From NCBI GenBank assembly GCA_023251555.1, contig JAHEYN010000006.1:1-64000 (forward strand): a stretch of 64,000 bases of DNA, written 5' to 3'. This document shows positions 1-64,000 of this stretch, in pieces. This stretch comes from Bacteroidota bacterium (GTDB lineage: Bacteria; Bacteroidota; Bacteroidia; AKYH767-A; JAHEYN01). Positions within the stretch are counted from its first letter, which is position 1; every line of letters starts with the position of its first letter. The notes under the pieces are model-generated. The model worked only from the letters and a program-made list of their open reading frames with translations. It was not told where the DNA came from and did not search any database. A program made the translations under genes and the position numbers.

Positions 1-2
1 AT

Positions 3-1589
3 GCAACCGGGTGTTCAGAATTTAAAGCTGCTGTAATTACCAATGCCAACGGGCCGCAGGTTGCCGTTAACTCTGTAACCGATGTAAGCTGCAAAGGCGG
101 GAATAATGGGGCGATAGATGTCAGTGTTTCCAATGGTACGCCTCCTTACACCTATTCATGGTCCAACGGCAGCGTGACTCAGGATCTTTACTATCTGTAT
201 GCAGGGCCTTATGAGTTAACTGTTACCGACGCCAGCGGCTGCCAGGGTGTGAAAAGTATTGATGTGAATGAACCGGCCAGCGCACTTGCACTCTCTGTTT
301 CAACCACAAAAGCATCCTGCGGACTTGCTGACGGCAGCGCAAGCGTTGCTGTTTCCGGAGGTACAGGCCCTTATTCCTACCAGTGGTCCAATAATGTTAC
401 AACTTCCGCAAATAACGGGATTGCCGCCGGGGTTTACAGCGTTACGGTAACCGATGCAAACGGATGTTCAGACTCTACTTATGCTACTGTCAGCAATAAC
501 GGCGGGCCTGTTGTAACCATCAACGCAGTTACTAACGGAGATTGCATCAATGGCATTGGCGGGGGCATTGACATCTCCGTCACGGGCGGAACTCCCTCAT
601 ACACTTACAGCTGGTCCAATGGATCCGTTTCTCAGAACCTTACGGGAATTATGACAAGCGGGATTTACAGTGTTACGGTAACCGACCAGGGAGGGTGTAT
701 CACTTCTGCCGCCGCTTCCATTAACATGGTGCCTCCCTCTGTCGTACCCATCTGTATCGTAACTGTGGATACCATCACAAACAGGAACCTGCTGGTATGG
801 GAAAAAACGGCCGGTCTGAAGATTGCTTCATATAATGTTTATAAGGAAAGCACCCAAAGCGGGGTATATTACAAAATCGGCTCCGTGCCCTTCAATGCAC
901 TCAGCGTTTTCTATGATTCGGTATCCAATCCCGACATAAGATCATGGAGATATAAGATCTCGGTTGTTGACTCCTGCGGTAATGAGTCGGCCCTCAGCGC
1001 CTCTCATAAAACGATGCACCTGACTATCAACCAGGGTATATCCAACAATATCAACCTGATTTGGGACAACTATGAAGGACTGGCCTTCGGCACTTATTAT
1101 GTATACAGGGATACTGTTCCGACTACTGTTACACAGATTGACTCCATCCCCAATAATATATTCACTTATACTGATAACCTGCCTGCGGCTTTCCAGAACA
1201 AGAGTCTCTACTATAAAATCGGTATTGTTTATCCTGCAGGGTGTAACCCAACCATGAAGGCACAGAGCTATAATTCTTCCAAGTCCAATACGGCTAACCA
1301 GATTCCCGGCTATCAGTCTGTTAACATGACTGACAGCCAAAGCAGTCTGAACCTGTATCCCAATCCTTCGTCCGGGACAGCGGCTTTTGAACTTGAAATG
1401 CCCGGCAAACAAAACGCGACAATCAGGATATATAATCTTGAAGGACAGCGGGTTTATTCAGAACGTCTGGGGTATGCTTCCTCTGTAAGAAGAACTCTTA
1501 ACCTCGGAATTTATGGCGAAGGTATTTATACGCTGCAGGTAATCACAGACCGCGGTGTTATCAATAGGAAAGTTGCCGTTGTAAAATAA
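3..1589 (+). CDS. SprB-repeat surface protein with T9SS type A sorting domain, 5' truncated by window edge
   Basis: The frame is open from base 3, so the true start lies upstream of the window and the GTG at 174 is only internal. At least three tandem SprB-type repeats of about 80 residues are visible. Each has a GT(P)PY(T/S)YxWSNG core followed by G.Y.VTVTDA.GC. After these comes a fibronectin-like stretch (about residues 245-430) and a C-terminal T9SS type A domain beginning NLYPNPSSG and ending in a basic RKVAVVK tail. SprB repeats are known from the mobile gliding adhesin of Flavobacterium and from many Bacteroidota adhesins. The protein is therefore expected on the cell surface or released through T9SS. 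A hairpin terminator follows directly. The exact adhesive role is inference. Confidence 0.85.
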   Translation, partial: ATGCSEFKAAVITNANGPQVAVNSVTDVSCKGGNNGAIDVSVSNGTPPYTYSWSNGSVTQDLYYLYAGPYELTVTDASGCQGVKSIDVNEPASALALSVSTTKASCGLADGSASVAVSGGTGPYSYQWSNNVTTSANNGIAAGVYSVTVTDANGCSDSTYATVSNNGGPVVTINAVTNGDCINGIGGGIDISVTGGTPSYTYSWSNGSVSQNLTGIMTSGIYSVTVTDQGGCITSAAASINMVPPSVVPICIVTVDTITNRNLLVWEKTAGLKIASYNVYKESTQSGVYYKIGSVPFNALSVFYDSVSNPDIRSWRYKISVVDSCGNESALSASHKTMHLTINQGISNNINLIWDNYEGLAFGTYYVYRDTVPTTVTQIDSIPNNIFTYTDNLPAAFQNKSLYYKIGIVYPAGCNPTMKAQSYNSSKSNTANQIPGYQSVNMTDSQSSLNLYPNPSSGTAAFELEMPGKQNATIRIYNLEGQRVYSERLGYASSVRRTLNLGIYGEGIYTLQVITDRGVINRKVAVVK

Positions 1590-1613
1590 CCCGGGGAGTA
1601 TTCCTTAACAATA

Positions 1614-1651
1614 TAGCCCGGCTCTGCTATTCGGCGAGCCGGGTTATTTTT
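1614..1651 (+). terminator. Rho-independent terminator after the SprB-repeat gene
   Basis: The ten-base arms AGCCCGGCTC (1615-1624) and GAGCCGGGTT (1636-1645) pair almost perfectly, with an 11-base loop, and are followed by TATTTTTT. It lies 25 bases after the stop codon and separates this gene from the sensor gene that starts at 1686. Confidence 0.85.
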
Positions 1652-1660
1652 TACCTTTGT
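1652..1660 (+). promoter_or_regulatory. Bacteroidota -7 promoter element for the propeller-SpoIIE gene
   Basis: TACCTTTGT is an exact match to the Bacteroidota -7 consensus TAnnTTTGY, 26 bases upstream of the ATG at 1686 and immediately after the preceding terminator. No clear TTTG -33 element is seen at the usual spacing. Confidence 0.6.
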
Positions 1661-1685
1661 CCCGCTACAATACACGCTGCCAATA

Positions 1686-4600
1686 ATGCAAGCTGCCGTC
1701 ATTAAGCATTTTACCCCCTTAATTTTCTGTTTTCTTTTTCTCCCTGCCTTCTCACAGGAAAACCAGGAGAAAGGGTATTTTGATGTCCGTAATTACAGCC
1801 CGAAAGAATACCACGCCAAAACGCAGAACTGGTCCATTGTTCAGGACAACAGAGGCGTCATGTATTTCGGGAACCAGGAAGGAGTACTGGAATATGACGG
1901 AGAAAACTGGCAACTGATCCGTGTTGAAGACAGGGTTGTGCGTTCCCTTGCGATAGATAACAAAGGAGTCATTTATGTGGGAGCGAGCGGTGAGTTCGGG
2001 TACTTAAAACCGGATAAGCACGGGCAGATGCAATACCAGTCACTGCTGAAGTACTTAGATGCAAAGGATAAAGAATTTGTAGATGTATGGAAAATCCTCG
2101 TCACCGGTAAAAACGAAGTTTATTTCCAGGCATCCAATAAGATTTTCCGCTGGAACGGAAATACCCTTAAGGTGTGGAATGCAGACCGGTCTTTTCATCT
2201 TATGTTTTATGTAAAGGGCTCTCTTTATGTAAGACAAAGGGATATTGGAATGATGAAGATGATAAATGATCAGCTCGTGCTTTTACCCGGGGGAGATTTG
2301 TTTGCCGGAGAGTCCGTATATTTTATGATTCCCTACACGGACTCCAGAATCCTGCTTAACACCCGTTCGCACGGATTGTTCCTGATGACACCCGGGTCGT
2401 CCGATTTTTTCTCCAGCACAGGGAATAGTTCACAGTTCACGCGGGTGGTCCCGTTCAGTTCGGAAGCCAATAATTTTTTTGTTAACAGCCTCATTTATAA
2501 CGGCATCAGCCTCAATGATAACTCCTACTCCATAGGAACCCTGAATGCGGGAATAGCCGTAATTGACACTTCAGGAAAACTCCAGGCAGCCCTTGATAAA
2601 AACAGCGGTCTCCAGGATGCAACGGTATTTTACCAGTACCTGGACAACGAAAAGAACCTGTGGCTTGCCCTGAACAATGGCATTTCTAAAATTGGTATCA
2701 GCGACCCTATTACAAAATTTTCTGACAGGAGCGGGCTTGAAGGCACTATCCAGGCTATTGCAAAATATAAAGGAATACTTTTTGTCGCTACCAATCTCGG
2801 AGTGTTTTTCCTCGAAAAAAAATCTGCAGAAAAATCTATAACACAATCCTCAATAGATCACGGGGGATTCAGCAGGGTTAAAGAGCTTAACTCGGAGTGC
2901 TGGGATCTGCTGCCTTTTAAAAACGGGGAAAAAGATGTACTGCTTGTAACCACTAATGACGGTGTTCTTGAAATAGACGGGGACAAGGTTACACAAGTGT
3001 GTAAAGGAAATGCAACCGTTTTTTACAGGTCGGTATACGACTCCCTTCGTGTTTATATCGGCCTCGCAGACGGACTCTGTTCCATATACAGGGAAAAAGA
3101 CGGATGGCGTTATGAAGGCCGGGCGGATGGGATAAACGAAGATATCCGCAGCATCGCTGAAGAAAAAGACGGCAACCTGTGGCTGGGAACCAATAACGCA
3201 GGAGTCTTCAGGGTTACAATTGTCCTGAACAATCACCGGATAGACGACCTGCAGGCAACCACCTATGGAAAAGCAGAAGGACTGCCTGACTCTGCCATGA
3301 TGGTTCAGCAGGTAAATGGCTCCACCATTTTTGCAACGGGAAAAGGACTCTACCGCTTTGTACCGGGCGCGCAAGGGAGAAAAATCTTCCTTCCTGACAC
3401 CAGCTTCGGGTCTTCCTTTGCAGATACCTCAAGACACATTCACCGCATCATCCAGGACAAAAACGGCAAAATATGGATGGTAACGATTTCCAACGACCTG
3501 AAAAATCCCCAAATCGAAATAGGCTATACACATCTTGCCGGCAACGGGAAGTATGAGTGGGTTGCAACCCCCTTTATCAGTATAGCCAGAGAAGTAGTGC
3601 ATGCCATATTCCCCGATAGCGGGGGTATTGCATGGCTGGGAGGTCCTGACGGACTGTTCCGCTACGACAGCCGGGTCGGTAAAAGTTATGTGCAGGAATT
3701 CAATACCCTGATTCGGAAAGTCGTTGCGGGAAGGGATTCCGTGATATTCTCAGGCGCTTACTTTGATGAGAATAACGTGGCCTCGTTATCCCAGCCCGAA
3801 CAAATGAAAATGTTCCTTCCCTATTCCAATAATTCTCTCGCTTTTCTTTTTGCAGCTCCCTGTTTTGATGATGAATCCAGTACCCGGTATAGCTATAAAC
3901 TCGACGGCTTTGACAAAGACTGGAGCCAGTGGAGAAAAGAATCCAAAGCGGTTTATACGAACCTTCCCGAAGGACAATACTTCTTCAGGGTAAAAGCAAA
4001 AAACATCTATGGGCATGAAAGCACCGAGGCTGTATATGAGTTTACGCTTCTTTCGCCCTGGTACCGGACAATATGGGCTTATGTCAGTTATGTTCTTCTG
4101 CTGATTGGGGTCGTATACGGAGCAATCACGTTCTCTACCCGCGGACTGAAAGCTATTATTAAAGAGCACACGGCCGAGATAGTAAAGCAGCGCGATGAAA
4201 TCGGGCTGAAAAACAAAGATATCACCGACAGTATCAATTATGCCAAAAGAATACAGGAAGCTATACTCCCTGCCAGGGAGTATTTCAATACGCTGCTGCC
4301 GCAGGGATTTATTTTGTTTAAACCCAAAGATATTGTCAGCGGGGATTTTTACTGGCTCACCGGGAAAAACAACCTTGCGCTTGTTGCCGCAGTTGACTGC
4401 ACAGGGCATGGTGTTCCGGGTGCCTTTATGTCCATGATAGGAAATGCGCTCCTCAACGAGATTGTAAATGAAAAAAGTATCACCGTCCCTTCGGAGATTC
4501 TCGAACATCTCCGGGAAGGCGTGATCAAAGCTCTCCGCCAGAGCGGCAAAGAGGGAGAATCAAAAGACGGAATGGATATTTCCCTGTGCACCGTTGATTT

Positions 4601-4982
4601 CGACGGGAAGGAATTGCAGTATGCAGGAGCTTATAACCCGCTCTGGATAGTCCGCGGGGAAAATGGAAGAACCCGGGAAATGATAGAAATAAAGGCAGAT
4701 AAATTCCCCATCGGGATAAGTGACAATAATAACTATTTTACAAATCATCGTATCCCTCTTCAGAAAGGAGATTCGGTCTATCTCTCCTCTGACGGGTTTG
4801 CCGATCAGTTCGGGGGAAAAGAAGGCAAAAAGTTTATGCGGAAAAACTTAAAGACTCTTTTTATGGAGATGGCATCACTTCCAATGCAGGAACAGGAAAA
4901 GACATTGTTAAAAAAGTTTGATGAGTGGAAAGGGCACTATTCCCAGGTAGATGACGTTCTCGTAATCGGATTCAGAATTTAA
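1686..4982 (+). CDS. Two-component-regulator-like beta-propeller sensor with SpoIIE (PP2C) phosphatase output
   Basis: The protein has 1098 residues. A signal peptide (residues 1-23, ending AFSQ) is followed by a long periplasmic propeller region with repeats such as LWLGTNNAGVF. A Y_Y_Y domain follows (about 725-785), then one transmembrane helix (about 797-820, WAYVSYVLLLIGVVYG), a coiled-coil linker and a cytoplasmic SpoIIE phosphatase domain (about 880-1098). The phosphatase keeps metal-binding motifs GDFYW, AVDCTGHGVPGAFMS and SSDGFADQFGG. In this family periplasmic sensing is passed to a serine/threonine phosphatase that usually acts on anti-sigma antagonists or similar targets. No histidine kinase domain is present. 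The partner and ligand cannot be told from the window. It has its own promoter and terminator-insulated start, and the M16 peptidase gene follows 47 bases later on the same strand. Confidence 0.88.
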   Translation: MQAAVIKHFTPLIFCFLFLPAFSQENQEKGYFDVRNYSPKEYHAKTQNWSIVQDNRGVMYFGNQEGVLEYDGENWQLIRVEDRVVRSLAIDNKGVIYVGASGEFGYLKPDKHGQMQYQSLLKYLDAKDKEFVDVWKILVTGKNEVYFQASNKIFRWNGNTLKVWNADRSFHLMFYVKGSLYVRQRDIGMMKMINDQLVLLPGGDLFAGESVYFMIPYTDSRILLNTRSHGLFLMTPGSSDFFSSTGNSSQFTRVVPFSSEANNFFVNSLIYNGISLNDNSYSIGTLNAGIAVIDTSGKLQAALDKNSGLQDATVFYQYLDNEKNLWLALNNGISKIGISDPITKFSDRSGLEGTIQAIAKYKGILFVATNLGVFFLEKKSAEKSITQSSIDHGGFSRVKELNSECWDLLPFKNGEKDVLLVTTNDGVLEIDGDKVTQVCKGNATVFYRSVYDSLRVYIGLADGLCSIYREKDGWRYEGRADGINEDIRSIAEEKDGNLWLGTNNAGVFRVTIVLNNHRIDDLQATTYGKAEGLPDSAMMVQQVNGSTIFATGKGLYRFVPGAQGRKIFLPDTSFGSSFADTSRHIHRIIQDKNGKIWMVTISNDLKNPQIEIGYTHLAGNGKYEWVATPFISIAREVVHAIFPDSGGIAWLGGPDGLFRYDSRVGKSYVQEFNTLIRKVVAGRDSVIFSGAYFDENNVASLSQPEQMKMFLPYSNNSLAFLFAAPCFDDESSTRYSYKLDGFDKDWSQWRKESKAVYTNLPEGQYFFRVKAKNIYGHESTEAVYEFTLLSPWYRTIWAYVSYVLLLIGVVYGAITFSTRGLKAIIKEHTAEIVKQRDEIGLKNKDITDSINYAKRIQEAILPAREYFNTLLPQGFILFKPKDIVSGDFYWLTGKNNLALVAAVDCTGHGVPGAFMSMIGNALLNEIVNEKSITVPSEILEHLREGVIKALRQSGKEGESKDGMDISLCTVDFDGKELQYAGAYNPLWIVRGENGRTREMIEIKADKFPIGISDNNNYFTNHRIPLQKGDSVYLSSDGFADQFGGKEGKKFMRKNLKTLFMEMASLPMQEQEKTLLKKFDEWKGHYSQVDDVLVIGFRI

Positions 4983-5029
4983 TCAGCGTTCATTTCAAAT
5001 AACAATCTCAATATTTTAAACTCCATCTT

Positions 5030-7834
5030 ATGAAAAAAATCTTCTTGTTTACAGGACTCCTGACCGGAATCGCATTCCTTTCGCACGCACAGGTAAAACT
5101 GCTTGAAAAAGTGGAACGCAGAGGCGGCGAATTGCTTATCCCATATGAAAAATACCAGCTCGCCAACGGCCTTACCATTCTCATTCACGAGGATCACTCA
5201 GATCCTATAATACACATTGATGTAACTTATCACGTCGGCTCCAGCCGCGAAGAGCTCGGCAAGTCAGGATTTGCACATTTTTTCGAACATATGATGTTCC
5301 AGGGTTCTGGGCATGTTGCCGACGAACAGCACTTCCGTATTGTGTCAGAAGCAGGAGGTTTGCTCAACGGGAACACTAACAAGGACAGGACGATCTATTA
5401 TGAGACCCTCCCCAGCAACCAGCTTGAAGTGGCGCTATGGCTTGAGTCGGACCGGATGGCTTTCTTTCTTGATTCTGTTACCTCCCCCAAATTCGAAGTG
5501 CAGCGGGCTACGGTAAAAAATGAACGCGGGCAGAGAACAGATAACCAACCCTATGGCCGTGTAAATGAGAAAGTATGCCAGGCTCTCTACCCTTATAACC
5601 ATCCCTATTCCTGGCCTACCATAGGATGGATGGAGGACCTCGACAAAGCCAATTTAGATGATTTGCGGCAGTTCTTCCTCCGCTTTTACGGACCTAATAA
5701 TGCGGTGCTCACCATTGCAGGAGATGTAAATCCTGCAGAAGCACTGAAGCTTGCCGAAAAATATTTCGGCAGCATCCCACGGGGACCGGAAGTGGGCATG
5801 CCGGAGAAAAAGCCTGTTACCATTGACAAAGACCGCTATATCTCTTACGAAGATAATATCCGGTTCCCCATGCTGGAAATGGTTTTTCCGACCGTTCCCG
5901 GGCATCATCCCGATGAGGCCGCCCTTGATGTGCTGGCAGATATCCTCGGGGGAAAGAAAAACTCCATCCTCTACAACAAGATAATCAAAACCCAGAAAGG
6001 CATCAGCACAAATGCCGAGCATCCTGCACAGGAACTTGCAGGAATGTTTACCTGTTCGGTAAGAACTTTTCCCGATAAATCGCTTGCGGAAATGGAACAG
6101 CTCATCAGGGAATCCCTCTCCGATTTTGAAAAACGGGGAGTCACAGAAGAAGACCTTGCAAGGTATAAAGCGGGATACGAAGCCAATCTCGTCAGTTCGC
6201 TTGCAAGCCTCAGCGGGAAGGTGGGAATGCTCGCCATCTACCAGACATATGCCGGTAATCCGAATTATATCACGGAGGATATTGCCCGTTATTCAAAAGT
6301 AACACAGCAGGATGTCATGAGGGTATATAACCAATACATAAAAAATAAACCGGCAGTGATCCTCAGCGTTTATCCCAAAGGTAAACCGGAGGCTGCCGCA
6401 AAACCGGATAATTACACCCCTGACAAAGGCCCGGCGCGGACTGCTTCCTCTGCCGCAACTCTTCCATACAACAGGACTGCGGATAACTTTGACCGCAGCA
6501 GGAAACCTGATGCAGGACCGAATCCGGTAGTGAAGGTTCCGGACTTCTGGACAGATTCTTTCCCTAACGGGCTGAGCATGATCGGGATGCAGCATTCTGA
6601 AATTCCCATGGTGCTCATACAGCTTTCCGTGGAAGCCGGGCACAGGAATGAAGCAAATGACACTTCCATGGCAGGGATCGCACAGATGATGGCCAGTCTG
6701 TGGAACGAAGCGCTGCCTGCCGATGAACTCGAAAAACTCGGCAGCAGCATTTCCGTTGCATCCAGCGAACAATACATTGCGGTTACAATTTCATCACTCC
6801 TGAAAAATCTGCAGCCTACCCTCGAACTGGCAAAAAAATGTATACTGAAACCTGCGTTCAGTGAAAAAGAATTTGACAGGATTAAGAAGCAGCAATCCGA
6901 ACGCATCGCCAACCAATCCACCCAGCCGGTTGTGATTGCCGATAATGTTTTCAGGAAGTTGCTTTACGGGAATAAACATATCTATTCCATTCCAGCCATA
7001 GGGACTAAGGGAACCGTTCATAACATCTCATTCGAGGATGTGGTATCCTATTACCACAGGAATATCTCCCCGGGCACTTCTAAACTTATCATTGTGGGCG
7101 ATGTCAGCCACGATCAAATAATTCCCGCTCTTAAATTTTTACGCAAGTGGAAACCTGTTCCTGTCAGCATCCCGCCACTTCCGGGCACCCCTGCTATAGA
7201 CTCTGCAAGAATTTACCTTGTTGACAAAGAAAACGCCCCCCAGTCTGAGATACGGGTGGGCTATATGGCAATGCCTTATGACGATGCAGGAGATTATTAC
7301 AAAGCTACCCTGATGAACTACTCCCTCGGCGGAGCATTTAACAGCAGGATTAATCTTAATCTCCGTGAAAACAAAGGCTACACCTACGGCGCACATTCTG
7401 CTTTCTATGGAGACAAAAATGCTGCTCCCTTTATCGTATCCGCAGGAGTGAGAGCCAATGCCACAGACAGCTCCGTAACAGAAATCATGAAGGAGATTAT
7501 TAACTTCCGGGAAAAGGGAATCACCCCCGAGGAACTTGGCTTTACAAAAAAGTCTATCGGGCAGGCAGATGCCCTGAAGTACGAAACCCCTGCACAGAAA
7601 GCGGGTTTCCTCAGGAGAATAATCCTGTATCACCTCACAAAAGATTTTGTTGACCGCCAGCAGAATGTACTGCAAAATATTACCAGGGAAGAAATTGACG
7701 TTGTCGCGAAAAAGAATCTCCCCTACGAGAAAATGGCAATTGTGGTGGTGGGAGATAAAAAGCGGATAAAAAACGGGTTGCTGCAAACAGGTTATCCCCT
7801 GATAGAATTGGATATGAACGGGAATGTGAAGTAA
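5030..7834 (+). CDS. M16 family zinc metallopeptidase, two-domain (pitrilysin/PqqL-like), exported
   Basis: The protein has 934 residues. A signal peptide (MKKIFLFTGLLTGIAFLSHAQ) precedes the first M16 domain, which carries the inverted zinc motif HFFEH (His83, Glu86, His87). The downstream glutamate lies in the VKNERGQR segment. A second M16-like half (about 510-930) keeps the fold signatures, including the ENKGYTYGAHS-type substrate-pocket motif, but has no HxxEH, as in other two-half bacterial M16 proteins where the C-terminal half closes the chamber. It is expected in the periplasm, degrading peptides or small proteins. It follows the SpoIIE sensor by 47 bases with no visible terminator, so co-transcription is likely. 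The substrate is unknown. Confidence 0.93.
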   Translation: MKKIFLFTGLLTGIAFLSHAQVKLLEKVERRGGELLIPYEKYQLANGLTILIHEDHSDPIIHIDVTYHVGSSREELGKSGFAHFFEHMMFQGSGHVADEQHFRIVSEAGGLLNGNTNKDRTIYYETLPSNQLEVALWLESDRMAFFLDSVTSPKFEVQRATVKNERGQRTDNQPYGRVNEKVCQALYPYNHPYSWPTIGWMEDLDKANLDDLRQFFLRFYGPNNAVLTIAGDVNPAEALKLAEKYFGSIPRGPEVGMPEKKPVTIDKDRYISYEDNIRFPMLEMVFPTVPGHHPDEAALDVLADILGGKKNSILYNKIIKTQKGISTNAEHPAQELAGMFTCSVRTFPDKSLAEMEQLIRESLSDFEKRGVTEEDLARYKAGYEANLVSSLASLSGKVGMLAIYQTYAGNPNYITEDIARYSKVTQQDVMRVYNQYIKNKPAVILSVYPKGKPEAAAKPDNYTPDKGPARTASSAATLPYNRTADNFDRSRKPDAGPNPVVKVPDFWTDSFPNGLSMIGMQHSEIPMVLIQLSVEAGHRNEANDTSMAGIAQMMASLWNEALPADELEKLGSSISVASSEQYIAVTISSLLKNLQPTLELAKKCILKPAFSEKEFDRIKKQQSERIANQSTQPVVIADNVFRKLLYGNKHIYSIPAIGTKGTVHNISFEDVVSYYHRNISPGTSKLIIVGDVSHDQIIPALKFLRKWKPVPVSIPPLPGTPAIDSARIYLVDKENAPQSEIRVGYMAMPYDDAGDYYKATLMNYSLGGAFNSRINLNLRENKGYTYGAHSAFYGDKNAAPFIVSAGVRANATDSSVTEIMKEIINFREKGITPEELGFTKKSIGQADALKYETPAQKAGFLRRIILYHLTKDFVDRQQNVLQNITREEIDVVAKKNLPYEKMAIVVVGDKKRIKNGLLQTGYPLIELDMNGNVK

Positions 7835-7903
7835 AAGACACAAAGATCCCTTCACCTGATGACTCAAAAGGGCATGAGTCCGACTTCTTACCGGTTCAGG
7901 CAA

Positions 7904-10081
7904 ATGACTGACACATACAGGCTTCCGGCAGCATTTTCGCTACTCTCTATCACATTTCTCTTGTCCGTATTTCCTGATCCTGTTTTTTCTCAATGTGCCA
8001 ACGGAGGTATTCCTTCCGGCAGCGAACTTGTTGCCAATGGTAATTTCAGCGTGGGGGATAGTGGCTTCAGCAGCAGCTATACCTATTGCAATACCGCCAA
8101 CTGTCTTTTCCCGGAAAGTTATTATACCGTGGCAACGACACCATCTTTTTATCATCCTTCCTTTACCGGCGCTGACCATACCACAGGTTCCGGGAACTTC
8201 ATGATAATTAACGGGGCCAGCACTGCAGGCGTTTCGGTATGGTGCGAAACTTTTAGTGTTACGCCCGGGACCGATTATCTTTTTTCAACATGGGTATGTA
8301 CGCTCAAATCCGCGAACACTGCCAAACTCCAGTTTTCTATCAATGGTGTTCCCCTTGGCAATATTTTCAATGCACCCATCCTTACCAACTGGTGGCTGCA
8401 GTTTTTTTCTACATGGAATTCCGGGACGGATACTGTTGCCACCATCTGCATTGTGAATCAGAACACGGTAACCAACGGGAATGACTTCGGGCTGGATGAC
8501 ATTTCCTTTCAGCCCTGCACCTGCGCTGCCAATGCAGGTCCGGATATGTCTGTATGCTTGGGGAACAGCGTCACGCTTACAGCCACAGGAGGGGGAAGTT
8601 ATTTATGGAACACCACAGCCGCCGCATCTTCTATTACGGTTTCCCCGGCACTCACTTCTGTTTACACGGTTACCGTAACTGCAGGCAGCACTAACGGCTG
8701 CACCGCTTCTGACTCAGTGAAAGTTACCGTGTTGTCCCTCCCTCCCGCCGCCGCGGGACCTGACACACAACTGTGTGCGGGCGACAGCACGCTGCTTACT
8801 GCATCAGGCGGAACAAGTTACCTGTGGAACACATCTGCAGCTACATCTTCCATTATGGTAGCTCCCCCCTCATCTGCTGTCTACTGGGTTTCTGTATCCG
8901 ACGGAACATGTGCTGCCGTTGACTCTGTAAGTGTTACTGTGCTGCCGCTCCCGCCGGTAAGCGCTGGTCCGGATACCTCTTTCTGCATGGGCGACAGCAT
9001 TACGCTCACAGCTACCGGTGCTTCCGCGTATTTATGGAACACTTCGGAAACAACACTATCTGTCAAGGTAGCCCCTTCTCTGCCTGCCATGTATTATGTC
9101 ACCGGTACGGATGGGAACTGCTTTGCCACAGACACTGTGGTTGTAACCCCGCTTGCACGCCCTCTTATCAGTGCCGGCAGCGACACTGCTATCTGCCCCG
9201 GCGACAGCCTTGTCCTTACAGCTTCCGGAGGCACGGCATATCTCTGGAACACAATGCAGGCAACAGCATCTGTCACAGTTGCGCCTTCTTCCCCGTCAGC
9301 TTACTATGTTACCGGAACAGATGGCAAATGCTTCGCCTCAGACACGGTTTTTGTTATGCTGAGAACCCCGCCTGCCGTTACAGCCGGCAGCGATACCCTG
9401 ATATGTTCAGGAAACAGTGTGGTGCTGAAAGCCTCGGGTGGAATAACATATATATGGAGTACTTCCGGAACAGCGGACTCTATCCTGGTAACTCCTGCAT
9501 CAACCGCCGTTTATACAGTAACCGGCACCGATGGAGTATGTTATGCATCGGATTCAGTCATGATTACAGTGGACCAGGTAACTGCTGATGCAGGGCCTGA
9601 TGTGCATATCAGCAGGGGGCAATCCATAACCCTGGGAACAGGAAATTCTTATTCCTGCTCCTGGAACCCCTCTTCCGGATTGAGTTGCGATTCCTGCTGT
9701 CCTGTTTCTGCAAGGCCGGATACTACTACTGTTTATGTTCTTACCGTAACGGACTCAGCAGGGTGCTCTTCTTCGGATACGGTAACGGTTTACGTGGATG
9801 AAACCTGCGGAACATTATATATCCCCAATGCATTTTCTCCCAATGATGACGGACAAAACGACCGGCTGTTTGTGAGGGGAAATTGTATCACGGAAATTCT
9901 GTTTGAAGTATATGACCGCTGGGGAGAAAAAGTCTTTGAGACGCATGATGTATCGAAGGGCTGGGACGGGCGATGGAATGGAAACCCCATGAATGAACAG
10001 GTGCTGGCTTTCTGTCTTAAGGCTCTGTTCAGCGACGGAAGCAGCATTGTAAAAAAGGGTACCGTCTCTCTCCTGCGTTAA
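7904..10081 (+). CDS. Large T9SS type B cargo: carbohydrate-binding-like N-domain, six Ig-like/PKD-like repeats, CHU_C C-terminal domain
   Basis: I chose the ATG at 7904 because it gives MTDTYRLPAAFSLL and a good signal peptide ending VFSQ. An ATG at 7859 would add 15 residues in front of it. After the signal comes a galactose-binding-like domain (about 30-200). Six repeats of about 75-80 residues follow, each beginning AG(P/S)D and containing LTASGG.(S/T)YLWNT and Y.VT.TDG.C. The C-terminal CHU_C / gliding-motility-associated domain (about 635-725) has YIPNAFSPNDDGQND and VYDRWGEKVF. Such domains direct type IX secretion and surface attachment (type B). The gene ends ten bases before the convergent helical-family gene. 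The target of the binding domain is unknown. Confidence 0.88.
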   Translation: MTDTYRLPAAFSLLSITFLLSVFPDPVFSQCANGGIPSGSELVANGNFSVGDSGFSSSYTYCNTANCLFPESYYTVATTPSFYHPSFTGADHTTGSGNFMIINGASTAGVSVWCETFSVTPGTDYLFSTWVCTLKSANTAKLQFSINGVPLGNIFNAPILTNWWLQFFSTWNSGTDTVATICIVNQNTVTNGNDFGLDDISFQPCTCAANAGPDMSVCLGNSVTLTATGGGSYLWNTTAAASSITVSPALTSVYTVTVTAGSTNGCTASDSVKVTVLSLPPAAAGPDTQLCAGDSTLLTASGGTSYLWNTSAATSSIMVAPPSSAVYWVSVSDGTCAAVDSVSVTVLPLPPVSAGPDTSFCMGDSITLTATGASAYLWNTSETTLSVKVAPSLPAMYYVTGTDGNCFATDTVVVTPLARPLISAGSDTAICPGDSLVLTASGGTAYLWNTMQATASVTVAPSSPSAYYVTGTDGKCFASDTVFVMLRTPPAVTAGSDTLICSGNSVVLKASGGITYIWSTSGTADSILVTPASTAVYTVTGTDGVCYASDSVMITVDQVTADAGPDVHISRGQSITLGTGNSYSCSWNPSSGLSCDSCCPVSARPDTTTVYVLTVTDSAGCSSSDTVTVYVDETCGTLYIPNAFSPNDDGQNDRLFVRGNCITEILFEVYDRWGEKVFETHDVSKGWDGRWNGNPMNEQVLAFCLKALFSDGSSIVKKGTVSLLR

Positions 10082-10091
10082 CCTTCCGGGC

Positions 10092-11627
10092 TCAGTTTAT
10101 TCCCGCCTTTCTCTTCAGTATCTGGGCAAAAGGCCTGTTTTCAATCTTGCTGTCCAGCCAGGAAATAAAATCGAAATATTCGAGGGCTTTCCTTTCAAAT
10201 TTTTGTCCTGTAATCTTCAGGAGGGCACTGCGCAATTCCATAAACTCCTCACGAAACTCTTCCCTGGAAATAATCTTAGGCAGGCGTCTTCTCATGAAAT
10301 TAAGGATAAGCTCTTCAAACTTATACAGGCGTTTCTTCTTGTCGAAAAACTGATACGCTGATTTCACAATGTATTCAAGGAATATCTGGTCGCCCAGTTC
10401 AAAGTGAATCACCAGGTTAAGCAGGCGGGCGAAGCAGTAAATATCATATGCCATGTGAATTGCCGAGGTGTCGTTGAGAATCCTGTTAATCCAGTGCTTG
10501 GCTTTCGTGTAATCGCCCATGCCGAAGTATATAACACCGGCATTATAACAAATGTTCAGTTCAGCAGTCTTGCTGATGGTACTTTTGAACTTTTCAAGAT
10601 TTTCATTTGCTTCCTGTATGAGGGCTTTTCCTTTTTCAAATTCACCCGTAGTGGTATAAAGCAATGTTTCCTGTACAAAAACATTGATAAACACCCTTTC
10701 CTGCATGGATTTTGATGTAACCCGTATGGCTTTCAGTTTGGAGATGGCATGAAGACACTCTTTGTATTTCTTCAGCCTCCTCAGGTCTTCAATGAAATTA
10801 TTCAGTGTAACGATGTACGAAGCGGGGTTTTCCCTGATGTCCCCTGTGCGTGCCTCCATCAGGCTGATCAGTTTTTTATTATTGAGATAGGCATTGCGGT
10901 AGTCATCTTTCATAAAGTAGTACAGCCAGTGCGAATAATAAAAATGGAATTTCGACCTGTAGGACAGCGTATTAATATTTTTCCTGAAAAGCGGGTGCTT
11001 CATTACGGTATTGAACCAGCGCTCTTCCGGGGATGTCCTGATAGCTCCCTTGCGGTTATAGAATAAAAACATCCTGAAAGAAAGACTCCAGAAATCATTT
11101 TCCGTCGTGAGCTGGCTCAGAACGGCGGAAGTGCTGTCATGAAGATCCGTAACCGATTGATCCCCTGACCGGAACCCAAGCTGGCGTTGCATGAGCATCT
11201 TTTCTATTTTTTTTACCTCCAGCATCTGGATAGGGCGATCCCGCTGAATGGCAAGCTTCTTAGCCCTCGCTGCCACCTTCCCGCACTCCTTGTACAGGCC
11301 TTTTTCATAGAGTATTTCAGCGTAATGAATCAGCTTCCTGAGTTTCGATTCTGCGGAATTATTCGCATGGAATACATCAAGACTTCTCAGGATGATTTCA
11401 TATAAGTACTGCTTGTGCACCCTCAGGTGCCGGATAAAACTTTCTCCAGCAAATACAGTGCGAAGAGCAGACTCATCATAAGACTTCTGCTTCTCTACGG
11501 CATTGAAAAGACGGATATATACATTCATCTTCCGGGCAGTATGTCTCTTTGCAAAAAGTTTGAAGTACCTTTTCTCCTGCTTGCTCAGGGCTTTGATAAG
11601 TAAAAACAGGCTGCTTGATTTATTCAT
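10092..11627 (-). CDS. Unrecognised cytosolic helical-repeat protein, paralog 1 of 3
   Basis: The protein has 511 residues, with no signal peptide and no membrane segment, and is rich in Lys, Arg, Glu, Leu and Tyr, with a TPR-like, all-helical pattern. It shares N-terminal LIKALSKQEKRYFKLF (residues about 10-25) and C-terminal YFDFISWLDSKIENRPFAQI (about 480-500) with the products at 12922-14463 and 58845-60398. The whole length aligns, including SYLY.LIL.SL and LLEYIVK-type segments. I do not recognise a named family. The gene is divergent from the T9SS cargo gene at 11768 (140 bases between start codons) and ends ten bases from the end of the type B cargo at 10081. Its leader is very A+T-rich. 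A regulatory or scaffold role for surface proteins is inference only. Confidence 0.75.
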   Translation of the reverse strand: MNKSSSLFLLIKALSKQEKRYFKLFAKRHTARKMNVYIRLFNAVEKQKSYDESALRTVFAGESFIRHLRVHKQYLYEIILRSLDVFHANNSAESKLRKLIHYAEILYEKGLYKECGKVAARAKKLAIQRDRPIQMLEVKKIEKMLMQRQLGFRSGDQSVTDLHDSTSAVLSQLTTENDFWSLSFRMFLFYNRKGAIRTSPEERWFNTVMKHPLFRKNINTLSYRSKFHFYYSHWLYYFMKDDYRNAYLNNKKLISLMEARTGDIRENPASYIVTLNNFIEDLRRLKKYKECLHAISKLKAIRVTSKSMQERVFINVFVQETLLYTTTGEFEKGKALIQEANENLEKFKSTISKTAELNICYNAGVIYFGMGDYTKAKHWINRILNDTSAIHMAYDIYCFARLLNLVIHFELGDQIFLEYIVKSAYQFFDKKKRLYKFEELILNFMRRRLPKIISREEFREEFMELRSALLKITGQKFERKALEYFDFISWLDSKIENRPFAQILKRKAGIN

Positions 11628-11645
11628 TACTATGAATGATTATAC

Positions 11646-11676
11646 TGTAAATATAGATTATATTATTGTATTTACA
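11646..11676. repeat. Inverted repeat in the A+T-rich divergent gap upstream of paralog 1
   Basis: TGTAAATA (11646-11653) and TATTTACA (11669-11676) form an 8-base inverted repeat, 18 bases upstream of the minus-strand start codon at 11627. It could be an operator for the divergent pair or a chance feature of A+T-rich DNA. Confidence 0.35.
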
Positions 11677-11731
11677 ATTTTAGATTTTTGCTTTTTGAGG
11701 TATTGAATTTCTCCCGTAATTCCAATTACCA

Positions 11732-11740
11732 TATTTTTGT
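11732..11740 (+). promoter_or_regulatory. Bacteroidota -7 promoter element for the type A cargo at 11768
   Basis: TATTTTTGT exactly matches TAnnTTTGY, 27 bases upstream of the chosen ATG. A second near match, TATCTTTAC, lies at 11751-11759. No convincing -33 TTTG at 19-20 bases is seen. Confidence 0.5.
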
Positions 11741-11767
11741 ATGCTGGTTGTATCTTTACGGAAACAT

Positions 11768-12910
11768 ATGAAAAGATCCCTTATCTTATTTACCTCATTG
11801 ACCTTTGCAGTATGGAGTTACTGCTTTGCCCTCAGCCAGGGTCCTCTGAGCCCTTCTTCAGGGGTTTCCGTGCCAAGGGCAGGATCCAATGCTCCCTGGA
11901 TGACTCCCGGGAATGTAACGGTAAGCGACAATGCTTATGCCGAATGCAGTGTTGACCCCGGAACCAACGTTAGTGAGTATCTCGAAGCTACCGGCTTCGG
12001 GTTTTCCATTTCGGGTACTGCCACAATTGACGGCATTACCGTTGAAATAGAGAAAGGGAGCCTGCTTTCCGTTACGGATGAGATTGTAACACTGATTTCC
12101 TCGGGCTCAAATATCGGCACCAACCACGCTCTTGCCTCAACCTGGCCGACCTCCTTTACTTATGTGAGTTATGGAGGCTGTTCGGACCTCTGGGGAGCAA
12201 CCCTTACCCCTGCTATCGTGAACAGTCCAACTTTCGGGATACGCCTTGCTTACACCAAGACCATCTGCCCGGCCTGCGTTTCCTACAACCCGGATGTGGA
12301 TCATATAAGAATAACCATTTGCTACAGCGCTTCCCTTCCGGTTGAGTTGCTTGATTTCAAGGCCACTGCTGAGCCATCCGGAAACAGGATAAATATCACC
12401 TGGAACACAGCCTCCGAAACCAACAGTGATTATTTCCTGCTGGAAAAGAGTTATGACGGGGCATTATTTGAAACAATCGCTGAAATAAAGGCCGAGGGGA
12501 ATTCCACTGCAGGGCAGCATTATTCTTTCACGGACATATACCCGCTCTCCAGATGGAGAGAAGAAGGAGGAGAGGTCTGTTACCGCCTCCGGCAATTCGA
12601 TTATAACGGTAATTTTATTTTGTCTCCCGTCACCATGGCGAAGGTCCATATTGCCGGCAGCGGTTTTTGCGTCTTTCCCAATCCGGTCCCTCTCAACAAT
12701 CCTGTAATCATACAACTTCCGGAGAATTTCAGGGGAGAAAAACTGTCTGTTGTTTTGCATGACCTTTCCGGGCGAAAAATTCCTTGCCCCGGTATGCCTG
12801 CATCCCATGGTGGATTGATATTATATCCCGCAGCAGAACCTGGCATATACCCATACATTATAACAATTGACGGATACCCTGTGCAGGAAGGGAAACTGAT
12901 GGTAAAGTAG
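11768..12910 (+). CDS. Exported T9SS type A cargo protein of unknown function
   Basis: The protein has 380 residues. The start at 11768 gives MKRSLILFTSLTF and a signal peptide ending CFALS; an upstream ATG at 11741 would bury the signal. The N-terminal part (about 25-185) is a beta-rich domain I do not recognise. It has SxxFxYVSYGG and CYSASLPVELLDF at its end. The segment PVELLDFKATAEPSGN..I.WNTASETNSDYFLLE (shown here only in parts) is a fibronectin-like stalk found in many Bacteroidota cargo proteins. The C-terminal domain (about 300-380) starts VFPNPVPLNNPV and ends in basic KLMVK. Divergent from helical paralog 1 and convergent with paralog 2 (11 bases between stop codons). Confidence 0.8.
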   Translation: MKRSLILFTSLTFAVWSYCFALSQGPLSPSSGVSVPRAGSNAPWMTPGNVTVSDNAYAECSVDPGTNVSEYLEATGFGFSISGTATIDGITVEIEKGSLLSVTDEIVTLISSGSNIGTNHALASTWPTSFTYVSYGGCSDLWGATLTPAIVNSPTFGIRLAYTKTICPACVSYNPDVDHIRITICYSASLPVELLDFKATAEPSGNRINITWNTASETNSDYFLLEKSYDGALFETIAEIKAEGNSTAGQHYSFTDIYPLSRWREEGGEVCYRLRQFDYNGNFILSPVTMAKVHIAGSGFCVFPNPVPLNNPVIIQLPENFRGEKLSVVLHDLSGRKIPCPGMPASHGGLILYPAAEPGIYPYIITIDGYPVQEGKLMVK

Positions 12911-12921
12911 CTGCAGTTGCA

Positions 12922-14463
12922 CTATGCAGCAGCCTTTCTTTTCATAATCTCTGCAAAAGACTTCTTCTCTATCTTACTCTCCAGCCAGGAGATTACATCA
13001 AAATATTCCATGGCTTTTTTCTCAAAAGGGTCGGAGGTGATCCGAGTGAGTTCGGCTTTCAGATCTTTGAAGGAAGCCAGCAGTTCCTTTTCGGAAGAAA
13101 TCTTCGGCACTCTTTTCCGGATAAAGTCAAGAACTGCAGTCTCCACCTTGTAAAGCTTGTTTCTCTTGAGAAGGAAACGGTAGGTGGATTTCACAATATA
13201 TTCCAGGAGGTCCTGGTTGCCCAGTTCAAAATGCACAACCAAGCTGAAGATCCGTGCAAAGCATTGCAGGTCCTCGCGAAAGTCGGCCTCCGTCTCATTA
13301 AGTATGCGGTTAAGCCAGCGGCTGGCATCGGAATATTTCCTGCACCCGAAATGCAGGTATGCAATGTTGAACCATGTGATCAGCCGGTAAACTTTTTCGA
13401 CCTTCACCGACAGGCTTTCAAACATCGGCAGATCCTCGTTCGCTCTTGCAAGCCCATGTTCAAATTCCCCCTTCTCAATATACATCGCAAGTTCATTGGG
13501 GAAAGAGAAAATGAAAATACGCAGACGGAGGAGGATTGATCTGGCGGGAATGGCCCTTAGTTTCTTCAGGGTGTCTATCACTTCGTCATACTTTCTCAGC
13601 TCCCCGCAGATCCTTATAAAAGTGGTGAGGGCAGGAATGTAAAGGGAAAGATAGTTGTGCATTTTCTGATGAGGATTGACTTCCGTCCACTCAACAACCT
13701 TTTTATACCATTTATAGCTTTCGGCAAGATTGCCCATCGCCCTGTAATACAGGCCGTAAGACTGGTAGTAGTACACCCGTCCTATATAGCTTTCAGGAAG
13801 ATTTTTCCTGCTGAAAAGCGGGTTACTGATGATGGCCTCATATTTCACACGGTCTTCATGGCTGCGAAGTACATCGTCCTTTATGCTGAGGAGATACAAT
13901 TGCTTGCCAAGCACCCAGTAATCGTTACTGTTTAAAATTCTTTCGCATGCTTCCTTCGTTTCCCGGTGGAGTGCATTGACATCCTGCTCATGCTGTGTCA
14001 CCTTTCCCGACTCAATTTCGGAAGAAATAATCGCCTTTTCCCAATTGATGATTTCAAGAAGAGCAGGATATATCTCATAGCGGTATGCCTGTTTCTTTGC
14101 TTTCCCGAGTAGCTGCTTGCACTGTTCGTACAGGGCTTTTTCGAAAAGCGATTCCACATGCAAAAGGGTTTCCTTCAGTTCCCTCAGAGGGCTGCTCTCA
14201 GACCTGAAAGCCTGCAGGCTCTTAAGAATAAGCTTGTACAGGTAGCTTTTCAGGTTGGGAATCTGTTCGGACTTGAAAAGTTTATCATCCTCTATCTCCG
14301 AAGGATCGTATTTCTCCTGATGCTCAAGAAGGTCAAATAAATGCAGATATATTTTCCTGCCCTTCCTTGCATGCTGTGCAGTATAAAGCTTAAAGTATCT
14401 TTTTTCAGACCCGCTTAAAGCCTTGATAAGTTTATATAAATCCGTAGATTTTTTATATTTCAT
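12922..14463 (-). CDS. Unrecognised cytosolic helical-repeat protein, paralog 2 of 3
   Basis: The protein has 513 residues, with no signal peptide or membrane helix. It aligns end to end with the product at 10092-11627: LIKALSGSEKRYFKLY at the N-terminus, NLKSYLYKLILKSLQ in the first third, LLEYIVKSTYRF near residue 410 and YFDVISWLESKIEKKSFAEI at the end. The spacing of Tyr/Leu positions (ALYEQCK, YYYQSYGLYYRAMGNLAESY) suggests TPR-like helix pairs. I do not recognise a described family. Its start codon faces the ENKGQ-SBBP cargo gene at 14612 (148 bases apart) and its stop is 11 bases from the stop of the cargo at 12910. So it lies between two T9SS cargo genes, like paralog 1. Confidence 0.75.
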   Translation of the reverse strand: MKYKKSTDLYKLIKALSGSEKRYFKLYTAQHARKGRKIYLHLFDLLEHQEKYDPSEIEDDKLFKSEQIPNLKSYLYKLILKSLQAFRSESSPLRELKETLLHVESLFEKALYEQCKQLLGKAKKQAYRYEIYPALLEIINWEKAIISSEIESGKVTQHEQDVNALHRETKEACERILNSNDYWVLGKQLYLLSIKDDVLRSHEDRVKYEAIISNPLFSRKNLPESYIGRVYYYQSYGLYYRAMGNLAESYKWYKKVVEWTEVNPHQKMHNYLSLYIPALTTFIRICGELRKYDEVIDTLKKLRAIPARSILLRLRIFIFSFPNELAMYIEKGEFEHGLARANEDLPMFESLSVKVEKVYRLITWFNIAYLHFGCRKYSDASRWLNRILNETEADFREDLQCFARIFSLVVHFELGNQDLLEYIVKSTYRFLLKRNKLYKVETAVLDFIRKRVPKISSEKELLASFKDLKAELTRITSDPFEKKAMEYFDVISWLESKIEKKSFAEIMKRKAAA

Positions 14464-14474
14464 AAGTATAAAAG

Positions 14475-14490
14475 TATTAAAATTTTAATA
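14475..14490. repeat. Perfect 16-bp A+T palindrome just upstream of paralog 2
   Basis: TATTAAAATTTTAATA is a perfect palindrome centred 20 bases upstream of the minus-strand start codon at 14463. The position fits an operator, but A+T-rich DNA produces such palindromes readily. Confidence 0.35.
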
Positions 14491-14530
14491 AAAAGAAATT
14501 ATATTTCTTATTTTATGCTTTCTGAAAGCG

Positions 14531-14539
14531 TATTTTTGT
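14531..14539 (+). promoter_or_regulatory. Bacteroidota -7 promoter element for the ENKGQ-SBBP gene
   Basis: TATTTTTGT matches TAnnTTTGY exactly, 73 bases upstream of the ATG at 14612. This implies an untranslated leader of about 65 bases. Confidence 0.55.
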
Positions 14540-14611
14540 TATAAAAACATTTATATGTATGCGTTTAACTTAATAATTTTAAACCGTACTAAAAATAAAA
14601 TCATACTACCT

Positions 14612-17437
14612 ATGAAAATCTTAAAAATCACCCCGCCTTTCGCAATGTTGATTTTTTTATTTGCCGCTTTCCTGCTTCTATTCACAGGCAATATGCTCCC
14701 CGCCAATACGCCGGCAAGTCAAACACTTCCGTTTACGGGCGGAGGCTTTATTGAAAATAAAGGACAGTTTATTAACGACATGGGAAGGCCGGCAAATGAT
14801 CTTCTGTTTAAAGCACGTTCCGGCGGAGTGGAGATCTGCATTACAAACCGCGGTATATCCTACATATTTAATAAAATCGCATGCGAAGAAGCAGGCAACG
14901 GCCTGCCGGGGAAAAAAGTGAAATCGTCTTCCCGCTCATGGGTTAATATGGTTCTTGAATCAGCCCGCATCCGGAAAGAAAATATTAAAATGCTCCTGCC
15001 CGAGGAAGGCTATAGTAATTACTTCCTTGCCCACTGTCCGCAGGGCATTACCAATGTAATGACTTATGATAAAATCCTGGTAGAGGAGGTCTATCCCGGC
15101 ATTGACTGGGTAATATACAAAGACCCGGCAAAGGGATATAAGTATGATTTTATTGTGCATCCTGGCGCGGACGCAGCCAGCATCCATGCAAGGTATGAAG
15201 GCGTATGCCGGGCGCTTCATAGTGACGGAGGACAGTCGCTCAGGATAAGTACTGCCCTTGGAGAAGTTACAGAGGGCAAACTTTACAGCTATGAAGAAAA
15301 AAGCCTAAGGCCAGTTGGTTCAGCATACTCCGTAAATAACAGCAATGAGGTTACTTTCCGGGTTGCCGGATATGACCGCACCCAGTCCCTGGTTATTGAT
15401 CCCCCCATGGGATGGTCTACCTATTATGGCTCAAACAGCAGCGTGGATGATATCTCTCAGGTGGTAACGGATGCTTCATCCAACATGTATGCTCTCGGGT
15501 ATACTATCTCCAATACCTTCCCCACTCAAACGCTTGCCGGTGCGTATAACCAGGCTTTTGGAGGCAACGGCGAACTTGCTGTGCTGAAGTTTAACTCGGC
15601 AGGAACCCGTCTTTGGGTTACTTTTTTCGGGGGCAGCTCTCTGGAGTATTCGTTTGGTGCCTCTGTTGATGCAGCATCCGGGAACCTTTACGTAACCGGG
15701 TACACCCAATCCTCCGACTTCCCGCGTGTGACGCTTGGAGGAGGCGCCTATAACCAGAGTTCTCCTACTTCTTTAACTGATGCCTTTATATCAAGATTCA
15801 ATGCATCCGGGGCACTGACATGGAGTACATTCTACGGAGGAAACGACGTGGATTACGGGCATGATATCGGAATTGATGTAAGTGGTAATTTTTATATCAC
15901 GGGGGAAACGCAGTCTACCAACTTCCCTTGTCTGACTTACACTCCTGCTACAGCAGGGCAATACAACCAGAGCATTAAAGCCACCACAGGCGGGCAGGAT
16001 GCCTTCATCCTGAAATTTGATAACGGCTGTGTCCGGAAATGGGCTACCTATTACGGAGGGGCGGGGGTTGCTTCCAACTCGGGCTGGGGCGCCACTGCCG
16101 ACCCCGCCGGGAATATATATATTGCCGGTGTGACCAACTCTACTTCCTTTCCTACGCTGACCTATACCCCTGCCACCGCTGGTCAGTATAACCAGAGTAC
16201 AATGGGATTCGGGGGAAGCGCATTTCTCCTGAAGTTCAGTTCAGCGGGGGTGCGTCAATGGTCAACCTACTACGGAAGCGGAGCCAGAAGCAAAGATGCA
16301 GTGACTGATCCATCGGGGAATCTATATGTTGTAGGTCTTACGCAAAGCGCATCCTTCCCTTACCTTGCATACTCTCCCGTTACCGCCGGACAATATAACC
16401 AGAGTACGCTTGCCGGGGGGCAGAATGCCTTTATACTTAAATTTAATTCCTCGGGAACAAGGCAATGGTCCACATACTACGGGGGCGAAAGTTGGGACGA
16501 TGCACAGCAAATAGTTGTTGAAGGCTCAGGAACAATATATATCACCGGCTCCACTTATTCTACGGCTTTCCCGATTCTTTCTCAGGCAGGATCTTATAAC
16601 CAGTCTGTGAATGCAAGCGCCCCAAGCGGAGGAACAACGGATGATTTTTATGTGCTGCAGATTAACTCCGCAGGAGTGAGGGAGTGGGCAACCTATCTCG
16701 GAGGAAACGATGATGAAAAAGCTTTCGATACCGGCTTCCTATACGGGATTGCAGTTGACGGGGGCAGCTGTGTATACGTCACAGGGGCAACCTCCTCTTC
16801 CGATTTCCCCCTTCAAACCCTATCCGGTGGCTATAACCAGGCATTCGGTGGTGTGCAAACCGGATTCATTACAAAATTCTGCACTGCAATATTGCCGCTT
16901 GAGATGCTTTCATTCAAGGGAGAAAGCAAGAGTGGCTTTAATCTCCTTGAATGGACAACAGCTTCTGAAAAAAACAACGACTATTTCGTTCTGGAACGGA
17001 GTGCTGACGGAGAATTATTTGAACCCGTGGGAAGGGTAAAAGGAGCAGGAAGCTCTTCTGAAAAACATTATTATGCCATGCGGGACGATGCTCCCTTTTA
17101 CCCCGTCACGTATTACCGCTTACGCCAGAATGATTATGACGGTAACTACAGCTATACGGCTGTTATTACGGTAAGTGCTCCTTTCGAGGAATACGCAGTT
17201 ATCTGCCCTAACCCTGCCAGGGAAGCAGCCTTTCTGTTGTGGCGATCGGAGAGCGATGCCATTGTAAATGTATGTATTGAGGACTTGCCGGGGAATCATA
17301 TTTCACGCCAGGTGCTACACCTTCACAATGGGGAAAACCGTCTCCGGCTGGATGTTAAAGATCTGCCTCCCGGAATGTATATTCTGCAGACCGAGGGCCT
17401 CGGCGGAAAGCAAAGACTGAAGTTTATCAAACAGTAA
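14612..17437 (+). CDS. ENKGQ-domain plus SBBP beta-propeller T9SS type A cargo, copy 1
   Basis: The protein has 941 residues. The ATG at 14612 gives MKILKITPPFAMLIFLFAAF, a signal peptide; an in-frame ATG at 14555 would put 19 residues in front. An N-terminal domain begins FIENKGQF (about residue 46) and contains YPGIDWVIY and YKYDFIVHPGAD. This is the domain of unknown function that precedes SBBP repeats in Bacteroidota (called DUF7948 from memory). About eight SBBP repeats of 55-65 residues follow (about 265-750), with AGNIYI.G.T.STSFP and GG.DAFI.KF. A fibronectin-like stalk and a C-terminal domain (ICPNPAREAAFLL onward, ending LKFIKQ) complete it. A surface-exposed propeller is expected; the ligand is unknown. 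It has the same architecture as the gene at 50568. It is divergent from paralog 2. Confidence 0.87.
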   Translation: MKILKITPPFAMLIFLFAAFLLLFTGNMLPANTPASQTLPFTGGGFIENKGQFINDMGRPANDLLFKARSGGVEICITNRGISYIFNKIACEEAGNGLPGKKVKSSSRSWVNMVLESARIRKENIKMLLPEEGYSNYFLAHCPQGITNVMTYDKILVEEVYPGIDWVIYKDPAKGYKYDFIVHPGADAASIHARYEGVCRALHSDGGQSLRISTALGEVTEGKLYSYEEKSLRPVGSAYSVNNSNEVTFRVAGYDRTQSLVIDPPMGWSTYYGSNSSVDDISQVVTDASSNMYALGYTISNTFPTQTLAGAYNQAFGGNGELAVLKFNSAGTRLWVTFFGGSSLEYSFGASVDAASGNLYVTGYTQSSDFPRVTLGGGAYNQSSPTSLTDAFISRFNASGALTWSTFYGGNDVDYGHDIGIDVSGNFYITGETQSTNFPCLTYTPATAGQYNQSIKATTGGQDAFILKFDNGCVRKWATYYGGAGVASNSGWGATADPAGNIYIAGVTNSTSFPTLTYTPATAGQYNQSTMGFGGSAFLLKFSSAGVRQWSTYYGSGARSKDAVTDPSGNLYVVGLTQSASFPYLAYSPVTAGQYNQSTLAGGQNAFILKFNSSGTRQWSTYYGGESWDDAQQIVVEGSGTIYITGSTYSTAFPILSQAGSYNQSVNASAPSGGTTDDFYVLQINSAGVREWATYLGGNDDEKAFDTGFLYGIAVDGGSCVYVTGATSSSDFPLQTLSGGYNQAFGGVQTGFITKFCTAILPLEMLSFKGESKSGFNLLEWTTASEKNNDYFVLERSADGELFEPVGRVKGAGSSSEKHYYAMRDDAPFYPVTYYRLRQNDYDGNYSYTAVITVSAPFEEYAVICPNPAREAAFLLWRSESDAIVNVCIEDLPGNHISRQVLHLHNGENRLRLDVKDLPPGMYILQTEGLGGKQRLKFIKQ

Positions 17438-17498
17438 GCAACTCCCTGCGTTCCCGTTTTACAATTTTCGCAAAAAGACTGAAGCGGAGTTGCTTCGC
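17436..17498 (+). terminator. Possible weak terminator between the SBBP gene and the PorP/SprF gene
   Basis: AAGCAACTCC just at the stop codon and GGAGTTGCTT about 40 bases later form a ten-base inverted repeat with a long loop. There is no proper T-run after it (CGCCTTTCCC), so termination is uncertain. Confidence 0.3.
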
Positions 17499-17521
17499 CT
17501 TTCCCGTATTGATATATTTTA

Positions 17522-17530
17522 TATATTTGT
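17522..17530 (+). promoter_or_regulatory. Bacteroidota -7 promoter element for the PorP/SprF gene
   Basis: TATATTTGT matches TAnnTTTGY exactly, 24 bases upstream of the ATG at 17554. Confidence 0.55.
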
Positions 17531-17553
17531 CTGTCTGAAAAATAGTTTTGTCC

Positions 17554-18612
17554 ATGAAAAAACACCTGTACATCCTGCTTCTCCCGGCGCTGCTTATTCC
17601 TCCGGTTTTATTTGCGCAAGACATACATTTTTCCCAGTATTATTATTCTCCTGCAACCATGAATCCTTCGATGGCAGGCGCTTTTAACGGAGATCTGCGT
17701 GCAGGCATTAATTATAAAGAGCAGTGGAAAAGTGTAGCGACTGCCTACAAAACCTCTGCAGCAGCGGTAGATGTGAAGATGTTCAAGAAAAAATGGACCA
17801 ACGGGTTCGTGGGGGTCGGTCTTTCCTTCTTCAGTGACAAAGCGGGGGATTCTGAAATGGGAACCACACAGGTAAACCTCTCAGTTGCCAGTACCCGCTA
17901 CCTGAATGAGTCCAACAGCATAGCCGCTGGCTTCCAGGCAGGATATGCCCAAAGGAGTTTCAGCTATGATAAGCTATACTGGGACAACCAGTATGACCCC
18001 AACAGCAGCACAGGGTATAACACAAGCCTCCCTTCGAATGAGTCATTTACAGCCACTAAGTTCCCGTTTTTTGATTTTGCCACAGGCGTATCCTGGAACT
18101 TCGGGCAGGGAGAGATGTATTCTACTGCCAACAATCAGTTTAAAGCTAATGCCGGCGTGTCTTATTACCATGTCAACAAACCCAAATACTCTTTCTACGG
18201 TGACCCTGACGAACGGCTGCACAGCAAGATTATCGTGCACGGGGGAGGATTAGTCGGCCTTAAGAACACCAACACTTCCGTGGTGCCCTCATTCTTTTAT
18301 GCCCGCCAGGGCGGGGCCCAGGAAATTGTCTTCGGGACAAGCTTCCGTTATATGCTTAGCGAAGACTCCCGTTACACTGGCCGGATAAAAGAATCTGCCC
18401 TCTCGCTGGGAGGCCATTACCGGGTGGGGGATGCCATTATTGTTTCTACCATGTTTGAGATGTCCAACTATGCAGTAGGTATAAGCTATGATGTTAACAC
18501 TTCCGGCCTGAAGGCCGCAAGCTCAGGGAAAGGCGGAATGGAATTCTTCCTCCGCTATATTACACCCAACCCATACAGTCGCAAAGGAAACTCCAACGTA
18601 AGATTCCTGTAA
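17554..18612 (+). CDS. PorP/SprF family type IX secretion system membrane protein
   Basis: The protein has 352 residues. The ATG at 17554 gives MKKHLYILLLPALLIPPVLF and a signal peptide ending FAQ; a TTG two codons upstream is less likely. The mature N-terminus carries the family signature DIHFSQYYYSPATMNPSMAG. The rest is a predicted outer-membrane beta-barrel with alternating aromatic strands and terminal F(L)RY / VRFL strands. PorP of Porphyromonas and SprF of Flavobacterium are needed for export or anchoring of specific T9SS cargo; in gliding species SprF is paired with SprB. Here the upstream neighbour is an ENKGQ-SBBP cargo, so service to that protein is a reasonable inference. The gene has its own promoter and a strong terminator. 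Confidence 0.93.
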   Translation: MKKHLYILLLPALLIPPVLFAQDIHFSQYYYSPATMNPSMAGAFNGDLRAGINYKEQWKSVATAYKTSAAAVDVKMFKKKWTNGFVGVGLSFFSDKAGDSEMGTTQVNLSVASTRYLNESNSIAAGFQAGYAQRSFSYDKLYWDNQYDPNSSTGYNTSLPSNESFTATKFPFFDFATGVSWNFGQGEMYSTANNQFKANAGVSYYHVNKPKYSFYGDPDERLHSKIIVHGGGLVGLKNTNTSVVPSFFYARQGGAQEIVFGTSFRYMLSEDSRYTGRIKESALSLGGHYRVGDAIIVSTMFEMSNYAVGISYDVNTSGLKAASSGKGGMEFFLRYITPNPYSRKGNSNVRFL

Positions 18613-18639
18613 GCGAGAGAGAAGAAAAAAAACTACAAA

Positions 18640-18677
18640 CAAAAGGCGTGAAGGATTTTCACGCCTTTTGTTTTTTT
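18640..18677 (+). terminator. Strong Rho-independent terminator after the PorP/SprF gene
   Basis: The arms CAAAAGGCGTGAA (18640-18652) and TTCACGCCTTTTG (18658-18670) pair perfectly over 13 bases with a 5-base loop, followed by TTTTTTT. Confidence 0.95.
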
Positions 18678-18692
18678 CTCCATCTTCCCGCA

Positions 18693-18890
18693 CTCTCGCT
18701 CTCCGCACTCACTCTGATTTTCGTGGGGCTTAAATGGTATTTTGTCGAACTCTATTTTTTGAAAGAGCTGTTAGCGTTAAACGATAATTCTTAAAAGAAA
18801 AAAGTTTGTGTTTGAGTGTCAGTCCTGAGGAAAAAATCAGAGCGAGGCTGTTCGCTCTCGCTCTCTGCACCCGCTCTGATTTTTTGTGGG
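18693..18890. repeat. Imperfect 35-base direct repeat beside the tRNA gene
   Basis: 18693-18727 and 18855-18890 share CTCTCGCTCT(C)GCAC..CTCTGATTTT..GTGGG with few differences. The second copy runs into the 3' end of the tRNA gene and forms part of its terminator. The first copy ends in GTGGGGCTT, as if a tRNA 3' end had once been there. The 127 bases between the copies carry no gene that I can see. Confidence 0.55.
18832..18885 (-). terminator. Terminator of the tRNA(CAU) gene
   Basis: On the minus strand AAAAAATCAGAGC and GCTCTGATTTTTT are perfect 13-base complements, with a G+C-rich insert that can itself fold (CGCTCTCG / CGAGAGCG type). The hairpin starts one base after the tRNA 3' end and ends in a T-run. 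Confidence 0.75.
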
Positions 18891-18960
18891 CCCACCTGGG
18901 CTCGAACCAGGGACCCACAGATTATGAGTCTGTTGCTCTAACCAGCTGAGCTATGGGCCC
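18887..18960 (-). tRNA. tRNA with anticodon CAU (elongator Met, or Ile2 with lysidine)
   Basis: The gene is 74 nt and the cloverleaf closes fully. The acceptor GGGCCCA/TGGGCCC has discriminator A; the D-stem is GCTC/GAGC, and the anticodon stem ACAGA/TCTGT encloses loop CTCATAA. The variable loop is GGGTC and the T-stem CCTGG/CCAGG encloses TTCGAGC. The anticodon CAU is at 18924-18926 on the complementary strand. The start of the D-loop does not have the initiator A11-U24 layout, so it is not the initiator tRNA. Met and lysidine-modified Ile2 cannot be separated by eye. CCA is not encoded (CAA follows), which is usual in Bacteroidota. Confidence 0.95.
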
Positions 18961-19002
18961 GAAATACACTCCCTATCGGGGATAGGAGAGGGGGCGAAAT
19001 TA

Positions 19003-19011
19003 TATATTTGC
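19003..19011 (+). promoter_or_regulatory. Bacteroidota -7 promoter element for the HAD hydrolase gene
   Basis: TATATTTGC matches TAnnTTTGY exactly, 23 bases upstream of the ATG at 19034. It is the first promoter-like sequence after the divergent tRNA gene. Confidence 0.6.
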
Positions 19012-19033
19012 ACTCAATTAAAAAAGTAGCATC

Positions 19034-19669
19034 ATGATGTTGAGGGGTATCAGAAATATCATCTTTGACCTGGGGGGTGTGATCATCAATATTGACTACC
19101 ACCTCTGTGTCGAAAGTTTTAGAAAAATCGGCATGGAGAATTTCGATTCTCTTTATTCGAAAGCACGCCAGAACGATCTTTTTGACCAGCTTGAAAAGGG
19201 GAGAGTTTTACGGAAAGATTTTTATAATAGGCTCCGGCCTTACCTCAAGAATAACGTGCATGAAGAGGAAATTGAGGCGGCATGGAATGCAATGCTGCTT
19301 GATATTCCCAAAGAAAGATTACTATTTCTTGAAAAGCTGAAGTCCAGGTTCAGGCTGTTTCTCCTCAGCAACACCAACGAGATACACCTGTCTGCCATCA
19401 ATTCATACCTCCGCGCAGAACATAACCTTACAGGACTCTCTCATTTATTTGAGAAGGAATATCTTTCATGCCGGATAGGGATGAGGAAGCCTGACAGAGA
19501 ATTATTTGATTATGTGCTTGCAGACAGCAGTATTTCGGCCGAAGAAACACTATTCATTGATGACTCTCCCCAACATATAGAAGGAGCTGCTCAATCCGGT
19601 ATCCGGTCATACCTGCTGGAGAAAGAAAAAAGTATTAATGAACTCTTAACCCCTGATCTCCTGGCATAA
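19034..19669 (+). CDS. HAD superfamily (subclass IA) hydrolase
   Basis: The protein has 211 residues and contains all four HAD motifs: I, IIFDLGGVI with the nucleophile Asp near residue 12; II, LFLLSNTNEIH; III, the lysine in GMRKPDRELF; and IV, TLFIDDSPQHIEGA. The alpha-helical cap between motifs I and II fits the YihX / alpha-D-glucose-1-phosphate phosphatase-like group, which has a broad range of sugar-phosphate and nucleotide substrates. I cannot assign the substrate. The start could be 19034 or the next codon (both ATG). The gene ends 24 bases inside the convergent methylmalonyl-CoA epimerase gene. Confidence 0.9.
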   Translation: MMLRGIRNIIFDLGGVIINIDYHLCVESFRKIGMENFDSLYSKARQNDLFDQLEKGRVLRKDFYNRLRPYLKNNVHEEEIEAAWNAMLLDIPKERLLFLEKLKSRFRLFLLSNTNEIHLSAINSYLRAEHNLTGLSHLFEKEYLSCRIGMRKPDRELFDYVLADSSISAEETLFIDDSPQHIEGAAQSGIRSYLLEKEKSINELLTPDLLA

Positions 19670-20044
19670 TTCCACCAGTACTCCATTGGCACTTTTCGGG
19701 TGAATAAAAACAACCATTTTGTTATCCGCCCCGGGTCTGGGTTTATCGTATGTAAAAACAAATCCTTCCTGCCGGAGCCTTTGCATTTCTTTATTAATAT
19801 CCGAAACCTCTATTGCTATGTGGTGTATTCCCTCGCCACGCTTTTCAATAAATTTTGCCACGGGGCTTTCTGGAGAGCCAGCTTCAAGGAGCTCAATCTT
19901 GGTATTTCCTGTTTTGTAAAATGCTGTCGTTACGGATTCCGAAGCAACAAATTCTCTTTTATAGGGGACACTCCCGAGCAGTGTGGAAAAAATCTTTTCA
20001 CTCTCATCAATACTTTTAACGGCTACGCCGATATGCTCTATCAT
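19646..20044 (-). CDS. mce: Methylmalonyl-CoA epimerase
   Basis: The protein has 132 residues, the normal length for the VOC-fold epimerase that interconverts (R)- and (S)-methylmalonyl-CoA in propionate/succinate metabolism. It starts MIEHIGVAVKSIDE with the first metal-binding His (residue 4). It keeps IELLEAGS.ESPVAKF, the second His in GEGIHHIAIEV, and the terminal Glu in GVLVELCQE. Its last 24 bases overlap the 3' end of the convergent HAD hydrolase gene. Upstream on the same strand is the terminator of the gene at 20112-20897, so mce probably has its own promoter in the short gap, although I see no clean consensus there. Confidence 0.95.
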   Translation of the reverse strand: MIEHIGVAVKSIDESEKIFSTLLGSVPYKREFVASESVTTAFYKTGNTKIELLEAGSPESPVAKFIEKRGEGIHHIAIEVSDINKEMQRLRQEGFVFTYDKPRPGADNKMVVFIHPKSANGVLVELCQEIRG

Positions 20045-20060
20045 AAATGTTGTATAAATA

Positions 20061-20090
20061 AAAAATCCCGATTAAAGGAACCGGGATTTT
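20061..20090 (-). terminator. Rho-independent terminator after the exported protein gene at 20112
   Basis: On the minus strand AAAATCCCGG and its complement (20082-20090 with 20062-20070) form a 9-base stem followed by TTTTTTATTT. It lies 21 bases after the stop codon. Confidence 0.85.
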
Positions 20091-20111
20091 CAGAAGTCAT
20101 TGCTTCATCTG

Positions 20112-20897
20112 TTACTTCCGTATAAAGTTGTCTGTTTTGTTATCATAGTTAAGGTAATAAGGTCCCTTTGGCATGGAACTGATATCCACCTGGGTGCCTA
20201 CGCCTTTTTTCACAAGATTACCGTACTGGTCAAAAATTTCATACATGGTTTCATCAGAGAAAATCAGGTCTTTGGATGCTTTAACGGGGTAGAAAGTTAC
20301 CTCTTTGGTGGAAGACCTGAACTGTATGGTATTGGAATATTTCGGGCCCCTGTAGTCGGTTTGCTGTATCCTGAATTTGTTTATACCGGAATGATTGTTA
20401 ATCTTCATCGAATAGTTGTTTTCTTCGGCTGTTCCCTTGCCCTGAACCTCTCCGGCTTTAACCCATTTGTTCCAGCGGAATTGTTCTACTACGAACGGCA
20501 GAGAGCCGCTTTCTCCTTTAACGGTAAATTTAATTACCCCTTCCTCAGCCTTAAACGCAACAACCTCAAAAGTGCTGGTAGGCTTAAGATTTTCAGGATT
20601 CAGCACTTTGGGTTTGCAATCATCTTTATGTTTAATGACGACTTTAACCTTATCGCCTATTTTGAGTTTATAAACAGAAAGGTCTATTTCAAAGGCACTC
20701 GATTGTATTTCATCTGTACTCTTCACATCATTAACGAGCACTTCGGTAGCGCAGAAACCCACACCGCTTCCGGCAAACGGGTTCTGGACATAGAGGTTTT
20801 TGCCCTGGTAAACTCCTTCAAGGGTGATGATGCCTCCAAAAGCAGTTCCCTTAAAAAGAATCAGCAGTACAACTAATATATAAGAGAGATTTTTCAT
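20112..20897 (-). CDS. Exported protein of unknown function with a degenerate T9SS-like C-terminus
   Basis: The protein has 261 residues. The signal peptide MKNLSYILVVLLILFKGTAF is followed by a beta-rich domain (ITLEGVYQGKNLYVQNPF, then CATEVLVNDV, two cysteines at about 49 and 94). I know this kind of protein as a conserved uncharacterised Bacteroidota exported protein, but no function. The last 70 residues look like a reduced T9SS type A domain (VTFYPVKASKDL, YEIFDQYGNLVKKG, MPKGPYYLNY, ending NFIRK), but the YPNP motif is replaced by YPVK. Whether T9SS exports it is therefore uncertain. It forms a single-gene unit with a good terminator. Confidence 0.7.
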   Translation of the reverse strand: MKNLSYILVVLLILFKGTAFGGIITLEGVYQGKNLYVQNPFAGSGVGFCATEVLVNDVKSTDEIQSSAFEIDLSVYKLKIGDKVKVVIKHKDDCKPKVLNPENLKPTSTFEVVAFKAEEGVIKFTVKGESGSLPFVVEQFRWNKWVKAGEVQGKGTAEENNYSMKINNHSGINKFRIQQTDYRGPKYSNTIQFRSSTKEVTFYPVKASKDLIFSDETMYEIFDQYGNLVKKGVGTQVDISSMPKGPYYLNYDNKTDNFIRK

Positions 20898-21460
20898 ATA
20901 TCCTGGTTACCTGTATGCAGTAAGTTTAAATTAAAAATTTTTATTGAATGTGCAATATTATAACCTTATTTCAAATATTCAAAATAAAAAATGATTTTTT
21001 TAATATTCCCTTCCTCCGGCAAATGTATAAAGATAAGAGACACAGGCACTTAACTCCCCTTTAAATTGATCGAACTAAGGCGATTTGGCGTATTTGCTAC
21101 TAATGAAGTCGAGGATTATTTCCAAAGTATTCCACCTGTTTCGTCTGTAATGGTATTCTTTCATGTGCTTTTTAGTGCAGTTGAGCCCGGGTTAATTCCA
21201 ATTAATTCAGCACTCTCAATAATTTCTGCGTTTGCGTCTTCAAATAACGGTGAAAAATTATCGTATTGACCGCGGCAAATCTATCACGATTCTCCTCTCC
21301 CAATTCAGGTACCAAGCTAAATGCTTATGCCTATAAAGATCTCTCACAGCTCGGCCCGTGTTGCTATTTTATTGTTGCTTTTTTCGATTAGATAACTTAA
21401 ACTTGCAGCGGATTGGAGGCTGGTTGACCATCTGTATTATCATTAAATATGTTCTGTAAC
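20898..21460. other. 563-bp gap with no intact gene; possible decayed coding remnant
   Basis: The first 130 bases are very A+T-rich leader DNA of the minus-strand gene. Between about 21050 and 21300 the minus strand carries coding-like peptides in shifting frames: one includes YDNFSPLFEDANAEIIESAE followed by LIGINPGSTALKS and a stop, and an overlapping frame gives EYHYRRNRWNTLEIILDF. They look like pieces of a broken gene, but I recognise no family. The plus-strand 67-codon frame at 21066-21269 has no other support. Confidence 0.35.
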
Positions 21461-23185
21461 ATGAAAAACTATCTTTTTACCGGCCTTCTGGCATGCTTAT
21501 GCCTTGTCTTGGGTTGTAAACTGCCAGGGGGAGAGCATCATGCCAAAATCGGGAAAGGCGGGCGTGTTTACGGGGGAACTTTCAGGCTTAGTGAAACGGA
21601 GTATTTTCAGACTTTATATCCTCTTGCAGTTACTGATGCCTTTTCTGCACATATTGTATCTCAAATTTATGCCGGACTGGTTAAACTTAACCCCGAAAAT
21701 CTCTCTGTTATTCCCTGTATTGCCCGGAAATGGGAAGTAGATTCAACCCATACCCAGTACACTTTTCATCTCAGGAAGGGAGTTTTTTTCCATGATAACC
21801 CCTGTTTCCCCCAGGGAAAAGGAAGGGAAATAAAAGCCCGGGATTTTAAATATACTTTCGAACTGGCATGCACCAAATCTCCCGACAATAATAGTTTCCC
21901 TTCTACTTTTAAAGACCGGCTGATGGGAGCCAACAAATACTATGAATCCTCATCTGCAGGGAAGCCTTCCGTTGAACTGACCGGGGTGACTGTCATTGAC
22001 AACTATACCCTGTTGCTATCCCTTGAGAAGCCAAGTGCTACATTCCTGTTTGCGCTTGCCAATCCTGTGCTTTCCGTAATACCAAGGGAAGGTATTGAAA
22101 AATATGGTAACCAGAACAAGGTGGGTGCCGGTCCCTTTATTTATGCGGGGGAGAAAAAATCACCGGACATGGTGCTGCTTAAGCGCAACCCCAATTACTG
22201 GGGGGCAGACGAGTTCGGGAACCAGCTGCCCTATCTCGACTCCGTGGAGTTTTATTTTATGGGCTCTAACCAGAAAGAACTTGCAGAATTCAAGAAAGGC
22301 CGGCTGGATGTTGTCTTCCACCTCCCTTCGGAATCGGTCAAGCAGGTGGTTGCGGAAAATATAAAAGCATTCCGGGACACTCCCGTGCAGTTTATTCTTG
22401 AACGTATCCCGGAAATGTCTACCCAGTATTATGAGTTTATTACTTCAGCCGGTGTTTTCAAAAACAAGAAAGTACGCCAGGCCTTTTGCTATGCAATTGA
22501 CCGTAACAAAATTGTTGAAGAAGTGCTGAAGGGAGAAGGGAGTTCCGGTCTTTATGGCATTACTCCTCCATTGTTCAGCGGGTATGACAACAGCCAGATC
22601 AGGGGCTACTCTTATGACCCTGAAAAAGCAAGAAAACTGCTTGCGGAAGCAGGGTATCCTAACGGGCAGAAGTTGCCCAAAATTACCCTTGAGCTGAACA
22701 GCGGAGGTGCCAGAAACACTTCTGTGGCTCTTGAAGTGCAGAAGCAGCTCAAGGAAAATATAAATGTGAATATAGAGTTTAACATTGTCGGGTTCCCCCA
22801 GAAACTTGAGGATGCAAAATATGCACGCGCTGATATGTTCCGTTCAGCCTGGACCGCAGATTATCCCAGTCCCGAGAATTTCCTCTGGATATTATACGGG
22901 AAAACAGTTCCCTCAAGTATCAGCGAGCCCTCATTCCCCAATGTGTCAAGGTACGTGAACGCTGACTTCGACAAACTTTATGAAAAGGCGGAATATGCGG
23001 CCACTGAGGAAGAAACATACAAATACCTCACCGAAGCCGAGCAAATCGCTATGGAGGACGCTCCCGTCATGGTGCTGTGGTATGACGAGAATTACCGTAT
23101 TCTCCAGTCAAGGGTACAAAACTTTCCTCTAAGCCCCGTGAGGATGTATATAAACCTTGAGTCTGTATATTTCGGACAACACTAA
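21461..23185 (+). CDS. ABC transporter peptide-binding lipoprotein (family 5, OppA/DppA-like)
   Basis: The protein has 574 residues. The ATG at 21461 gives MKNYLFTGLLACLCLVLGCK with lipobox LVLGC (Cys19), so it is a lipoprotein. The sequence then follows the family 5 extracellular solute-binding pattern. It has YGGTFRLSETEYFQTLYP and FHLRKGVFFHD near the start, and GAGPF.Y..(K)KSPDMVLLKRNPNYW in the middle. VRQAFCYAIDRN follows at about residue 345 and YDPEKARKLLAEAGYP at about 390. Members bind oligopeptides or other solutes and pass them to an ABC permease. No permease or ATPase gene is adjacent, so this is an orphan binding protein in this window. No clear promoter was found upstream. Confidence 0.92.
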   Translation: MKNYLFTGLLACLCLVLGCKLPGGEHHAKIGKGGRVYGGTFRLSETEYFQTLYPLAVTDAFSAHIVSQIYAGLVKLNPENLSVIPCIARKWEVDSTHTQYTFHLRKGVFFHDNPCFPQGKGREIKARDFKYTFELACTKSPDNNSFPSTFKDRLMGANKYYESSSAGKPSVELTGVTVIDNYTLLLSLEKPSATFLFALANPVLSVIPREGIEKYGNQNKVGAGPFIYAGEKKSPDMVLLKRNPNYWGADEFGNQLPYLDSVEFYFMGSNQKELAEFKKGRLDVVFHLPSESVKQVVAENIKAFRDTPVQFILERIPEMSTQYYEFITSAGVFKNKKVRQAFCYAIDRNKIVEEVLKGEGSSGLYGITPPLFSGYDNSQIRGYSYDPEKARKLLAEAGYPNGQKLPKITLELNSGGARNTSVALEVQKQLKENINVNIEFNIVGFPQKLEDAKYARADMFRSAWTADYPSPENFLWILYGKTVPSSISEPSFPNVSRYVNADFDKLYEKAEYAATEEETYKYLTEAEQIAMEDAPVMVLWYDENYRILQSRVQNFPLSPVRMYINLESVYFGQH

Positions 23186-23504
23186 AAAGACATTCCTGCC
23201 TTGTCTCCTGTTTTTCCAGGGTACATCGTTTTTTTTCCGGGGATGTAAAGAGAAATAATAATCTGTCAAGTTCATAATAATCAGGAGGAGCAGAAGTCGT
23301 ATTGTAAGCCAAACTCATTGACATTTTAATTTTTAGTTTTCGGCAAATGTTTCTACGGTGTTTTTTAGTAATAGCCACATTGATTAATACTTTTTCAAAT
23401 CATTGATTTTCGCCATTTATATCCGCACATGCCCTGAGGTTTGATTTTAATTATGCGAAGGCCAGAGTCTAACAAGGATAAGAAAATACCGGTGCTGTTT
23501 TGTA
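23186..23504. other. Gap between the solute-binding lipoprotein gene and prs
   Basis: This stretch of about 320 bases holds no open frame with family features, no hairpin with a T-run and no repeat that I can see. Only its final 50 bases, treated separately, look like a promoter. Confidence 0.5.
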
Positions 23505-23537
23505 TTTTGAGTTAGGGGAATTATTTTGTTACTTTGC
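23505..23537 (+). promoter_or_regulatory. Promoter of prs-rplY-pth
   Basis: TTTTG (23505-23509), a 19-base spacer and TTACTTTG (23529-23536, one mismatch to TAnnTTTG) then C. The G of the -7 element is only 16 bases before the ATG at 23552, implying a leader of roughly ten bases. Confidence 0.6.
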
Positions 23538-23551
23538 AACCCCTTAAAAAA

Positions 23552-24502
23552 ATGGCTTCACACGTAAAAATACTCTCAGGATCGGCATCGCGGTACCTTG
23601 CTGAAAAAATTGCGGTTTCTTATGGTGCTGCACTGGGTGATATTACCGTTTCGAAGTTCAGCGACGGGGAGTTCCAGCCTTCTATTGATGAAACGGTGAG
23701 GGGATGTGATGTGTTTGTGATTCAGTCTACCTTTGCTCCTACTGATAACCTTTTTGAACTACTCATGATAATTGACGCCGCCAAGAGGGCGTCAGCCCAT
23801 TACATTACCGCTGTTATTCCGTATTTCGGGTTTTCCAGGCAAGACAGGAAAGATAAGCCACGGGTTCCCATTGCTTCCAAGCTGGTTGCCAATCTCCTGA
23901 TGGCATCCGGGATAACAAGGGTGATGACCATGGATTTGCATGCTCCGCAGATACAGGGCTTTTTTGATGTTCCCGTGGATCATCTTGAGGCCAACTCTAT
24001 TTTTGTTCCATACATTGAAAGCCTGAAACTTCCCAATCTTACCATTGCCGCTCCTGATATGGGGGGTACGCACCGCGCTATCAGCTATGCCAAATATTTT
24101 AATGTGGATATGGTTGTGTGCGATAAGCACCGGAAGCGGGCAAATGAGATAGAAAGCATGACAGTAATAGGTGATGTGGAAGGCAAAGACATCGTTATTA
24201 TTGATGACCTGGTAGATACTGCGGGGACCCTGACCAAAGCTGCGGGCCTGCTCGCAGAAAAAGGAGCTTCCTCAGTCAGGGCTTTCTGTACCCACCCTGT
24301 TCTTTCCGGGCAGGCTTATGAACGGATTGCAAAATCAAAGCTTACCGAACTGGTCGTTTGCGACACCATGCCTGTAAAAAAAGATGCCGCTAAAATTAAA
24401 GTATTGTCTGTCGCAGATCTTTTTGCCAGAGTGATAAAAAGAGTTTATTCATATGAATCAATAAGTCCTTTATTTGTTAACACTAAATCAAAACAGTCAT
24501 GA
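23552..24502 (+). CDS. prs: Ribose-phosphate pyrophosphokinase (PRPP synthase)
   Basis: The protein has 316 residues, the standard length. It makes PRPP from ribose 5-phosphate and ATP for purine, pyrimidine, His and Trp synthesis, in the cytoplasm. The start at 23552 gives MASHVKILSGSASRYLAEKI; a TTG six codons upstream overlaps the promoter and is rejected. It keeps the FSDGE and SRQDRK(D) ATP-binding segments, DLHAPQIQGFFDVPVDHL, and the PRPP loop DIVIIDDLVDTAGTL. The stop codon overlaps the start of rplY (ATGA), so the two are translationally coupled. Confidence 0.98.
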   Translation: MASHVKILSGSASRYLAEKIAVSYGAALGDITVSKFSDGEFQPSIDETVRGCDVFVIQSTFAPTDNLFELLMIIDAAKRASAHYITAVIPYFGFSRQDRKDKPRVPIASKLVANLLMASGITRVMTMDLHAPQIQGFFDVPVDHLEANSIFVPYIESLKLPNLTIAAPDMGGTHRAISYAKYFNVDMVVCDKHRKRANEIESMTVIGDVEGKDIVIIDDLVDTAGTLTKAAGLLAEKGASSVRAFCTHPVLSGQAYERIAKSKLTELVVCDTMPVKKDAAKIKVLSVADLFARVIKRVYSYESISPLFVNTKSKQS

Positions 24503-25182
24503 AGTCCATAGCAATTAACGGGGTGCCAAGAGAATCCCTCGGAAAGAAAAATGCAAAACACCTGAGAACAGCAGGAAATGTTCCATGTCTCCTATACGGT
24601 GGGAAGACTCCTGTTCATTTCACTGCATCCGAAAAGGAATTTAAAAACCTTGTATACACGCCGAATACATACCTGGTGGATCTTTCCATTGGAGGAACAG
24701 CTTACAAAGCGGTAATGCGCGACATACAGTTTCATCCTGTAAGCGAACGGATAGAGCATATTGATTTCTTTGAGATTGTACCAGACCGTCCCGTTGTTGT
24801 GCAGATCCCGGTTAAAATAACAGGTACGGCTATAGGCGTGAGGGAAGGGGGGCAGTTGCTCACCAAGATACGCAAGCTGCGTGTGAAGGCATTGCCTGCC
24901 AGGCTGCCCGACAGTATAGAGGTTAATGTCGAACATCTGCTGTTGAGCAAATCCGTTAAGGTGGGAGACATTAAAATTCCTGACGTAGAGATACTGGATT
25001 CTCCCAATAACATTATCACTGTTGTAAAGAAGGCCCGCGTTATCGTGGAAGAAACGCCTGTGGTGGCAGCGACCGGAGCAGCTCCTGCAGCCGGTGCCGA
25101 GGGTGCGGCTCCAGCCGGTGCTGAGGGTGCAGCTCCAGCTGCTGTTCCTGCAGCGGAAAAGAAAGAGGAGAAGAAAAAGTAA
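24499..25182 (+). CDS. rplY: 50S ribosomal protein L25 (TL5/Ctc type)
   Basis: The protein has 227 residues. It is the long Ctc/TL5 form of L25, which binds the 5S rRNA on the large subunit. The N-terminal 5S-binding domain (residues 1-95) has R(E)SLGKKNAKHLRTAGNVPCLLYG and HIDFFEI. The second beta domain (about 100-185) ends IITVVKKARV. The last 40 residues are a low-complexity Ala/Gly/Pro/Glu tail with near-identical GAEGAAPA units and a KKEEKKK end, common in Bacteroidota L25. It overlaps prs by 4 bases, and pth follows after 12 bases. The prs-rplY-pth order is a classic bacterial arrangement. Confidence 0.96.
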   Translation: MKSIAINGVPRESLGKKNAKHLRTAGNVPCLLYGGKTPVHFTASEKEFKNLVYTPNTYLVDLSIGGTAYKAVMRDIQFHPVSERIEHIDFFEIVPDRPVVVQIPVKITGTAIGVREGGQLLTKIRKLRVKALPARLPDSIEVNVEHLLLSKSVKVGDIKIPDVEILDSPNNIITVVKKARVIVEETPVVAATGAAPAAGAEGAAPAGAEGAAPAAVPAAEKKEEKKK

Positions 25183-25194
25183 CCTTTCATTCCT

Positions 25195-25761
25195 TTGTCA
25201 AAATTCCTTATTGCCGGTCTGGGCAATATTGGCGAAGAGTACGTCAATACGCGGCATAATATCGGTTTTTCAATTCTCGATCATTTTGCCCGCGCTGCCG
25301 GTTCGGCATTTGCTACGGATCGGCTTGCGTCAGTCATGGAAGTGAAACTCAGGGGCAAAATATTTTTCTGCATCAAGCCTTCCACCTATATGAACCTGAG
25401 CGGAAGGGCTGTGAGTTACTGGATGCAGGCAGAACGTATTCCCATACAGCGTTTACTTGTTATTGCTGATGATCTTGCGCTTCCTTTCGGGAAAATACGG
25501 ATACGCAAACAGGGGAGTGACGGGGGGCATAATGGCCTCCGGAGCATTATTGAAACACTGGGATCCGCAAACTTTGCACGCCTTCGCTTCGGGATAGGCG
25601 ATGAATTTGCAAAAGGGAAGCAGTCTGATTACGTACTTGACAAATGGACGGAGAAAGAGATGGCCGATCTCCCTTCAAAAATTGAAACTGCAGCAGAAGC
25701 TATAGGGAGTTTTGCTTTTACGGGTGTTGAAAGGGCGATGAACATGTATAATGCCCGTTAA
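25195..25761 (+). CDS. pth: Peptidyl-tRNA hydrolase with TTG start
   Basis: The protein has 188 residues. It releases peptides from peptidyl-tRNA that drops off ribosomes. There is no ATG at the N-terminus; the frame is closed just upstream by the rplY stop region, and homology requires the first residues SKFLIAGLGN. So translation most likely starts at TTG 25195. Catalytic and tRNA-binding residues are present: Asn in GLGN, His in YVNTRHNIGF, and Asp/Asn in DDLALPFGKIRI and SDGGHNGLRSI. The usual GLGNPG turn reads GLGNIG. It is the last gene of the prs-rplY-pth unit and converges with glyS, 16 bases away. Confidence 0.95.
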   Translation: MSKFLIAGLGNIGEEYVNTRHNIGFSILDHFARAAGSAFATDRLASVMEVKLRGKIFFCIKPSTYMNLSGRAVSYWMQAERIPIQRLLVIADDLALPFGKIRIRKQGSDGGHNGLRSIIETLGSANFARLRFGIGDEFAKGKQSDYVLDKWTEKEMADLPSKIETAAEAIGSFAFTGVERAMNMYNAR

Positions 25762-25777
25762 GCAGGGAGGATAAATT

Positions 25778-27319
25778 TCACAGCAACGCCAGCACTTTTT
25801 CGATGCTAACTCTTTCATCAATTATACCTGCAACTTTATTTACGGGGATTCTCTCCTGCTTCATGGTGTCCCTTTCCCGGATGGTTACTGTATCGTCTGC
25901 CAGTGTCTGGTGGTCAATGGTAATACAGTAAGGAGTTCCGATGGCATCCTGCCGGCGGTACCTTCGGCCTATGGTGTCTTTTTCTTCGTAATAACAATTG
26001 TGTGAAAGACGGAGGGATCGGTAAATTTCCATTCCTTTTTCCGGGAGCCTGTCCTTATTCAGGAGCGGCAGTATGGCAGCTTTTACAGGAGATAAGAAAG
26101 GAGGGATGTTAAGCACCACCCTGGCAGCATTATCTTCCATTTGTTCTTCCCTGTATGCTGCCGAGAGTATGGCAAGAAACATCCTGTCGAGCCCTATGGA
26201 GGTTTCAACCACGTAAGGCACATAGCTTTCATTCAGTTCGGGATCAAAGTACTGCAGCTTCTTCCCTGAAAACTTCTCGTGATTTTTCAGGTCAAAATCC
26301 GTGCGGGAGTGGATTCCTTCCAGTTCTTTAAAACCAAACGGGAAAGAAAACTCAATATCGCAGGCGGCACTGGCATAATGGGCAAGTTTTATATGGTCAT
26401 GAAATCGGTAGTTCGCTGCGGGAAATCCCAGTGTATGGTGCCACTTCATACGTTTTTCTTTCCAGTGGCTGTACCAGTCCATCTCGGTGCCGGGCTTCAC
26501 AAAAAACTGCATCTCCATCTGTTCGAATTCGCGCATGCGGAAGATAAACTGCCTGGCCACAATTTCATTTCGGAAAGCTTTCCCGGTTTGTGCGATACCA
26601 AACGGGATTTTCATTCTGCCCGTCTTTTGCACATTCAGGAAATTCACAAAAATACCCTGGGCTGTTTCCGGCCTCAGGTAAATGGTTTCCGCCTCCTCGC
26701 TTACTGATCCGACCCTTGTGGAGAACATCAGGTTAAACTGCCGCACGTCTGTCCAGTTTCTTGACCCTGAAACAGGGCACACGATCCCGCAGTCGAGTAT
26801 GATCTGCCTGACTTCCGCCAGGTTATTTTGTTCCATAGCTGCAGCAAATTGCGTGCTTATTTCATCTTTCTTTTTCTGATTTTCAAGTACCCGTGGATTG
26901 GTGGACCTGAACTGGGCTTCATTGAAAGCAGGACCGAAGCGTTCCCGGGCCTTTGCGACTTCCTTTTCTATTTTTTCCCCGATTTTTGAGAGATGATCTT
27001 CGATCAGCACATCGGCGCGGTATCTCTTTTTGGAATCTTTGTTGTCAATGAGAGGGTCATTAAAAGCATCTGTGTGGCCGGAAGCTTTCCATGTGAGAGG
27101 GTGCATGAATATGGCCGTATCAAGCCCCCTGATATTCTCGTTCGCCTGTACCATGGCCTTCCACCAGTAATTCCTGATGTTATTCTTGAGCTCCACTCCA
27201 TTTTGCCCGTAGTCATAGACTGCACTCAGGCCGTCATAGATCTCAGAGGAAGGGAAAATGAATCCATACTCCTTGCAGTGGGAAATTATTTTTTTTAAAA
27301 GATCGTCGTTGCCTGCCAT
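25778..27319 (-). CDS. glyS: Glycyl-tRNA synthetase, homodimeric (class II)
   Basis: The protein has 513 residues. It attaches glycine to tRNA(Gly). It is the single-chain alpha2 type found in Bacteroidota and eukaryotes, not the alpha/beta GlyQ/GlyS enzyme. The start at 27319 gives MAGNDDLLKKIISHCKEYGF, followed by IFPSSEIYDGLSAVYDYG. Class II motif 2 is in AFRNEIVARQFIFRMREFEQ and the motif 3 region is VVETSIGLDRMFLA. A C-terminal anticodon-binding domain covers about 400-513. Upstream in-frame codons up to 27388 give a poor extension and are rejected. A promoter -7 element ends only five bases before this ATG, so the mRNA may be leaderless. Confidence 0.96.
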   Translation of the reverse strand: MAGNDDLLKKIISHCKEYGFIFPSSEIYDGLSAVYDYGQNGVELKNNIRNYWWKAMVQANENIRGLDTAIFMHPLTWKASGHTDAFNDPLIDNKDSKKRYRADVLIEDHLSKIGEKIEKEVAKARERFGPAFNEAQFRSTNPRVLENQKKKDEISTQFAAAMEQNNLAEVRQIILDCGIVCPVSGSRNWTDVRQFNLMFSTRVGSVSEEAETIYLRPETAQGIFVNFLNVQKTGRMKIPFGIAQTGKAFRNEIVARQFIFRMREFEQMEMQFFVKPGTEMDWYSHWKEKRMKWHHTLGFPAANYRFHDHIKLAHYASAACDIEFSFPFGFKELEGIHSRTDFDLKNHEKFSGKKLQYFDPELNESYVPYVVETSIGLDRMFLAILSAAYREEQMEDNAARVVLNIPPFLSPVKAAILPLLNKDRLPEKGMEIYRSLRLSHNCYYEEKDTIGRRYRRQDAIGTPYCITIDHQTLADDTVTIRERDTMKQERIPVNKVAGIIDERVSIEKVLALL

Positions 27320-27323
27320 GCCG

Positions 27324-27332
27324 GCAAAAATA
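27324..27332 (-). promoter_or_regulatory. Promoter -7 element abutting the glyS start codon
   Basis: On the minus strand TATTTTTGC matches TAnnTTTGY exactly. Its TTTG ends five bases before the A of the ATG at 27319. Transcription would start at or within a few bases of the start codon. No TTTG is seen at -33. Confidence 0.45.
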
Positions 27333-27434
27333 TGAAAATTAGACGGGATAAGGTGGCGGTATAATAGAAAGAATGCGTTATTCCGCACCTTGCTTGTCGT
27401 GGGATGCGGATATGTTAAAAGTGATTTAATCCGC

Positions 27435-27488
27435 CTTCGCGTTCCGCTACGGCGGACAAGAGGGTTCCGGTCTTAATATCAATTTATT
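27435..27488 (+). repeat. Interspersed repeat, copy A
   Basis: Shares CTTCGCGTTCCGCTACGGCG and GACAAGAGGGT.CCGG with copies at 45197 and 60619, and the tail TTAATATCAATTTATT with the latter. It lacks the GGCTTGCCCCGG hairpin present in copy C. The core CCGC-TACG-GCGG (27444-27455) can fold as a hairpin with a TACG tetraloop. It sits 15 bases upstream of the gene at 27504, in the divergent gap with glyS. Confidence 0.75.
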
Positions 27489-27503
27489 ATTTTCGCAGGG
27501 AAT

Positions 27504-28079
27504 ATGATCGCCATCGGTAACACCCTTGTAAGCGAAGATCTCCTTAAAGAGAAGTTCGTCTGCGACCTGCAGCGTTGCAAGGGGGCATGCTGTGTGGCCG
27601 GAGATTCAGGAGCACCGCTGGAAGATGAGGAGTTGCCGGTACTCCGGGATATTTACGAAAAGGTGAAGCCATACATGTCGGAGAGGGGAACCAGGGCGGT
27701 TGAGGACAAAGGTTTGTATGTGAAGGATTTTGAAAATGAAAATACCACTCCTCTGGTTGCGGAAAGGGAATGTGCTTTTGTATTCTATGAGAACGGCGTA
27801 GCGGGTTGTGCTTTTGAAAAGGCGTACCTGGAAGGGAAGACTGATTTTATAAAACCGCTCTCCTGCCATCTTTACCCGGTGAGGATTACAAAATACAAAC
27901 ACTACGATGCAGTAAACTACCACCGGTGGGATATATGCGGTGCAGCCTGTGAGCTTGGAAAACAGCGGGGAATTCCCGTATATCGTTTTGCAAAAGATGC
28001 CCTCATCAGGAAGTACGGAACAGAATGGTTTGAACAGCTATGCGAGGCTGAAAAGCTTTTAGGGGAAAGGGATTCCTGA
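27504..28079 (+). CDS. DUF3109 family cysteine-rich protein
   Basis: The protein has 191 residues, cytosolic, with no signal peptide. The N-terminal cluster CDLQRCKGACC places cysteines at 20, 25, 29 and 30, and further cysteines lie at 90, 102, 121, 145 and 149. The pattern resembles the YkgJ-type Fe-S/zinc cluster fold. It matches DUF3109, a family widely present in Bacteroidota with no proven function; metal or Fe-S binding is inferred from the cysteines. The conserved SCHLYPVR(I) and YHRWDICGAACE segments are present. A single interspersed repeat copy precedes it. No operon partner on the same strand within 250 bases. Confidence 0.9.
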   Translation: MIAIGNTLVSEDLLKEKFVCDLQRCKGACCVAGDSGAPLEDEELPVLRDIYEKVKPYMSERGTRAVEDKGLYVKDFENENTTPLVAERECAFVFYENGVAGCAFEKAYLEGKTDFIKPLSCHLYPVRITKYKHYDAVNYHRWDICGAACELGKQRGIPVYRFAKDALIRKYGTEWFEQLCEAEKLLGERDS

Positions 28080-28329
28080 TATGTGCCCGCATAGGCTTGC
28101 GGGTGGGAATGGCTTTCCATATTTCCAAAATTTTTTTTAAACAAGACGTGTTGAAAACTTTGAATAAAAACCGGGGGGCATGTATTGCTTTGTAATTTTT
28201 TTCTCAGAAAATTTGTAACCAGATTTCGCAACGTATCCACTAAACATTATAAAACATAAAAGGCCTTTTATCAAAAAATAAGAGGCAGGTGATTCTTGTC
28301 CCGCTTATAACCCCTAAACATATAAAATC
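28080..28329. other. Upstream region of nrdB with a perfect 16-bp palindrome
   Basis: This 250-base gap contains ATAAAAGGCCTTTTAT at 28256-28271, a perfect palindrome about 60 bases before the nrdB start. I see no NrdR-box pair, no cobalamin riboswitch core and no exact TAnnTTTG promoter. The palindrome is the only candidate control site. Confidence 0.45.
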
Positions 28330-29289
28330 ATGGAAATTTTACTTAAAGAAAACAAGGAGAGGTTCGTACTTTTCCCCATAAAACATCCACGGGTGTGGGA
28401 GATGTATAAGAAGGCGGAGGCCAGCTTCTGGACAGCGGAAGAAATAGACTTGTCGCACGACATAAAGGACTGGGAGAGGCTGAACGACGGGGAGCGGCAT
28501 TTCATCACCCATGTGCTGGCGTTCTTTGCAGCCAGCGATGGTATTGTGAATGAGAACCTGGCGGTTAATTTCATGAAAGATGTGCAGCTCCCGGAGGCAC
28601 GCTGTTTCTACGGTTTCCAGATTATGATCGAGAATATCCACTCCGAAACCTATTCTCTCCTGATAGACACATACATCAAGGAGCCCCAGGAGAAGGCGAG
28701 GCTGTTTAACGCCGTTGAAACCGTGCCATGTGTGAAAAAGAAGGCGGAATGGGCTTTGCGCTGGATAGCCAACGGCAGCTTCGCTGAGCGTCTTATTGCC
28801 TTTGCTGCAGTGGAAGGCATCTTCTTTTCCGGCAGCTTCTGTTCTATTTTCTGGATGAAGAAAAGGGGACTGCTTCCCGGGCTCACATTCTCCAACGAGC
28901 TGATTTCCCGCGACGAGGGCCTGCATTGTGACTTTGCATGCCTCCTTTACAGTATGCTTGAAAGCAAACTTACCCGTGAACAGGTACAGGGTCTCATTGC
29001 TGACGCAGTAAGTATAGAGCAGGAGTTTGTTACTGATGCGCTTCCCGTTGATCTTATCGGGATGAATGCACGCATGATGTCGCAGTATATAGAGTTTGTT
29101 GCAGACCGCCTTCTTGTGGCCCTCGGGTATCCCAAGCTGTACAATGCCACCAATCCTTTTGATTTCATGGAACTGATATCCCTCCAGGGCAAAACCAATT
29201 TCTTCGAGAAACGTGTGGCGGAATACCAGAAAGCCGGTGTGATGAGCAGGCAGGAAGACAATGTATTCAAACTCGACGAGGATTTCTGA
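28330..29289 (+). CDS. nrdB: Ribonucleoside-diphosphate reductase small subunit (class I, R2)
   Basis: The protein has 319 residues, the short R2 form typical of Bacteroidota. It houses the dimetal centre and radical that start reduction of ribonucleotides in the NrdA subunit. Metal ligands are Asp70 (FFAASDG), Glu101 and His104 ([10 protein letters not shown]), with further Glu/His in AVEGIFFSG and [10 protein letters not shown]. The radical tyrosine is present (Tyr108), so this looks like a tyrosyl-radical R2 rather than a class Ic (Phe/Leu) form. nrdA follows after 38 bases, forming the order nrdB-nrdA. Confidence 0.97.
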
Positions 29290-29327
29290 AAAACACACTA
29301 TCTCCTGATTATAAAAACCCCTATCCC

Positions 29328-31727
29328 ATGTACGTATATAAGAGAGACGGAAGAAAAGAATCCGTTAAGTTTGATAAGATAACCGCCAGAATACAGAAGC
29401 TTTGCTATAGTCTTAACCCGGAGCACGTTGACCCTGTCCCTGTTGCCCAGAAGGTGATTGAAGGGGTATATGATGGCGTTACCACTACGGAACTCGACAA
29501 CCTTGCGGCGGAGATAGCGGCTTCGCTTACCACCCGCCACCCTGACTATGCGCTCCTTGCGTCCCGCATAGCGATCTCCAATCTTCATAAAAATACCAAG
29601 AAGTCCTTTTCGGAAACCATGAAGGACCTTTATGAATATGTAGATACAAAAAACGGGAAAAGTGCTTCCCTCCTGGCAGAGGACGTTTACGAAGTGATCC
29701 GTTCCAATGCCGACATACTCGACTCCACTATCATTTACGACCGTGATTTCGGGTATGACTATTTCGGGTTTAAAACTCTTGAGAAATCTTACCTCCTTAA
29801 AATCAACGGCAAAGTGGTGGAACGCCCCCAGCACATGCTGATGCGGGTGGCTGTGGGTGTGCATAAGAAAGATATCAACTCGGTTATTGAGACTTATAAC
29901 CTCATGTCAGAACGCTGGTTTACCCATGCAACGCCAACTCTTTTCAATGCAGGGACGCCAAAGCCCCAGCTTTCCTCCTGTTTCCTTCTTACCATGAAAG
30001 GCGACAGCATTGACGGCATCTATGACACGCTCAAGCAGTGTGCAAAGATCTCACAGTCGGCCGGGGGGATTGGGCTGAGCATCCATAATATCAGGGCAAC
30101 GGGGTCATACATCAGGGGAACAAACGGGACCTCCAACGGGATAGTTCCTATGCTCCGGGTATTCAATGATACTGCCCGGTATGTGGACCAGGGAGGGGGA
30201 AAGAGGAAAGGCTCATTTGCTGTTTACATGGAGCCCTGGCATGCAGATATATTCGAATTCCTGGAGTTGAGGAAGAATCATGGCAAGGAGGAACTCCGTG
30301 CGCGTGACCTGTTTTATGCATTATGGATACCGGACATCTTTATGAAACGGGTGGAAGAGAACGGGTCATGGTCTTTGTTTTGTCCGAACGAGGCTCCGGG
30401 CCTTGCCGACTGCTACGGGGAAGAGTTTGAAAATCTTTACCAGAGATATGAACTGGAAGGGAAAGCAAGGAAAACGGTAAAAGCGCAGGAACTCTGGTTT
30501 GCCCTGCTGGAGTCGCAGATTGAAACGGGAACTCCATACATGCTGTATAAGGATGCATGCAACAGGAAATCCAACCAGCAGAATGTGGGGACAATCAAGA
30601 GTTCCAACCTCTGCACCGAGATACTTGAATACACCTCTCCGGAAGAGGTTGCCGTATGTAACCTTGCTTCCCTTGCACTTCCCCGCTTTGTCACAGACGG
30701 GAAATTTGATCATCAGAAGCTGTTTGATGTAACTTATTCCGTTACCAGAAACCTGAACAGGATCATAGATGTAAACTATTATCCCGTGGAAGAGGCACGC
30801 AGATCTAATCTGCGCCACAGGCCTATTGGTATTGGGGTACAGGGCCTGGCAGACACTTTTATACTGCTCCGTCATCCTTTTGAATCGGAAGAGGCAAAAG
30901 CGCTGAACCGGGAAATTTTTGAAACGATTTATTATGCGGCCATGACTGCATCAAAGGATCTTGCAAAGAAATACGGTGCTTACGAGACATTTGAAGGTTC
31001 GCCGGTTTCCAAAGGAATCTTCCAGTATGATATGTGGAATGTAACGCCGTCCCCGAGATGGGAATGGGATGTGCTTAAGGAAGAAGTAAAGAAGTACGGG
31101 GTGCGGAACTCTCTTCTCCTTGCTCCCATGCCGACTGCATCCACTTCGCAGATACTTGGCAACAATGAATGTTTTGAACCCTATACTTCGAACATTTATA
31201 CCCGGAGGGTCCTTTCCGGGGAGTTTGTCGTGGTAAACAAACACCTGCTGAAAGACCTGGTTAAGCTGGGCATCTGGAGCAGCGTGTTGAAAAACAAGAT
31301 CATTGCATCAAACGGATCCGTTCAGGACATTGCGGAGATACCGCAGGATCTCAAAGATATTTATAAAACAGTCTGGGAGATAAAGCAGCGCAGCCTGATT
31401 GACATGGCTGCCGACAGGGGTGCATACATCTGCCAGTCGCAGTCACTTAACCTTTTTATCCAGGATGCCAACTTTGCCAAGCTCACTTCCATGCATTTTT
31501 ATGCATGGAAGAAGGGGTTAAAAACAGGAATGTATTACCTGAGAACCAAGGCTGCCGCTGATGCCATTAAGTTTACCGTGGAGAAGGAGGCCGAAAAACA
31601 GGTGCATGCGGAAGTGCTGCAGGGCGTAACATCCATGGAGCAGGCCCCTGTTACCCAGGAGGATCGCATGGCTGAAATCGCCTGTTCCCTTGACAACCCC
31701 GATGCCTGCGAGGCATGCAGCGGGTGA
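29328..31727 (+). CDS. nrdA: Ribonucleoside-diphosphate reductase large subunit (class I, R1)
   Basis: The protein has 799 residues. The N-terminal ATP-cone (residues 1-90, starting [18 protein letters not shown]) allows dATP feedback. The ten-stranded barrel contains LSSCFLLTM with the first redox cysteine, NLCTEI with the catalytic cysteine, and the matching cysteine in AVCNLAS. Near the end are [15 protein letters not shown] and the [12 protein letters not shown] segment. The C-terminal CEAC pair (DACEACSG) re-reduces the active site through thioredoxin or glutaredoxin. It works with NrdB to make dNDPs. It is the distal gene of nrdBA, and no terminator hairpin is evident before the convergent outer-membrane gene at 31791. 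Confidence 0.97.
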
Positions 31728-31790
31728 GGTTTTCCATGAAACTTTAAGGTAAGTGTCTGCCGTCGGGCGATATTATCCCGCTCTGATTCT

Positions 31791-34262
31791 TCAGAAATCT
31801 TCATTACGCATCTCGCTGTTATCTTCTTTTCTGCGTTCCTGCCTGCGCTGGTTATCTTTTCTCCCGAACAGACATGTAAGCGAGAGCGTTAATACGCGGC
31901 TTTCGCGTTTCCGTTCCATGTATTGGACATATCCGGGTCCGCTGCTCCGGAGTGCAAATCTCCTTGTATTGAAGAGATCGGAAAGATTGGCGCTGAGAAT
32001 CCATTTGCCTTTCAGCAATTCTTTCCTGGCACCGACATCCACTGAATACATCGGGAGGATGGTCCCCTGCGGGAATGCAACGGGGGCGGAGTAGTAAGCG
32101 GAAAGAGAGAGCTGTATGTTTTTCCAGGTGGTAACGTCAGCGTTCATCTTGGCGCTCCACCCGAGCGAGGTGCTGGCGAGCCCGGTTAAGACATTATTAG
32201 CGTCAATGCTGGTCCTGTAAAGGTTGAAGCTTGGTGTAAGTGTCCACCCGGTCATGGGTTTGAGCCTGCACATGAGGTCTGTCCCGTATGATGACTCGCT
32301 GCTGAAGTTTACAAAAGAGACAGTAGCTACCCCGTTGCTGTCCACGGTGCGGTACCGCTGTATCATGTTCAGTGTTTGTTTATAGTAAACAGAGGCATTA
32401 AGGGTAAGTTGTTTCCTGTATTTAACATACCCCATCTCAAAAGAATTAATATACTCAGGCCTGAGGTATGGATTTCCCACGCGTATGTTCAGGGGGTCAT
32501 TGTAATTCGGGAAAGGGTTAAGGGATTGCATATCAGGCCGGTTCACCCTGCGGCTGTAGCTCAGCTGCAGCTCCTGTTCTTTGCCAAGCTTTTCCGAGAG
32601 ATGCACACTTGGGAAAGCGCTGAAATAATTATTATCATGTTCAAGGGCGCTATTGACCAGTTCAGAATGCGTGTACACCTTTTCCATCCTCAGCCCGAGC
32701 TGGATGCCCGTTTGCTTCCATGAAGAAGAATAGGTGCCGTAGGCTGCGTGGATCTGTTCCCTGTAGATGAAATGATTGCTGATGCCGGTGTCATTTATCC
32801 ACCCGGGGGAGGCTGTATCTGCATACTGCCACAGGTAATTGTTATCAATCTGCCGGAAGGTGCTTTTGGCTCCTGTTTCGAACTTTGACTTCCCTTCATG
32901 TAAAGGATGGGAATAGTCACATTGAGCTGAAACAAACCTGTTATGCCTGTTATTGATGCTTTGCTGCAGCAGGGGAGGGGTGTTGGCAGGGATTTCATCA
33001 AGGGTATAATCCTGCTGTGTATAATTTTTCTGTTCATCCGTTGAAGCATCAGAAAGATATGCGTTCGCAGTCAGTTCTCTTTGGGGCTGTGAAAAGGTTT
33101 TCCTGTAATCAACGGTTACGTCAGTGTTTCTTCCTGTTTCCTTTTGCCTGCTGTTCCGGAAATAAAGCCTGTCAAGAATTTTCATGCTATCGAGGTTATT
33201 GTACCTGATTTCTTCATCTTCTTCTTCGGTGCGGGGGCTGTACACTCCACCGAGGCTTAGGGTATTCTTATCATTGAGATAGAAATCTGCTCCGCTTTTC
33301 AGGAGATTCGTCCGGCGCCTGGTGAGTGAATGTGTATACTGGTTGAGAGAGAAGATGCTGTCGGCAAAATTATTTTCGCGCAGGTTTTCCCCGTTCATTT
33401 TCCTGTTGTCGGAGCGGTAGCTGTAATTGGCGTACACATTGAATATTTTATTCCTGTAATTCATGTTAAAGGCGGGGTTGTACTTATCTCCCGTTCCGGC
33501 GGAGGCGCTGGCAAGGCCGTTGAATCCTCCCGTCTGGTTTTTTTTGAGCACGATATTGATAATTCCGCTCATGCCTTCCGGGTCATACTTAACGGAGGGA
33601 TTTGTAATCACTTCAACATGCTCTATGGAGCTGGCGGGGATCTGCCTGAGGATAGCGGCGCGGCTGTCGCCGGTGAGGCCGGACGGTTTCCCGTCAATAA
33701 GGATGGTTACATTCTGGCTGCCCCTTAGGCTTACGTTCCCGTCCACATCCACGGCTACCGAAGGGATTCCCTGCAGCACATCGGTAGCTGCCCCCCCCTG
33801 GCCAATGGGATTTTTCTCCACATTGTATATTTTTTTATCTATACCGATCTGCACGAAGTCTTTTTCACCTGTTACCGTTACAGCGTTAAGCAGTTTGCTT
33901 TTCGGGGAAATTTTAAGCACCGGCAGTTCAAGAGGGGAAGCGGAAGGCAGAAGCAGTATGCTGTCTTTTATAAGGTCTTCGTACCCGATAAATGAGATCT
34001 TCAATTTATAATTCCCATACCGGAGCTGGCTGATGGTAAAAGTCCCGTCTTCGGCCGACAGCGCCCCGCTTGCGATGGAATCTTTCCTGAAAAGGGTGAC
34101 AGTTGCAAACTGGACCGGCTGACCTGAGGCTGCATCAGTAACTTTTCCTTTTATGATTCCGGCAGGGCGGGTATCGGTGCCCTGCCTGTTTTCCTGCGCA
34201 TACAGGCCTGTTGCAGCGCAGAGCAGGAGGATAAAAGCAACAAACGGGAATAATTTTTTCAT
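31791..34262 (-). CDS. TonB-dependent-receptor-like outer-membrane beta-barrel protein with CarboxypepD_reg-like domain
   Basis: The protein has 823 residues. The signal peptide MKKLFPFVAFILLLCAATGL is followed by a carboxypeptidase-regulatory-like beta-sandwich (about 35-125: IIKGKVTDAASGQPVQFATV). Next is a plug-like segment (about 135-235: VLQGIPSVAVDVDGNVSLRG, TILIDGKPSGL, EVITNPSVKYDPEG). A long barrel follows with R.NRPDMQSLNPFPNY.DPL. The NPSVKYDPEGMSGIINI and RPDM signatures are those of the outer-membrane beta-barrel family related to TonB receptors but lacking a SusC linker. There is no TonB box that I can see. No SusD partner is adjacent. Substrate unknown. Confidence 0.88.
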   Translation of the reverse strand: MKKLFPFVAFILLLCAATGLYAQENRQGTDTRPAGIIKGKVTDAASGQPVQFATVTLFRKDSIASGALSAEDGTFTISQLRYGNYKLKISFIGYEDLIKDSILLLPSASPLELPVLKISPKSKLLNAVTVTGEKDFVQIGIDKKIYNVEKNPIGQGGAATDVLQGIPSVAVDVDGNVSLRGSQNVTILIDGKPSGLTGDSRAAILRQIPASSIEHVEVITNPSVKYDPEGMSGIINIVLKKNQTGGFNGLASASAGTGDKYNPAFNMNYRNKIFNVYANYSYRSDNRKMNGENLRENNFADSIFSLNQYTHSLTRRRTNLLKSGADFYLNDKNTLSLGGVYSPRTEEEDEEIRYNNLDSMKILDRLYFRNSRQKETGRNTDVTVDYRKTFSQPQRELTANAYLSDASTDEQKNYTQQDYTLDEIPANTPPLLQQSINNRHNRFVSAQCDYSHPLHEGKSKFETGAKSTFRQIDNNYLWQYADTASPGWINDTGISNHFIYREQIHAAYGTYSSSWKQTGIQLGLRMEKVYTHSELVNSALEHDNNYFSAFPSVHLSEKLGKEQELQLSYSRRVNRPDMQSLNPFPNYNDPLNIRVGNPYLRPEYINSFEMGYVKYRKQLTLNASVYYKQTLNMIQRYRTVDSNGVATVSFVNFSSESSYGTDLMCRLKPMTGWTLTPSFNLYRTSIDANNVLTGLASTSLGWSAKMNADVTTWKNIQLSLSAYYSAPVAFPQGTILPMYSVDVGARKELLKGKWILSANLSDLFNTRRFALRSSGPGYVQYMERKRESRVLTLSLTCLFGRKDNQRRQERRKEDNSEMRNEDF

Positions 34263-34396
34263 GAGCAGCGAAGATAAAAAATCACATGTAAAGGAACGTT
34301 AAGGGACAGGAATGATTGTGCCGGGAATGGGAATAAAGCAGTTCAGCATATCCGGTGTTGTGAGCCGGTACACTGTGATAACAAGAAATATTGGGC

Positions 34397-34428
34397 TTTT
34401 GAAATTTGTCCTACACCACTTACCTTTG
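34397..34428 (+). promoter_or_regulatory. Promoter of the LD-carboxypeptidase gene
   Basis: TTTTG (34397-34401), a 19-base spacer and TACCTTTG (34421-34428) fit the Bacteroidota TTTG-N19-TAnnTTTG consensus exactly. The ATG at 34450 lies 22 bases after the -7 element. Confidence 0.75.
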
Positions 34429-34449
34429 ATTTTGTTTCTTAAAACTTTT

Positions 34450-35343
34450 ATGATTACACCTCCTGCGCTTCGCCGGGGAGATCGAATAGGAATCGTTGCT
34501 CCGGCGAGAAAAATAAGTGAAGAAGAACTTCGCCCTTCGCTGGAAATTATCAGGGACTGGGGGCTGGAGCCCGTTACAGGGAAGCATGTTTACGGCTCAT
34601 GCAACCAGTTTTCAGGTACCGATGAAGAACGTGCACGGGATTTACAGTCCATGCTTGACGATGATTCGGTAAAGGCGGTGCTTTGTGCCCGTGGCGGGTA
34701 TGGGATGCTGCGCATCATAGACAGGCTTGACTTTTCATGTTTTTATAAAAATCCAAAGTGGCTGGCAGGGTACAGCGATGTAACCGTTCTGCATTCTCAT
34801 GTTCATCATAATTTCGGTATTGAAACGATTCACTCCACCATGCCTGTTAACTTTATGAAGAGCCCTGCCACCGTTGAAACATTGAGGAAGGCGCTTTTCG
34901 GCGAGAAGCTTTCTTATTCCTTTTCTTCGCATCCCATGAGCCGTGAAGGAGAAGCCCGGGGTATATTTACAGGGGGAAACCTTTCTTTGCTGTATGCTCT
35001 CAGCGGGAGCCGGTCTGATATCAGTACAGAAGGGAAGGTTTTATTTATTGAAGACATAGACGAATACCTTTACCATCTTGACCGCATGATGCTGAACATG
35101 AAGCGTTCGGGAAAACTTTCGAAACTTGCCGGCCTGGTAGTGGGCGGTATGACGGATATGAAAGATAACACTATCCCATACGGCAGAACGGCGGAGGCAA
35201 TTATAATGGATGCCGTTCGCGAATATTCATACCCTGTTGGTTTAGGATTCCCTGCCGGGCATATTGACAATAATTTTGCTTTGGTGATGGGAGGGGAAGT
35301 ATCTCTTTCGGTTGGCAGCCGGCCTCAGCTGCGTTTTTTATAA
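34450..35343 (+). CDS. LD-carboxypeptidase, S66 family (murein tetrapeptide carboxypeptidase / MccF-like)
   Basis: The protein has 297 residues. The ATG at 34450 gives MITPPALRRGDRIGIVAPAR, the normal family start; an upstream in-frame ATG at 34312 lies before the promoter and is rejected. The S66 triad is visible: Ser109 in LAGYSDVT, Glu in FIEDIDEYLYHLDRM (about 200), and His in GFPAGHIDNNFAL (about 272). These enzymes remove the terminal D-Ala from cytoplasmic murein tetrapeptides during recycling; MccF relatives cleave microcin C. No signal peptide, so cytoplasmic. The yraN gene follows 43 bases downstream. Confidence 0.94.
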   Translation: MITPPALRRGDRIGIVAPARKISEEELRPSLEIIRDWGLEPVTGKHVYGSCNQFSGTDEERARDLQSMLDDDSVKAVLCARGGYGMLRIIDRLDFSCFYKNPKWLAGYSDVTVLHSHVHHNFGIETIHSTMPVNFMKSPATVETLRKALFGEKLSYSFSSHPMSREGEARGIFTGGNLSLLYALSGSRSDISTEGKVLFIEDIDEYLYHLDRMMLNMKRSGKLSKLAGLVVGGMTDMKDNTIPYGRTAEAIIMDAVREYSYPVGLGFPAGHIDNNFALVMGGEVSLSVGSRPQLRFL

Positions 35344-35385
35344 CGGATTTTTTCTTTTTTAACCACAATCTTAAAATTTCATTTT

Positions 35386-35748
35386 ATGGGAGAATACAAT
35401 GACCTTGGAAAGAGGGGGGAGGAGTTGGCTGCGGAGTATCTTGCCGGCAAAGGATACATCATCATGGAAATGAACTGGAGATACGGGCGGGAGGAGATTG
35501 ACATCATTGCAAGGGACAAAAACATGGTGGTATTTGCCGAGGTGAAAACCCGTTCCGGATCTTTTATCCGTGCGCCCGAGTATGCGGTGAACAGGAGAAA
35601 GCAGCAGTTTCTCATACATGCTGCCAATGCCTATCTGCAGGCCAAGAGAATTGATCTTGAAGCACGCTTTGATATTGTCTGTGTGATTATCCGCGGACAT
35701 ACTTCAGAAGTGGGGCACATTGAGGAGGCGTTTAACCCTGTCTGCTGA
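35386..35748 (+). CDS. YraN/UPF0102 family nuclease-like protein
   Basis: The protein has 120 residues, the normal family length. The restriction-endonuclease-like core is visible: GKRGEELAAEYLAGKGY at the start, then N.RYGREEIDIIARD with Glu/Asp, VVFAEVKTRSG with the E-x-K catalytic-type pair, and AVNRRKQQ. YraN proteins are widespread; the nuclease role is inferred from the fold and no substrate is settled. Probably co-transcribed with the LD-carboxypeptidase gene upstream. Confidence 0.93.
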   Translation: MGEYNDLGKRGEELAAEYLAGKGYIIMEMNWRYGREEIDIIARDKNMVVFAEVKTRSGSFIRAPEYAVNRRKQQFLIHAANAYLQAKRIDLEARFDIVCVIIRGHTSEVGHIEEAFNPVC

Positions 35749-35764
35749 GATTGTTTGTTAATTA

Positions 35765-37837
35765 TCACTCTTTAATGATTTTTTTGATTGTCGCTCCTGC
35801 TGAACTTTTTAATTGTAGAAAATAAATTCCAGTCTCCAAATTGTCTGTTTTTACAATTGTCTGCGAGGAATTAATTGGAATGCTTTGCAGCAATTGACCC
35901 TGTAAATTATAAATTGAAGCGGTAGCGTTTTTGAATTCCGCTGTTTTAACTATAAATTGGTTCGTTACAGGATTTGGGTAAACAACTGTGTTTGTGGAAT
36001 TACCAACAAAAGACAAACCGGCAATCGTAACTGGATAACAGTTTGAAGTGTCCATGCAACTATTTTGAGTAACTATAACTGCATAATTCCCATTTTGAGA
36101 AGGTGAAAATGTTTGATTTGTTTCACCGGTAATTATTTGCATGGCCGGACAAATAACCCATTGATAAGATGCAGGGGTTGCATTTGCCGTTAGTGTAGAA
36201 TTATTAACCGTTAGGGATATATCTACAGGATTAACTGTAACGGTTTTCGGTGTTGAAGTTGCGGAACATCCGTTTCCATCAGTTACAGTTACCGAGTAAA
36301 CTCCAGCGCTATATACATTAATGCTTTGTGTGGTTGCGTTGTTGCTCCATAGATAAGAACTTGCTCCACTTGTGGTAAGTGTCACTGAATCACCCTGACA
36401 GAAAGTTGTCGATCCACCCGGTGTGATGGTTGGAGGTAGCAGATTGCAATCATTAATTTGGGCTACAAAAACATCTTCGCTGCCAACATTGGTCAGCGAG
36501 TTGGATCCAAAAGCAAGGGAAGGACTAATAAAATATCCTGTTATATTAACTGCGCCTCCCTTTGCAGTACAAATCCCATAACCTCGGTCAAAATCCGTTC
36601 CACCTGCACTTTTTACCCATAGTACACTCCCCCCTGCGTCATATTTTGCAACAAAAATATCCGGTATGTCGTTCGACGAAGATGCATTGATTAATGTTGT
36701 GCTGCCAATTGTTAAAGAAGGGCTTCTAAAGGAGCCAGTAACATAGATGTTATTAACTGCATCAGCAGAAATAGCGAAACCTACGTCGCCCTTTGCTCCG
36801 CCCGCACTTTTTGCCCAAAGCACATTGCCGGATAGATCATATTGGGCTATAAAAATGTCTGGACCACCAGAAGAGGTTAAAGAGGTACTTCCAAAAGCAG
36901 AAGTGGAACTTGAAAACTCTCCTGTTATATAAATATTTCCGTTCGCATCAGTTGTAATACCAAAGCCATCCTCATTAGCAGATCCTCCGACCCCTCTTTC
37001 CCATATCTCGTTTCCATTAGCAGCATATTTCACTATAAAAACATCAGATCCTCCGGCATTGCTTAAGCCACCAAAATCAGTTGAGGAATAATTACCTGTT
37101 ATATACACATTCCCGTTTAAATCAGTAACTATGGCCTTGCCATCATCATTAGAAGTTCCTCCCTTGCTTTTTGCCCATAACACATTGCCGGTGGAATCAT
37201 ATTTTACGGTAAAAACTTCAAATAAACCAGCTCCGGTAAAATTGTTATTTAATGTTGTACTACCGAAGGAAACATACATACTCCTAAAATATCCTGTTAT
37301 AAAAACATTTCCATTGGGATCCGTTGTAACGGCTTTTCCTTCATCAGGGTCTGTTCCACCTGCACTTTTAGCCCAAAGCTCATTACCATTTGCATCATAT
37401 TTAACTATAAAAATATCGGCACATCCAGATGAACAACTACCACCTGCATTGTTTAATACATAGCTTCCAAAAGTTATAGAAGAACTCCTAAAAGATCCTG
37501 TTACATACACATTCCCGTTCTTATCTGTACAGATTCCATATCCCATATCAATACCAGTACTTGTTCCAACAGCTGTTTTTGCCCACAACACATTTCCGGT
37601 TGAATTATATTTAACCACAAAAATGTTCCTTAAGCCTGATCTGATTACAGTACTGCCTCCAAAGATTATGGAAGAGCTTTCAAAATAACCCGTGACATAA
37701 ACATTGCCATTGGAATCGGTGGCAATAGCATTCCCTACATCTGAACTTGTACCATCTGCGCTTTCTGCCCATTGCCAGGTTTGTGCGTTTGCAATTCCGC
37801 AAACTGCGAGAATTATTACGAGTAATTTTGTTTTCAT
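35765..37837 (-). CDS. SBBP-repeat beta-propeller T9SS type A cargo, A+T-rich
   Basis: The protein has 690 residues. The ATG at 37837 gives MKTKLLVIILAVCGIANAQ as a signal peptide; the longer frame up to 37900 is rejected. About seven SBBP-type repeats of 58-65 residues follow (to about 440). Their pattern is D.NGNVYVTG.F.S....FGS, then D.F..KYD..GN.LWAKSAGG. An Ig-like domain follows (about 480-560: FCQGDSVTLTTSGASSYLW) and a C-terminal T9SS domain (about 615-690: VVYPNPVTNQFIV to TIKKIIKE). Unlike the two ENKGQ-SBBP genes, it lacks the ENKGQ domain. It is visibly richer in A+T than the genes on either side, as is the next gene, suggesting acquisition. Confidence 0.88.
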   Translation of the reverse strand: MKTKLLVIILAVCGIANAQTWQWAESADGTSSDVGNAIATDSNGNVYVTGYFESSSIIFGGSTVIRSGLRNIFVVKYNSTGNVLWAKTAVGTSTGIDMGYGICTDKNGNVYVTGSFRSSSITFGSYVLNNAGGSCSSGCADIFIVKYDANGNELWAKSAGGTDPDEGKAVTTDPNGNVFITGYFRSMYVSFGSTTLNNNFTGAGLFEVFTVKYDSTGNVLWAKSKGGTSNDDGKAIVTDLNGNVYITGNYSSTDFGGLSNAGGSDVFIVKYAANGNEIWERGVGGSANEDGFGITTDANGNIYITGEFSSSTSAFGSTSLTSSGGPDIFIAQYDLSGNVLWAKSAGGAKGDVGFAISADAVNNIYVTGSFRSPSLTIGSTTLINASSSNDIPDIFVAKYDAGGSVLWVKSAGGTDFDRGYGICTAKGGAVNITGYFISPSLAFGSNSLTNVGSEDVFVAQINDCNLLPPTITPGGSTTFCQGDSVTLTTSGASSYLWSNNATTQSINVYSAGVYSVTVTDGNGCSATSTPKTVTVNPVDISLTVNNSTLTANATPASYQWVICPAMQIITGETNQTFSPSQNGNYAVIVTQNSCMDTSNCYPVTIAGLSFVGNSTNTVVYPNPVTNQFIVKTAEFKNATASIYNLQGQLLQSIPINSSQTIVKTDNLETGIYFLQLKSSAGATIKKIIKE

Positions 37838-38083
37838 TTTATTTTTTTTACTGATTTGTATTCGCTTCAAACCGTTGCTTCTGGTCATCTTCATAATCAA
37901 GCACTACTTTGCTCATGTACGAAGACATTTTCTTATCAATAGGATTACTTGCCAATCGTTTATATTTAAAAGATATGTCTTCATCCTTAACTTTTTGTGC
38001 AGAACCGAAGTTACAATTTTATTTTACCACTGCAACCCGCATAATCACAAAGCCCCTGGCAGCAGTATTTTTGTCCATTTTTC

Positions 38084-39205
38084 TTATTTCTCCATTTGTC
38101 CTGCATCCTCCCACCATTTCGTAAAATTTTGTGTTGTGTTATTATAGTAAACTATCTCGCCAATTTTTGGGGTAAGTGTCCGAAGATGAATACTGTCACT
38201 CAACTTTGTAAAGCGTGCCAACGGTTCATCCCAAGCGTGTGAGGATATAGAAAATTTTCCTGAATGTATCGGCATTACTTGTTTTGCATGCAACTCCTGT
38301 GCTATTTTTATTGTTTCTTCGGGAAACGCATGAACATGTTGCCACATTTTATTGTATTGTCCGTTTTCAAGAAAAGCGAGGTCAAACGGACCAAATTGTT
38401 TGCCTATGTCAGCAAAATGACTGCCGTAACCGCCATCGCAGCCCATGAAAATTTTAAAGTCGGGTGTTTGTAACACATAGGAAGTCCAAAGAGATTGGTT
38501 TCGTTTCAGTGTTCTGCCTGAAAAATGTCTTGCCGTAACAGTATGCAATGTGCTTTGGTTTGCAATTGGAATAGTTTCATTCCAATCTTTTTCAATTATT
38601 TTATTTTTGTCGAAGCCCCAGTGTTCAAAATGAGCACCCACACCCAACGGACAAATTACGGTATCAATCTTATTTCGCAGGGCAGTCACGGTTTTATAAT
38701 CAAGATGGTCATAATGATCGTGAGTTATGAGTAAATAATTAATATTTGGGATATCATCGGGTGTATAAATATTTGTTCCTTTGAATGCCTTACCGAAAAA
38801 TGATACAGGCGAAGCGTGTCCGCTTAAAACGGGGTCAATAAGAAACCGGTTGCCATTTACTTGAAGCAAATAGGAAGAATGACCGAACCATACAAATATG
38901 TTATCAGCAGAATTTATTTCTTTCAGGTTGGTTTTAATAGCAGGTATTTCAGCAGTTGGAGTTGTCCGATTCCCTGTGCGTTTTGCAATTTCCTTTATCA
39001 CTTTGAGAAAACTTGCATTGGTTAAAAAGGGCGTAGGTTCAATATTTTGAAATCTTCCGTCTTTGTGGTCAGGCGAGTGTTTTATTAATTCCATGCGTTC
39101 ACCTGAAGGTAGCTTTCCAAATTGCGGTAGTCGTATGAAGGCACAGGCTGAAATGGCAATCAGAATTGTCATTAGCAGTAGAGCAATTGTCATTTTTCTT
39201 TTCAT
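38084..39205 (-). CDS. Metallo-beta-lactamase-fold hydrolase, probable lipoprotein (NAPE-PLD/UlaG-like)
   Basis: The protein has 373 residues. The N-terminus MKRKMTIALLLMTILIAISA followed by Cys21 is a likely lipoprotein signal. The metal-binding motif HDHYDH occurs in LLITHDHYDHLDY, with further ligands in VTARHFSGR, MGCDGGYG and PIHSGKFS. The order matches the large NAPE-phospholipase-D-like / UlaG-like branch of the fold, whose members hydrolyse phosphodiesters or lactones. The substrate cannot be assigned. It is as A+T-rich as the neighbouring SBBP gene and reads on the same strand, 246 bases upstream of it. No clear promoter is seen. Confidence 0.9.
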   Translation of the reverse strand: MKRKMTIALLLMTILIAISACAFIRLPQFGKLPSGERMELIKHSPDHKDGRFQNIEPTPFLTNASFLKVIKEIAKRTGNRTTPTAEIPAIKTNLKEINSADNIFVWFGHSSYLLQVNGNRFLIDPVLSGHASPVSFFGKAFKGTNIYTPDDIPNINYLLITHDHYDHLDYKTVTALRNKIDTVICPLGVGAHFEHWGFDKNKIIEKDWNETIPIANQSTLHTVTARHFSGRTLKRNQSLWTSYVLQTPDFKIFMGCDGGYGSHFADIGKQFGPFDLAFLENGQYNKMWQHVHAFPEETIKIAQELHAKQVMPIHSGKFSISSHAWDEPLARFTKLSDSIHLRTLTPKIGEIVYYNNTTQNFTKWWEDAGQMEK

Positions 39206-39505
39206 CTTTCATTGCTGTCATTTTCCTGATTGTTCAGTTTTTATAGTTGTTGTCAAGCGAAGGACAGTCCCCCGTTGACTTTACAAACTGTCTGGATGCA
39301 CGGTCGTTCAACATTGCTGGTAACAATTAATTATCATCTACAAATATAACCCATAACAGCCTATATCCCGCACATATTATGGATTATCACGCAATGCAGA
39401 GGTGGATATATGCGGGCTTAGATATCGGGCTTGTCAAGGTCATATCGTTGGTATTTCCATTGAAAGGATAACGCCTGACAAGTCCATTAGTTGGCAGTTT
39501 CTTAA
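39206..39505. other. Gap between the metallo-beta-lactamase-fold gene and threonine dehydrogenase
   Basis: These 300 bases carry no gene. GACAGT and ACTGTC form a short inverted repeat around 39257-39287. I looked for an integron attC site and did not find convincing paired core sites. A promoter -7 element follows at 39506. Confidence 0.45.
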
Positions 39506-39514
39506 TATCTTTGC
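39506..39514 (+). promoter_or_regulatory. Bacteroidota -7 promoter element for the threonine dehydrogenase gene
   Basis: TATCTTTGC matches TAnnTTTGY exactly, 24 bases upstream of the ATG at 39538. Confidence 0.6.
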
Positions 39515-39537
39515 ATCTCAAATGCATTGGTACGATA

Positions 39538-40491
39538 ATGAAAGAAAACATACTGGTTATAGGTTCTTCAGGGCAGATCGGGACAGAACTTCTTACTGAG
39601 CTGAGAAAACTGGCAGGTGATGACCACGTCATTGCTGCCGATATTAAAGATCCCGGCACCGGGGGGCTTTTTGAAACGCTTGATGTACTGGACGGGCACC
39701 GCCTGCTCTCCATTGTGAAAAAACACAGGATTACACAGGTGTACCTCCTTGCTGCATTGCTTTCGGCCACGGCAGAGAAAAATATGAAACTTGGCTGGAA
39801 GCTTAACATGGAGGGTTTGTTCAATGTGCTTGACATTGCCCGTGAAAATGGGATCAGCAAAATATTCTGGCCCAGTTCCATTGCTGTTTTCGGGCCCGGC
39901 ACCCCGCGGAAAAACACTCCCCAGCATACCATCATGGATCCTTCTACTGTATACGGGATAAGCAAACTTGCAGGAGAGCGCTGGTGTGAATATTATTTCC
40001 TTCGTTTCGGACTGGATATAAGAAGCATCCGCTACCCGGGGCTTATTGGATACAAGTCGGCCCCGGGAGGCGGCACCACCGACTATGCTGTGCATATATT
40101 TCATGAAGCGGTTATCAGGAAAAGGTATGAGTGCTTTCTCCATGAAAACACCATGCTGCCCATGATGTACATGCCTGATGCCATCAAGGCAACTATTGAC
40201 CTGATGAATGCCCCGGCAGAAAAAATCAACATACGATCTTCGTATAATGTGGCGGGGATGAGCTTTTCACCCCTGGAGATTGCGGCGGCCATACAAAAAC
40301 ATATTCCTGAATTTGAGTGTACTTACAAGCCTGACTACCGGCAGAAAATCGCCGAATCATGGCCCGAAAGTATTGACGACACTGCTGCACGCAATGACTG
40401 GAACTGGCGCCCGTCTTATGACCTGCACAGTATGACCGGGGATATGATTGAAAACATATCTCTTTTAAATGAAAAAAAAGTAACTTTATAA
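39538..40491 (+). CDS. SDR-type L-threonine 3-dehydrogenase (NAD-dependent epimerase family)
   Basis: The protein has 317 residues. The ATG at 39538 gives MKENILVIGSSGQIGTELLT, with the Rossmann loop GSSGQIG; an in-frame ATG at 39511 overlaps the promoter and is rejected. The active-site pair is the Tyr and Lys of YGISKLAGE (YxxxK). Further family signatures are FWPSSIAVFGP, RYPGLIGYKSAPGGGTTDYA and MMYMPDAI. This combination identifies the short-chain-type threonine dehydrogenase common in Bacteroidota, which oxidises threonine to 2-amino-3-oxobutyrate, rather than a zinc-dependent Tdh or a sugar epimerase. No 2-amino-3-oxobutyrate ligase gene (kbl) is adjacent. Confidence 0.92.
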   Translation: MKENILVIGSSGQIGTELLTELRKLAGDDHVIAADIKDPGTGGLFETLDVLDGHRLLSIVKKHRITQVYLLAALLSATAEKNMKLGWKLNMEGLFNVLDIARENGISKIFWPSSIAVFGPGTPRKNTPQHTIMDPSTVYGISKLAGERWCEYYFLRFGLDIRSIRYPGLIGYKSAPGGGTTDYAVHIFHEAVIRKRYECFLHENTMLPMMYMPDAIKATIDLMNAPAEKINIRSSYNVAGMSFSPLEIAAAIQKHIPEFECTYKPDYRQKIAESWPESIDDTAARNDWNWRPSYDLHSMTGDMIENISLLNEKKVTL

Positions 40492-40520
40492 AATATGAAT
40501 ATCAGGAACAGCCTCTTAAA

Positions 40521-40552
40521 TTTTGTTAACTGCCGATTTGTTCCTAAACTTG
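40521..40552 (+). promoter_or_regulatory. Promoter of the MORN-repeat gene
   Basis: TTTTG (40521-40525), 19-base spacer, TAAACTTG (40545-40552), with one mismatch to TAnnTTTG. The ATG at 40572 is 20 bases downstream. Confidence 0.55.
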
Positions 40553-40571
40553 TATTGTGATCAAATATAAG

Positions 40572-41456
40572 ATGAAGTCCCTTTCGTTTCTTTTTTTGCT
40601 TGTTTTGTTTGCAGGTGCTGCCAGTGCGCAGTCGTTCGAAATATATAACAACGATACTGTTAACCGTATGGATGAGAACTCCCAGCGTATAGGTCACTGG
40701 GTTGTCTTCAACAGGACTAAAAAACTTCCTGACTACGCACCTGACCAGGTGGTGGAAGAGGGTGATTATGTGAGTGGCAAAAAGGAAGGCATCTGGAAAC
40801 AATACTGGAACAACGGGAAAGTAAAAAGTGAAATTACCTATAAGGGCAACCTTCAGATGGGGTATGCAAAAATCTACTACAAAAACGGGACGGTATCGGA
40901 AGAAGGCATCTGGCTGAACGGGAAATGGGAGGGAAATTATAAATACTATTATGAGAACGGGCAGGTATCCCACGACTGGAATTTTGTGGGAGGCAAGCGG
41001 GAAGGCGTCCAGAAATATTACTTTGAGAATGGACAGATCAACTATGATGGAGAATGGAAAAATGGCGCAGAGAACGGGGTTTTAAAAGAATATAACGAAG
41101 AAGGCCAGCTTGTGGCTGAAAAAGCTTTCAATGACGGCAAGATGGATGAGGCGCAGTCAAAGTTTTACACTCCTCCTCCCGTCAGTAAAAAAGAAGATAA
41201 GCAGGAGAACCCCGACACACAGCAGCAGACTATTATAACTGAAGAGAAGAAAGAACAGCCGGTGGGCCTGTTCACAGAAAGCGGTTATCATAAGCTTATG
41301 GGGCCGCACGGTGTTGCACGGGAAGGCACTTTTGACAAAGGGCACCTGGTGGATGGTAAAATTTATCAGTATTCCTCTGCCGGAAAGCTCCTGAAAACAA
41401 TCATCTACAAAAAGGGAGAAGTTTCTCAGGTGATTGAGGAGAAAGACGCGAAGTAA
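40572..41456 (+). CDS. Exported MORN-repeat protein (YwqK-like)
   Basis: The protein has 294 residues. The ATG at 40572 gives MKSLSFLFLLVLFAGAASAQ as a signal peptide. At least five tandem MORN-type motifs of about 22 residues lie between about 60 and 185: GKKEGIWKQYWNNGK, YAKIYYKNGTVSEEG, GNYKYYYENGQVS, GVQKYYFENGQIN and GVLKEYNEEGQLV. A charged KKEDKQENPD linker separates a final repeat. Similar proteins are called YwqK-family antitoxins in databases, but in Bacteroidota these exported copies are usually not part of a toxin pair, and no toxin is next to it. The role is unknown. cysS follows after 38 bases. Confidence 0.88.
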   Translation: MKSLSFLFLLVLFAGAASAQSFEIYNNDTVNRMDENSQRIGHWVVFNRTKKLPDYAPDQVVEEGDYVSGKKEGIWKQYWNNGKVKSEITYKGNLQMGYAKIYYKNGTVSEEGIWLNGKWEGNYKYYYENGQVSHDWNFVGGKREGVQKYYFENGQINYDGEWKNGAENGVLKEYNEEGQLVAEKAFNDGKMDEAQSKFYTPPPVSKKEDKQENPDTQQQTIITEEKKEQPVGLFTESGYHKLMGPHGVAREGTFDKGHLVDGKIYQYSSAGKLLKTIIYKKGEVSQVIEEKDAK

Positions 41457-41494
41457 AAGGCTTTTTTCTATCTTAGCAGCCTTATTTCCGGGGT

Positions 41495-42967
41495 ATGCGC
41501 AAACTCTTTCTGTACAACACACTCACTAGGAAAAAAGAACTTTTCGAACCCCTGGCTCCTCCGCATGTAGGGATGTACGTCTGCGGACCGACTGTATACG
41601 GGGATGCCCATCTCGGCCATGCGAAATCCTATGTTTCATTTGACCTTATTTACCGTTATCTCCTGCACCTGGGGTATAAAGTACGCTATGTGCAGAATAT
41701 CACAGATGTAGGCCATCTCACGGATGATGCTGATGCGGGAGAAGATAAAATACTGAAGCAGTCGCGCCTTGAAAAAGTTGAACCCATGGAAGTGGTGGAG
41801 CATTATATGGGAACCTATTACCGGGACATGGACAAGCTTAACGTGAAACGCCCTTCCATTGCCCCCCGCCCTTCCGGACATATTCCGGAACAGATAGAGG
41901 CAATCAGCATGCTCATCAGTAAAGGATATGCATACGAAGCTGCAGGGTCAGTTTATTTTGATGTTGCGGCTTATTCCAAAAACCATCAGTACGGGAAACT
42001 TTCGGGAAGAACGCTTGACGAGCTGGTGAGCGGATCCGCGGCGAGAGAGCTTGAAGGGCAGAAAGAAAAGCGCTCCCCTTATGATTTTGCCTTGTGGAAG
42101 AAGGCTCCTTCCGAGCACCTGATGAAATGGAAATCTCCGTGGGGAGAGGGTTTCCCGGGCTGGCATATTGAATGTACGGTCATGAGCCAGAAATACCTGG
42201 GGGAAACTTTCGATATACATGGAGGCGGGCTGGAGAATGCTTTTCCCCACCACGAGTGTGAGATTGCCCAGGCTGAGGCGGGTTGCGGAAAACCTTTCGC
42301 CAGGTACTGGCTCCATAATAATATGGTTACCATCAACGGGCAGAAGATGAGCAAATCACTCGGAAACGGGGTGTTCTGCCACGAATTGTTCTCCGGTAAA
42401 AATAAACTGCTGGCACAGGCATTCAGCCCTATGAGTGTAAGGTTCTTTATCCTGCAATCGCATTACCGCAGCACGCTCGACTTCTCCAACGATGCCCTGT
42501 TGGCAGCAGAAAAAGCTTTCCGGAAACTGATAAGCAGTTTTGTCCTCCTGGACAGGATTGACCCTTCTGGACAATCCTCATTCCCTGATATTAAAGACCT
42601 GCCGGAGAAATGCCATGAGGCAATGAGTGATGATTTCAACAGCGCAGTGCTCATCGCCCATCTTTTTGAAGCAGCAAAGATTATCAATTCCGCTTATGCG
42701 GGGCAGGGAACTTTAAGCCGTGAGGATATCGCTGTTCTCCGGAAAATGGGTACAGACTTTATCACGGATATCCTGGGCCTGAGTGAAGAAGAGAGGGGTG
42801 TTTCCGCTTCAGCCGATGGACTGGTAAAACTGCTGATCGAAATCAGGATGCAGGTCAAGGCAAAGAAAGACTATCTGCTTTCCGACCAGATACGTGACAA
42901 TCTGCTGCAACTCGGCATTAAAATAAAAGATGAAAAAGATGGCACTACCTGGACTTACGAGGCTTAG
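41495..42967 (+). CDS. cysS: Cysteinyl-tRNA synthetase
   Basis: The protein has 490 residues. It charges tRNA(Cys) in the cytoplasm. The class I motif HLGH is at 39-42 in [20 protein letters not shown], with zinc ligand Cys30. Other zinc ligands lie in [11 protein letters not shown] and [11 protein letters not shown], and KMSKSLGN is at about residue 284. The C-terminal anticodon domain is complete. Its last 38 bases overlap the start of the M28 peptidase gene, so the two are transcribed and probably translated together. Confidence 0.98.
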
Positions 42968-43925
42968 TGCTCTTCTCTTTTTCCCCCTTCTTTTTTTATT
43001 CTCCTGCCACCCCGGAAGTGAGAAGTCTCCCGCGGAAAAAAATATGGCAGCGCCTCTTAAAAAAACAGTGCCGGGTTTTAATGAAGACTCTGCCTATCAA
43101 TATACCGGGATGCAGGTAGCTTTTGGTCCGCGTGTTCCGGGAACCACCGCCCATGCGCGCTGTGCGGATTTTCTTAAGGGTAAAATGGAATCGTTAGGGA
43201 TGAACGTAATTCTGCAGACGGCACCCGTCATCACTTACGACGGCAAAAAATTCACCCTGAAAAACATTATTGCTTCTTTCCGGCCTGAAGTAAACAGCAG
43301 GATACTCCTCTGCGCCCACTGGGACACAAGGCCTTTTGCAGATGAGGACTCCATTGACCCGGATAAACCCTTTGATGCTGCAAATGACGGAGCCAGCGGG
43401 GTAGGAGTGCTGCTCGAAGTGGCCAGGCAGATCCGGCTTACACCTCCCGGCACAGGGATAGATTTTATTTTTTTCGACCTCGAAGATTACGGTCAGAGTC
43501 ATGATAATACCTCGTGGTGTTTGGGTTCGCAATACTGGTCTAAGAACCCTCATAAACAGGGTTACTTTGCCAACTACGGAATTCTTCTCGACATGATCGG
43601 AGCGGATAAGGCAGTTTTCCCGAAGGAAGCCAACTCAGTGGAGATGGCCTCATCTGTGGTGAACAAGGTTTGGAGTGCGGCTTCGAATGCGGGATATTCT
43701 GATTATTTCAGCCAGGAAGTGGTGAGTTTTGTCGGGGTGGATGACCATATCTACATCAATAAAATCGCCCTGGTGCCCTGCATTGATATAATTCATTACG
43801 ACCGTTCCACCATGGCTTTTGGTGATTATCACCACACCCACCGCGACAACATGTCGCTCATCAGCAAAAATACACTCAAAGCGGTGGGACAAACACTGCT
43901 GGAGGTGATTTATAACGAACAGTAA
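42930..43925 (+). CDS. M28 family zinc peptidase / glutaminyl-peptide cyclotransferase-like lipoprotein
   Basis: The protein has 331 residues. It starts inside the end of cysS (38 bases in, another frame). Its N-terminus ends LFSC, a lipobox with Cys26, so it is a lipoprotein. Metal and catalytic motifs of the M28/QC fold are present: LLCAHWDTRPFADED (His, Asp), NDGASGVGVLLEVA (Asp), DLEDYGQ (Glu), ILLDMIGA, and HYHHTHRDN (terminal His). The W-D-T and DLEDYG pattern is shared by bacterial glutaminyl cyclases that make pyroglutamate at N-termini, which is frequent on Bacteroidota exported proteins. Peptidase versus cyclase activity is not settled by sequence. Confidence 0.88.
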   Translation: MKKMALPGLTRLSALLFFPLLFLFSCHPGSEKSPAEKNMAAPLKKTVPGFNEDSAYQYTGMQVAFGPRVPGTTAHARCADFLKGKMESLGMNVILQTAPVITYDGKKFTLKNIIASFRPEVNSRILLCAHWDTRPFADEDSIDPDKPFDAANDGASGVGVLLEVARQIRLTPPGTGIDFIFFDLEDYGQSHDNTSWCLGSQYWSKNPHKQGYFANYGILLDMIGADKAVFPKEANSVEMASSVVNKVWSAASNAGYSDYFSQEVVSFVGVDDHIYINKIALVPCIDIIHYDRSTMAFGDYHHTHRDNMSLISKNTLKAVGQTLLEVIYNEQ

Positions 43926-43927
43926 CA

Positions 43928-44719
43928 GTGCTGAAAAAAATACTGGCAGCGGCATTGATAGCGCTTACGGCAAAATATGCGGCGGGGTCCTGTGCAGGCA
44001 ACTATCTTGCTGTTTATCCCCGTGCTATGCATATCTCTTCCAACCCCGCTTTCCTTATTGACTTCTCGGAAAAAGACTTCCGGCTGAGGAATGAAATCTC
44101 TCAAATCATCTTTACAGCCGTATCCGCAAAAGGAAGGCACATAAAACTTTTCCCGCTATCCGTTAATTTCTCAGGCACCATGGGACAGGTGTTCCTGAAG
44201 GCAGGGGGAGGGTTGCAAAGGGGCGATACTGTTTCAATTATCATTTCTCATGTGAATGGCGACAGCCTGGGGGGAATGACAAAAAATTTTGCAGCGAGGG
44301 TGGCAAGGTGTCAATGGGTTGTTGCTTTTAAACCTGACCGTAAAGCACCGCGTTGGGTAAGCGACAGCATTGGTTACAGTTTTAATGATATGCGCTCTTC
44401 CTCCGAGCCGGGGTATTCCATCCGCTTCAATCCCTGTGTTACCGATAATTCCCGGGTAAGTAACAATTACAGGATACAGGGTAAGGTTGTGCTTCCTTTA
44501 TTCTACGAAGTGACCCTCGCGAACGAAAAGTTCATATGCATGTCGGAAGCAGGAAGCTCCCCTTCCATGGATTACAGCATTTGCGGAAGTGATTTTTCGT
44601 TCGGGGCGGATACCTTGTACACAGCAGCAGTAAGGCCTGTTGATTCATCGGGAAATTTTGGACGTATTGAAAAAAGATTTATTTTTTCAATACCCGAGGA
44701 TTCCGGAGGCCAGAGATAA
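43928..44719 (+). CDS. Exported protein of unknown function, GTG start, coupled to the M28 gene
   Basis: The protein has 263 residues. The start is GTG at 43928, two bases after the stop of the M28 peptidase gene; this gives MLKKILAAALIALTAKYAAG, a signal peptide. I recognise no family. The mature part is beta-rich, with two pairs of cysteines (around 22 and 130, then 166 and 200), SIIISHVNGDS and RKAPRWVSDSIGYSFND. Translational coupling to the M28 gene suggests that the two act together in the envelope, but that is inference. It converges with sufU, 8 bases away. Confidence 0.7.
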   Translation: MLKKILAAALIALTAKYAAGSCAGNYLAVYPRAMHISSNPAFLIDFSEKDFRLRNEISQIIFTAVSAKGRHIKLFPLSVNFSGTMGQVFLKAGGGLQRGDTVSIIISHVNGDSLGGMTKNFAARVARCQWVVAFKPDRKAPRWVSDSIGYSFNDMRSSSEPGYSIRFNPCVTDNSRVSNNYRIQGKVVLPLFYEVTLANEKFICMSEAGSSPSMDYSICGSDFSFGADTLYTAAVRPVDSSGNFGRIEKRFIFSIPEDSGGQR

Positions 44720-44727
44720 TCCTGTTT

Positions 44728-45180
44728 TTATTCCGTGGAAACAGCCTGCCCGTTCTTATCTACGGCGGCCTTCATAGTGTGCCATGCAAGGCTGGCGCAC
44801 TTTACCCGGGAAGGATATTCCCGCACTCCCGCAAAAACAGCGAGTTTTCCCAGCGCATCTTCATCAGGGGTTTGCTCCACGGGGGAAGTAACGAGGTCAT
44901 GAAATTGCTTAAAAAGATCTTCCGCCTGTGCCCTGGTTTTGCCTTTCAGCAGCGTTGTCATGACGGATGCGGATGCTTTGGAGATGGCGCAGCCCGTCCC
45001 GGCGAAATGAATATCTTTTATGGTGTCACCATCCATTATAAGGTAAACATGGTAGTGATCCCCGCACAGGGGATTGTATCCCTCGGACGAGTGGGTATGC
45101 GAAGGAAGATCCCCGTAGTTCCTGGGATTTTTGTTGTGATCCAGGATCACCTGCTGATATAGTTCTGAAGCTTCAGACAC
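44728..45180 (-). CDS. sufU: SufU-type Fe-S assembly protein / zinc sulfur-transfer partner of SufS
   Basis: The protein has 150 residues. It has the SufU form of the NifU/IscU fold. The zinc ligands are Cys39 and Asp41 in NPLCGDH, Cys64 in TGCAISKAS and Cys127 in VKCASLAWHT. The insert between the second and third cysteine, which marks SufU over IscU, is present. SufU activates the SufS cysteine desulfurase by accepting persulfide. It is the last gene of the suf operon, separated from sufS by 82 bases that contain a copy of the interspersed repeat, so its expression might be partly uncoupled. Confidence 0.93.
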   Translation of the reverse strand: MSEASELYQQVILDHNKNPRNYGDLPSHTHSSEGYNPLCGDHYHVYLIMDGDTIKDIHFAGTGCAISKASASVMTTLLKGKTRAQAEDLFKQFHDLVTSPVEQTPDEDALGKLAVFAGVREYPSRVKCASLAWHTMKAAVDKNGQAVSTE

Positions 45181-45196
45181 GGTTTTATTTTTTAAT

Positions 45197-45258
45197 CCTC
45201 ACGTTCCGCTACGGCGGACAAGAAGGTACGGGGCTTACCCAGGGGTTAATATTATTTT
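45197..45258 (+). repeat. Interspersed repeat, copy B, inside the suf operon
   Basis: CCTCACGTTCCGCTACGGCG, GACAAGAAGGTACGGGGCTT and ACCCAGGGGTTAATATTATT match copies A and C. The CCGC-TACG-GCGG hairpin core is intact. It fills the gap between sufS and sufU and is in the same plus orientation as the other copies, so antisense to the operon. Confidence 0.75.
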
Positions 45259-45262
45259 AGTC

Positions 45263-46498
45263 TTAGCTGAACAGGTGTATTATTTTTTCAAGTGCGGAGA
45301 CAAGGACATCAATCTCCCCTGTGGTATTGTAAAAGGCAAAAGAAGCCCGGGATGTAGCGGGAACATGAAACCTTTCCATCACCGGCTGGGCGCAGTGGTG
45401 GCCTGTTCGTATGGCCACTCCTTCTCGGTCGGCAAGAGTACCGATATCATGGGGGTGTATGCCTTCAATCACGAAGGAGACAACAGCAGCTTTATGTTTT
45501 GCAGTCCCGATGATCCTCAGGCCTTTTAACAATAAAAGTTTTTCTGTAGCATAGCTGAGGAGCTGCTGTTCATGACCGGATATCTTTTCAAGCCCTGTGC
45601 GGCTGACGTAGTCAAGGGCGGCCGCCAGCCCTGTTGCTCCTGCAATATGCGGGGTACCTGCTTCAAATTTATAAGGCAGTGCGTTGAAAACGGTTTTATC
45701 AAATGTTACGGAGAGGATCATGTCGCCGCCTCCCTGCCAGGGGGGCATCCTCTCAAGCAGTTTACGCCGGCCGTACAGCACTCCTATGCCGGTGGGGCCA
45801 TATATTTTATGCCCGGAAAAAACATAAAAGTCACAGCCGAGATTCTGCACATCAGTTTTGAGATGCGGCACTGCCTGTGCCCCGTCAACCAGCACCGGGA
45901 CGCCTGCCTGCTGAGCCATAGCGGTAATCTTTTTTATTTCATTAACCGTTCCGATGGCATTGGAGACATGTGTTACAGCAATGAGTTTCGTTCTTTTGCC
46001 AAGCATTTTTTCAAACTCTTCAAAGATTATCTCTCCCTCATCGTTAATGGGAATCACGCACAGTTTTGCTTTTTTTTCCTCACAGAGCATCTGCCAGGGA
46101 ACAATATTGGAGTGGTGTTCCATGGCGGAGACAATGATTTCATCACCTTCGCCGATATTCTGCCTGCCATACGAAGAAGCGACAAGGTTGATCCCCTCGG
46201 TGGTGCCGCGGACAAAAATTATTTCTTCGGGGGAGGGCGCATTGATAAAATGCTGCACTGTTTTTCTTGCTTCCTCGTATGCATGTGTTGCCTTCTCACT
46301 CAGGTAATGCACGCCCCGGTGTATGTTGCTGTTGATTTCCGAGTAATAAGCCGATACTGCATCTATGACCTGCCTGGGTTTCTGGGTGGTAGCCGCATTA
46401 TCAAGATATACAAGGGGTTTCCTGTGCACCTCCCGGTGCAGGATGGGAAAATCTTCGCGTATCTTCATCACATCAAAAGTGTCAGCAGCGGTTTTCAT
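45263..46498 (-). CDS. sufS: Cysteine desulfurase SufS
   Basis: The protein has 411 residues. It is the PLP enzyme that takes sulfur from cysteine for Fe-S clusters (SufS/CsdA group II). The start at 46498 gives MKTAADTFDVMKIREDFPIL and leaves 14 bases after sufD; an extended frame to 46714 would overlap sufD and is rejected. Motifs are NAATTQKPRQVIDA, ATHAYEEARK, HHSNIVPW, and the PLP lysine in FSGHKIYGPTGIGVLYG. The catalytic persulfide cysteine is in RTGHHCAQP. It is the fifth gene of the suf operon. Confidence 0.96.
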   Translation of the reverse strand: MKTAADTFDVMKIREDFPILHREVHRKPLVYLDNAATTQKPRQVIDAVSAYYSEINSNIHRGVHYLSEKATHAYEEARKTVQHFINAPSPEEIIFVRGTTEGINLVASSYGRQNIGEGDEIIVSAMEHHSNIVPWQMLCEEKKAKLCVIPINDEGEIIFEEFEKMLGKRTKLIAVTHVSNAIGTVNEIKKITAMAQQAGVPVLVDGAQAVPHLKTDVQNLGCDFYVFSGHKIYGPTGIGVLYGRRKLLERMPPWQGGGDMILSVTFDKTVFNALPYKFEAGTPHIAGATGLAAALDYVSRTGLEKISGHEQQLLSYATEKLLLLKGLRIIGTAKHKAAVVSFVIEGIHPHDIGTLADREGVAIRTGHHCAQPVMERFHVPATSRASFAFYNTTGEIDVLVSALEKIIHLFS

Positions 46499-46512
46499 CG
46501 TCTTTGATCCGG

Positions 46513-47817
46513 TTATTTCCTCAGGAAAGGCAGGTATTCCTGCAGCCTCCCGGCCATATATTCCCTGAACGAAGCAATCTGTATTGTATCCACCACGGAT
46601 GAAGCAAATGCATTCAGCAGCATTTCCCGGGCAGCATCTTCGCCGATTCCTCTTGCACGCAGGTAAAAAAGCTCTTCTTCGTCCAATTGCCCGATGGTGG
46701 CTCCGTGGCTGCATTTCACATCGTCCGCAAAAATTTCAAGCTGGGGTTTGCTGTTTACAGTGCCTTCGTCCGAGAGAAGAATATTTTTGTTGGACTGGAA
46801 GGCACTGGTTTTCTGGGCATCTTTCCGGACCATAATTTTCCCGTTGAATACAGCCGTTCCTTTTCCTCCTATTATCCCTTTGTAAAGTTCATTGCTGTGG
46901 CAGGATGGCGAAGCATGGTCCACGAAAGTGTGGTTATCTGTATGCCCGGTCCCCGGGACAAGGTACAGGCCATGCATAGCGGTTTCACACTGTTCTCCCT
47001 CAAGGGTAATCCCAAGATTATTTCTTACAAGCTGTCCTCCCATGGTGAATACAAGGGAAGAAAACCTGCTTCCATGCTGCTGCATGACAATGCAGGAATC
47101 TGTAAGAAAAGAAGCCGGGCTGAGCGCCTCCGTTTTATAAAGAAGCATCTCTGCATTTTTCCCAAGCGATACATCTGTAACTGCATTGGTAAAAGAGATA
47201 TTCTTTTCTGTTGAAGCATATTGCTGCACTATGTGCACTCTGCTTTTGTTCCCGGCGAGGATAATATTTTTCGGGAATATGGCAGTAGCGTCAGGGGAGG
47301 TATTAAAGAATAAGGCCTGGATCGGCTTGCTGACAGATACTCCGTCGGGAACGGAAAGGAACATTCCCCCGGCTGTAAGCGCTGTATTCAGCGCATGGAG
47401 GGAGTTCGGGGAGGAATAAAAATACTTTTCCAGGAGAGCAGGATGTTTTTCCGCAACTGATGCAATATCAGAAACAATGACTCCACCCGGCAGGGCTGCA
47501 GGAGAAGATAGTTCTCCTGAAAAAAATCCATTCACAAAAACAAGGCGGTGGTATTCCTGCTCATCAAACAGGGAAGCGGTAATCTGGCTGCGGTTAAGTT
47601 CTGTTAATTCTGCTGCCCGGCCGGAGGTATAGCGGAGTTCCGCGATGCCGGACAGGTCAGTATACTTCCATTCTTCATCCCTTGTTGCAGGCAATCCTTC
47701 CGAAAGGAAACGGTTCATTGCCTGTTTTCTCACGCCTTTAAAAGCATCAGAGGGTAATAAATCCGGGAATGAGGCAAATTGTTCTTTAATATCGGGATGG
47801 GCCAGCACAGCTTGCAT
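46513..47817 (-). CDS. sufD: Fe-S cluster assembly protein SufD
   Basis: The protein has 434 residues. It is a SufB/SufD-type beta-helix scaffold subunit of the SufBC2D complex, following sufC by 9 bases. The N-terminal segment has ATRDEEWKYTDLS; the core has VHIVQQYAS, GGQLVRNNLGI and HGLYLVPG, and the C-terminal part LEIFADDVKCSHGATIG and RGIGEDAAREMLLNAF. It lacks SufB's extra catalytic cysteines, as expected. SufD is needed for iron entry to the complex in E. coli; that role is taken from the family. Confidence 0.95.
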   Translation of the reverse strand: MQAVLAHPDIKEQFASFPDLLPSDAFKGVRKQAMNRFLSEGLPATRDEEWKYTDLSGIAELRYTSGRAAELTELNRSQITASLFDEQEYHRLVFVNGFFSGELSSPAALPGGVIVSDIASVAEKHPALLEKYFYSSPNSLHALNTALTAGGMFLSVPDGVSVSKPIQALFFNTSPDATAIFPKNIILAGNKSRVHIVQQYASTEKNISFTNAVTDVSLGKNAEMLLYKTEALSPASFLTDSCIVMQQHGSRFSSLVFTMGGQLVRNNLGITLEGEQCETAMHGLYLVPGTGHTDNHTFVDHASPSCHSNELYKGIIGGKGTAVFNGKIMVRKDAQKTSAFQSNKNILLSDEGTVNSKPQLEIFADDVKCSHGATIGQLDEEELFYLRARGIGEDAAREMLLNAFASSVVDTIQIASFREYMAGRLQEYLPFLRK

Positions 47818-47826
47818 GAAAATAAT

Positions 47827-48588
47827 TTATGCAGGGGTTTTCAGGTCTTTTGTAATCCAGTCGTAGCCTTTCTTTTCGAGTTCAAGGGCAAGATCTTTAT
47901 TCCCCGATTTGATGATACGGCCGTCGTACATGATGTGGACGTAGTCGGGGACAATATAGTCAAGCAGCCGCTGGTAGTGAGTGATTACCACGAAGGCATT
48001 ATCTTTTGTTTTCAGCTTATTGACACCTCCCGCCACTACCCGGAGCGCATCTATGTCAAGGCCTGAGTCAGTTTCATCAAGGACCCCGAGCCGGGGTTCA
48101 AGCAGAGCCATCTGGAAGACTTCATTCTTTTTCTTTTCTCCGCCCGAGAATCCTTCATTCAATGGGCGTTTGGTTAGTTCGGTATCTATGTTTACCAGCT
48201 TCATCTTTTCTTTCATGAACGAAAGAAAATCCATTGCATCAAGGGGTTCCATGCCCCTGTGCTTGCGAATTTCATTCAAAGCTGTTTTCAGGAAATTAGC
48301 TGTGCTTACGCCCGGTATTTCCACGGGGTACTGGAAGGCAAGGAACAATCCTTCGCGGGCTCTTTCTTCGGGGGGGAGGGCAAGGAGGTCTTTTCCAAGA
48401 AATTCCACGCTGCCTCCCGTTACCGTGTAATCTTCTTTTCCTGCCAGCACGGAAGCAAGCGTACTTTTACCGGAGCCGTTTGGTCCCATGACGGCATGCA
48501 CTTCCCCGGCGTTCACGGAAAGATTGATGCCTTTGAGAATTTCTTTCCCGTCTATGGAAACTTTCAGATTTTTTATTTCGAGAATCAT
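47827..48588 (-). CDS. sufC: Fe-S cluster assembly ATPase SufC
   Basis: The protein has 253 residues. It is an ABC-type ATPase with Walker A GPNGSGKST (about 35-43). The SufC-type signature GFSGGEKKKNE is at about 145, and LGVLDETDSGLDID covers the Walker B region. The H-loop is in VVITHYQRLL. A SufC dimer bridges SufB and SufD and drives the scaffold's conformational change. It sits between sufB (17-base gap) and sufD (9-base gap). Confidence 0.98.
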   Translation of the reverse strand: MILEIKNLKVSIDGKEILKGINLSVNAGEVHAVMGPNGSGKSTLASVLAGKEDYTVTGGSVEFLGKDLLALPPEERAREGLFLAFQYPVEIPGVSTANFLKTALNEIRKHRGMEPLDAMDFLSFMKEKMKLVNIDTELTKRPLNEGFSGGEKKKNEVFQMALLEPRLGVLDETDSGLDIDALRVVAGGVNKLKTKDNAFVVITHYQRLLDYIVPDYVHIMYDGRIIKSGNKDLALELEKKGYDWITKDLKTPA

Positions 48589-48605
48589 ACTCAGGGTATT
48601 TATTA

Positions 48606-50054
48606 TCAGCCGACGCTTCCTTCGAGCGTTACAGACAAAAGTTTCTGTGCCTCCACTGCAAATTCCATGGGAAGCTGGTTAAACACTTCTTTACAGTACC
48701 CGTTGACAATGAGGTTCGCGGCATCCTCCCCGGAAAGGCCGCGTTGCTTACAGTAAAATATCTGGTCATCGCTGATTTTTGAAGTGGTGGCTTCATGTTC
48801 AACAGTGGCGGACTTGTTTTTCACCTCGAGGTAAGGGAAGGTATGCGCCCCGCATTGATCACCCATCAGCAGTGAATCGCACTGGGAGAAGTTTCTGGCC
48901 TTTTCAGCCTTTGCTGAAATTTTAACCAGGCCCCTGTAGCTGTTGTTGCTGTGTCCTGCTGATATACCTTTTGAGATGATAGTGCTGCGCGTGTTTTTCC
49001 CTATATGAATCATTTTTGTGCCTGTGTCTGCCTGCTGTCGGTTATTGGTAACTGCCACGGAATAAAATTCCCCGACAGAATCATCACCCTTCAGAATGCA
49101 GCCGGGATATTTCCAGGTGATGGCGGAGCCTGTTTCCACCTGTGTCCACGATATTTTGGACCGCTTACCGATGCATATTCCGCGCTTGGTAACGAAGTTA
49201 TAAATCCCTCCTTTTCCGTTTCTGTCGCCGGGGTACCAGTTCTGTACGGTAGAATATTTGATATGTGCATTATTTCCAAGGGCAACCAGTTCCACGACTG
49301 CCGCATGCAGCTGGTTTTCATCACGCATAGGAGCGGTGCAGCCTTCGAGGTAGCTGACATAAGCATCTTCCTCCGCAATAAGGAGGGTGCGTTCAAACTG
49401 CCCGGTGTTGGCGGTATTTATCCTGAAATATGTGGACAGCTCCATGGGGCAGCGTACTCCTTTTGGGATATAGCAGAAGGAACCGTCGCTGAAAACGGCT
49501 GAATTCAGGGCGGCAAAATAATTATCGGTGTAGGGGACTACTGTCCCGAGGTATTTCTTTACAAGGTCAGGATGTTCCTTTACGGCCTCACTGAATGAGC
49601 AGAAGATAATTCCCAGCTCCGCAAGTTTGGAACGGAAAGTGGTGGCTATAGAAACGCTGTCCAGCACAGCGTCCACAGCGACACCCGAAAGACGTTTCTG
49701 CTCTTCCAGCGAAATACCGAGTTTTTCGAAAGTGGCTCTCAGCTCGGGATCCACCTCATTCATGCTGTTCAGCTTTTTCTTTGGTTTGGGTGCGGCATAA
49801 TAAAACGCGTCCTGGTAATCAATGGGAGGGAAGCTCACATTCTGCCAGTGAGGCATTTCCATGGTGAGCCAGTGGCGGTATGCCTTGAGCCGCCATTCAA
49901 GAAGCCACGAAGGCTCATTTTTTTTTCGGGAAATGAAACGGACGGTCTCTTCGTTCAGCCCTTTGGGCGCAGTTTCTGCCTCTATGTCGCTGACAAACCC
50001 GTACTTGTATTCACCCTGCGTGACATTTTCCAGTATTCTCCCCGTCTGATCCAT
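48606..50054 (-). CDS. sufB: Fe-S cluster assembly scaffold SufB
   Basis: The protein has 482 residues, the normal length. It receives sulfur from SufS/SufU and builds the cluster with SufC and SufD. It has [20 protein letters not shown] near the start. Further along are [31 protein letters not shown] with the conserved cysteine, and [15 protein letters not shown]. It ends with [18 protein letters not shown] and the C-terminal [20 protein letters not shown]. It follows sufA by 26 bases. Confidence 0.98.
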
Positions 50055-50080
50055 CGTATCCTGTTTTAATCGTTGAAAAG

Positions 50081-50407
50081 TTATACTGCAAAACTTTCGC
50101 CGCAGCTGCAGGTGCGTGTCGCGTTGGGATTGATAAACTGGAAGCCCTTCCCGTTGAGCCCGTCTGAAAAATCCAGTTCCGTACCTACGAGGTAAAGAAA
50201 ACTCTTTTTATCACAGACAATCTTCACTCCCTTGTCCTCAAAAACCTTGTCATCCGGGCGGGTCGTATTGTCAAAATCCAGTTTATAACTAAGACCAGAA
50301 CATCCTCCCCCTTCCACGCCCACTCTTAAAAAATGCTGTGAGCCATAATTGCCTTCCGACATGAGGCCGGTAATCCGCTTCTTCGCTTTTTCAGATACTG
50401 TAATCAT
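50081..50407 (-). CDS. sufA: A-type Fe-S carrier (SufA/IscA/HesB family)
   Basis: The protein has 108 residues. The three conserved cysteines are in [10 protein letters not shown] (one) and RTCSCGESF (two). It carries assembled clusters to target proteins. It is the first gene of the operon sufA-sufB-sufC-sufD-sufS-sufU, with its own exact promoter and, unusually for this window, a perfect AGGAGG ribosome-binding site 8 bases before the ATG. The distance from promoter to start is about 25 bases. Other A-type family names (ErpA, IscA) cannot be ruled out by sequence, but the operon context supports SufA. Confidence 0.93.
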
Positions 50408-50412
50408 GTTAA

Positions 50413-50421
50413 AATCCTCCT
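50413..50421 (-). promoter_or_regulatory. Strong Shine-Dalgarno site of sufA
   Basis: On the minus strand AGGAGGATTTTAAC precedes the sufA ATG. A full AGGAGG core is rare among the other genes here, which mostly have A+T-rich leaders, so this operon leader may be translated well. Confidence 0.7.
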
Positions 50422-50434
50422 TCTTTTATCAGAA

Positions 50435-50465
50435 CAAAGATACTATTTAGAATCATTATAAACAA
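50435..50465 (-). promoter_or_regulatory. Promoter of the suf operon
   Basis: On the minus strand TTG (50465-50463), a 20-base spacer and TATCTTTG (50442-50435), followed by T, fit the Bacteroidota consensus. It lies 27 bases upstream of the sufA start. No Fur- or IscR-like operator is recognisable nearby. Confidence 0.75.
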
Positions 50466-50532
50466 GAGAAATGAAATGAGAAGAAGCCGGTCTTTTATAC
50501 CTCCGGATACTTTTTCAAGTGCAATAGTTTCT

Positions 50533-50541
50533 TATTTTTGT
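50533..50541 (+). promoter_or_regulatory. Promoter -7 element of the second ENKGQ-SBBP gene
   Basis: TATTTTTGT matches TAnnTTTGY exactly, 27 bases upstream of the ATG at 50568. The divergent suf promoter is about 70 bases away. Confidence 0.55.
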
Positions 50542-50567
50542 CATTATTCATACTTACATACAAGTTC

Positions 50568-53417
50568 ATGAACAGAAAAATTCGCATAGCAGCAGCTATG
50601 TTTTCATGCCTGCTGTTGATATGTACGCTTTCATATATTTTCGGCTTTGAGCGCCGGGAGTCAGGTGTGCATACTGTTGTTTCATTGCCTGTCGCGGCAT
50701 CAGGAGTGAAAGCCCGGACAGACTATACATTGCCCGGGAGCAGTCGCCGCGATGTACAACTCATTTATGAGCAGATGCTCGACAGGCTCCCTTTCCGTTT
50801 TTTGGAAAACAAGGGTCAGTGGCCGGGAGAGGTTTTGTTCAGCGGGAGCGTAAACGGTATCCAGGTACGTTTCCTTAACAATGCTCTCAGGTTTTGTATG
50901 TCGAGGGAGAAAGAAGCGGCAGTACCCCTCCCGGGAACGCCTTTCAGCCATGATGAAGAGATGGAATATCTCAGTTGGCAGATGAGGTTTGCCGGGGCAA
51001 ACAAAGACGCCCGCATATATGGTTTAAAGAAACAGAACAGCAGAATCAATTTCCTCAGGGGGAATAATCCGGAGAAATATGTGATTCATGCGCCCGAGTA
51101 TGCTATGATAGAATATCAGGAAATTTATCCCGGCACTGACCTGCGCTACTATGGGGCGGATGAAAAAAAATTAAAATATGATTTTATTTTGCATCCCGGT
51201 TCTGCAATTTCTTCGATCTGTATGCAGTATGAAGGCATTAACGGGCTGAGCACTGACGGGCAGGGTGCCCTGCTGGTAAAGCATGCATGGGGGGATATCA
51301 GGGAAGAAGCACCTTATTCATACCAATTAATCAATGGAAACAAAAAACAAATTGATGTGCGCTTTGAACTGAAGGGAGATAATTGTGTGGGATTCAGGAT
51401 CAGTTCTTCTTATGATAAAGAGGCTGATGTCATTATTGATCCCATTAGCCTGCAATGGGGCACATACATGAAGGCTACCTCTATAAACAACAATAACTAC
51501 TGTTATGACATGGCTGTGGATGGTTACGGGTATGTTTTCCTTGCAGGCAAGTGCGACAATACGTATCCCGCTGTTACGGGTTACCAGACCACACATTCCG
51601 TTTCAACTTATGATGTGTTTGTAAGCAAGCTTGACAGGGAAGCAGCGACCGTTATATACACTACTTATATGGGAGGAACGGGTTCAAACTATGCTAATGC
51701 TATAGCGGTAAGCAATACCGGAGAGGCGTATTTTACAGGATATACACAGAGTAATAATTTCCCGATCCTGAATGCAGCACAGCCTTCATGGGGGGGCGGA
51801 ACTTATGATGCTTATGTTGCAAAACTAAGCTCGTCGGGAACAGCCCTGCTGTACTCTACATTTTTAGGAGGCACTTCCACGGAGTACGGACAGGGGATTA
51901 CCGTGAATGCAGCAGGGCAGGCATATGTTACCGGGCAGACCGTATCAGGTAATTTCCCTGTAACAGCCGGAGCTTTCCAGACCTCATACGGGGGAGGCTT
52001 TATGGATTGCTTTGTCACTAAATTGAATTCGTCCGGGAATACCCGTCTTTATTCTACTTTTATCGGGGGAAACACCAGTGAACAGGGCTATGACATTGCA
52101 CTCGGAGCAGGAGGGGAAGCCTATATTACGGGGATGGTCATCTCCACCAACTATCCCACCCTGAATCCTGCTCAGGCCTCTTTGGGAGGAAGCAGTGATG
52201 TATTTATAACGAAATTAAACTCTGCAGGAAGTGCACTTCTGTACTCTACGTATTTAGGAGGATCAGGAGCCGAAACCGGTTTTGGCATAACGGTTAATGC
52301 TGGCGGAGAGGCGTTTGTTACGGGGAAAACATATTCTGGTAATTTTCCGGTAACAGCGGGAGCGTATCAGACTTCCCTTGGAAGCGGTGGCTTTGACGAT
52401 GCATTTGTAACAAAACTGAACACTTCAGGAAGCACTTGGCTTTACTCCACTCTATCCGGCGGATCAGGAACAGATGATGCATACGACATTGCTATCAACG
52501 CAAGCAACGAAGCATACATCAGCGGGTACACAAATTCTTCCAATTACCCCACCACTGCGGGCTCTTACCAGCCTGCCTCCGCCGGGAATTTTGATATCTT
52601 CATTACGTTGTTTAACTCCTCCGGTTCCGCTTTACTTTGCAGCTCATATCTCGGCGGAGCCAGCGATGATTATACCAATCCGAAGGTGAAGGTTGATCTC
52701 TCAGGGGTTTTCGATACGCTGGTAATCTCTGGTACCAGCCATTCTGACCCGTTTCCCACCACTGCAGGCGTATATGGTCCTGTAAAAATAAACAGTAACG
52801 GAGATCAGCCTGTCGTGGTTAAGATGGTTTCCTGTGTGCCGGGAGCGCTGCCTGTGGGTTTGCTTTCATTTGACGGATATAATACAGGCGGATACAATAT
52901 TCTTGAATGGGAAACTGCGGAAGAAGTAAACAATGATTTTTTTATTGTTGAACGTTCTTCGGGAAATGGTGAGTTTTTCCCGGCAGGTCAGGTAAAAGGT
53001 GCGGGAAATTCTTCCGGGGAACGACAATATACCTTTGCAGATGATATTAGAGGAATAAATAATACGGGGATTTTTTATTACCGATTGAAGCAAACCGATT
53101 ATAACCGGAAGTCCTTTTATTCTGCCATCATCTCTGTAAATCTTCCCGGCAACGGTTCTTTTTATATGAGGGAAACTTCTCTGTTATCCTGCGGCCTGCT
53201 TAGAATTTCCTTTACTCTGCCTGTGGGTATCAATGAAAATATTTCAGCAGCAGTTTTTGATCTTGCCGGCAGGGAAATAGTCAAAAAAGATTTCGGCAGG
53301 CTTGAGCAGGGAAATTACACCAGGCAATTTGATGCGGGGATTTCTGCAAGAGGCATCTATTTCGTAAAACTTTTTGCCGGACAAAGACAGGATATAAAGA
53401 AGGTTGCAGCGGAATAA
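50568..53417 (+). CDS. ENKGQ-domain plus SBBP beta-propeller T9SS type A cargo, copy 2
   Basis: The protein has 949 residues. The ATG at 50568 gives MNRKIRIAAAMFSCLLLICT, a signal or membrane-anchor-like N-terminus; an in-frame ATG at 50538 overlaps the promoter and is rejected. The ENKGQ domain (FLENKGQWPGEVLFSG, about residue 79; YPGTDLRYYG, YDFILHPGS) is shared with the gene at 14612. At least seven SBBP repeats follow (about 300-760), with GEAY.TG.T.S.NFP and DAFVTKLN.SGS. A PVGLLSFDGYN stalk and a C-terminal domain complete the protein. The last domain reads VFDLAGREIVKKDF...GIYFVKLF and ends DIKKVAAE, a T9SS type A-like end without a clear YPNP. Confidence 0.87.
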   Translation: MNRKIRIAAAMFSCLLLICTLSYIFGFERRESGVHTVVSLPVAASGVKARTDYTLPGSSRRDVQLIYEQMLDRLPFRFLENKGQWPGEVLFSGSVNGIQVRFLNNALRFCMSREKEAAVPLPGTPFSHDEEMEYLSWQMRFAGANKDARIYGLKKQNSRINFLRGNNPEKYVIHAPEYAMIEYQEIYPGTDLRYYGADEKKLKYDFILHPGSAISSICMQYEGINGLSTDGQGALLVKHAWGDIREEAPYSYQLINGNKKQIDVRFELKGDNCVGFRISSSYDKEADVIIDPISLQWGTYMKATSINNNNYCYDMAVDGYGYVFLAGKCDNTYPAVTGYQTTHSVSTYDVFVSKLDREAATVIYTTYMGGTGSNYANAIAVSNTGEAYFTGYTQSNNFPILNAAQPSWGGGTYDAYVAKLSSSGTALLYSTFLGGTSTEYGQGITVNAAGQAYVTGQTVSGNFPVTAGAFQTSYGGGFMDCFVTKLNSSGNTRLYSTFIGGNTSEQGYDIALGAGGEAYITGMVISTNYPTLNPAQASLGGSSDVFITKLNSAGSALLYSTYLGGSGAETGFGITVNAGGEAFVTGKTYSGNFPVTAGAYQTSLGSGGFDDAFVTKLNTSGSTWLYSTLSGGSGTDDAYDIAINASNEAYISGYTNSSNYPTTAGSYQPASAGNFDIFITLFNSSGSALLCSSYLGGASDDYTNPKVKVDLSGVFDTLVISGTSHSDPFPTTAGVYGPVKINSNGDQPVVVKMVSCVPGALPVGLLSFDGYNTGGYNILEWETAEEVNNDFFIVERSSGNGEFFPAGQVKGAGNSSGERQYTFADDIRGINNTGIFYYRLKQTDYNRKSFYSAIISVNLPGNGSFYMRETSLLSCGLLRISFTLPVGINENISAAVFDLAGREIVKKDFGRLEQGNYTRQFDAGISARGIYFVKLFAGQRQDIKKVAAE

Positions 53418-53491
53418 GGACAATGTCATATTGTATCCCCAAGCACTGCACCCCTTCTATACTGTACGACAGGATTTTTACATACTCCATT

Positions 53492-54403
53492 TTACCTGAT
53501 AACATACAGTGGGAGCACTTTAATCCCGCTGTTGTTTTTCAGGCTTATGAAATAACTTCCGTTCCCTATGTTTTCAAGGTCCAGGCGTAAATTCCTGTTC
53601 GGGCGTGATGCTGAAAACACCATGCGGCCGGTATAATCGTAAATGCTTACGGTCACATTTTCATTTTCGTTCCCGCTTAACTCCACGTTTACGGTATTAC
53701 CTGCAGGATTGGGGTAAACTTTTGCCTGCATGGCACCTGCATGTTCCTTCACCTGGGTGGGAACTCCGTACACTTTCAGGTAAGGGTGGTTGGCAGGGAT
53801 CGTATCGTCGGATGTATACACAAGAAACATGACTGCTGCATTATTACAGCCCACTGTAGGAGAGTACATCACAAAGCCATAGTTGGGAACGGTACCTGCC
53901 TGCCAGGCGTTGTACGCAGCAGTGATGTTATACTCTCTGGTTCCGAAACTGTTGGGAAATGTGATGTTCACCGGTCCGAAGAAGTCAGCGCCCCGGGAGG
54001 GAGCATTGTTATAGGTAAGAGAATCTTCGTACCAGGGATCATTGTTGTATGCAAAATAAAAATCTGCATTACAATTGGAATAGCAATAAGTAGTATGGTC
54101 AAGATGCGTGAATCCTACGAAAGCCGAATCCGCAACAAGGGGAAGCCCTGACAGGTCAAACTGTATGTAGTCGTTGGAATTGGTAGGATTGCAGTTGCTG
54201 ACAGGCGCTGCAACCATGGCGGTGGAGGCCTTGTTGTTGCTGTCGGGCAGTGCCTCATGGCTGTAGAGATCTTTTCCCCCGTTAGAGCCGCCCTGGTCTG
54301 TATAATCATTGAGCCCGGGACCCGGTTGTAAAATAACAGGTGTTTGAGCTATCAGGCTTCCGCTGATGGCACATGCAGTCAATAAGAGTAATGTTGTTTT
54401 CAT
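53492..54403 (-). CDS. DNRLRE-like domain T9SS type A cargo
   Basis: The protein has 303 residues. The ATG at 54403 gives MKTTLLLLTACAISGSLIAQ as a signal peptide; a longer frame to 54442 overlaps the promoter and is rejected. The N-terminal domain (about 20-215) has SNDYIQFDLSGLP, DSLTYNNAPSRG, and FGTREYNITAAYNAWQAG...NYGFVMYSPT. These are the marks of the DNRLRE/CBM96-like carbohydrate-associated beta domain. The C-terminal domain begins VYPNPAGNTVNVEL (about 229) and ends LPLYVIR. It is probably a surface polysaccharide-binding protein; the ligand is not known. Confidence 0.87.
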   Translation of the reverse strand: MKTTLLLLTACAISGSLIAQTPVILQPGPGLNDYTDQGGSNGGKDLYSHEALPDSNNKASTAMVAAPVSNCNPTNSNDYIQFDLSGLPLVADSAFVGFTHLDHTTYCYSNCNADFYFAYNNDPWYEDSLTYNNAPSRGADFFGPVNITFPNSFGTREYNITAAYNAWQAGTVPNYGFVMYSPTVGCNNAAVMFLVYTSDDTIPANHPYLKVYGVPTQVKEHAGAMQAKVYPNPAGNTVNVELSGNENENVTVSIYDYTGRMVFSASRPNRNLRLDLENIGNGSYFISLKNNSGIKVLPLYVIR

Positions 54404-54421
54404 AAAGTTTAGTTTTTTACG

Positions 54422-54452
54422 CAAAGAAACTGTTACAGTCATTGTTGCAAAA
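54422..54452 (-). promoter_or_regulatory. Promoter of the DNRLRE-like cargo gene
   Basis: On the minus strand TTTTG (54452-54448), an 18-base spacer and TTTCTTTG (54429-54422, one mismatch to TAnnTTTG), followed by C. It lies 19 bases upstream of the ATG. Confidence 0.55.
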
Positions 54453-54582
54453 TGACCTTCCTTAGCTCACCTGCTGATATAAGTCAGGCGGGAAAGAATT
54501 GCCGGGAGTGCAGGGAAAAACGCACGTGGTTATATTTGCCTTTATCACACAATATTTTGTGTGGCGGTTTATATTGCCATAT

Positions 54583-54620
54583 AAAAAAAACAGTCATACT
54601 GTTTTCAGCATGACTGTTTT
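54583..54620 (-). terminator. Terminator of the sigma factor / Cys-His membrane protein unit
   Basis: On the minus strand AAAACAGTCAT and ATGACTGTTTT form an 11-base stem followed by a run of eight T. It starts 16 bases after the stop codon at 54637. With A-runs on its other side it may work for the plus strand as well. Confidence 0.9.
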
Positions 54621-54636
54621 CAGGCGGGATCCGGTA

Positions 54637-54999
54637 TTATTTCCCTTCTCCTGCGTTATCTTCCTTTTCCCATTCCGATCCGCAGCACCTGTAATAAAAT
54701 TTCCGTTTGAATTTTTCCCGTTCTTCGGGAGTCATCTGTGCAAGCTTTTCATCGAAGCGCTCTTTCCAGTGCCTGTGCCCGTGGTGGTGGTGATGTCCGC
54801 AGCAGCAGCCTCTCCCCCCCCTGAACGTTCCGAACAGCATCCGGGCAATCACCAGCACCCCTATAGCCTGCCAGGCATTGAGTACAGGTCCGTGAAAGAG
54901 TTCGGGTACAAGCGCATTCCATAAGTAATAAAAAATAATTCCTGCCAGCAGCACCCCGGCGGGGATAAGGGCAAATTTGAATCTCCAGTAGTTTCTCAT
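54637..54999 (-). CDS. Two-helix membrane protein with a Cys/His-rich metal-binding-like loop
   Basis: The protein has 120 residues. Two transmembrane helices (about 9-29 and 41-58) are followed by GRGCCCGHHHHHGHRHW: Cys65-67, His69-73, His75 and His77. An amphipathic helix (ERFDEKLAQMTPEEREKF, 80-100) comes next, then a second cysteine pair CC at 105-106. The cluster could bind Zn, Cu or Ni. The gene is 12 bases downstream of an ECF sigma factor and shares its terminator, so a regulator of that sigma factor (anti-sigma or metal sensor) is a plausible but unproven role. It does not match classic anti-sigma families that I know. Confidence 0.7.
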   Translation of the reverse strand: MRNYWRFKFALIPAGVLLAGIIFYYLWNALVPELFHGPVLNAWQAIGVLVIARMLFGTFRGGRGCCCGHHHHHGHRHWKERFDEKLAQMTPEEREKFKRKFYYRCCGSEWEKEDNAGEGK

Positions 55000-55011
55000 A
55001 GTGTTTGGGTT

Positions 55012-55602
55012 TTAATGGTTAACGAATTCCTGATAGATTTCACGGAGCCGTTTTCTCAGGAACAGCACTGCATAATGTTTTCTTGAAAGGAGGGTTTTCA
55101 GAGGCACTCCTGTTGCCCGGGAAATTTCCGCGAAGCTTTTTTCTTCCAGTTCATGCATCACGAAAACTTCGCGCTGTTCCTGCGGAAGTTCATCAATAGC
55201 TGCTTCCAGTTCATGCAGAACAAGCTTGCGTGCATAAACAGCTTCGGGGCCGTCGCCCAGGTCACGGAAGAAATTTTCAAGGCGGGGATCAGCATCTTCT
55301 TCTTCTGCCGCATGAAAAAGATAACTTGCAGGTTCAGGCTTTTGCTTACGGAACCAGTCGGTGATCTTATTTCGTGCCACGGTGAAGAGCCAGGCAGAAA
55401 GCTGCCCGATAACCCTTTCCACCCGGTAGCTTTCGGTAAGCTGGAAGAAGACATCCTGCAGGATGTCTTCGGCATCTTCCTTCCCGGGAACTCTTGCCAT
55501 GATAAACCCCAGGAGCCGCTTCTTTTCTTTTTCAAACGCTTCCCGTACGGACTCGTTTTGCTTTGCGGCCATGTGGTGTTCTATGATTAACGACTCTTTC
55601 AT
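55012..55602 (-). CDS. ECF-type RNA polymerase sigma factor (sigma-70 family)
   Basis: The protein has 196 residues. Sigma region 2 covers about 18-90 (EKKRLLGFIMARVPGKEDAE, DILQDVFFQL, WLFTVARNKITDWFRK). Region 4 is at about 130-185, with LPQEQREVFVMHELEEKSFA and EISRATGVPLKTLLSRKHYA as helix-turn-helix. A Glu/Asp-rich linker joins them. ECF sigma factors direct polymerase to envelope or stress promoters and are usually held by a membrane anti-sigma. The co-transcribed Cys/His-rich membrane protein 12 bases downstream is the obvious candidate partner. No promoter consensus is clear upstream. Confidence 0.95.
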   Translation of the reverse strand: MKESLIIEHHMAAKQNESVREAFEKEKKRLLGFIMARVPGKEDAEDILQDVFFQLTESYRVERVIGQLSAWLFTVARNKITDWFRKQKPEPASYLFHAAEEEDADPRLENFFRDLGDGPEAVYARKLVLHELEAAIDELPQEQREVFVMHELEEKSFAEISRATGVPLKTLLSRKHYAVLFLRKRLREIYQEFVNH

Positions 55603-55741
55603 CTCTGATTAAGGAAGACGAATGAGCAGGTTGAATATTTTAAAAGTATAAAAAATAATTCCTCCGGAGTACAACACCCGGATGTGTAATGAGCCGGAAG
55701 CCAGGGGAACAGATGCCGGCGGGATATAAGCGGAAAAATTA

Positions 55742-56833
55742 TTATATGAGCAGGGCGCGGAGCCTGTTTTTTAAAAGTTCCTGTGAATTATGCGGAAGAC
55801 TCAGCAGGGAAACATTGTATTTCTTTGACTCTTCGAGGCTGCGGGAGAGGTTAAATTCTTCCTGGGGCTCACTGTAAAAAATCTTCTTCTTTTTAAAATA
55901 TTCCGCCAGGTATTCCTGTTCTGTCTGCCCTGGCGTAGGTACAAAGATTGCATTCCTGCCGAGTGCTGCCAGGTCCATAATTGAGGAATAGCCCCCCCTG
56001 CATATAATCACTGAGGCAGAAAGAAAGGCTTCCCGGAGTTTACCGGAATCAAGGTGAGGAACCATAGTAACGCCGGGGGGTATAGCGAAGGGGGCAGGGG
56101 CGGCGTTTCCCGGCAGGCCGCGGACGAGCAGGGCGGGGAAGCTGCAGCGGGCCAGATCTTCCACGATTCTTTTTTCAAAGATGCTGCGTTGAGGTTCGGG
56201 TCCGGAGAGGATGACCAGCAGTTTACCGCCTGTACTCGCGGGGAGAGCATTGTCTTTAAATCTTGAAAGCGGACCAATAAAATAAGTGTTTGCCGGCAAG
56301 GTGTATTGATGGGCAAGATCCCCGGAAAGGTTGTTCTCACCAGGGAAATCCGGTATCCAGCATTCATGGTAGCGGCTTATAAAAAACCTGTTCAGCCGGC
56401 AGAGGGCAGGCTCAAGAAACCTCAGTGAAGGGGGGCATTTTATCATCACCTGGTGTGTTATAAAAATGCTTCTCACCTTCTTACTCCACAGCCCGAAGCG
56501 GTTGTCGGAGATAACAATGTCAATGGAAAAGTCTTTAATTATTTTTTTAAGAAAATAGTGTTCGCGGCAAATACCGGCTCCAATCAGGGGAGCAGAAAGA
56601 ATCATTTTCAGTGCCTGGCTTCTCCCGGGCGAGTATGTAATATTGTAGCCCTGGATACGGATTAGCTGCAGGTGCGGGAATTCGTTTTTTAACAGTTCAG
56701 CAGGATGCCCGTCGGCTGCAATGATAACCTCAGCCCCTGCAAGTTCCAGTTCACGTATAAGCGGAATGCAGCGTGCAGCGTGGCCGAGTCCCCAGTTTAG
56801 CGGGCAAACGAGGATGCGTTTTTTTTTCGACAT
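55742..56833 (-). CDS. GT28/MurG-like family glycosyltransferase
   Basis: The protein has 363 residues. The start at 56833 gives MSKKKRILVCPLNWGLGHAA; GTG at 56857 would add eight residues. The N-terminal GT-B domain has the acceptor loop GLGHAAR (about 15-21). The C-terminal UDP-sugar domain has LLVILSGPEP, VTMVPHLDS and CRGGYSSIMDLAALGRNAIF followed by VPTPGQTEQEYLA. This pattern fits UDP-N-acetylglucosamine-type transferases related to MurG and the diacylglycerol glucosyltransferases, but it lacks the full MurG motif set. It is thus probably an envelope lipid or polysaccharide transferase, not MurG itself. The gene stands alone on the minus strand between the sigma factor gene and a cargo gene. 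Confidence 0.87.
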   Translation of the reverse strand: MSKKKRILVCPLNWGLGHAARCIPLIRELELAGAEVIIAADGHPAELLKNEFPHLQLIRIQGYNITYSPGRSQALKMILSAPLIGAGICREHYFLKKIIKDFSIDIVISDNRFGLWSKKVRSIFITHQVMIKCPPSLRFLEPALCRLNRFFISRYHECWIPDFPGENNLSGDLAHQYTLPANTYFIGPLSRFKDNALPASTGGKLLVILSGPEPQRSIFEKRIVEDLARCSFPALLVRGLPGNAAPAPFAIPPGVTMVPHLDSGKLREAFLSASVIICRGGYSSIMDLAALGRNAIFVPTPGQTEQEYLAEYFKKKKIFYSEPQEEFNLSRSLEESKKYNVSLLSLPHNSQELLKNRLRALLI

Positions 56834-56927
56834 GAGTTGTACGGGAGGCAACTCCACGAATATACAAATTCAGGGAGAAGGGGAAATGGTTGGGATGAGT
56901 GTTGAAGCGGGCATGCAAATAAGGTCG

Positions 56928-58742
56928 TTACCTTATCAGGCTCACTGTTCCGGAGGTTCCGTATTTTTTCCCGAGAAAGCTTTCCGCACTTATCACATAA
57001 ACATAAGCTCCTTCGGGTGCGGGTGCACCCCGGGTGTCTCTTCCATCCCAACCTTTATTGATATCCTGTGTATGGAAAAATACTTGTCCCCAGCGGTTTT
57101 CAATCAGCATATCAATTTTTGAAACACCGGCTCCAAAGGGGAGGAATATATCATTTGTGTTGTCGTTGTTGGGAGTAAAGGCATTGGGGACATAGAGAGA
57201 GAATTCAGCATGTACAATTACTTCGTGCTGTATGGTGTCTGAACAGCCCTCGGCATTAATAGCGATCATGGTAACGGTGAACAGTCCGGTGTCGGCATAA
57301 ACATGTACGGGATCCTGTTGCAAGGCCGGGCTGCTGTTATCCCCGAAGTCCCACAGGTAATTAACTCCGCCGGAGGTTTTGTTGGCAAAGGCAAGTTCGG
57401 CCACGGTATGATAACTGTAGGAAAAATCCGCTGCAGGGGGAATGGAAACAATCACGCTGAGGCTGTCGGTAATGGATTGTGTGCCGCAGCTGTCGGTAAC
57501 CGTAACAGCATAGGTGGTAGTGGTTTGCGGGGTAACGGTTTCCACGGAGTCATTTCCTGCATTATTGTTCCAGGAGTAAGAAAGCGGCTGGAGGCCGCCC
57601 GATGCAGATGCAGCAATAAGTGTGCTGTCGCCTATGCATATCGTGATGTCAGAAGGCATGCTGAGGGTAAGAGTAGGAGTATCTTTAATATACAAGGTGA
57701 TGCTGTCGAATTCGCAGAGGGAAGTCTGCACGATGAGTATCACTGTTTCAGTTGCTTCATTAATCCCGTCGAATACAGGGTTTATGAAGATGTCCACGGA
57801 ATCCTGTCCTGCCGGAATTATAGCACTGTCGGGGAGCAGGGGGAAGTCCTGTCCGTTAACGGCAGTGCCGGCAAAGGAATAGTGCACCACCACGTCAGAG
57901 GAAGCGGGTGCCGGGAGGGCGAAGGAAACCGTTGTGCCACTGCAGCCTTCGGTGGATGAGGAATCTGCATTGGGGGTGGTGGCGTTCAGCGTGATGATGT
58001 TGCTGCTGAAGCTGCTTGCTTCAAGGAACACGCCTGAATCATATATATCATCTCCCGCATCTGCGATAGCAATTTTGATGTGATAACTCTGGCAGGGTGT
58101 TACTTTCTGCCATGCGGTAAGCACGGTGGTAAAGCCGTCGTACTGGACGGTGGCTCCGTTGGTGTTGTTCACATAGTACAGGGAGTTGGTAGTTGCGTTG
58201 ACATTGTTAATTGAAACCGGTGTTGCGGTACCCGGAATAAGCGCGATGTTTTTGGTTCCTGCAATCCCGGGCCCGCTGATAAAGAAAGCAAACACATCAT
58301 TGAAAGAGCCCACCCACTCGGGATATTCTTCGGAGCCGAAAACATACCTGAATTTAACTGTATCCGAAGCCGGGGTGAAATCAAATTCGAGAACGCTGGC
58401 GTCGTGGGTCTGGGAAGCGCAGATGGCGTCGAGGTCTGCATCGCCAGAAAGCCCGTTGCCGATACCTGCCGAAGAAGAGTTGTTGGGTCCGGGAGCCTGG
58501 TTGATATCTCCGCTGGTGAGCAGTACACCCGAAGCAAGACCTATATTGGAGGCGGAGCCGTTAAACGAGCCGATGGCAGAAGCGCCCCCTGTGTATGTAA
58601 TATTGTTTACGGTCACCCCCGTACCTATCAGTACATTCTGCACCAGCTGCTGGGGTGTCATGAAATTGCTTACTGTAAGCTGGGCGAATGCGACAGAGGA
58701 CAGCAGGTACGGAAATACGGCTATGGCGGTCTTCTTTATCAT
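56928..58742 (-). CDS. Choice-of-anchor L / Calx-beta / PKD T9SS type B cargo
   Basis: The protein has 604 residues. The signal peptide MIKKTAIAVFPYLLSSVAFA precedes a choice-of-anchor L domain (about 22-240: LVQNVLIGTGVTVNNITYTG, LEFDFTPASDTVKFRYVFGS, EEYPEWVG.FNDVFAFFISG). A Calx-beta-like domain follows (about 250-350, EGCSGTTVSFALPAPASSDV). Then come an Ig-like domain (ICIGDSTLIAASASGG), a PKD domain with YLWDFGD (about 455-525), and the CHU_C end (YVPNAFTPNNDNTND, ENRWGQVFFHTQDI, WDGRDTRG.PAPEGAYVYVI). This composition is typical of large Bacteroidota surface adhesins. It has an exact promoter, so it is transcribed independently of helical paralog 3 upstream. Confidence 0.92.
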   Translation of the reverse strand: MIKKTAIAVFPYLLSSVAFAQLTVSNFMTPQQLVQNVLIGTGVTVNNITYTGGASAIGSFNGSASNIGLASGVLLTSGDINQAPGPNNSSSAGIGNGLSGDADLDAICASQTHDASVLEFDFTPASDTVKFRYVFGSEEYPEWVGSFNDVFAFFISGPGIAGTKNIALIPGTATPVSINNVNATTNSLYYVNNTNGATVQYDGFTTVLTAWQKVTPCQSYHIKIAIADAGDDIYDSGVFLEASSFSSNIITLNATTPNADSSSTEGCSGTTVSFALPAPASSDVVVHYSFAGTAVNGQDFPLLPDSAIIPAGQDSVDIFINPVFDGINEATETVILIVQTSLCEFDSITLYIKDTPTLTLSMPSDITICIGDSTLIAASASGGLQPLSYSWNNNAGNDSVETVTPQTTTTYAVTVTDSCGTQSITDSLSVIVSIPPAADFSYSYHTVAELAFANKTSGGVNYLWDFGDNSSPALQQDPVHVYADTGLFTVTMIAINAEGCSDTIQHEVIVHAEFSLYVPNAFTPNNDNTNDIFLPFGAGVSKIDMLIENRWGQVFFHTQDINKGWDGRDTRGAPAPEGAYVYVISAESFLGKKYGTSGTVSLIR

Positions 58743-58784
58743 TCAGGAGCAGCCCGGCCTGCCAGTTTACTGACCGGAACTACC

Positions 58785-58815
58785 CAAAGGTAGGCATCTC
58801 TTATTCTTTCCCAAA
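58785..58815 (-). promoter_or_regulatory. Perfect promoter of the choice-of-anchor L cargo gene
   Basis: On the minus strand TTTG (58815-58812), a 19-base spacer and TACCTTTG (58792-58785). This is the cleanest TTTG-N19-TAnnTTTG match in the window. It lies 43 bases upstream of the start at 58742. Confidence 0.8.
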
Positions 58816-58844
58816 CTTTAGCTGGCGGGATTTGAGGCTGCAGG

Positions 58845-60398
58845 TCATTTGCCCGGTTTCGCAGTCCTTCTTAAGCTTTCTGCAAAAGGTCTGTCTTCAA
58901 TTTTGCTTTCGAGCCAGGAGATGATGTCAAAATAATTAAGCGTTTGTTTTTCAAAGGGGTCATTAAGTATTTTTTCAAGTTCTGTTCTTAAAGCTTTAAA
59001 AGCGTTTATCAGCTCCTTTTTGCCGATAGCCTTTGGCAGTTTTTTTCTGAAGAAATCAAGGATAGATGCTTCTGTCTTATATAGCTTATCTCTTTTTCCG
59101 AGGTAGTAATGGGTAGTTTTTCCGAGGTATCCAAGCAAACCTTCATTATCCAGCTGGTAGTGAATAATAAGGTTAAAAATTCTGGCGCTGCAATAAATGT
59201 CCTGGCGTATGCCGGGGTATAAATCATTTAATATTTTATTATTCCACAGCAAAGCCTTTTTGTAATCACATATAATAAAATAAAGTAAAGAGAAATGGGA
59301 ATAGAAGACGATCTCATATTCCTTTGCTGTTTTTCCCCTGAATTCTTCGAGGCCATTTTCAACTTTGCTGAACAAAGAAATAGCTTTCTCGAACCGGCCG
59401 CAGGAGAGATACATATTCAACTCAAGGTTATAGCTTCGCTCAAAAATTCTTGCTTTTAAATCTTCAGGGCATTTGCGCCCTAATAGTCCGGGAATTGCCC
59501 GCATCTTTTTCAGTATGTGGGGCAGTTCATTATACATTCCGAGTTTATAGGATAAGCGGGCAACATTATTCAGGCTGGAAAGGTAAGTATTGGGGCGCTG
59601 CTTAATTTGTTCCGGGAAGGCCTCGAGCATCCCGACAATCTTTTTGCGGTAGTCATAGCTTTTTGCCAGGTTTCCTGTCTGCTCATAAAATATAGCATGA
59701 ATGAAAGCGAATAATTGCTTTGTTTCCCTGGTTATTGCTTTGCTTTCATATCTTAATAACGGGTTGTCCATAATATTTTTAAACTCCCTCAACTCATGTT
59801 CGCTTCTGGAGTCTCCCTTTGATGTTCTCAGAGAATACATTTTGTCGGCAAGCATCTGATATTCCCAGACATTTTTTATTTTTCTGAAGATCTCCTGTCT
59901 TTCGTTGTGGAAAGCATCTACTTTATGCCGGACATGTTTATCGCGGAAGGTTGTGGATATGATCAGATTTCTTTCCCGCTTAAGGATGTCAGCCCACATC
60001 TCATAATTTTCATATTTTGAAGCCATGTGTTTTGCTTTCATTAAAAGTTTGCTTCCTTCCCTGTACAGTCCTTTTTTAAAAAGAATTTCGGATTGGCTCA
60101 GGCAGCTTCTTAAATCCGAATCCTTGCTTGAGTGGTATGATTCCAGGCTTTGCAAGACCAGGTTATACAGATAGTTTTTGAGTTTAGGAAACTGGTTGTT
60201 TTTTTCATTGAGATTCTCCTCTTCTATTATCCGGCGCTCATCATACTCGGTTTGCTTATTAATCACATCAAAAAGCTTCAGGTAATTGCTGTCTTTTCTC
60301 GAAGTATTGAGTACTGCGAACTTTTTAAAATACCCTTTCTCCGATCGGGTTAGGGATTTTATAATCCTGAATAAGCTTTCAGAGTTGACTTTCGGCAT
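58845..60398 (-). CDS. Unrecognised cytosolic helical-repeat protein, paralog 3 of 3
   Basis: The protein has 517 residues, with no signal peptide or membrane segment. It aligns with paralogs 1 and 2: FRIIKSLTRSEKGYFKKFAV at the N-terminus, YLKLFDVINKQTEYDE, KLKNYLYNLVLQSLES, LLGYLGKTTHYYLGKRDKLY, and NYFDIISWLESKIEDRPFAE at the end. It is the most lysine- and A+T-rich of the three and the most divergent. Its start faces the RCC1 cargo gene at 60689 (290 bases apart, including a copy of the interspersed repeat). Downstream on the same strand, 102 bases away, is a type B cargo gene with its own promoter. The function is unknown. Confidence 0.75.
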   Translation of the reverse strand: MPKVNSESLFRIIKSLTRSEKGYFKKFAVLNTSRKDSNYLKLFDVINKQTEYDERRIIEEENLNEKNNQFPKLKNYLYNLVLQSLESYHSSKDSDLRSCLSQSEILFKKGLYREGSKLLMKAKHMASKYENYEMWADILKRERNLIISTTFRDKHVRHKVDAFHNERQEIFRKIKNVWEYQMLADKMYSLRTSKGDSRSEHELREFKNIMDNPLLRYESKAITRETKQLFAFIHAIFYEQTGNLAKSYDYRKKIVGMLEAFPEQIKQRPNTYLSSLNNVARLSYKLGMYNELPHILKKMRAIPGLLGRKCPEDLKARIFERSYNLELNMYLSCGRFEKAISLFSKVENGLEEFRGKTAKEYEIVFYSHFSLLYFIICDYKKALLWNNKILNDLYPGIRQDIYCSARIFNLIIHYQLDNEGLLGYLGKTTHYYLGKRDKLYKTEASILDFFRKKLPKAIGKKELINAFKALRTELEKILNDPFEKQTLNYFDIISWLESKIEDRPFAESLRRTAKPGK

Positions 60399-60618
60399 GG
60401 TATAAATTTTATATTAAAAAGCCTAATTTAATAAAATTATCAATATAATAGATAATAAATTAAATATTTGATTAGGTATAATAAGATTAATTTAATTTGT
60501 AATCCTTCGCCCCGGGATGTAGCCTTGCGTAATGAAATTATTAAGAGCAGGAGGACAGTATAGAATAATTACCAACCCCGTAATAAATTTTAAAAAACTA
60601 TCCATAAATTTGAATTCA
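60399..60618. other. A+T-rich gap upstream of paralog 3
   Basis: The first hundred bases are almost only A and T, with an imperfect inverted repeat (TTTAATAAAATTATC near 60427, GATAATAAATTAAAT near 60451). I see no exact TAnnTTTG promoter on either strand. Confidence 0.45.
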
Positions 60619-60684
60619 CCTTCGTGTTCCGCTATGGCAGCAAGAGGGTCCGGGGCTTGCCCCGGGGTTAATACCAATTTATTC
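60619..60684 (+). repeat. Interspersed repeat, copy C
   Basis: CCTTCGTGTTCCGCTATGGC is followed by AAGAGGGTCCGGGGCTTGCC, CCGGGGTTAATA and CCAATTTATT. It is the fullest copy and contains the hairpin CCGGGG-CTTG-CCCCGG. The TACG hairpin seen in copies A and B is decayed here (TATG, one arm changed). It ends five bases before the RCC1 gene start. Confidence 0.75.
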
Positions 60685-60688
60685 TGAT

Positions 60689-62854
60689 ATGAGAAAACGT
60701 ACTTATGTAATAGTTCTTCTGTCAACAATAATTTGCCTGTTATTTACGGCAGTTGACTCAGGTGCAACAAATTATTCTGCCGGATGGACAAGCATTGCAT
60801 TGTCAAATAATAATACCGGGCAGTTGTCTTCCTACACTCTGGATGCTACCAATCCTTCCTCAGGCGGCAGCGGTTGTGTGAACAGCTGTATCCCTTCGGG
60901 GGCAACCATTACGATAACATTTCCTGCAGGGACGGATGCTACCACTGCTGTTACTGCGGGCAGTACATTTGGAGGAGCTGCCATAGCAGCATATACTGCA
61001 CAAACGGCAACCACATTGTCATTTGTGGCTCCTGCATCGGTGGCAAAAGGAGTTGCCTTTACGATAGTGATACAGAATATTACCAATCCTGTTGTAGCCT
61101 CCTACTCTGTTTATACCACATTATCTGTGACTGCGGCAAATGTTTCACCCGGTACGACTACTTTCAGCGGGGGCAGTTCCACATACGCGATATTACCTAT
61201 TCCCGCTTTTGTTTCTCATCCGCTGTCATCAGGCTGGAACCATTCCCTGTTTATCTGCAGCGACAGTTCGATTCAGAGCTGGGGCCAGGATGTTTATGGT
61301 CAGTTAGGCGATGATCCTGTCAATGCTCAGAAAACCACACCTGTAGCGGTTGCCAATCTCACAGGTATGATAGCCGTAGCAGGAGGAAATTATCATTCCC
61401 TTGCCATAAAGAGTAATTTTACCCTATGGTCATGGGGAGAGGACACTTATGGTCAGTTAGGTGATAACGCCTCTCTTACCAACCAGTCTACGCCTGTGCA
61501 GGTTGCTTCTCTGACAGGGATTATTGCTGTTTCGGCAGGAGCCTACCACTCCCTTGCACTTAAAAGTGACGGCACGGTGTGGTCATGGGGTTGGGACAAC
61601 TCCGGTCAGTTAGGCGATAACGCCGGTTATGGGACTCCGGCAGATGATAAATCTACGCCTGTGCAGGTTGCTTCTCTTACAAATATTATTGCTGTTGCTG
61701 CGGGAGGGTACCATTCTCTTGCCCTGAAAAACGACGGCACCATATGGTCCTGGGGACGGGATAATTACGGACAGCTGGGGGATAACGCTTCTCTTACCAA
61801 TCAGCCCACCCCTGTGCAGGTTGCTTCGCTTACAGGTATTATTGCCATTGCAGCCGGGTATGATCATTCACTGGCACTGAAAAGTGATGGCACCGTATGG
61901 TCCTGGGGATGGGATATTTACGGACAGCTGGGTGATAATGCCAGTTACGGCACTGCCACTGATGACAAATCCACACCCGTGGCGGTAGCTTCTCTTACAT
62001 CTGTTACCGCAATAGCGGCCGGCGCATATCACTCCCTTGCATTAAAAAGTAACAACACTATTGCATCGTGGGGATGGGACAGCTATGGAGGGCTTGGTGA
62101 TGATGCTGCCCTGGCTAACAAACCCACGTTTGTGGCGGTTGCTTCCCTGACGTCTGTTATTGCAATTTCAGCAGGATGGAACCACTCTGCCGCGATGAAA
62201 TCCGACAGTACCGTATGGTCATGGGGCTACGACGCCTATGGCTCATTGGGTGATGATGCCGCCCTTGTAAATAAAGGGACTCCGGTGCAAACAGATCCCC
62301 TGAGTCTGTGCGTTATCTCTGCCCTGCCTGTAACGTTGCTGAACTTTAACGCCTTTCGGGAAAATAATAATGCAGTAAGATGCGAATGGACAACATCTTC
62401 TGAATACAGTAGTAATTATTTTGCGGTTGAGCGAAGCTATGACGGAGCATATTTTAAGGAAATCGGAAGAGTGAGTGGTGCGGGAAATTCCACACGGACA
62501 AGCAGCTATTCATTCGAAGATAATCACCCGCTCTCCGGGATTAACTACTATCGCCTCAGGCAGGCGGATTACAACGAAAAATACACTTATTCCAATATTG
62601 TTACTGTCGTTGCAGGTGAAACAAAATACCCGATCGGTATTTTCCCTAATCCTGCTGAAGACGAACTGCATATTGTTCCTTTCCCCGCTTCCTCATCCGC
62701 TATACGTATTACCAATATTCTAGGCGAAGAAATATTTAAACAAACAGTAGCTGAGGAAATCAGAATCAGTATCTCCTGCTTTCCGCGCGGAATGTATTTC
62801 CTGGAAGCTGTAACAGGGGAAGGCTCTTTTAAGAGCAAGATTATTTTTCGGTAG
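60689..62854 (+). CDS. Exported RCC1-type seven-blade beta-propeller with T9SS type A sorting domain
   Basis: The protein has 721 residues. The signal peptide MRKRTYVIVLLSTIICLLFT is followed by a beta domain of unknown type (about 25-175; IPSGATITITFPAG). Seven RCC1-like repeats of about 50-60 residues follow (about 180-545). Each carries HSLALKSDGTVWSWG and (D/N).YGQLGD or a variant, enough to close one propeller. A stalk, LPVTLLNFNAFRENNNAVRC, comes next, and a T9SS domain begins IFPNPAEDELHIV and ends FKSKIIFR. RCC1 propellers bind proteins or sugars; in bacterial surface proteins the partner is unknown. Blades 2-3 and 4-5 are near duplicates. It is divergent from helical paralog 3. Confidence 0.93.
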   Translation: MRKRTYVIVLLSTIICLLFTAVDSGATNYSAGWTSIALSNNNTGQLSSYTLDATNPSSGGSGCVNSCIPSGATITITFPAGTDATTAVTAGSTFGGAAIAAYTAQTATTLSFVAPASVAKGVAFTIVIQNITNPVVASYSVYTTLSVTAANVSPGTTTFSGGSSTYAILPIPAFVSHPLSSGWNHSLFICSDSSIQSWGQDVYGQLGDDPVNAQKTTPVAVANLTGMIAVAGGNYHSLAIKSNFTLWSWGEDTYGQLGDNASLTNQSTPVQVASLTGIIAVSAGAYHSLALKSDGTVWSWGWDNSGQLGDNAGYGTPADDKSTPVQVASLTNIIAVAAGGYHSLALKNDGTIWSWGRDNYGQLGDNASLTNQPTPVQVASLTGIIAIAAGYDHSLALKSDGTVWSWGWDIYGQLGDNASYGTATDDKSTPVAVASLTSVTAIAAGAYHSLALKSNNTIASWGWDSYGGLGDDAALANKPTFVAVASLTSVIAISAGWNHSAAMKSDSTVWSWGYDAYGSLGDDAALVNKGTPVQTDPLSLCVISALPVTLLNFNAFRENNNAVRCEWTTSSEYSSNYFAVERSYDGAYFKEIGRVSGAGNSTRTSSYSFEDNHPLSGINYYRLRQADYNEKYTYSNIVTVVAGETKYPIGIFPNPAEDELHIVPFPASSSAIRITNILGEEIFKQTVAEEIRISISCFPRGMYFLEAVTGEGSFKSKIIFR

Positions 62855-62872
62855 TAAACAGGTCTGTATACT

Positions 62873-64000
62873 ATGAAAAGATCATTCTTCACACTGCTTG
62901 CGATCTTTCTTTTGAATCCTGAACAGCGTTCTTATGCCCAACTCTCACAGTTGGCTCTTACTATCGGAGGATCAAGTTTTGACGATAGTTTCTCAATGGT
63001 TCAAACCACCGACGGGGGCTATGCCTTGTCAGGGCATACCGATTCGTATGGAGCTGCCAGCTATGATATGTATGTGGTAAAGGTTGACAATGCAGGATCT
63101 CTGCAGTGGACCCAGGCCATTGGGGGAACAGCTATTGACATGAACTTTTCGGTGATCCAGACTTCTGACGGGGGCTATGCTGCTGCCGGACTTACCTACT
63201 CATACGGATCAGGCAGTTGTGATTTTTATATAGCCAGGCTGGATAATACAGGTTCGCTGCAGTGGTCGCAAGCTATAGGAGGAACAGGCACAGAAGAAAG
63301 TTTCTGTGTTTTCCAGACCACCGACGGAGGTTATGTTATGGCAGGGAACACTAATTCTTTCGGGGCCGGTAATTATGATTTTTATGTTGTGAAGTTAGAT
63401 AACACAGGGGGACTCCAGTGGACAAGAACCATCGGGGGGACTGCTGCTGATTACGGACGTTCAGTTGTTCAGATCTCTGACGGGAGTTATGTCGTAGCGG
63501 GATATACCAAATCTTATGGGGCAGGTCTCAATGATGTTTATGTGGCAAAATTAAACAGCGCCGGCACGCTCCAGTGGAGTAAAGCCATCGGGGGTGCTGC
63601 GGGAGATGAATACGGATATGTTATTGCTCAAACTACCGACGGAGGTTATGTCATCACAGGAAATACCGGTTCTTTCGGCGCCGGCGGCAATGATGTGTAT
63701 GTGGTGAAGTTGAACAGCGCAGGCGCACTGCAATGGACCCGGACCGTCGGAGGAACAGGCACCGAAGAGAGCGGAACACTTGTTCAGACAACCGATGGAG
63801 GGTTTGCTATAGGAGGGCGCACCAATTCCTATGGTGCCGGGGGGAATGACATGTATTTAGTTAAATTAAACAATGCGGGTGCGCTGCAATGGACAAAGAC
63901 AATCGGTGCGGCGGGTGATCAGTGGTGTCATGCTTTGTTTAAAACTTCTGACGGAGGTTTTGCCCTCTCAGGACATGCCATTTCCGGCAACTGTGAAATG
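62873..64000 (+). CDS. Exported repeat protein (52-residue propeller-like repeats), 3' truncated by window edge
   Basis: The frame from the ATG at 62873 stays open through base 64000 (376 codons seen) and continues beyond. A short signal sequence (MKRSFFTLLAIFLLNPEQRS, then YAQ) precedes at least six tandem repeats of about 52 residues with the pattern IGG(T/S)..DE.F.V.QT.DGGY. This is followed by AG.T.S(Y/F)GAG..D.YVVKLD.AG.LQW. These resemble the delta-60 / SBBP-like blades of beta-propellers in Bacteroidota exported proteins, and a T9SS domain would be expected past the window. It starts 18 bases after the RCC1 gene and probably shares its transcript. Confidence 0.85.
   Translation, partial: MKRSFFTLLAIFLLNPEQRSYAQLSQLALTIGGSSFDDSFSMVQTTDGGYALSGHTDSYGAASYDMYVVKVDNAGSLQWTQAIGGTAIDMNFSVIQTSDGGYAAAGLTYSYGSGSCDFYIARLDNTGSLQWSQAIGGTGTEESFCVFQTTDGGYVMAGNTNSFGAGNYDFYVVKLDNTGGLQWTRTIGGTAADYGRSVVQISDGSYVVAGYTKSYGAGLNDVYVAKLNSAGTLQWSKAIGGAAGDEYGYVIAQTTDGGYVITGNTGSFGAGGNDVYVVKLNSAGALQWTRTVGGTGTEESGTLVQTTDGGFAIGGRTNSYGAGGNDMYLVKLNNAGALQWTKTIGAAGDQWCHALFKTSDGGFALSGHAISGNCEM

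Follow-up and report, generated by a model that had tools for sequence, protein, structure and literature searches.

RusR-like helical proteins divergently paired with T9SS cargo genes are candidate cargo-dedicated regulators in a Bacteroidota genome

To our knowledge, T9SS proteins are controlled by global systems. In Porphyromonas, the expression of T9SS genes is controlled by PorXY-SigP (PMC7712824). Our search of the open-access literature retrieved no description of T9SS regulators dedicated to individual cargo proteins. Divergently encoded local activators include those of the LysR type, with a site located upstream of the promoter of the target and a second one on the promoter of the regulator itself. 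In Bacteroides, deletion of rusR is reported to block growth on ribose. The rus genes are regulated by RusR, and the rusR mRNA itself is unchanged on ribose (PMC12596196). The present analysis concerns distant homologs of RusR that are encoded opposite genes for secreted T9SS proteins.

The stretch of DNA analyzed (the window) comprises 64,000 nucleotides of contig JAHEYN010000006.1 from a Bacteroidota bacterium (GCA_023251555.1). It encodes three members of the family on the minus strand, copy 1 (10092..11627, 511 aa), copy 2 (12922..14463, 513 aa) and copy 3 (58845..60398, 517 aa). A preliminary description made from the sequence alone had listed these three ORFs as end-to-end paralogs of a cytosolic helical family, each facing a cargo gene, and closer examination confirmed their coordinates, lengths and arrangement. 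The copies align over their whole length with 34-37% identity, share the N-terminal block IK(A/S)L..EK.YFK as well as the C-terminal block YFD.ISWL(D/E)SKIE...FA, and are predicted to be all-helical and to lack a signal peptide. They are faced by the cargo genes 11741/11768, 14555/14612 and 60689, respectively, all on the plus strand. The partner of copy 1 (11741..12910) encodes a secreted protein with a signal peptide and a weak type-A C-terminal domain (CTD), the partner of copy 2 (14555..17437, start at 14555 or 14612) a T9SS type-A cargo with DUF7948 and SBBP beta-propeller repeats, and the partner of copy 3 (60689..62854) a T9SS type-A cargo with RCC1 repeats. The CTD that had been claimed for all three partners is clear in the latter two, which scored above the curated cut-off of TIGR04183, but falls below this cut-off in 11741 (E=0.0063). 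The distances of 140, 148 and 290 bp between start codons apply with the inner cargo starts, while the longest ORFs yield only 113 and 91 bp for the first two pairs. For the partner of copy 1 the inner start at 11768, which was the choice of the earlier reader, is favored as the likely true start, because a perfect -7 box, TATTTTTG (11732-11739), is positioned just before 11741. The stops of copies 1 and 2 are located 10 and 11 bp, respectively, from the stop of a convergent cargo gene, as had been reported; the convergent neighbor of copy 1 (7859..10081, plus strand) carries a type-B T9SS sorting domain and ends 10 bp from it.

Every copy tested matched the NCBIfam model NF058569 (BT2802 family ribose utilization protein, RusR) end to end. 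For copy 1 the full-length match extended from residues 1-504 on positions 1-502 of the 502 model positions (E=2e-68), and E-values of 3.3e-50 and 6.3e-54 were obtained for copies 2 and 3. The family can consequently no longer be called undescribed or without an assigned function, as the preliminary description had put it, even though the matches remain under the curated cut-off. With 171-232 bits for the window copies, and 244.5 bits for the best copy of the same genome, compared to a cut-off of 550 bits, the window copies are distant RusR homologs and not members as defined by NCBI. They are not encoded opposite ribokinase or ribose genes; their partners are T9SS cargo.

The genome from which the window derives (2.84 Mb, 55 contigs) contains 35 full-length copies in addition to fragments, and the neighborhood statistics cover about 565 kb around the family copies. 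The upstream gene was divergent for all 34 full-length copies for which such a gene was called, and a type-A CTD, as recognized by a home-made HMM profile built from TIGR04183 hits, was present in 33 of these 34 divergent partners, compared to 4 of 235 other genes that had a divergent CTD gene upstream (Fisher p=1e-36). The pairing with cargo is far beyond chance. The sole partner without a type-A call is the window gene 11741 with its sub-threshold CTD, and the 35th copy (C2) is located opposite a secreted ORF that is cut by the contig end. Genes were called with a home-made procedure, and hydropathy served to judge signal peptides; by this simple rule a hydrophobic N-terminus was observed in nearly all partners, which are large proteins among the ORFs of at least 60 aa examined. 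Within the same 565 kb, 33 of 71 CTD genes have a family member as their divergent partner and the genome harbors at least 150 CTD genes, so that most cargo genes are without a partner from this family. In two further metagenome-assembled genomes (MAGs), 14 of 22 copies (G435) and 10 of 20 copies (G444) were found opposite a type-A or type-B CTD gene, while 13 of 21 further copies in a third MAG (G437), whose contigs are too short for the cargo C-termini, were opposite a gene that encodes a signal peptide but in which no CTD was visible. The proposal that the family is linked to T9SS cargo and was duplicated along with it is thus supported by the 35 paralogs and their 33 type-A partners, and the link exceeds chance in the window's genome as well as in G435 and G444. 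Across the phylum, however, metabolic genes are frequent as partners of the family.

The gaps between the divergent genes were oriented from the regulator start codon to the cargo start. In many of them the bases adjoining the regulator start codon are present a second time and likewise oriented, as in the case of GCTTTGTACAAAATTA (present twice, 89 bp apart), GAATACTAAAAAT (66 bp apart) and GGGAA(C/T)TTA(T/C)GAATAATTAA (copies 85 bp apart), and the repeated words vary between pairs. When each gap was scored with its own first 18 bases as anchor and, for comparison, with the corresponding bases from the 33 remaining gaps, the own anchor reached 9.89 compared to 7.80 (sd 0.25) for permuted anchors (z=8.3, p<=5e-5), and it ranked first in 7 of the 34 gaps with about 1 expected. 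No such signal was apparent in the controls, which used the cargo-side end as anchor (z=0.03) or 20 divergent gaps without a family member (z=0.9 and 1.5). A repeat score of at least 9 was obtained for 17 of 34 gaps, leaving about half of the gaps without a convincing repeat, and a search for direct repeats without an anchor reached significance in no more than 7 of the 34. The distances between the copies in the 17 gaps were 65, 65, 66, 66, 75, 75, 76, 76, 77, 77, 85, 85, 86, 87, 88, 89 and 93 bp. They are phased with a best period of 10.5 bp within the range of 9.5-12 bp (R=0.72, Rayleigh p=3e-4 versus shuffled pairings), and from copies spaced in 10.5-bp steps it follows that both sites would be bound on the same face of the DNA. 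The first copy overlaps the start region of the regulator itself. A Bacteroidota -7 box (TAnnTTTG) starts 50-52 bp past the second copy in 59% of the 17 gaps versus 13% in the null, with the spacing and offset windows defined on the same data as tested and the nulls treated alike. About 10 bp separate the end of the second copy from the -33 element that follows it, which is an activator position. Control at the RNA level via the repeat is disfavored, because its second copy is located upstream of the cargo promoter. As to its origin, a duplicated 5' end of the regulator gene was ruled out, because the similarity ends close to the AT in the start codon.

Within the window, the gap of copy 3 contains a putative operator copy 1, GGTATAAATTTTATATTA (60399..60416), that abuts the start codon of copy 3, a putative operator copy 2, GGTATAATAAGATTAATT (60475..60492), at a distance of 76 bp, and a candidate cargo -7 box, TAGCCTTG (60520..60527, plus strand), 45 bp past the latter. 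The second of these operator copies is a moderate one, with the own anchor ranking 5th of 34. In the short gaps of copy 1 (11628..11767), which includes the -7 box mentioned above, and copy 2 (14464..14611), with a -7-like TATTTTTG at 14531-14538, a second operator copy was sought and none was detected.

The repeat test was also applied to other genomes and was significant in G437 (p=0.003) and across the named relatives (p=0.004), and suggestive in G435 (p=0.056) and G444 (p=0.098). At many leuA, leuC and LeuD-like loci a CATCGTAATTA-like element was present at the regulator start codon and again 65-67, 75-77 or 86-91 bp away; this two-site pattern was less clear at fabH loci. Most RusR orthologs displayed a conserved TTGGGTTTATC at a distance of about 59-74 bp from the start of rusR. 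A perfect TAnnTTTG was present in 9 of 15, at 53-54 bp past the first T of this element and 51-52 bp past its GGG, which is the register of the cargo pairs, and the copy near the rusR start was weak or absent. Mapping of specificity by comparing protein windows with operator similarity provided weak hints at residues 11-32 and 398-417 (partial r 0.14), and the operator-wide Mantel correlation was r=0.19 (p=0.0035) with the outlier C52_28739 included.

We propose, with a probability of roughly 0.8, that each of these proteins regulates transcription locally and is dedicated to the gene opposite, in the manner of RusR and with putative private operators. The earlier suggestion of a regulator is accordingly the part of its functional proposal that is most likely right, in light of the pair-specific phased repeats and the divergent, RusR-like layout. 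The protein, in which a conserved helical head at the N-terminus precedes a helical TPR-like superhelix, would bind a short pair-private DNA word that is present twice in the gap in the same orientation. From the far site, just upstream of the cargo -33 element and in many cases about 51 bp ahead of the -7 box, it would probably activate the cargo gene, as suggested by the position of this site and by RusR, while occupation of the near site, which overlaps the start region of the regulator, would repress the regulator itself. The superhelix may sense some signal. Since the copies face one cargo each and about half have a pair-private DNA repeat, it is probable that every surface gene paired in this way is equipped with an on-switch of its own. 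The same sites could be used by a local repressor that bends or bridges them and keeps both genes silent until a signal releases it. Helically phased direct repeats would suit such bridging or looping and the near copy does overlap the regulator's own start, but the far copy is positioned upstream of the -33 element and not over the core promoter, and RusR is reported to be needed for growth on ribose (Glowacki et al. 2020); we therefore regard repression as unlikely.

To what extent the targets vary became apparent among 80 named GTDB relatives, of which 71 had a divergent neighbor, eight were at a contig edge and one was in tandem. The divergent neighbors were leuA (27), type-A CTD cargo (14), LeuD-like (11), fabH (7), leuC (2) and others (10), the last including a type-B CTD gene (L119) and a large secreted protein (L069). 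For each type of neighbor the identity was verified with a single representative, which confirmed 2-isopropylmalate synthase, FabH, LeuC, a LeuD-like protein (E=2e-16) and ribokinase, the divergent partner of RusR and its orthologs. Members linked to leu genes or fabH form one clade of 62 (support 1.0) apart from the cargo-linked clades, and a clade of about nine sequences from relatives of the same order exhibited no conserved divergent partner. Divergence from the target is thus constant while the target is variable, as is characteristic of a local regulator and difficult to explain with a secretion chaperone. This bears on the chaperone and quantity-control options of the preliminary description, which are disfavored because relatives are paired in the same manner with cytosolic metabolic genes. 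A cytosolic chaperone or quality-control factor for each cargo precursor, co-inherited for protein-protein specificity, would be in line with the peptide binding frequently seen in TPR-like superhelices (LGN, Rap and NprR among the Foldseek matches) and with partners that are almost exclusively secreted cargo in the window's genome. However, ribokinase, LeuA, LeuC, LeuD-like proteins and FabH need no export chaperone, and the phased, pair-specific DNA repeats would be left unexplained. An apparent co-evolution of regulators and cargo passengers (Mantel r=0.63, p=0.004) was driven by the outlier C52_28739, without which passenger similarity did not track regulator similarity (r=0.12, p=0.12), again contrary to expectation for a chaperone. 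We consider this explanation improbable.

With regard to the fold, Pfam searches of the window copies revealed sub-threshold TPR signals alone, and a sequence search of the PDB with them produced no match. AlphaFold2, supplied with the 35 paralogs, modeled copy 1 as an all-helical superhelix (mean pLDDT 89.5), for which the nearest solved structures in Foldseek were generic TPR proteins including LGN, Rap, NprR and MalT domain III, the best match having an E-value of 9e-4 and a TM-score of about 0.4. The most conserved part of the family is the N-terminal head (LF.LIKSL..SEKRYFK), modeled as five helices (pLDDT 86.8) without a significant PDB match; its residues 7-24 (LF.LIKSL..SEKRYFKL) are a candidate for the surface that contacts DNA. 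No Pfam or NCBIfam model for an HTH matched the window copies, and structural comparison recognized neither an HTH nor another known DNA-binding fold in the whole model or in the head. The presence of Rap, NprR and MalT domain III among these matches, and an arrangement of a cytosolic TPR-like protein adjoining a secreted one that recalls Rap/Phr, could point to an RRNPP-like quorum sensor whose ligand is a peptide that originates from the secreted partner and is imported. This is slightly less probable still than a chaperone, since the matches are those of generic TPR proteins, structure comparison found no N-terminal HTH, and the partners, among ORFs of at least 60 aa, are either metabolic enzymes or T9SS proteins of large size and not short pre-peptides. 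Returning to the dedicated local regulator, a more speculative version, which we regard as doubtful, would have the head constitute a DNA-binding fold not seen before and the superhelix sense the state or substrate of the paired surface protein, resulting in about 35 feedback loops whose operators diversified after duplication against cross-talk. Under such feedback, the sensed state could for example be an unexported precursor, a cleaved CTD or an imported ligand.

The number of copies differs widely between genomes. Relatives from the same order carry 0-3 copies, and none was detected in the one relative of the same family that was searched. A match was present in 98 of 395 genomes in a sample of the phylum, usually one to three with three candidates scored per genome, and large expansions were observed in G437 (43 matches), G444 (39) and G435 (25). 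The paralogs in the window's genome are diverged, with a mean identity of 35-36%. Probably an ancestral regulator with a single target multiplied in this genome, providing about 35 secreted T9SS proteins each with its own switch. Hitch-hiking, in which the family would be a mobile or selfish cassette that enters the promoter regions of cargo genes and has no regulatory effect on them, would account for 35 copies here and 25-43 in other MAGs as opposed to 0-3 in relatives of the same order, but is very improbable given that no mobility gene was seen adjoining the copies, that the copies are diverged, and that promoter-spaced elements are conserved in a layout that is alike at leu, fabH and rus loci.

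When compared to known systems, the family shares a TPR-type superhelix in a cytosolic regulator with RRNPP proteins (Rap/NprR) and MalT domain III, but is without sequence relation to these, has no recognized HTH head and no STAND ATPase, and no cognate peptide gene was found among the ORFs of at least 60 aa. The working layout proposed here, divergent and with two sites, is that of LysR-type activators, from which the family differs in its fold, the lack of a winged HTH and the use of direct-repeat sites. PorXY-SigP likewise controls T9SS gene expression, yet it is a two-component system with an ECF sigma factor that acts on secretion components, and not a one-to-one cargo regulator; if the present reading is true, about 35 cargo-dedicated regulators would constitute a new level in the control of the bacterial surface. 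The apparently unnamed members linked to leucine genes (leuA, leuC, LeuD-like) and fabH have in common with the cargo-linked copies the family, the divergent layout and a gap with two sites (CATCGTAATTA-like), and differ by their separate, fully supported clade, a shared operator word and one copy per locus. The closest system is RusR/BT2802 (NF058569), with end-to-end homology over about 500 aa (E 2e-68 to 3e-50), an orientation divergent from the gene that is controlled, and a conserved DNA element whose distance from a -7 box matches. Its target is ribokinase whereas here it is a secreted T9SS protein, and it is present once per genome while here there are about 35 paralogs whose operators vary from pair to pair. 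The data thereby point to a function, and to a layout of the operators, for a family that spans the phylum. Its members would regulate leucine genes and fabH in Cytophagales, Bacteroidales and others, include RusR in Bacteroides, and regulate cargo genes in further groups. A regulator that was duplicated many-fold, with operators diverging pairwise, would also constitute a natural experiment on how protein-DNA specificity evolves without a known DNA-binding domain.

One clade of the RusR-like family, found in Cytophagales, Flavobacteriales and Bacteroidales MAGs, is divergently paired with a leuA, leuC or LeuD-like gene (L080, L085, L093, L101, L115-L122, L124, L125, L131-L140 and L143-L145, among others), and CATCGTAATTA-like elements occur at two positions at these loci. 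This clade is probably an unnamed Bacteroidota regulator of leucine biosynthesis. Members sister to it (L091, L105, L108, L109, L111, L114 and L141) are divergent from fabH, encoding beta-ketoacyl-ACP synthase III, hinting at a connection of leucine supply with fatty-acid initiation. What looks like an additional target class is formed by the divergent partners of 143-153 aa facing L084, L089 and L123; the L089 partner resembles by eye a LytTR-type DNA-binding protein, with no NCBIfam match. No conserved divergent partner was found for the family member in same-order relatives (L249-L254), which would either act in trans or have a different role. In two of these genomes (L251 and L254), the member is convergent with a thiL-like gene, as judged by eye.

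In tandem with copy 3 lies a choice-of-anchor L protein (56928-58742, minus strand) that carries PKD and a type-B sorting domain. Neither this protein nor the other type-B cargo in the window is paired with a family member, whereas some type-B cargo is family-paired in MAGs G435 and G444. Short family-like fragments in the window's genome (G000; C48:25491-25712, C51:42705-43265 and C9:80909-81067) are probably copies in decay, which suggests birth-and-death of regulator/cargo pairs. A GC-rich palindrome (..GGGGCTTGCCCC..) is common to two gaps, at window positions 60620-60688 and in G000:C9 56665-56992, in opposite orientations and with similar flanks (TTCCGCTA(T/C)GGC..AAGAGG); this is a putative dispersed REP-like element.

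Upstream of the rusR orthologs (L256-L273), between rusR and ribokinase, TTGGGTTTATC is conserved and is followed after 53-54 bp by a perfect TAnnTTTG promoter box at most of these loci, making TTGGGTTTATC a candidate RusR operator.
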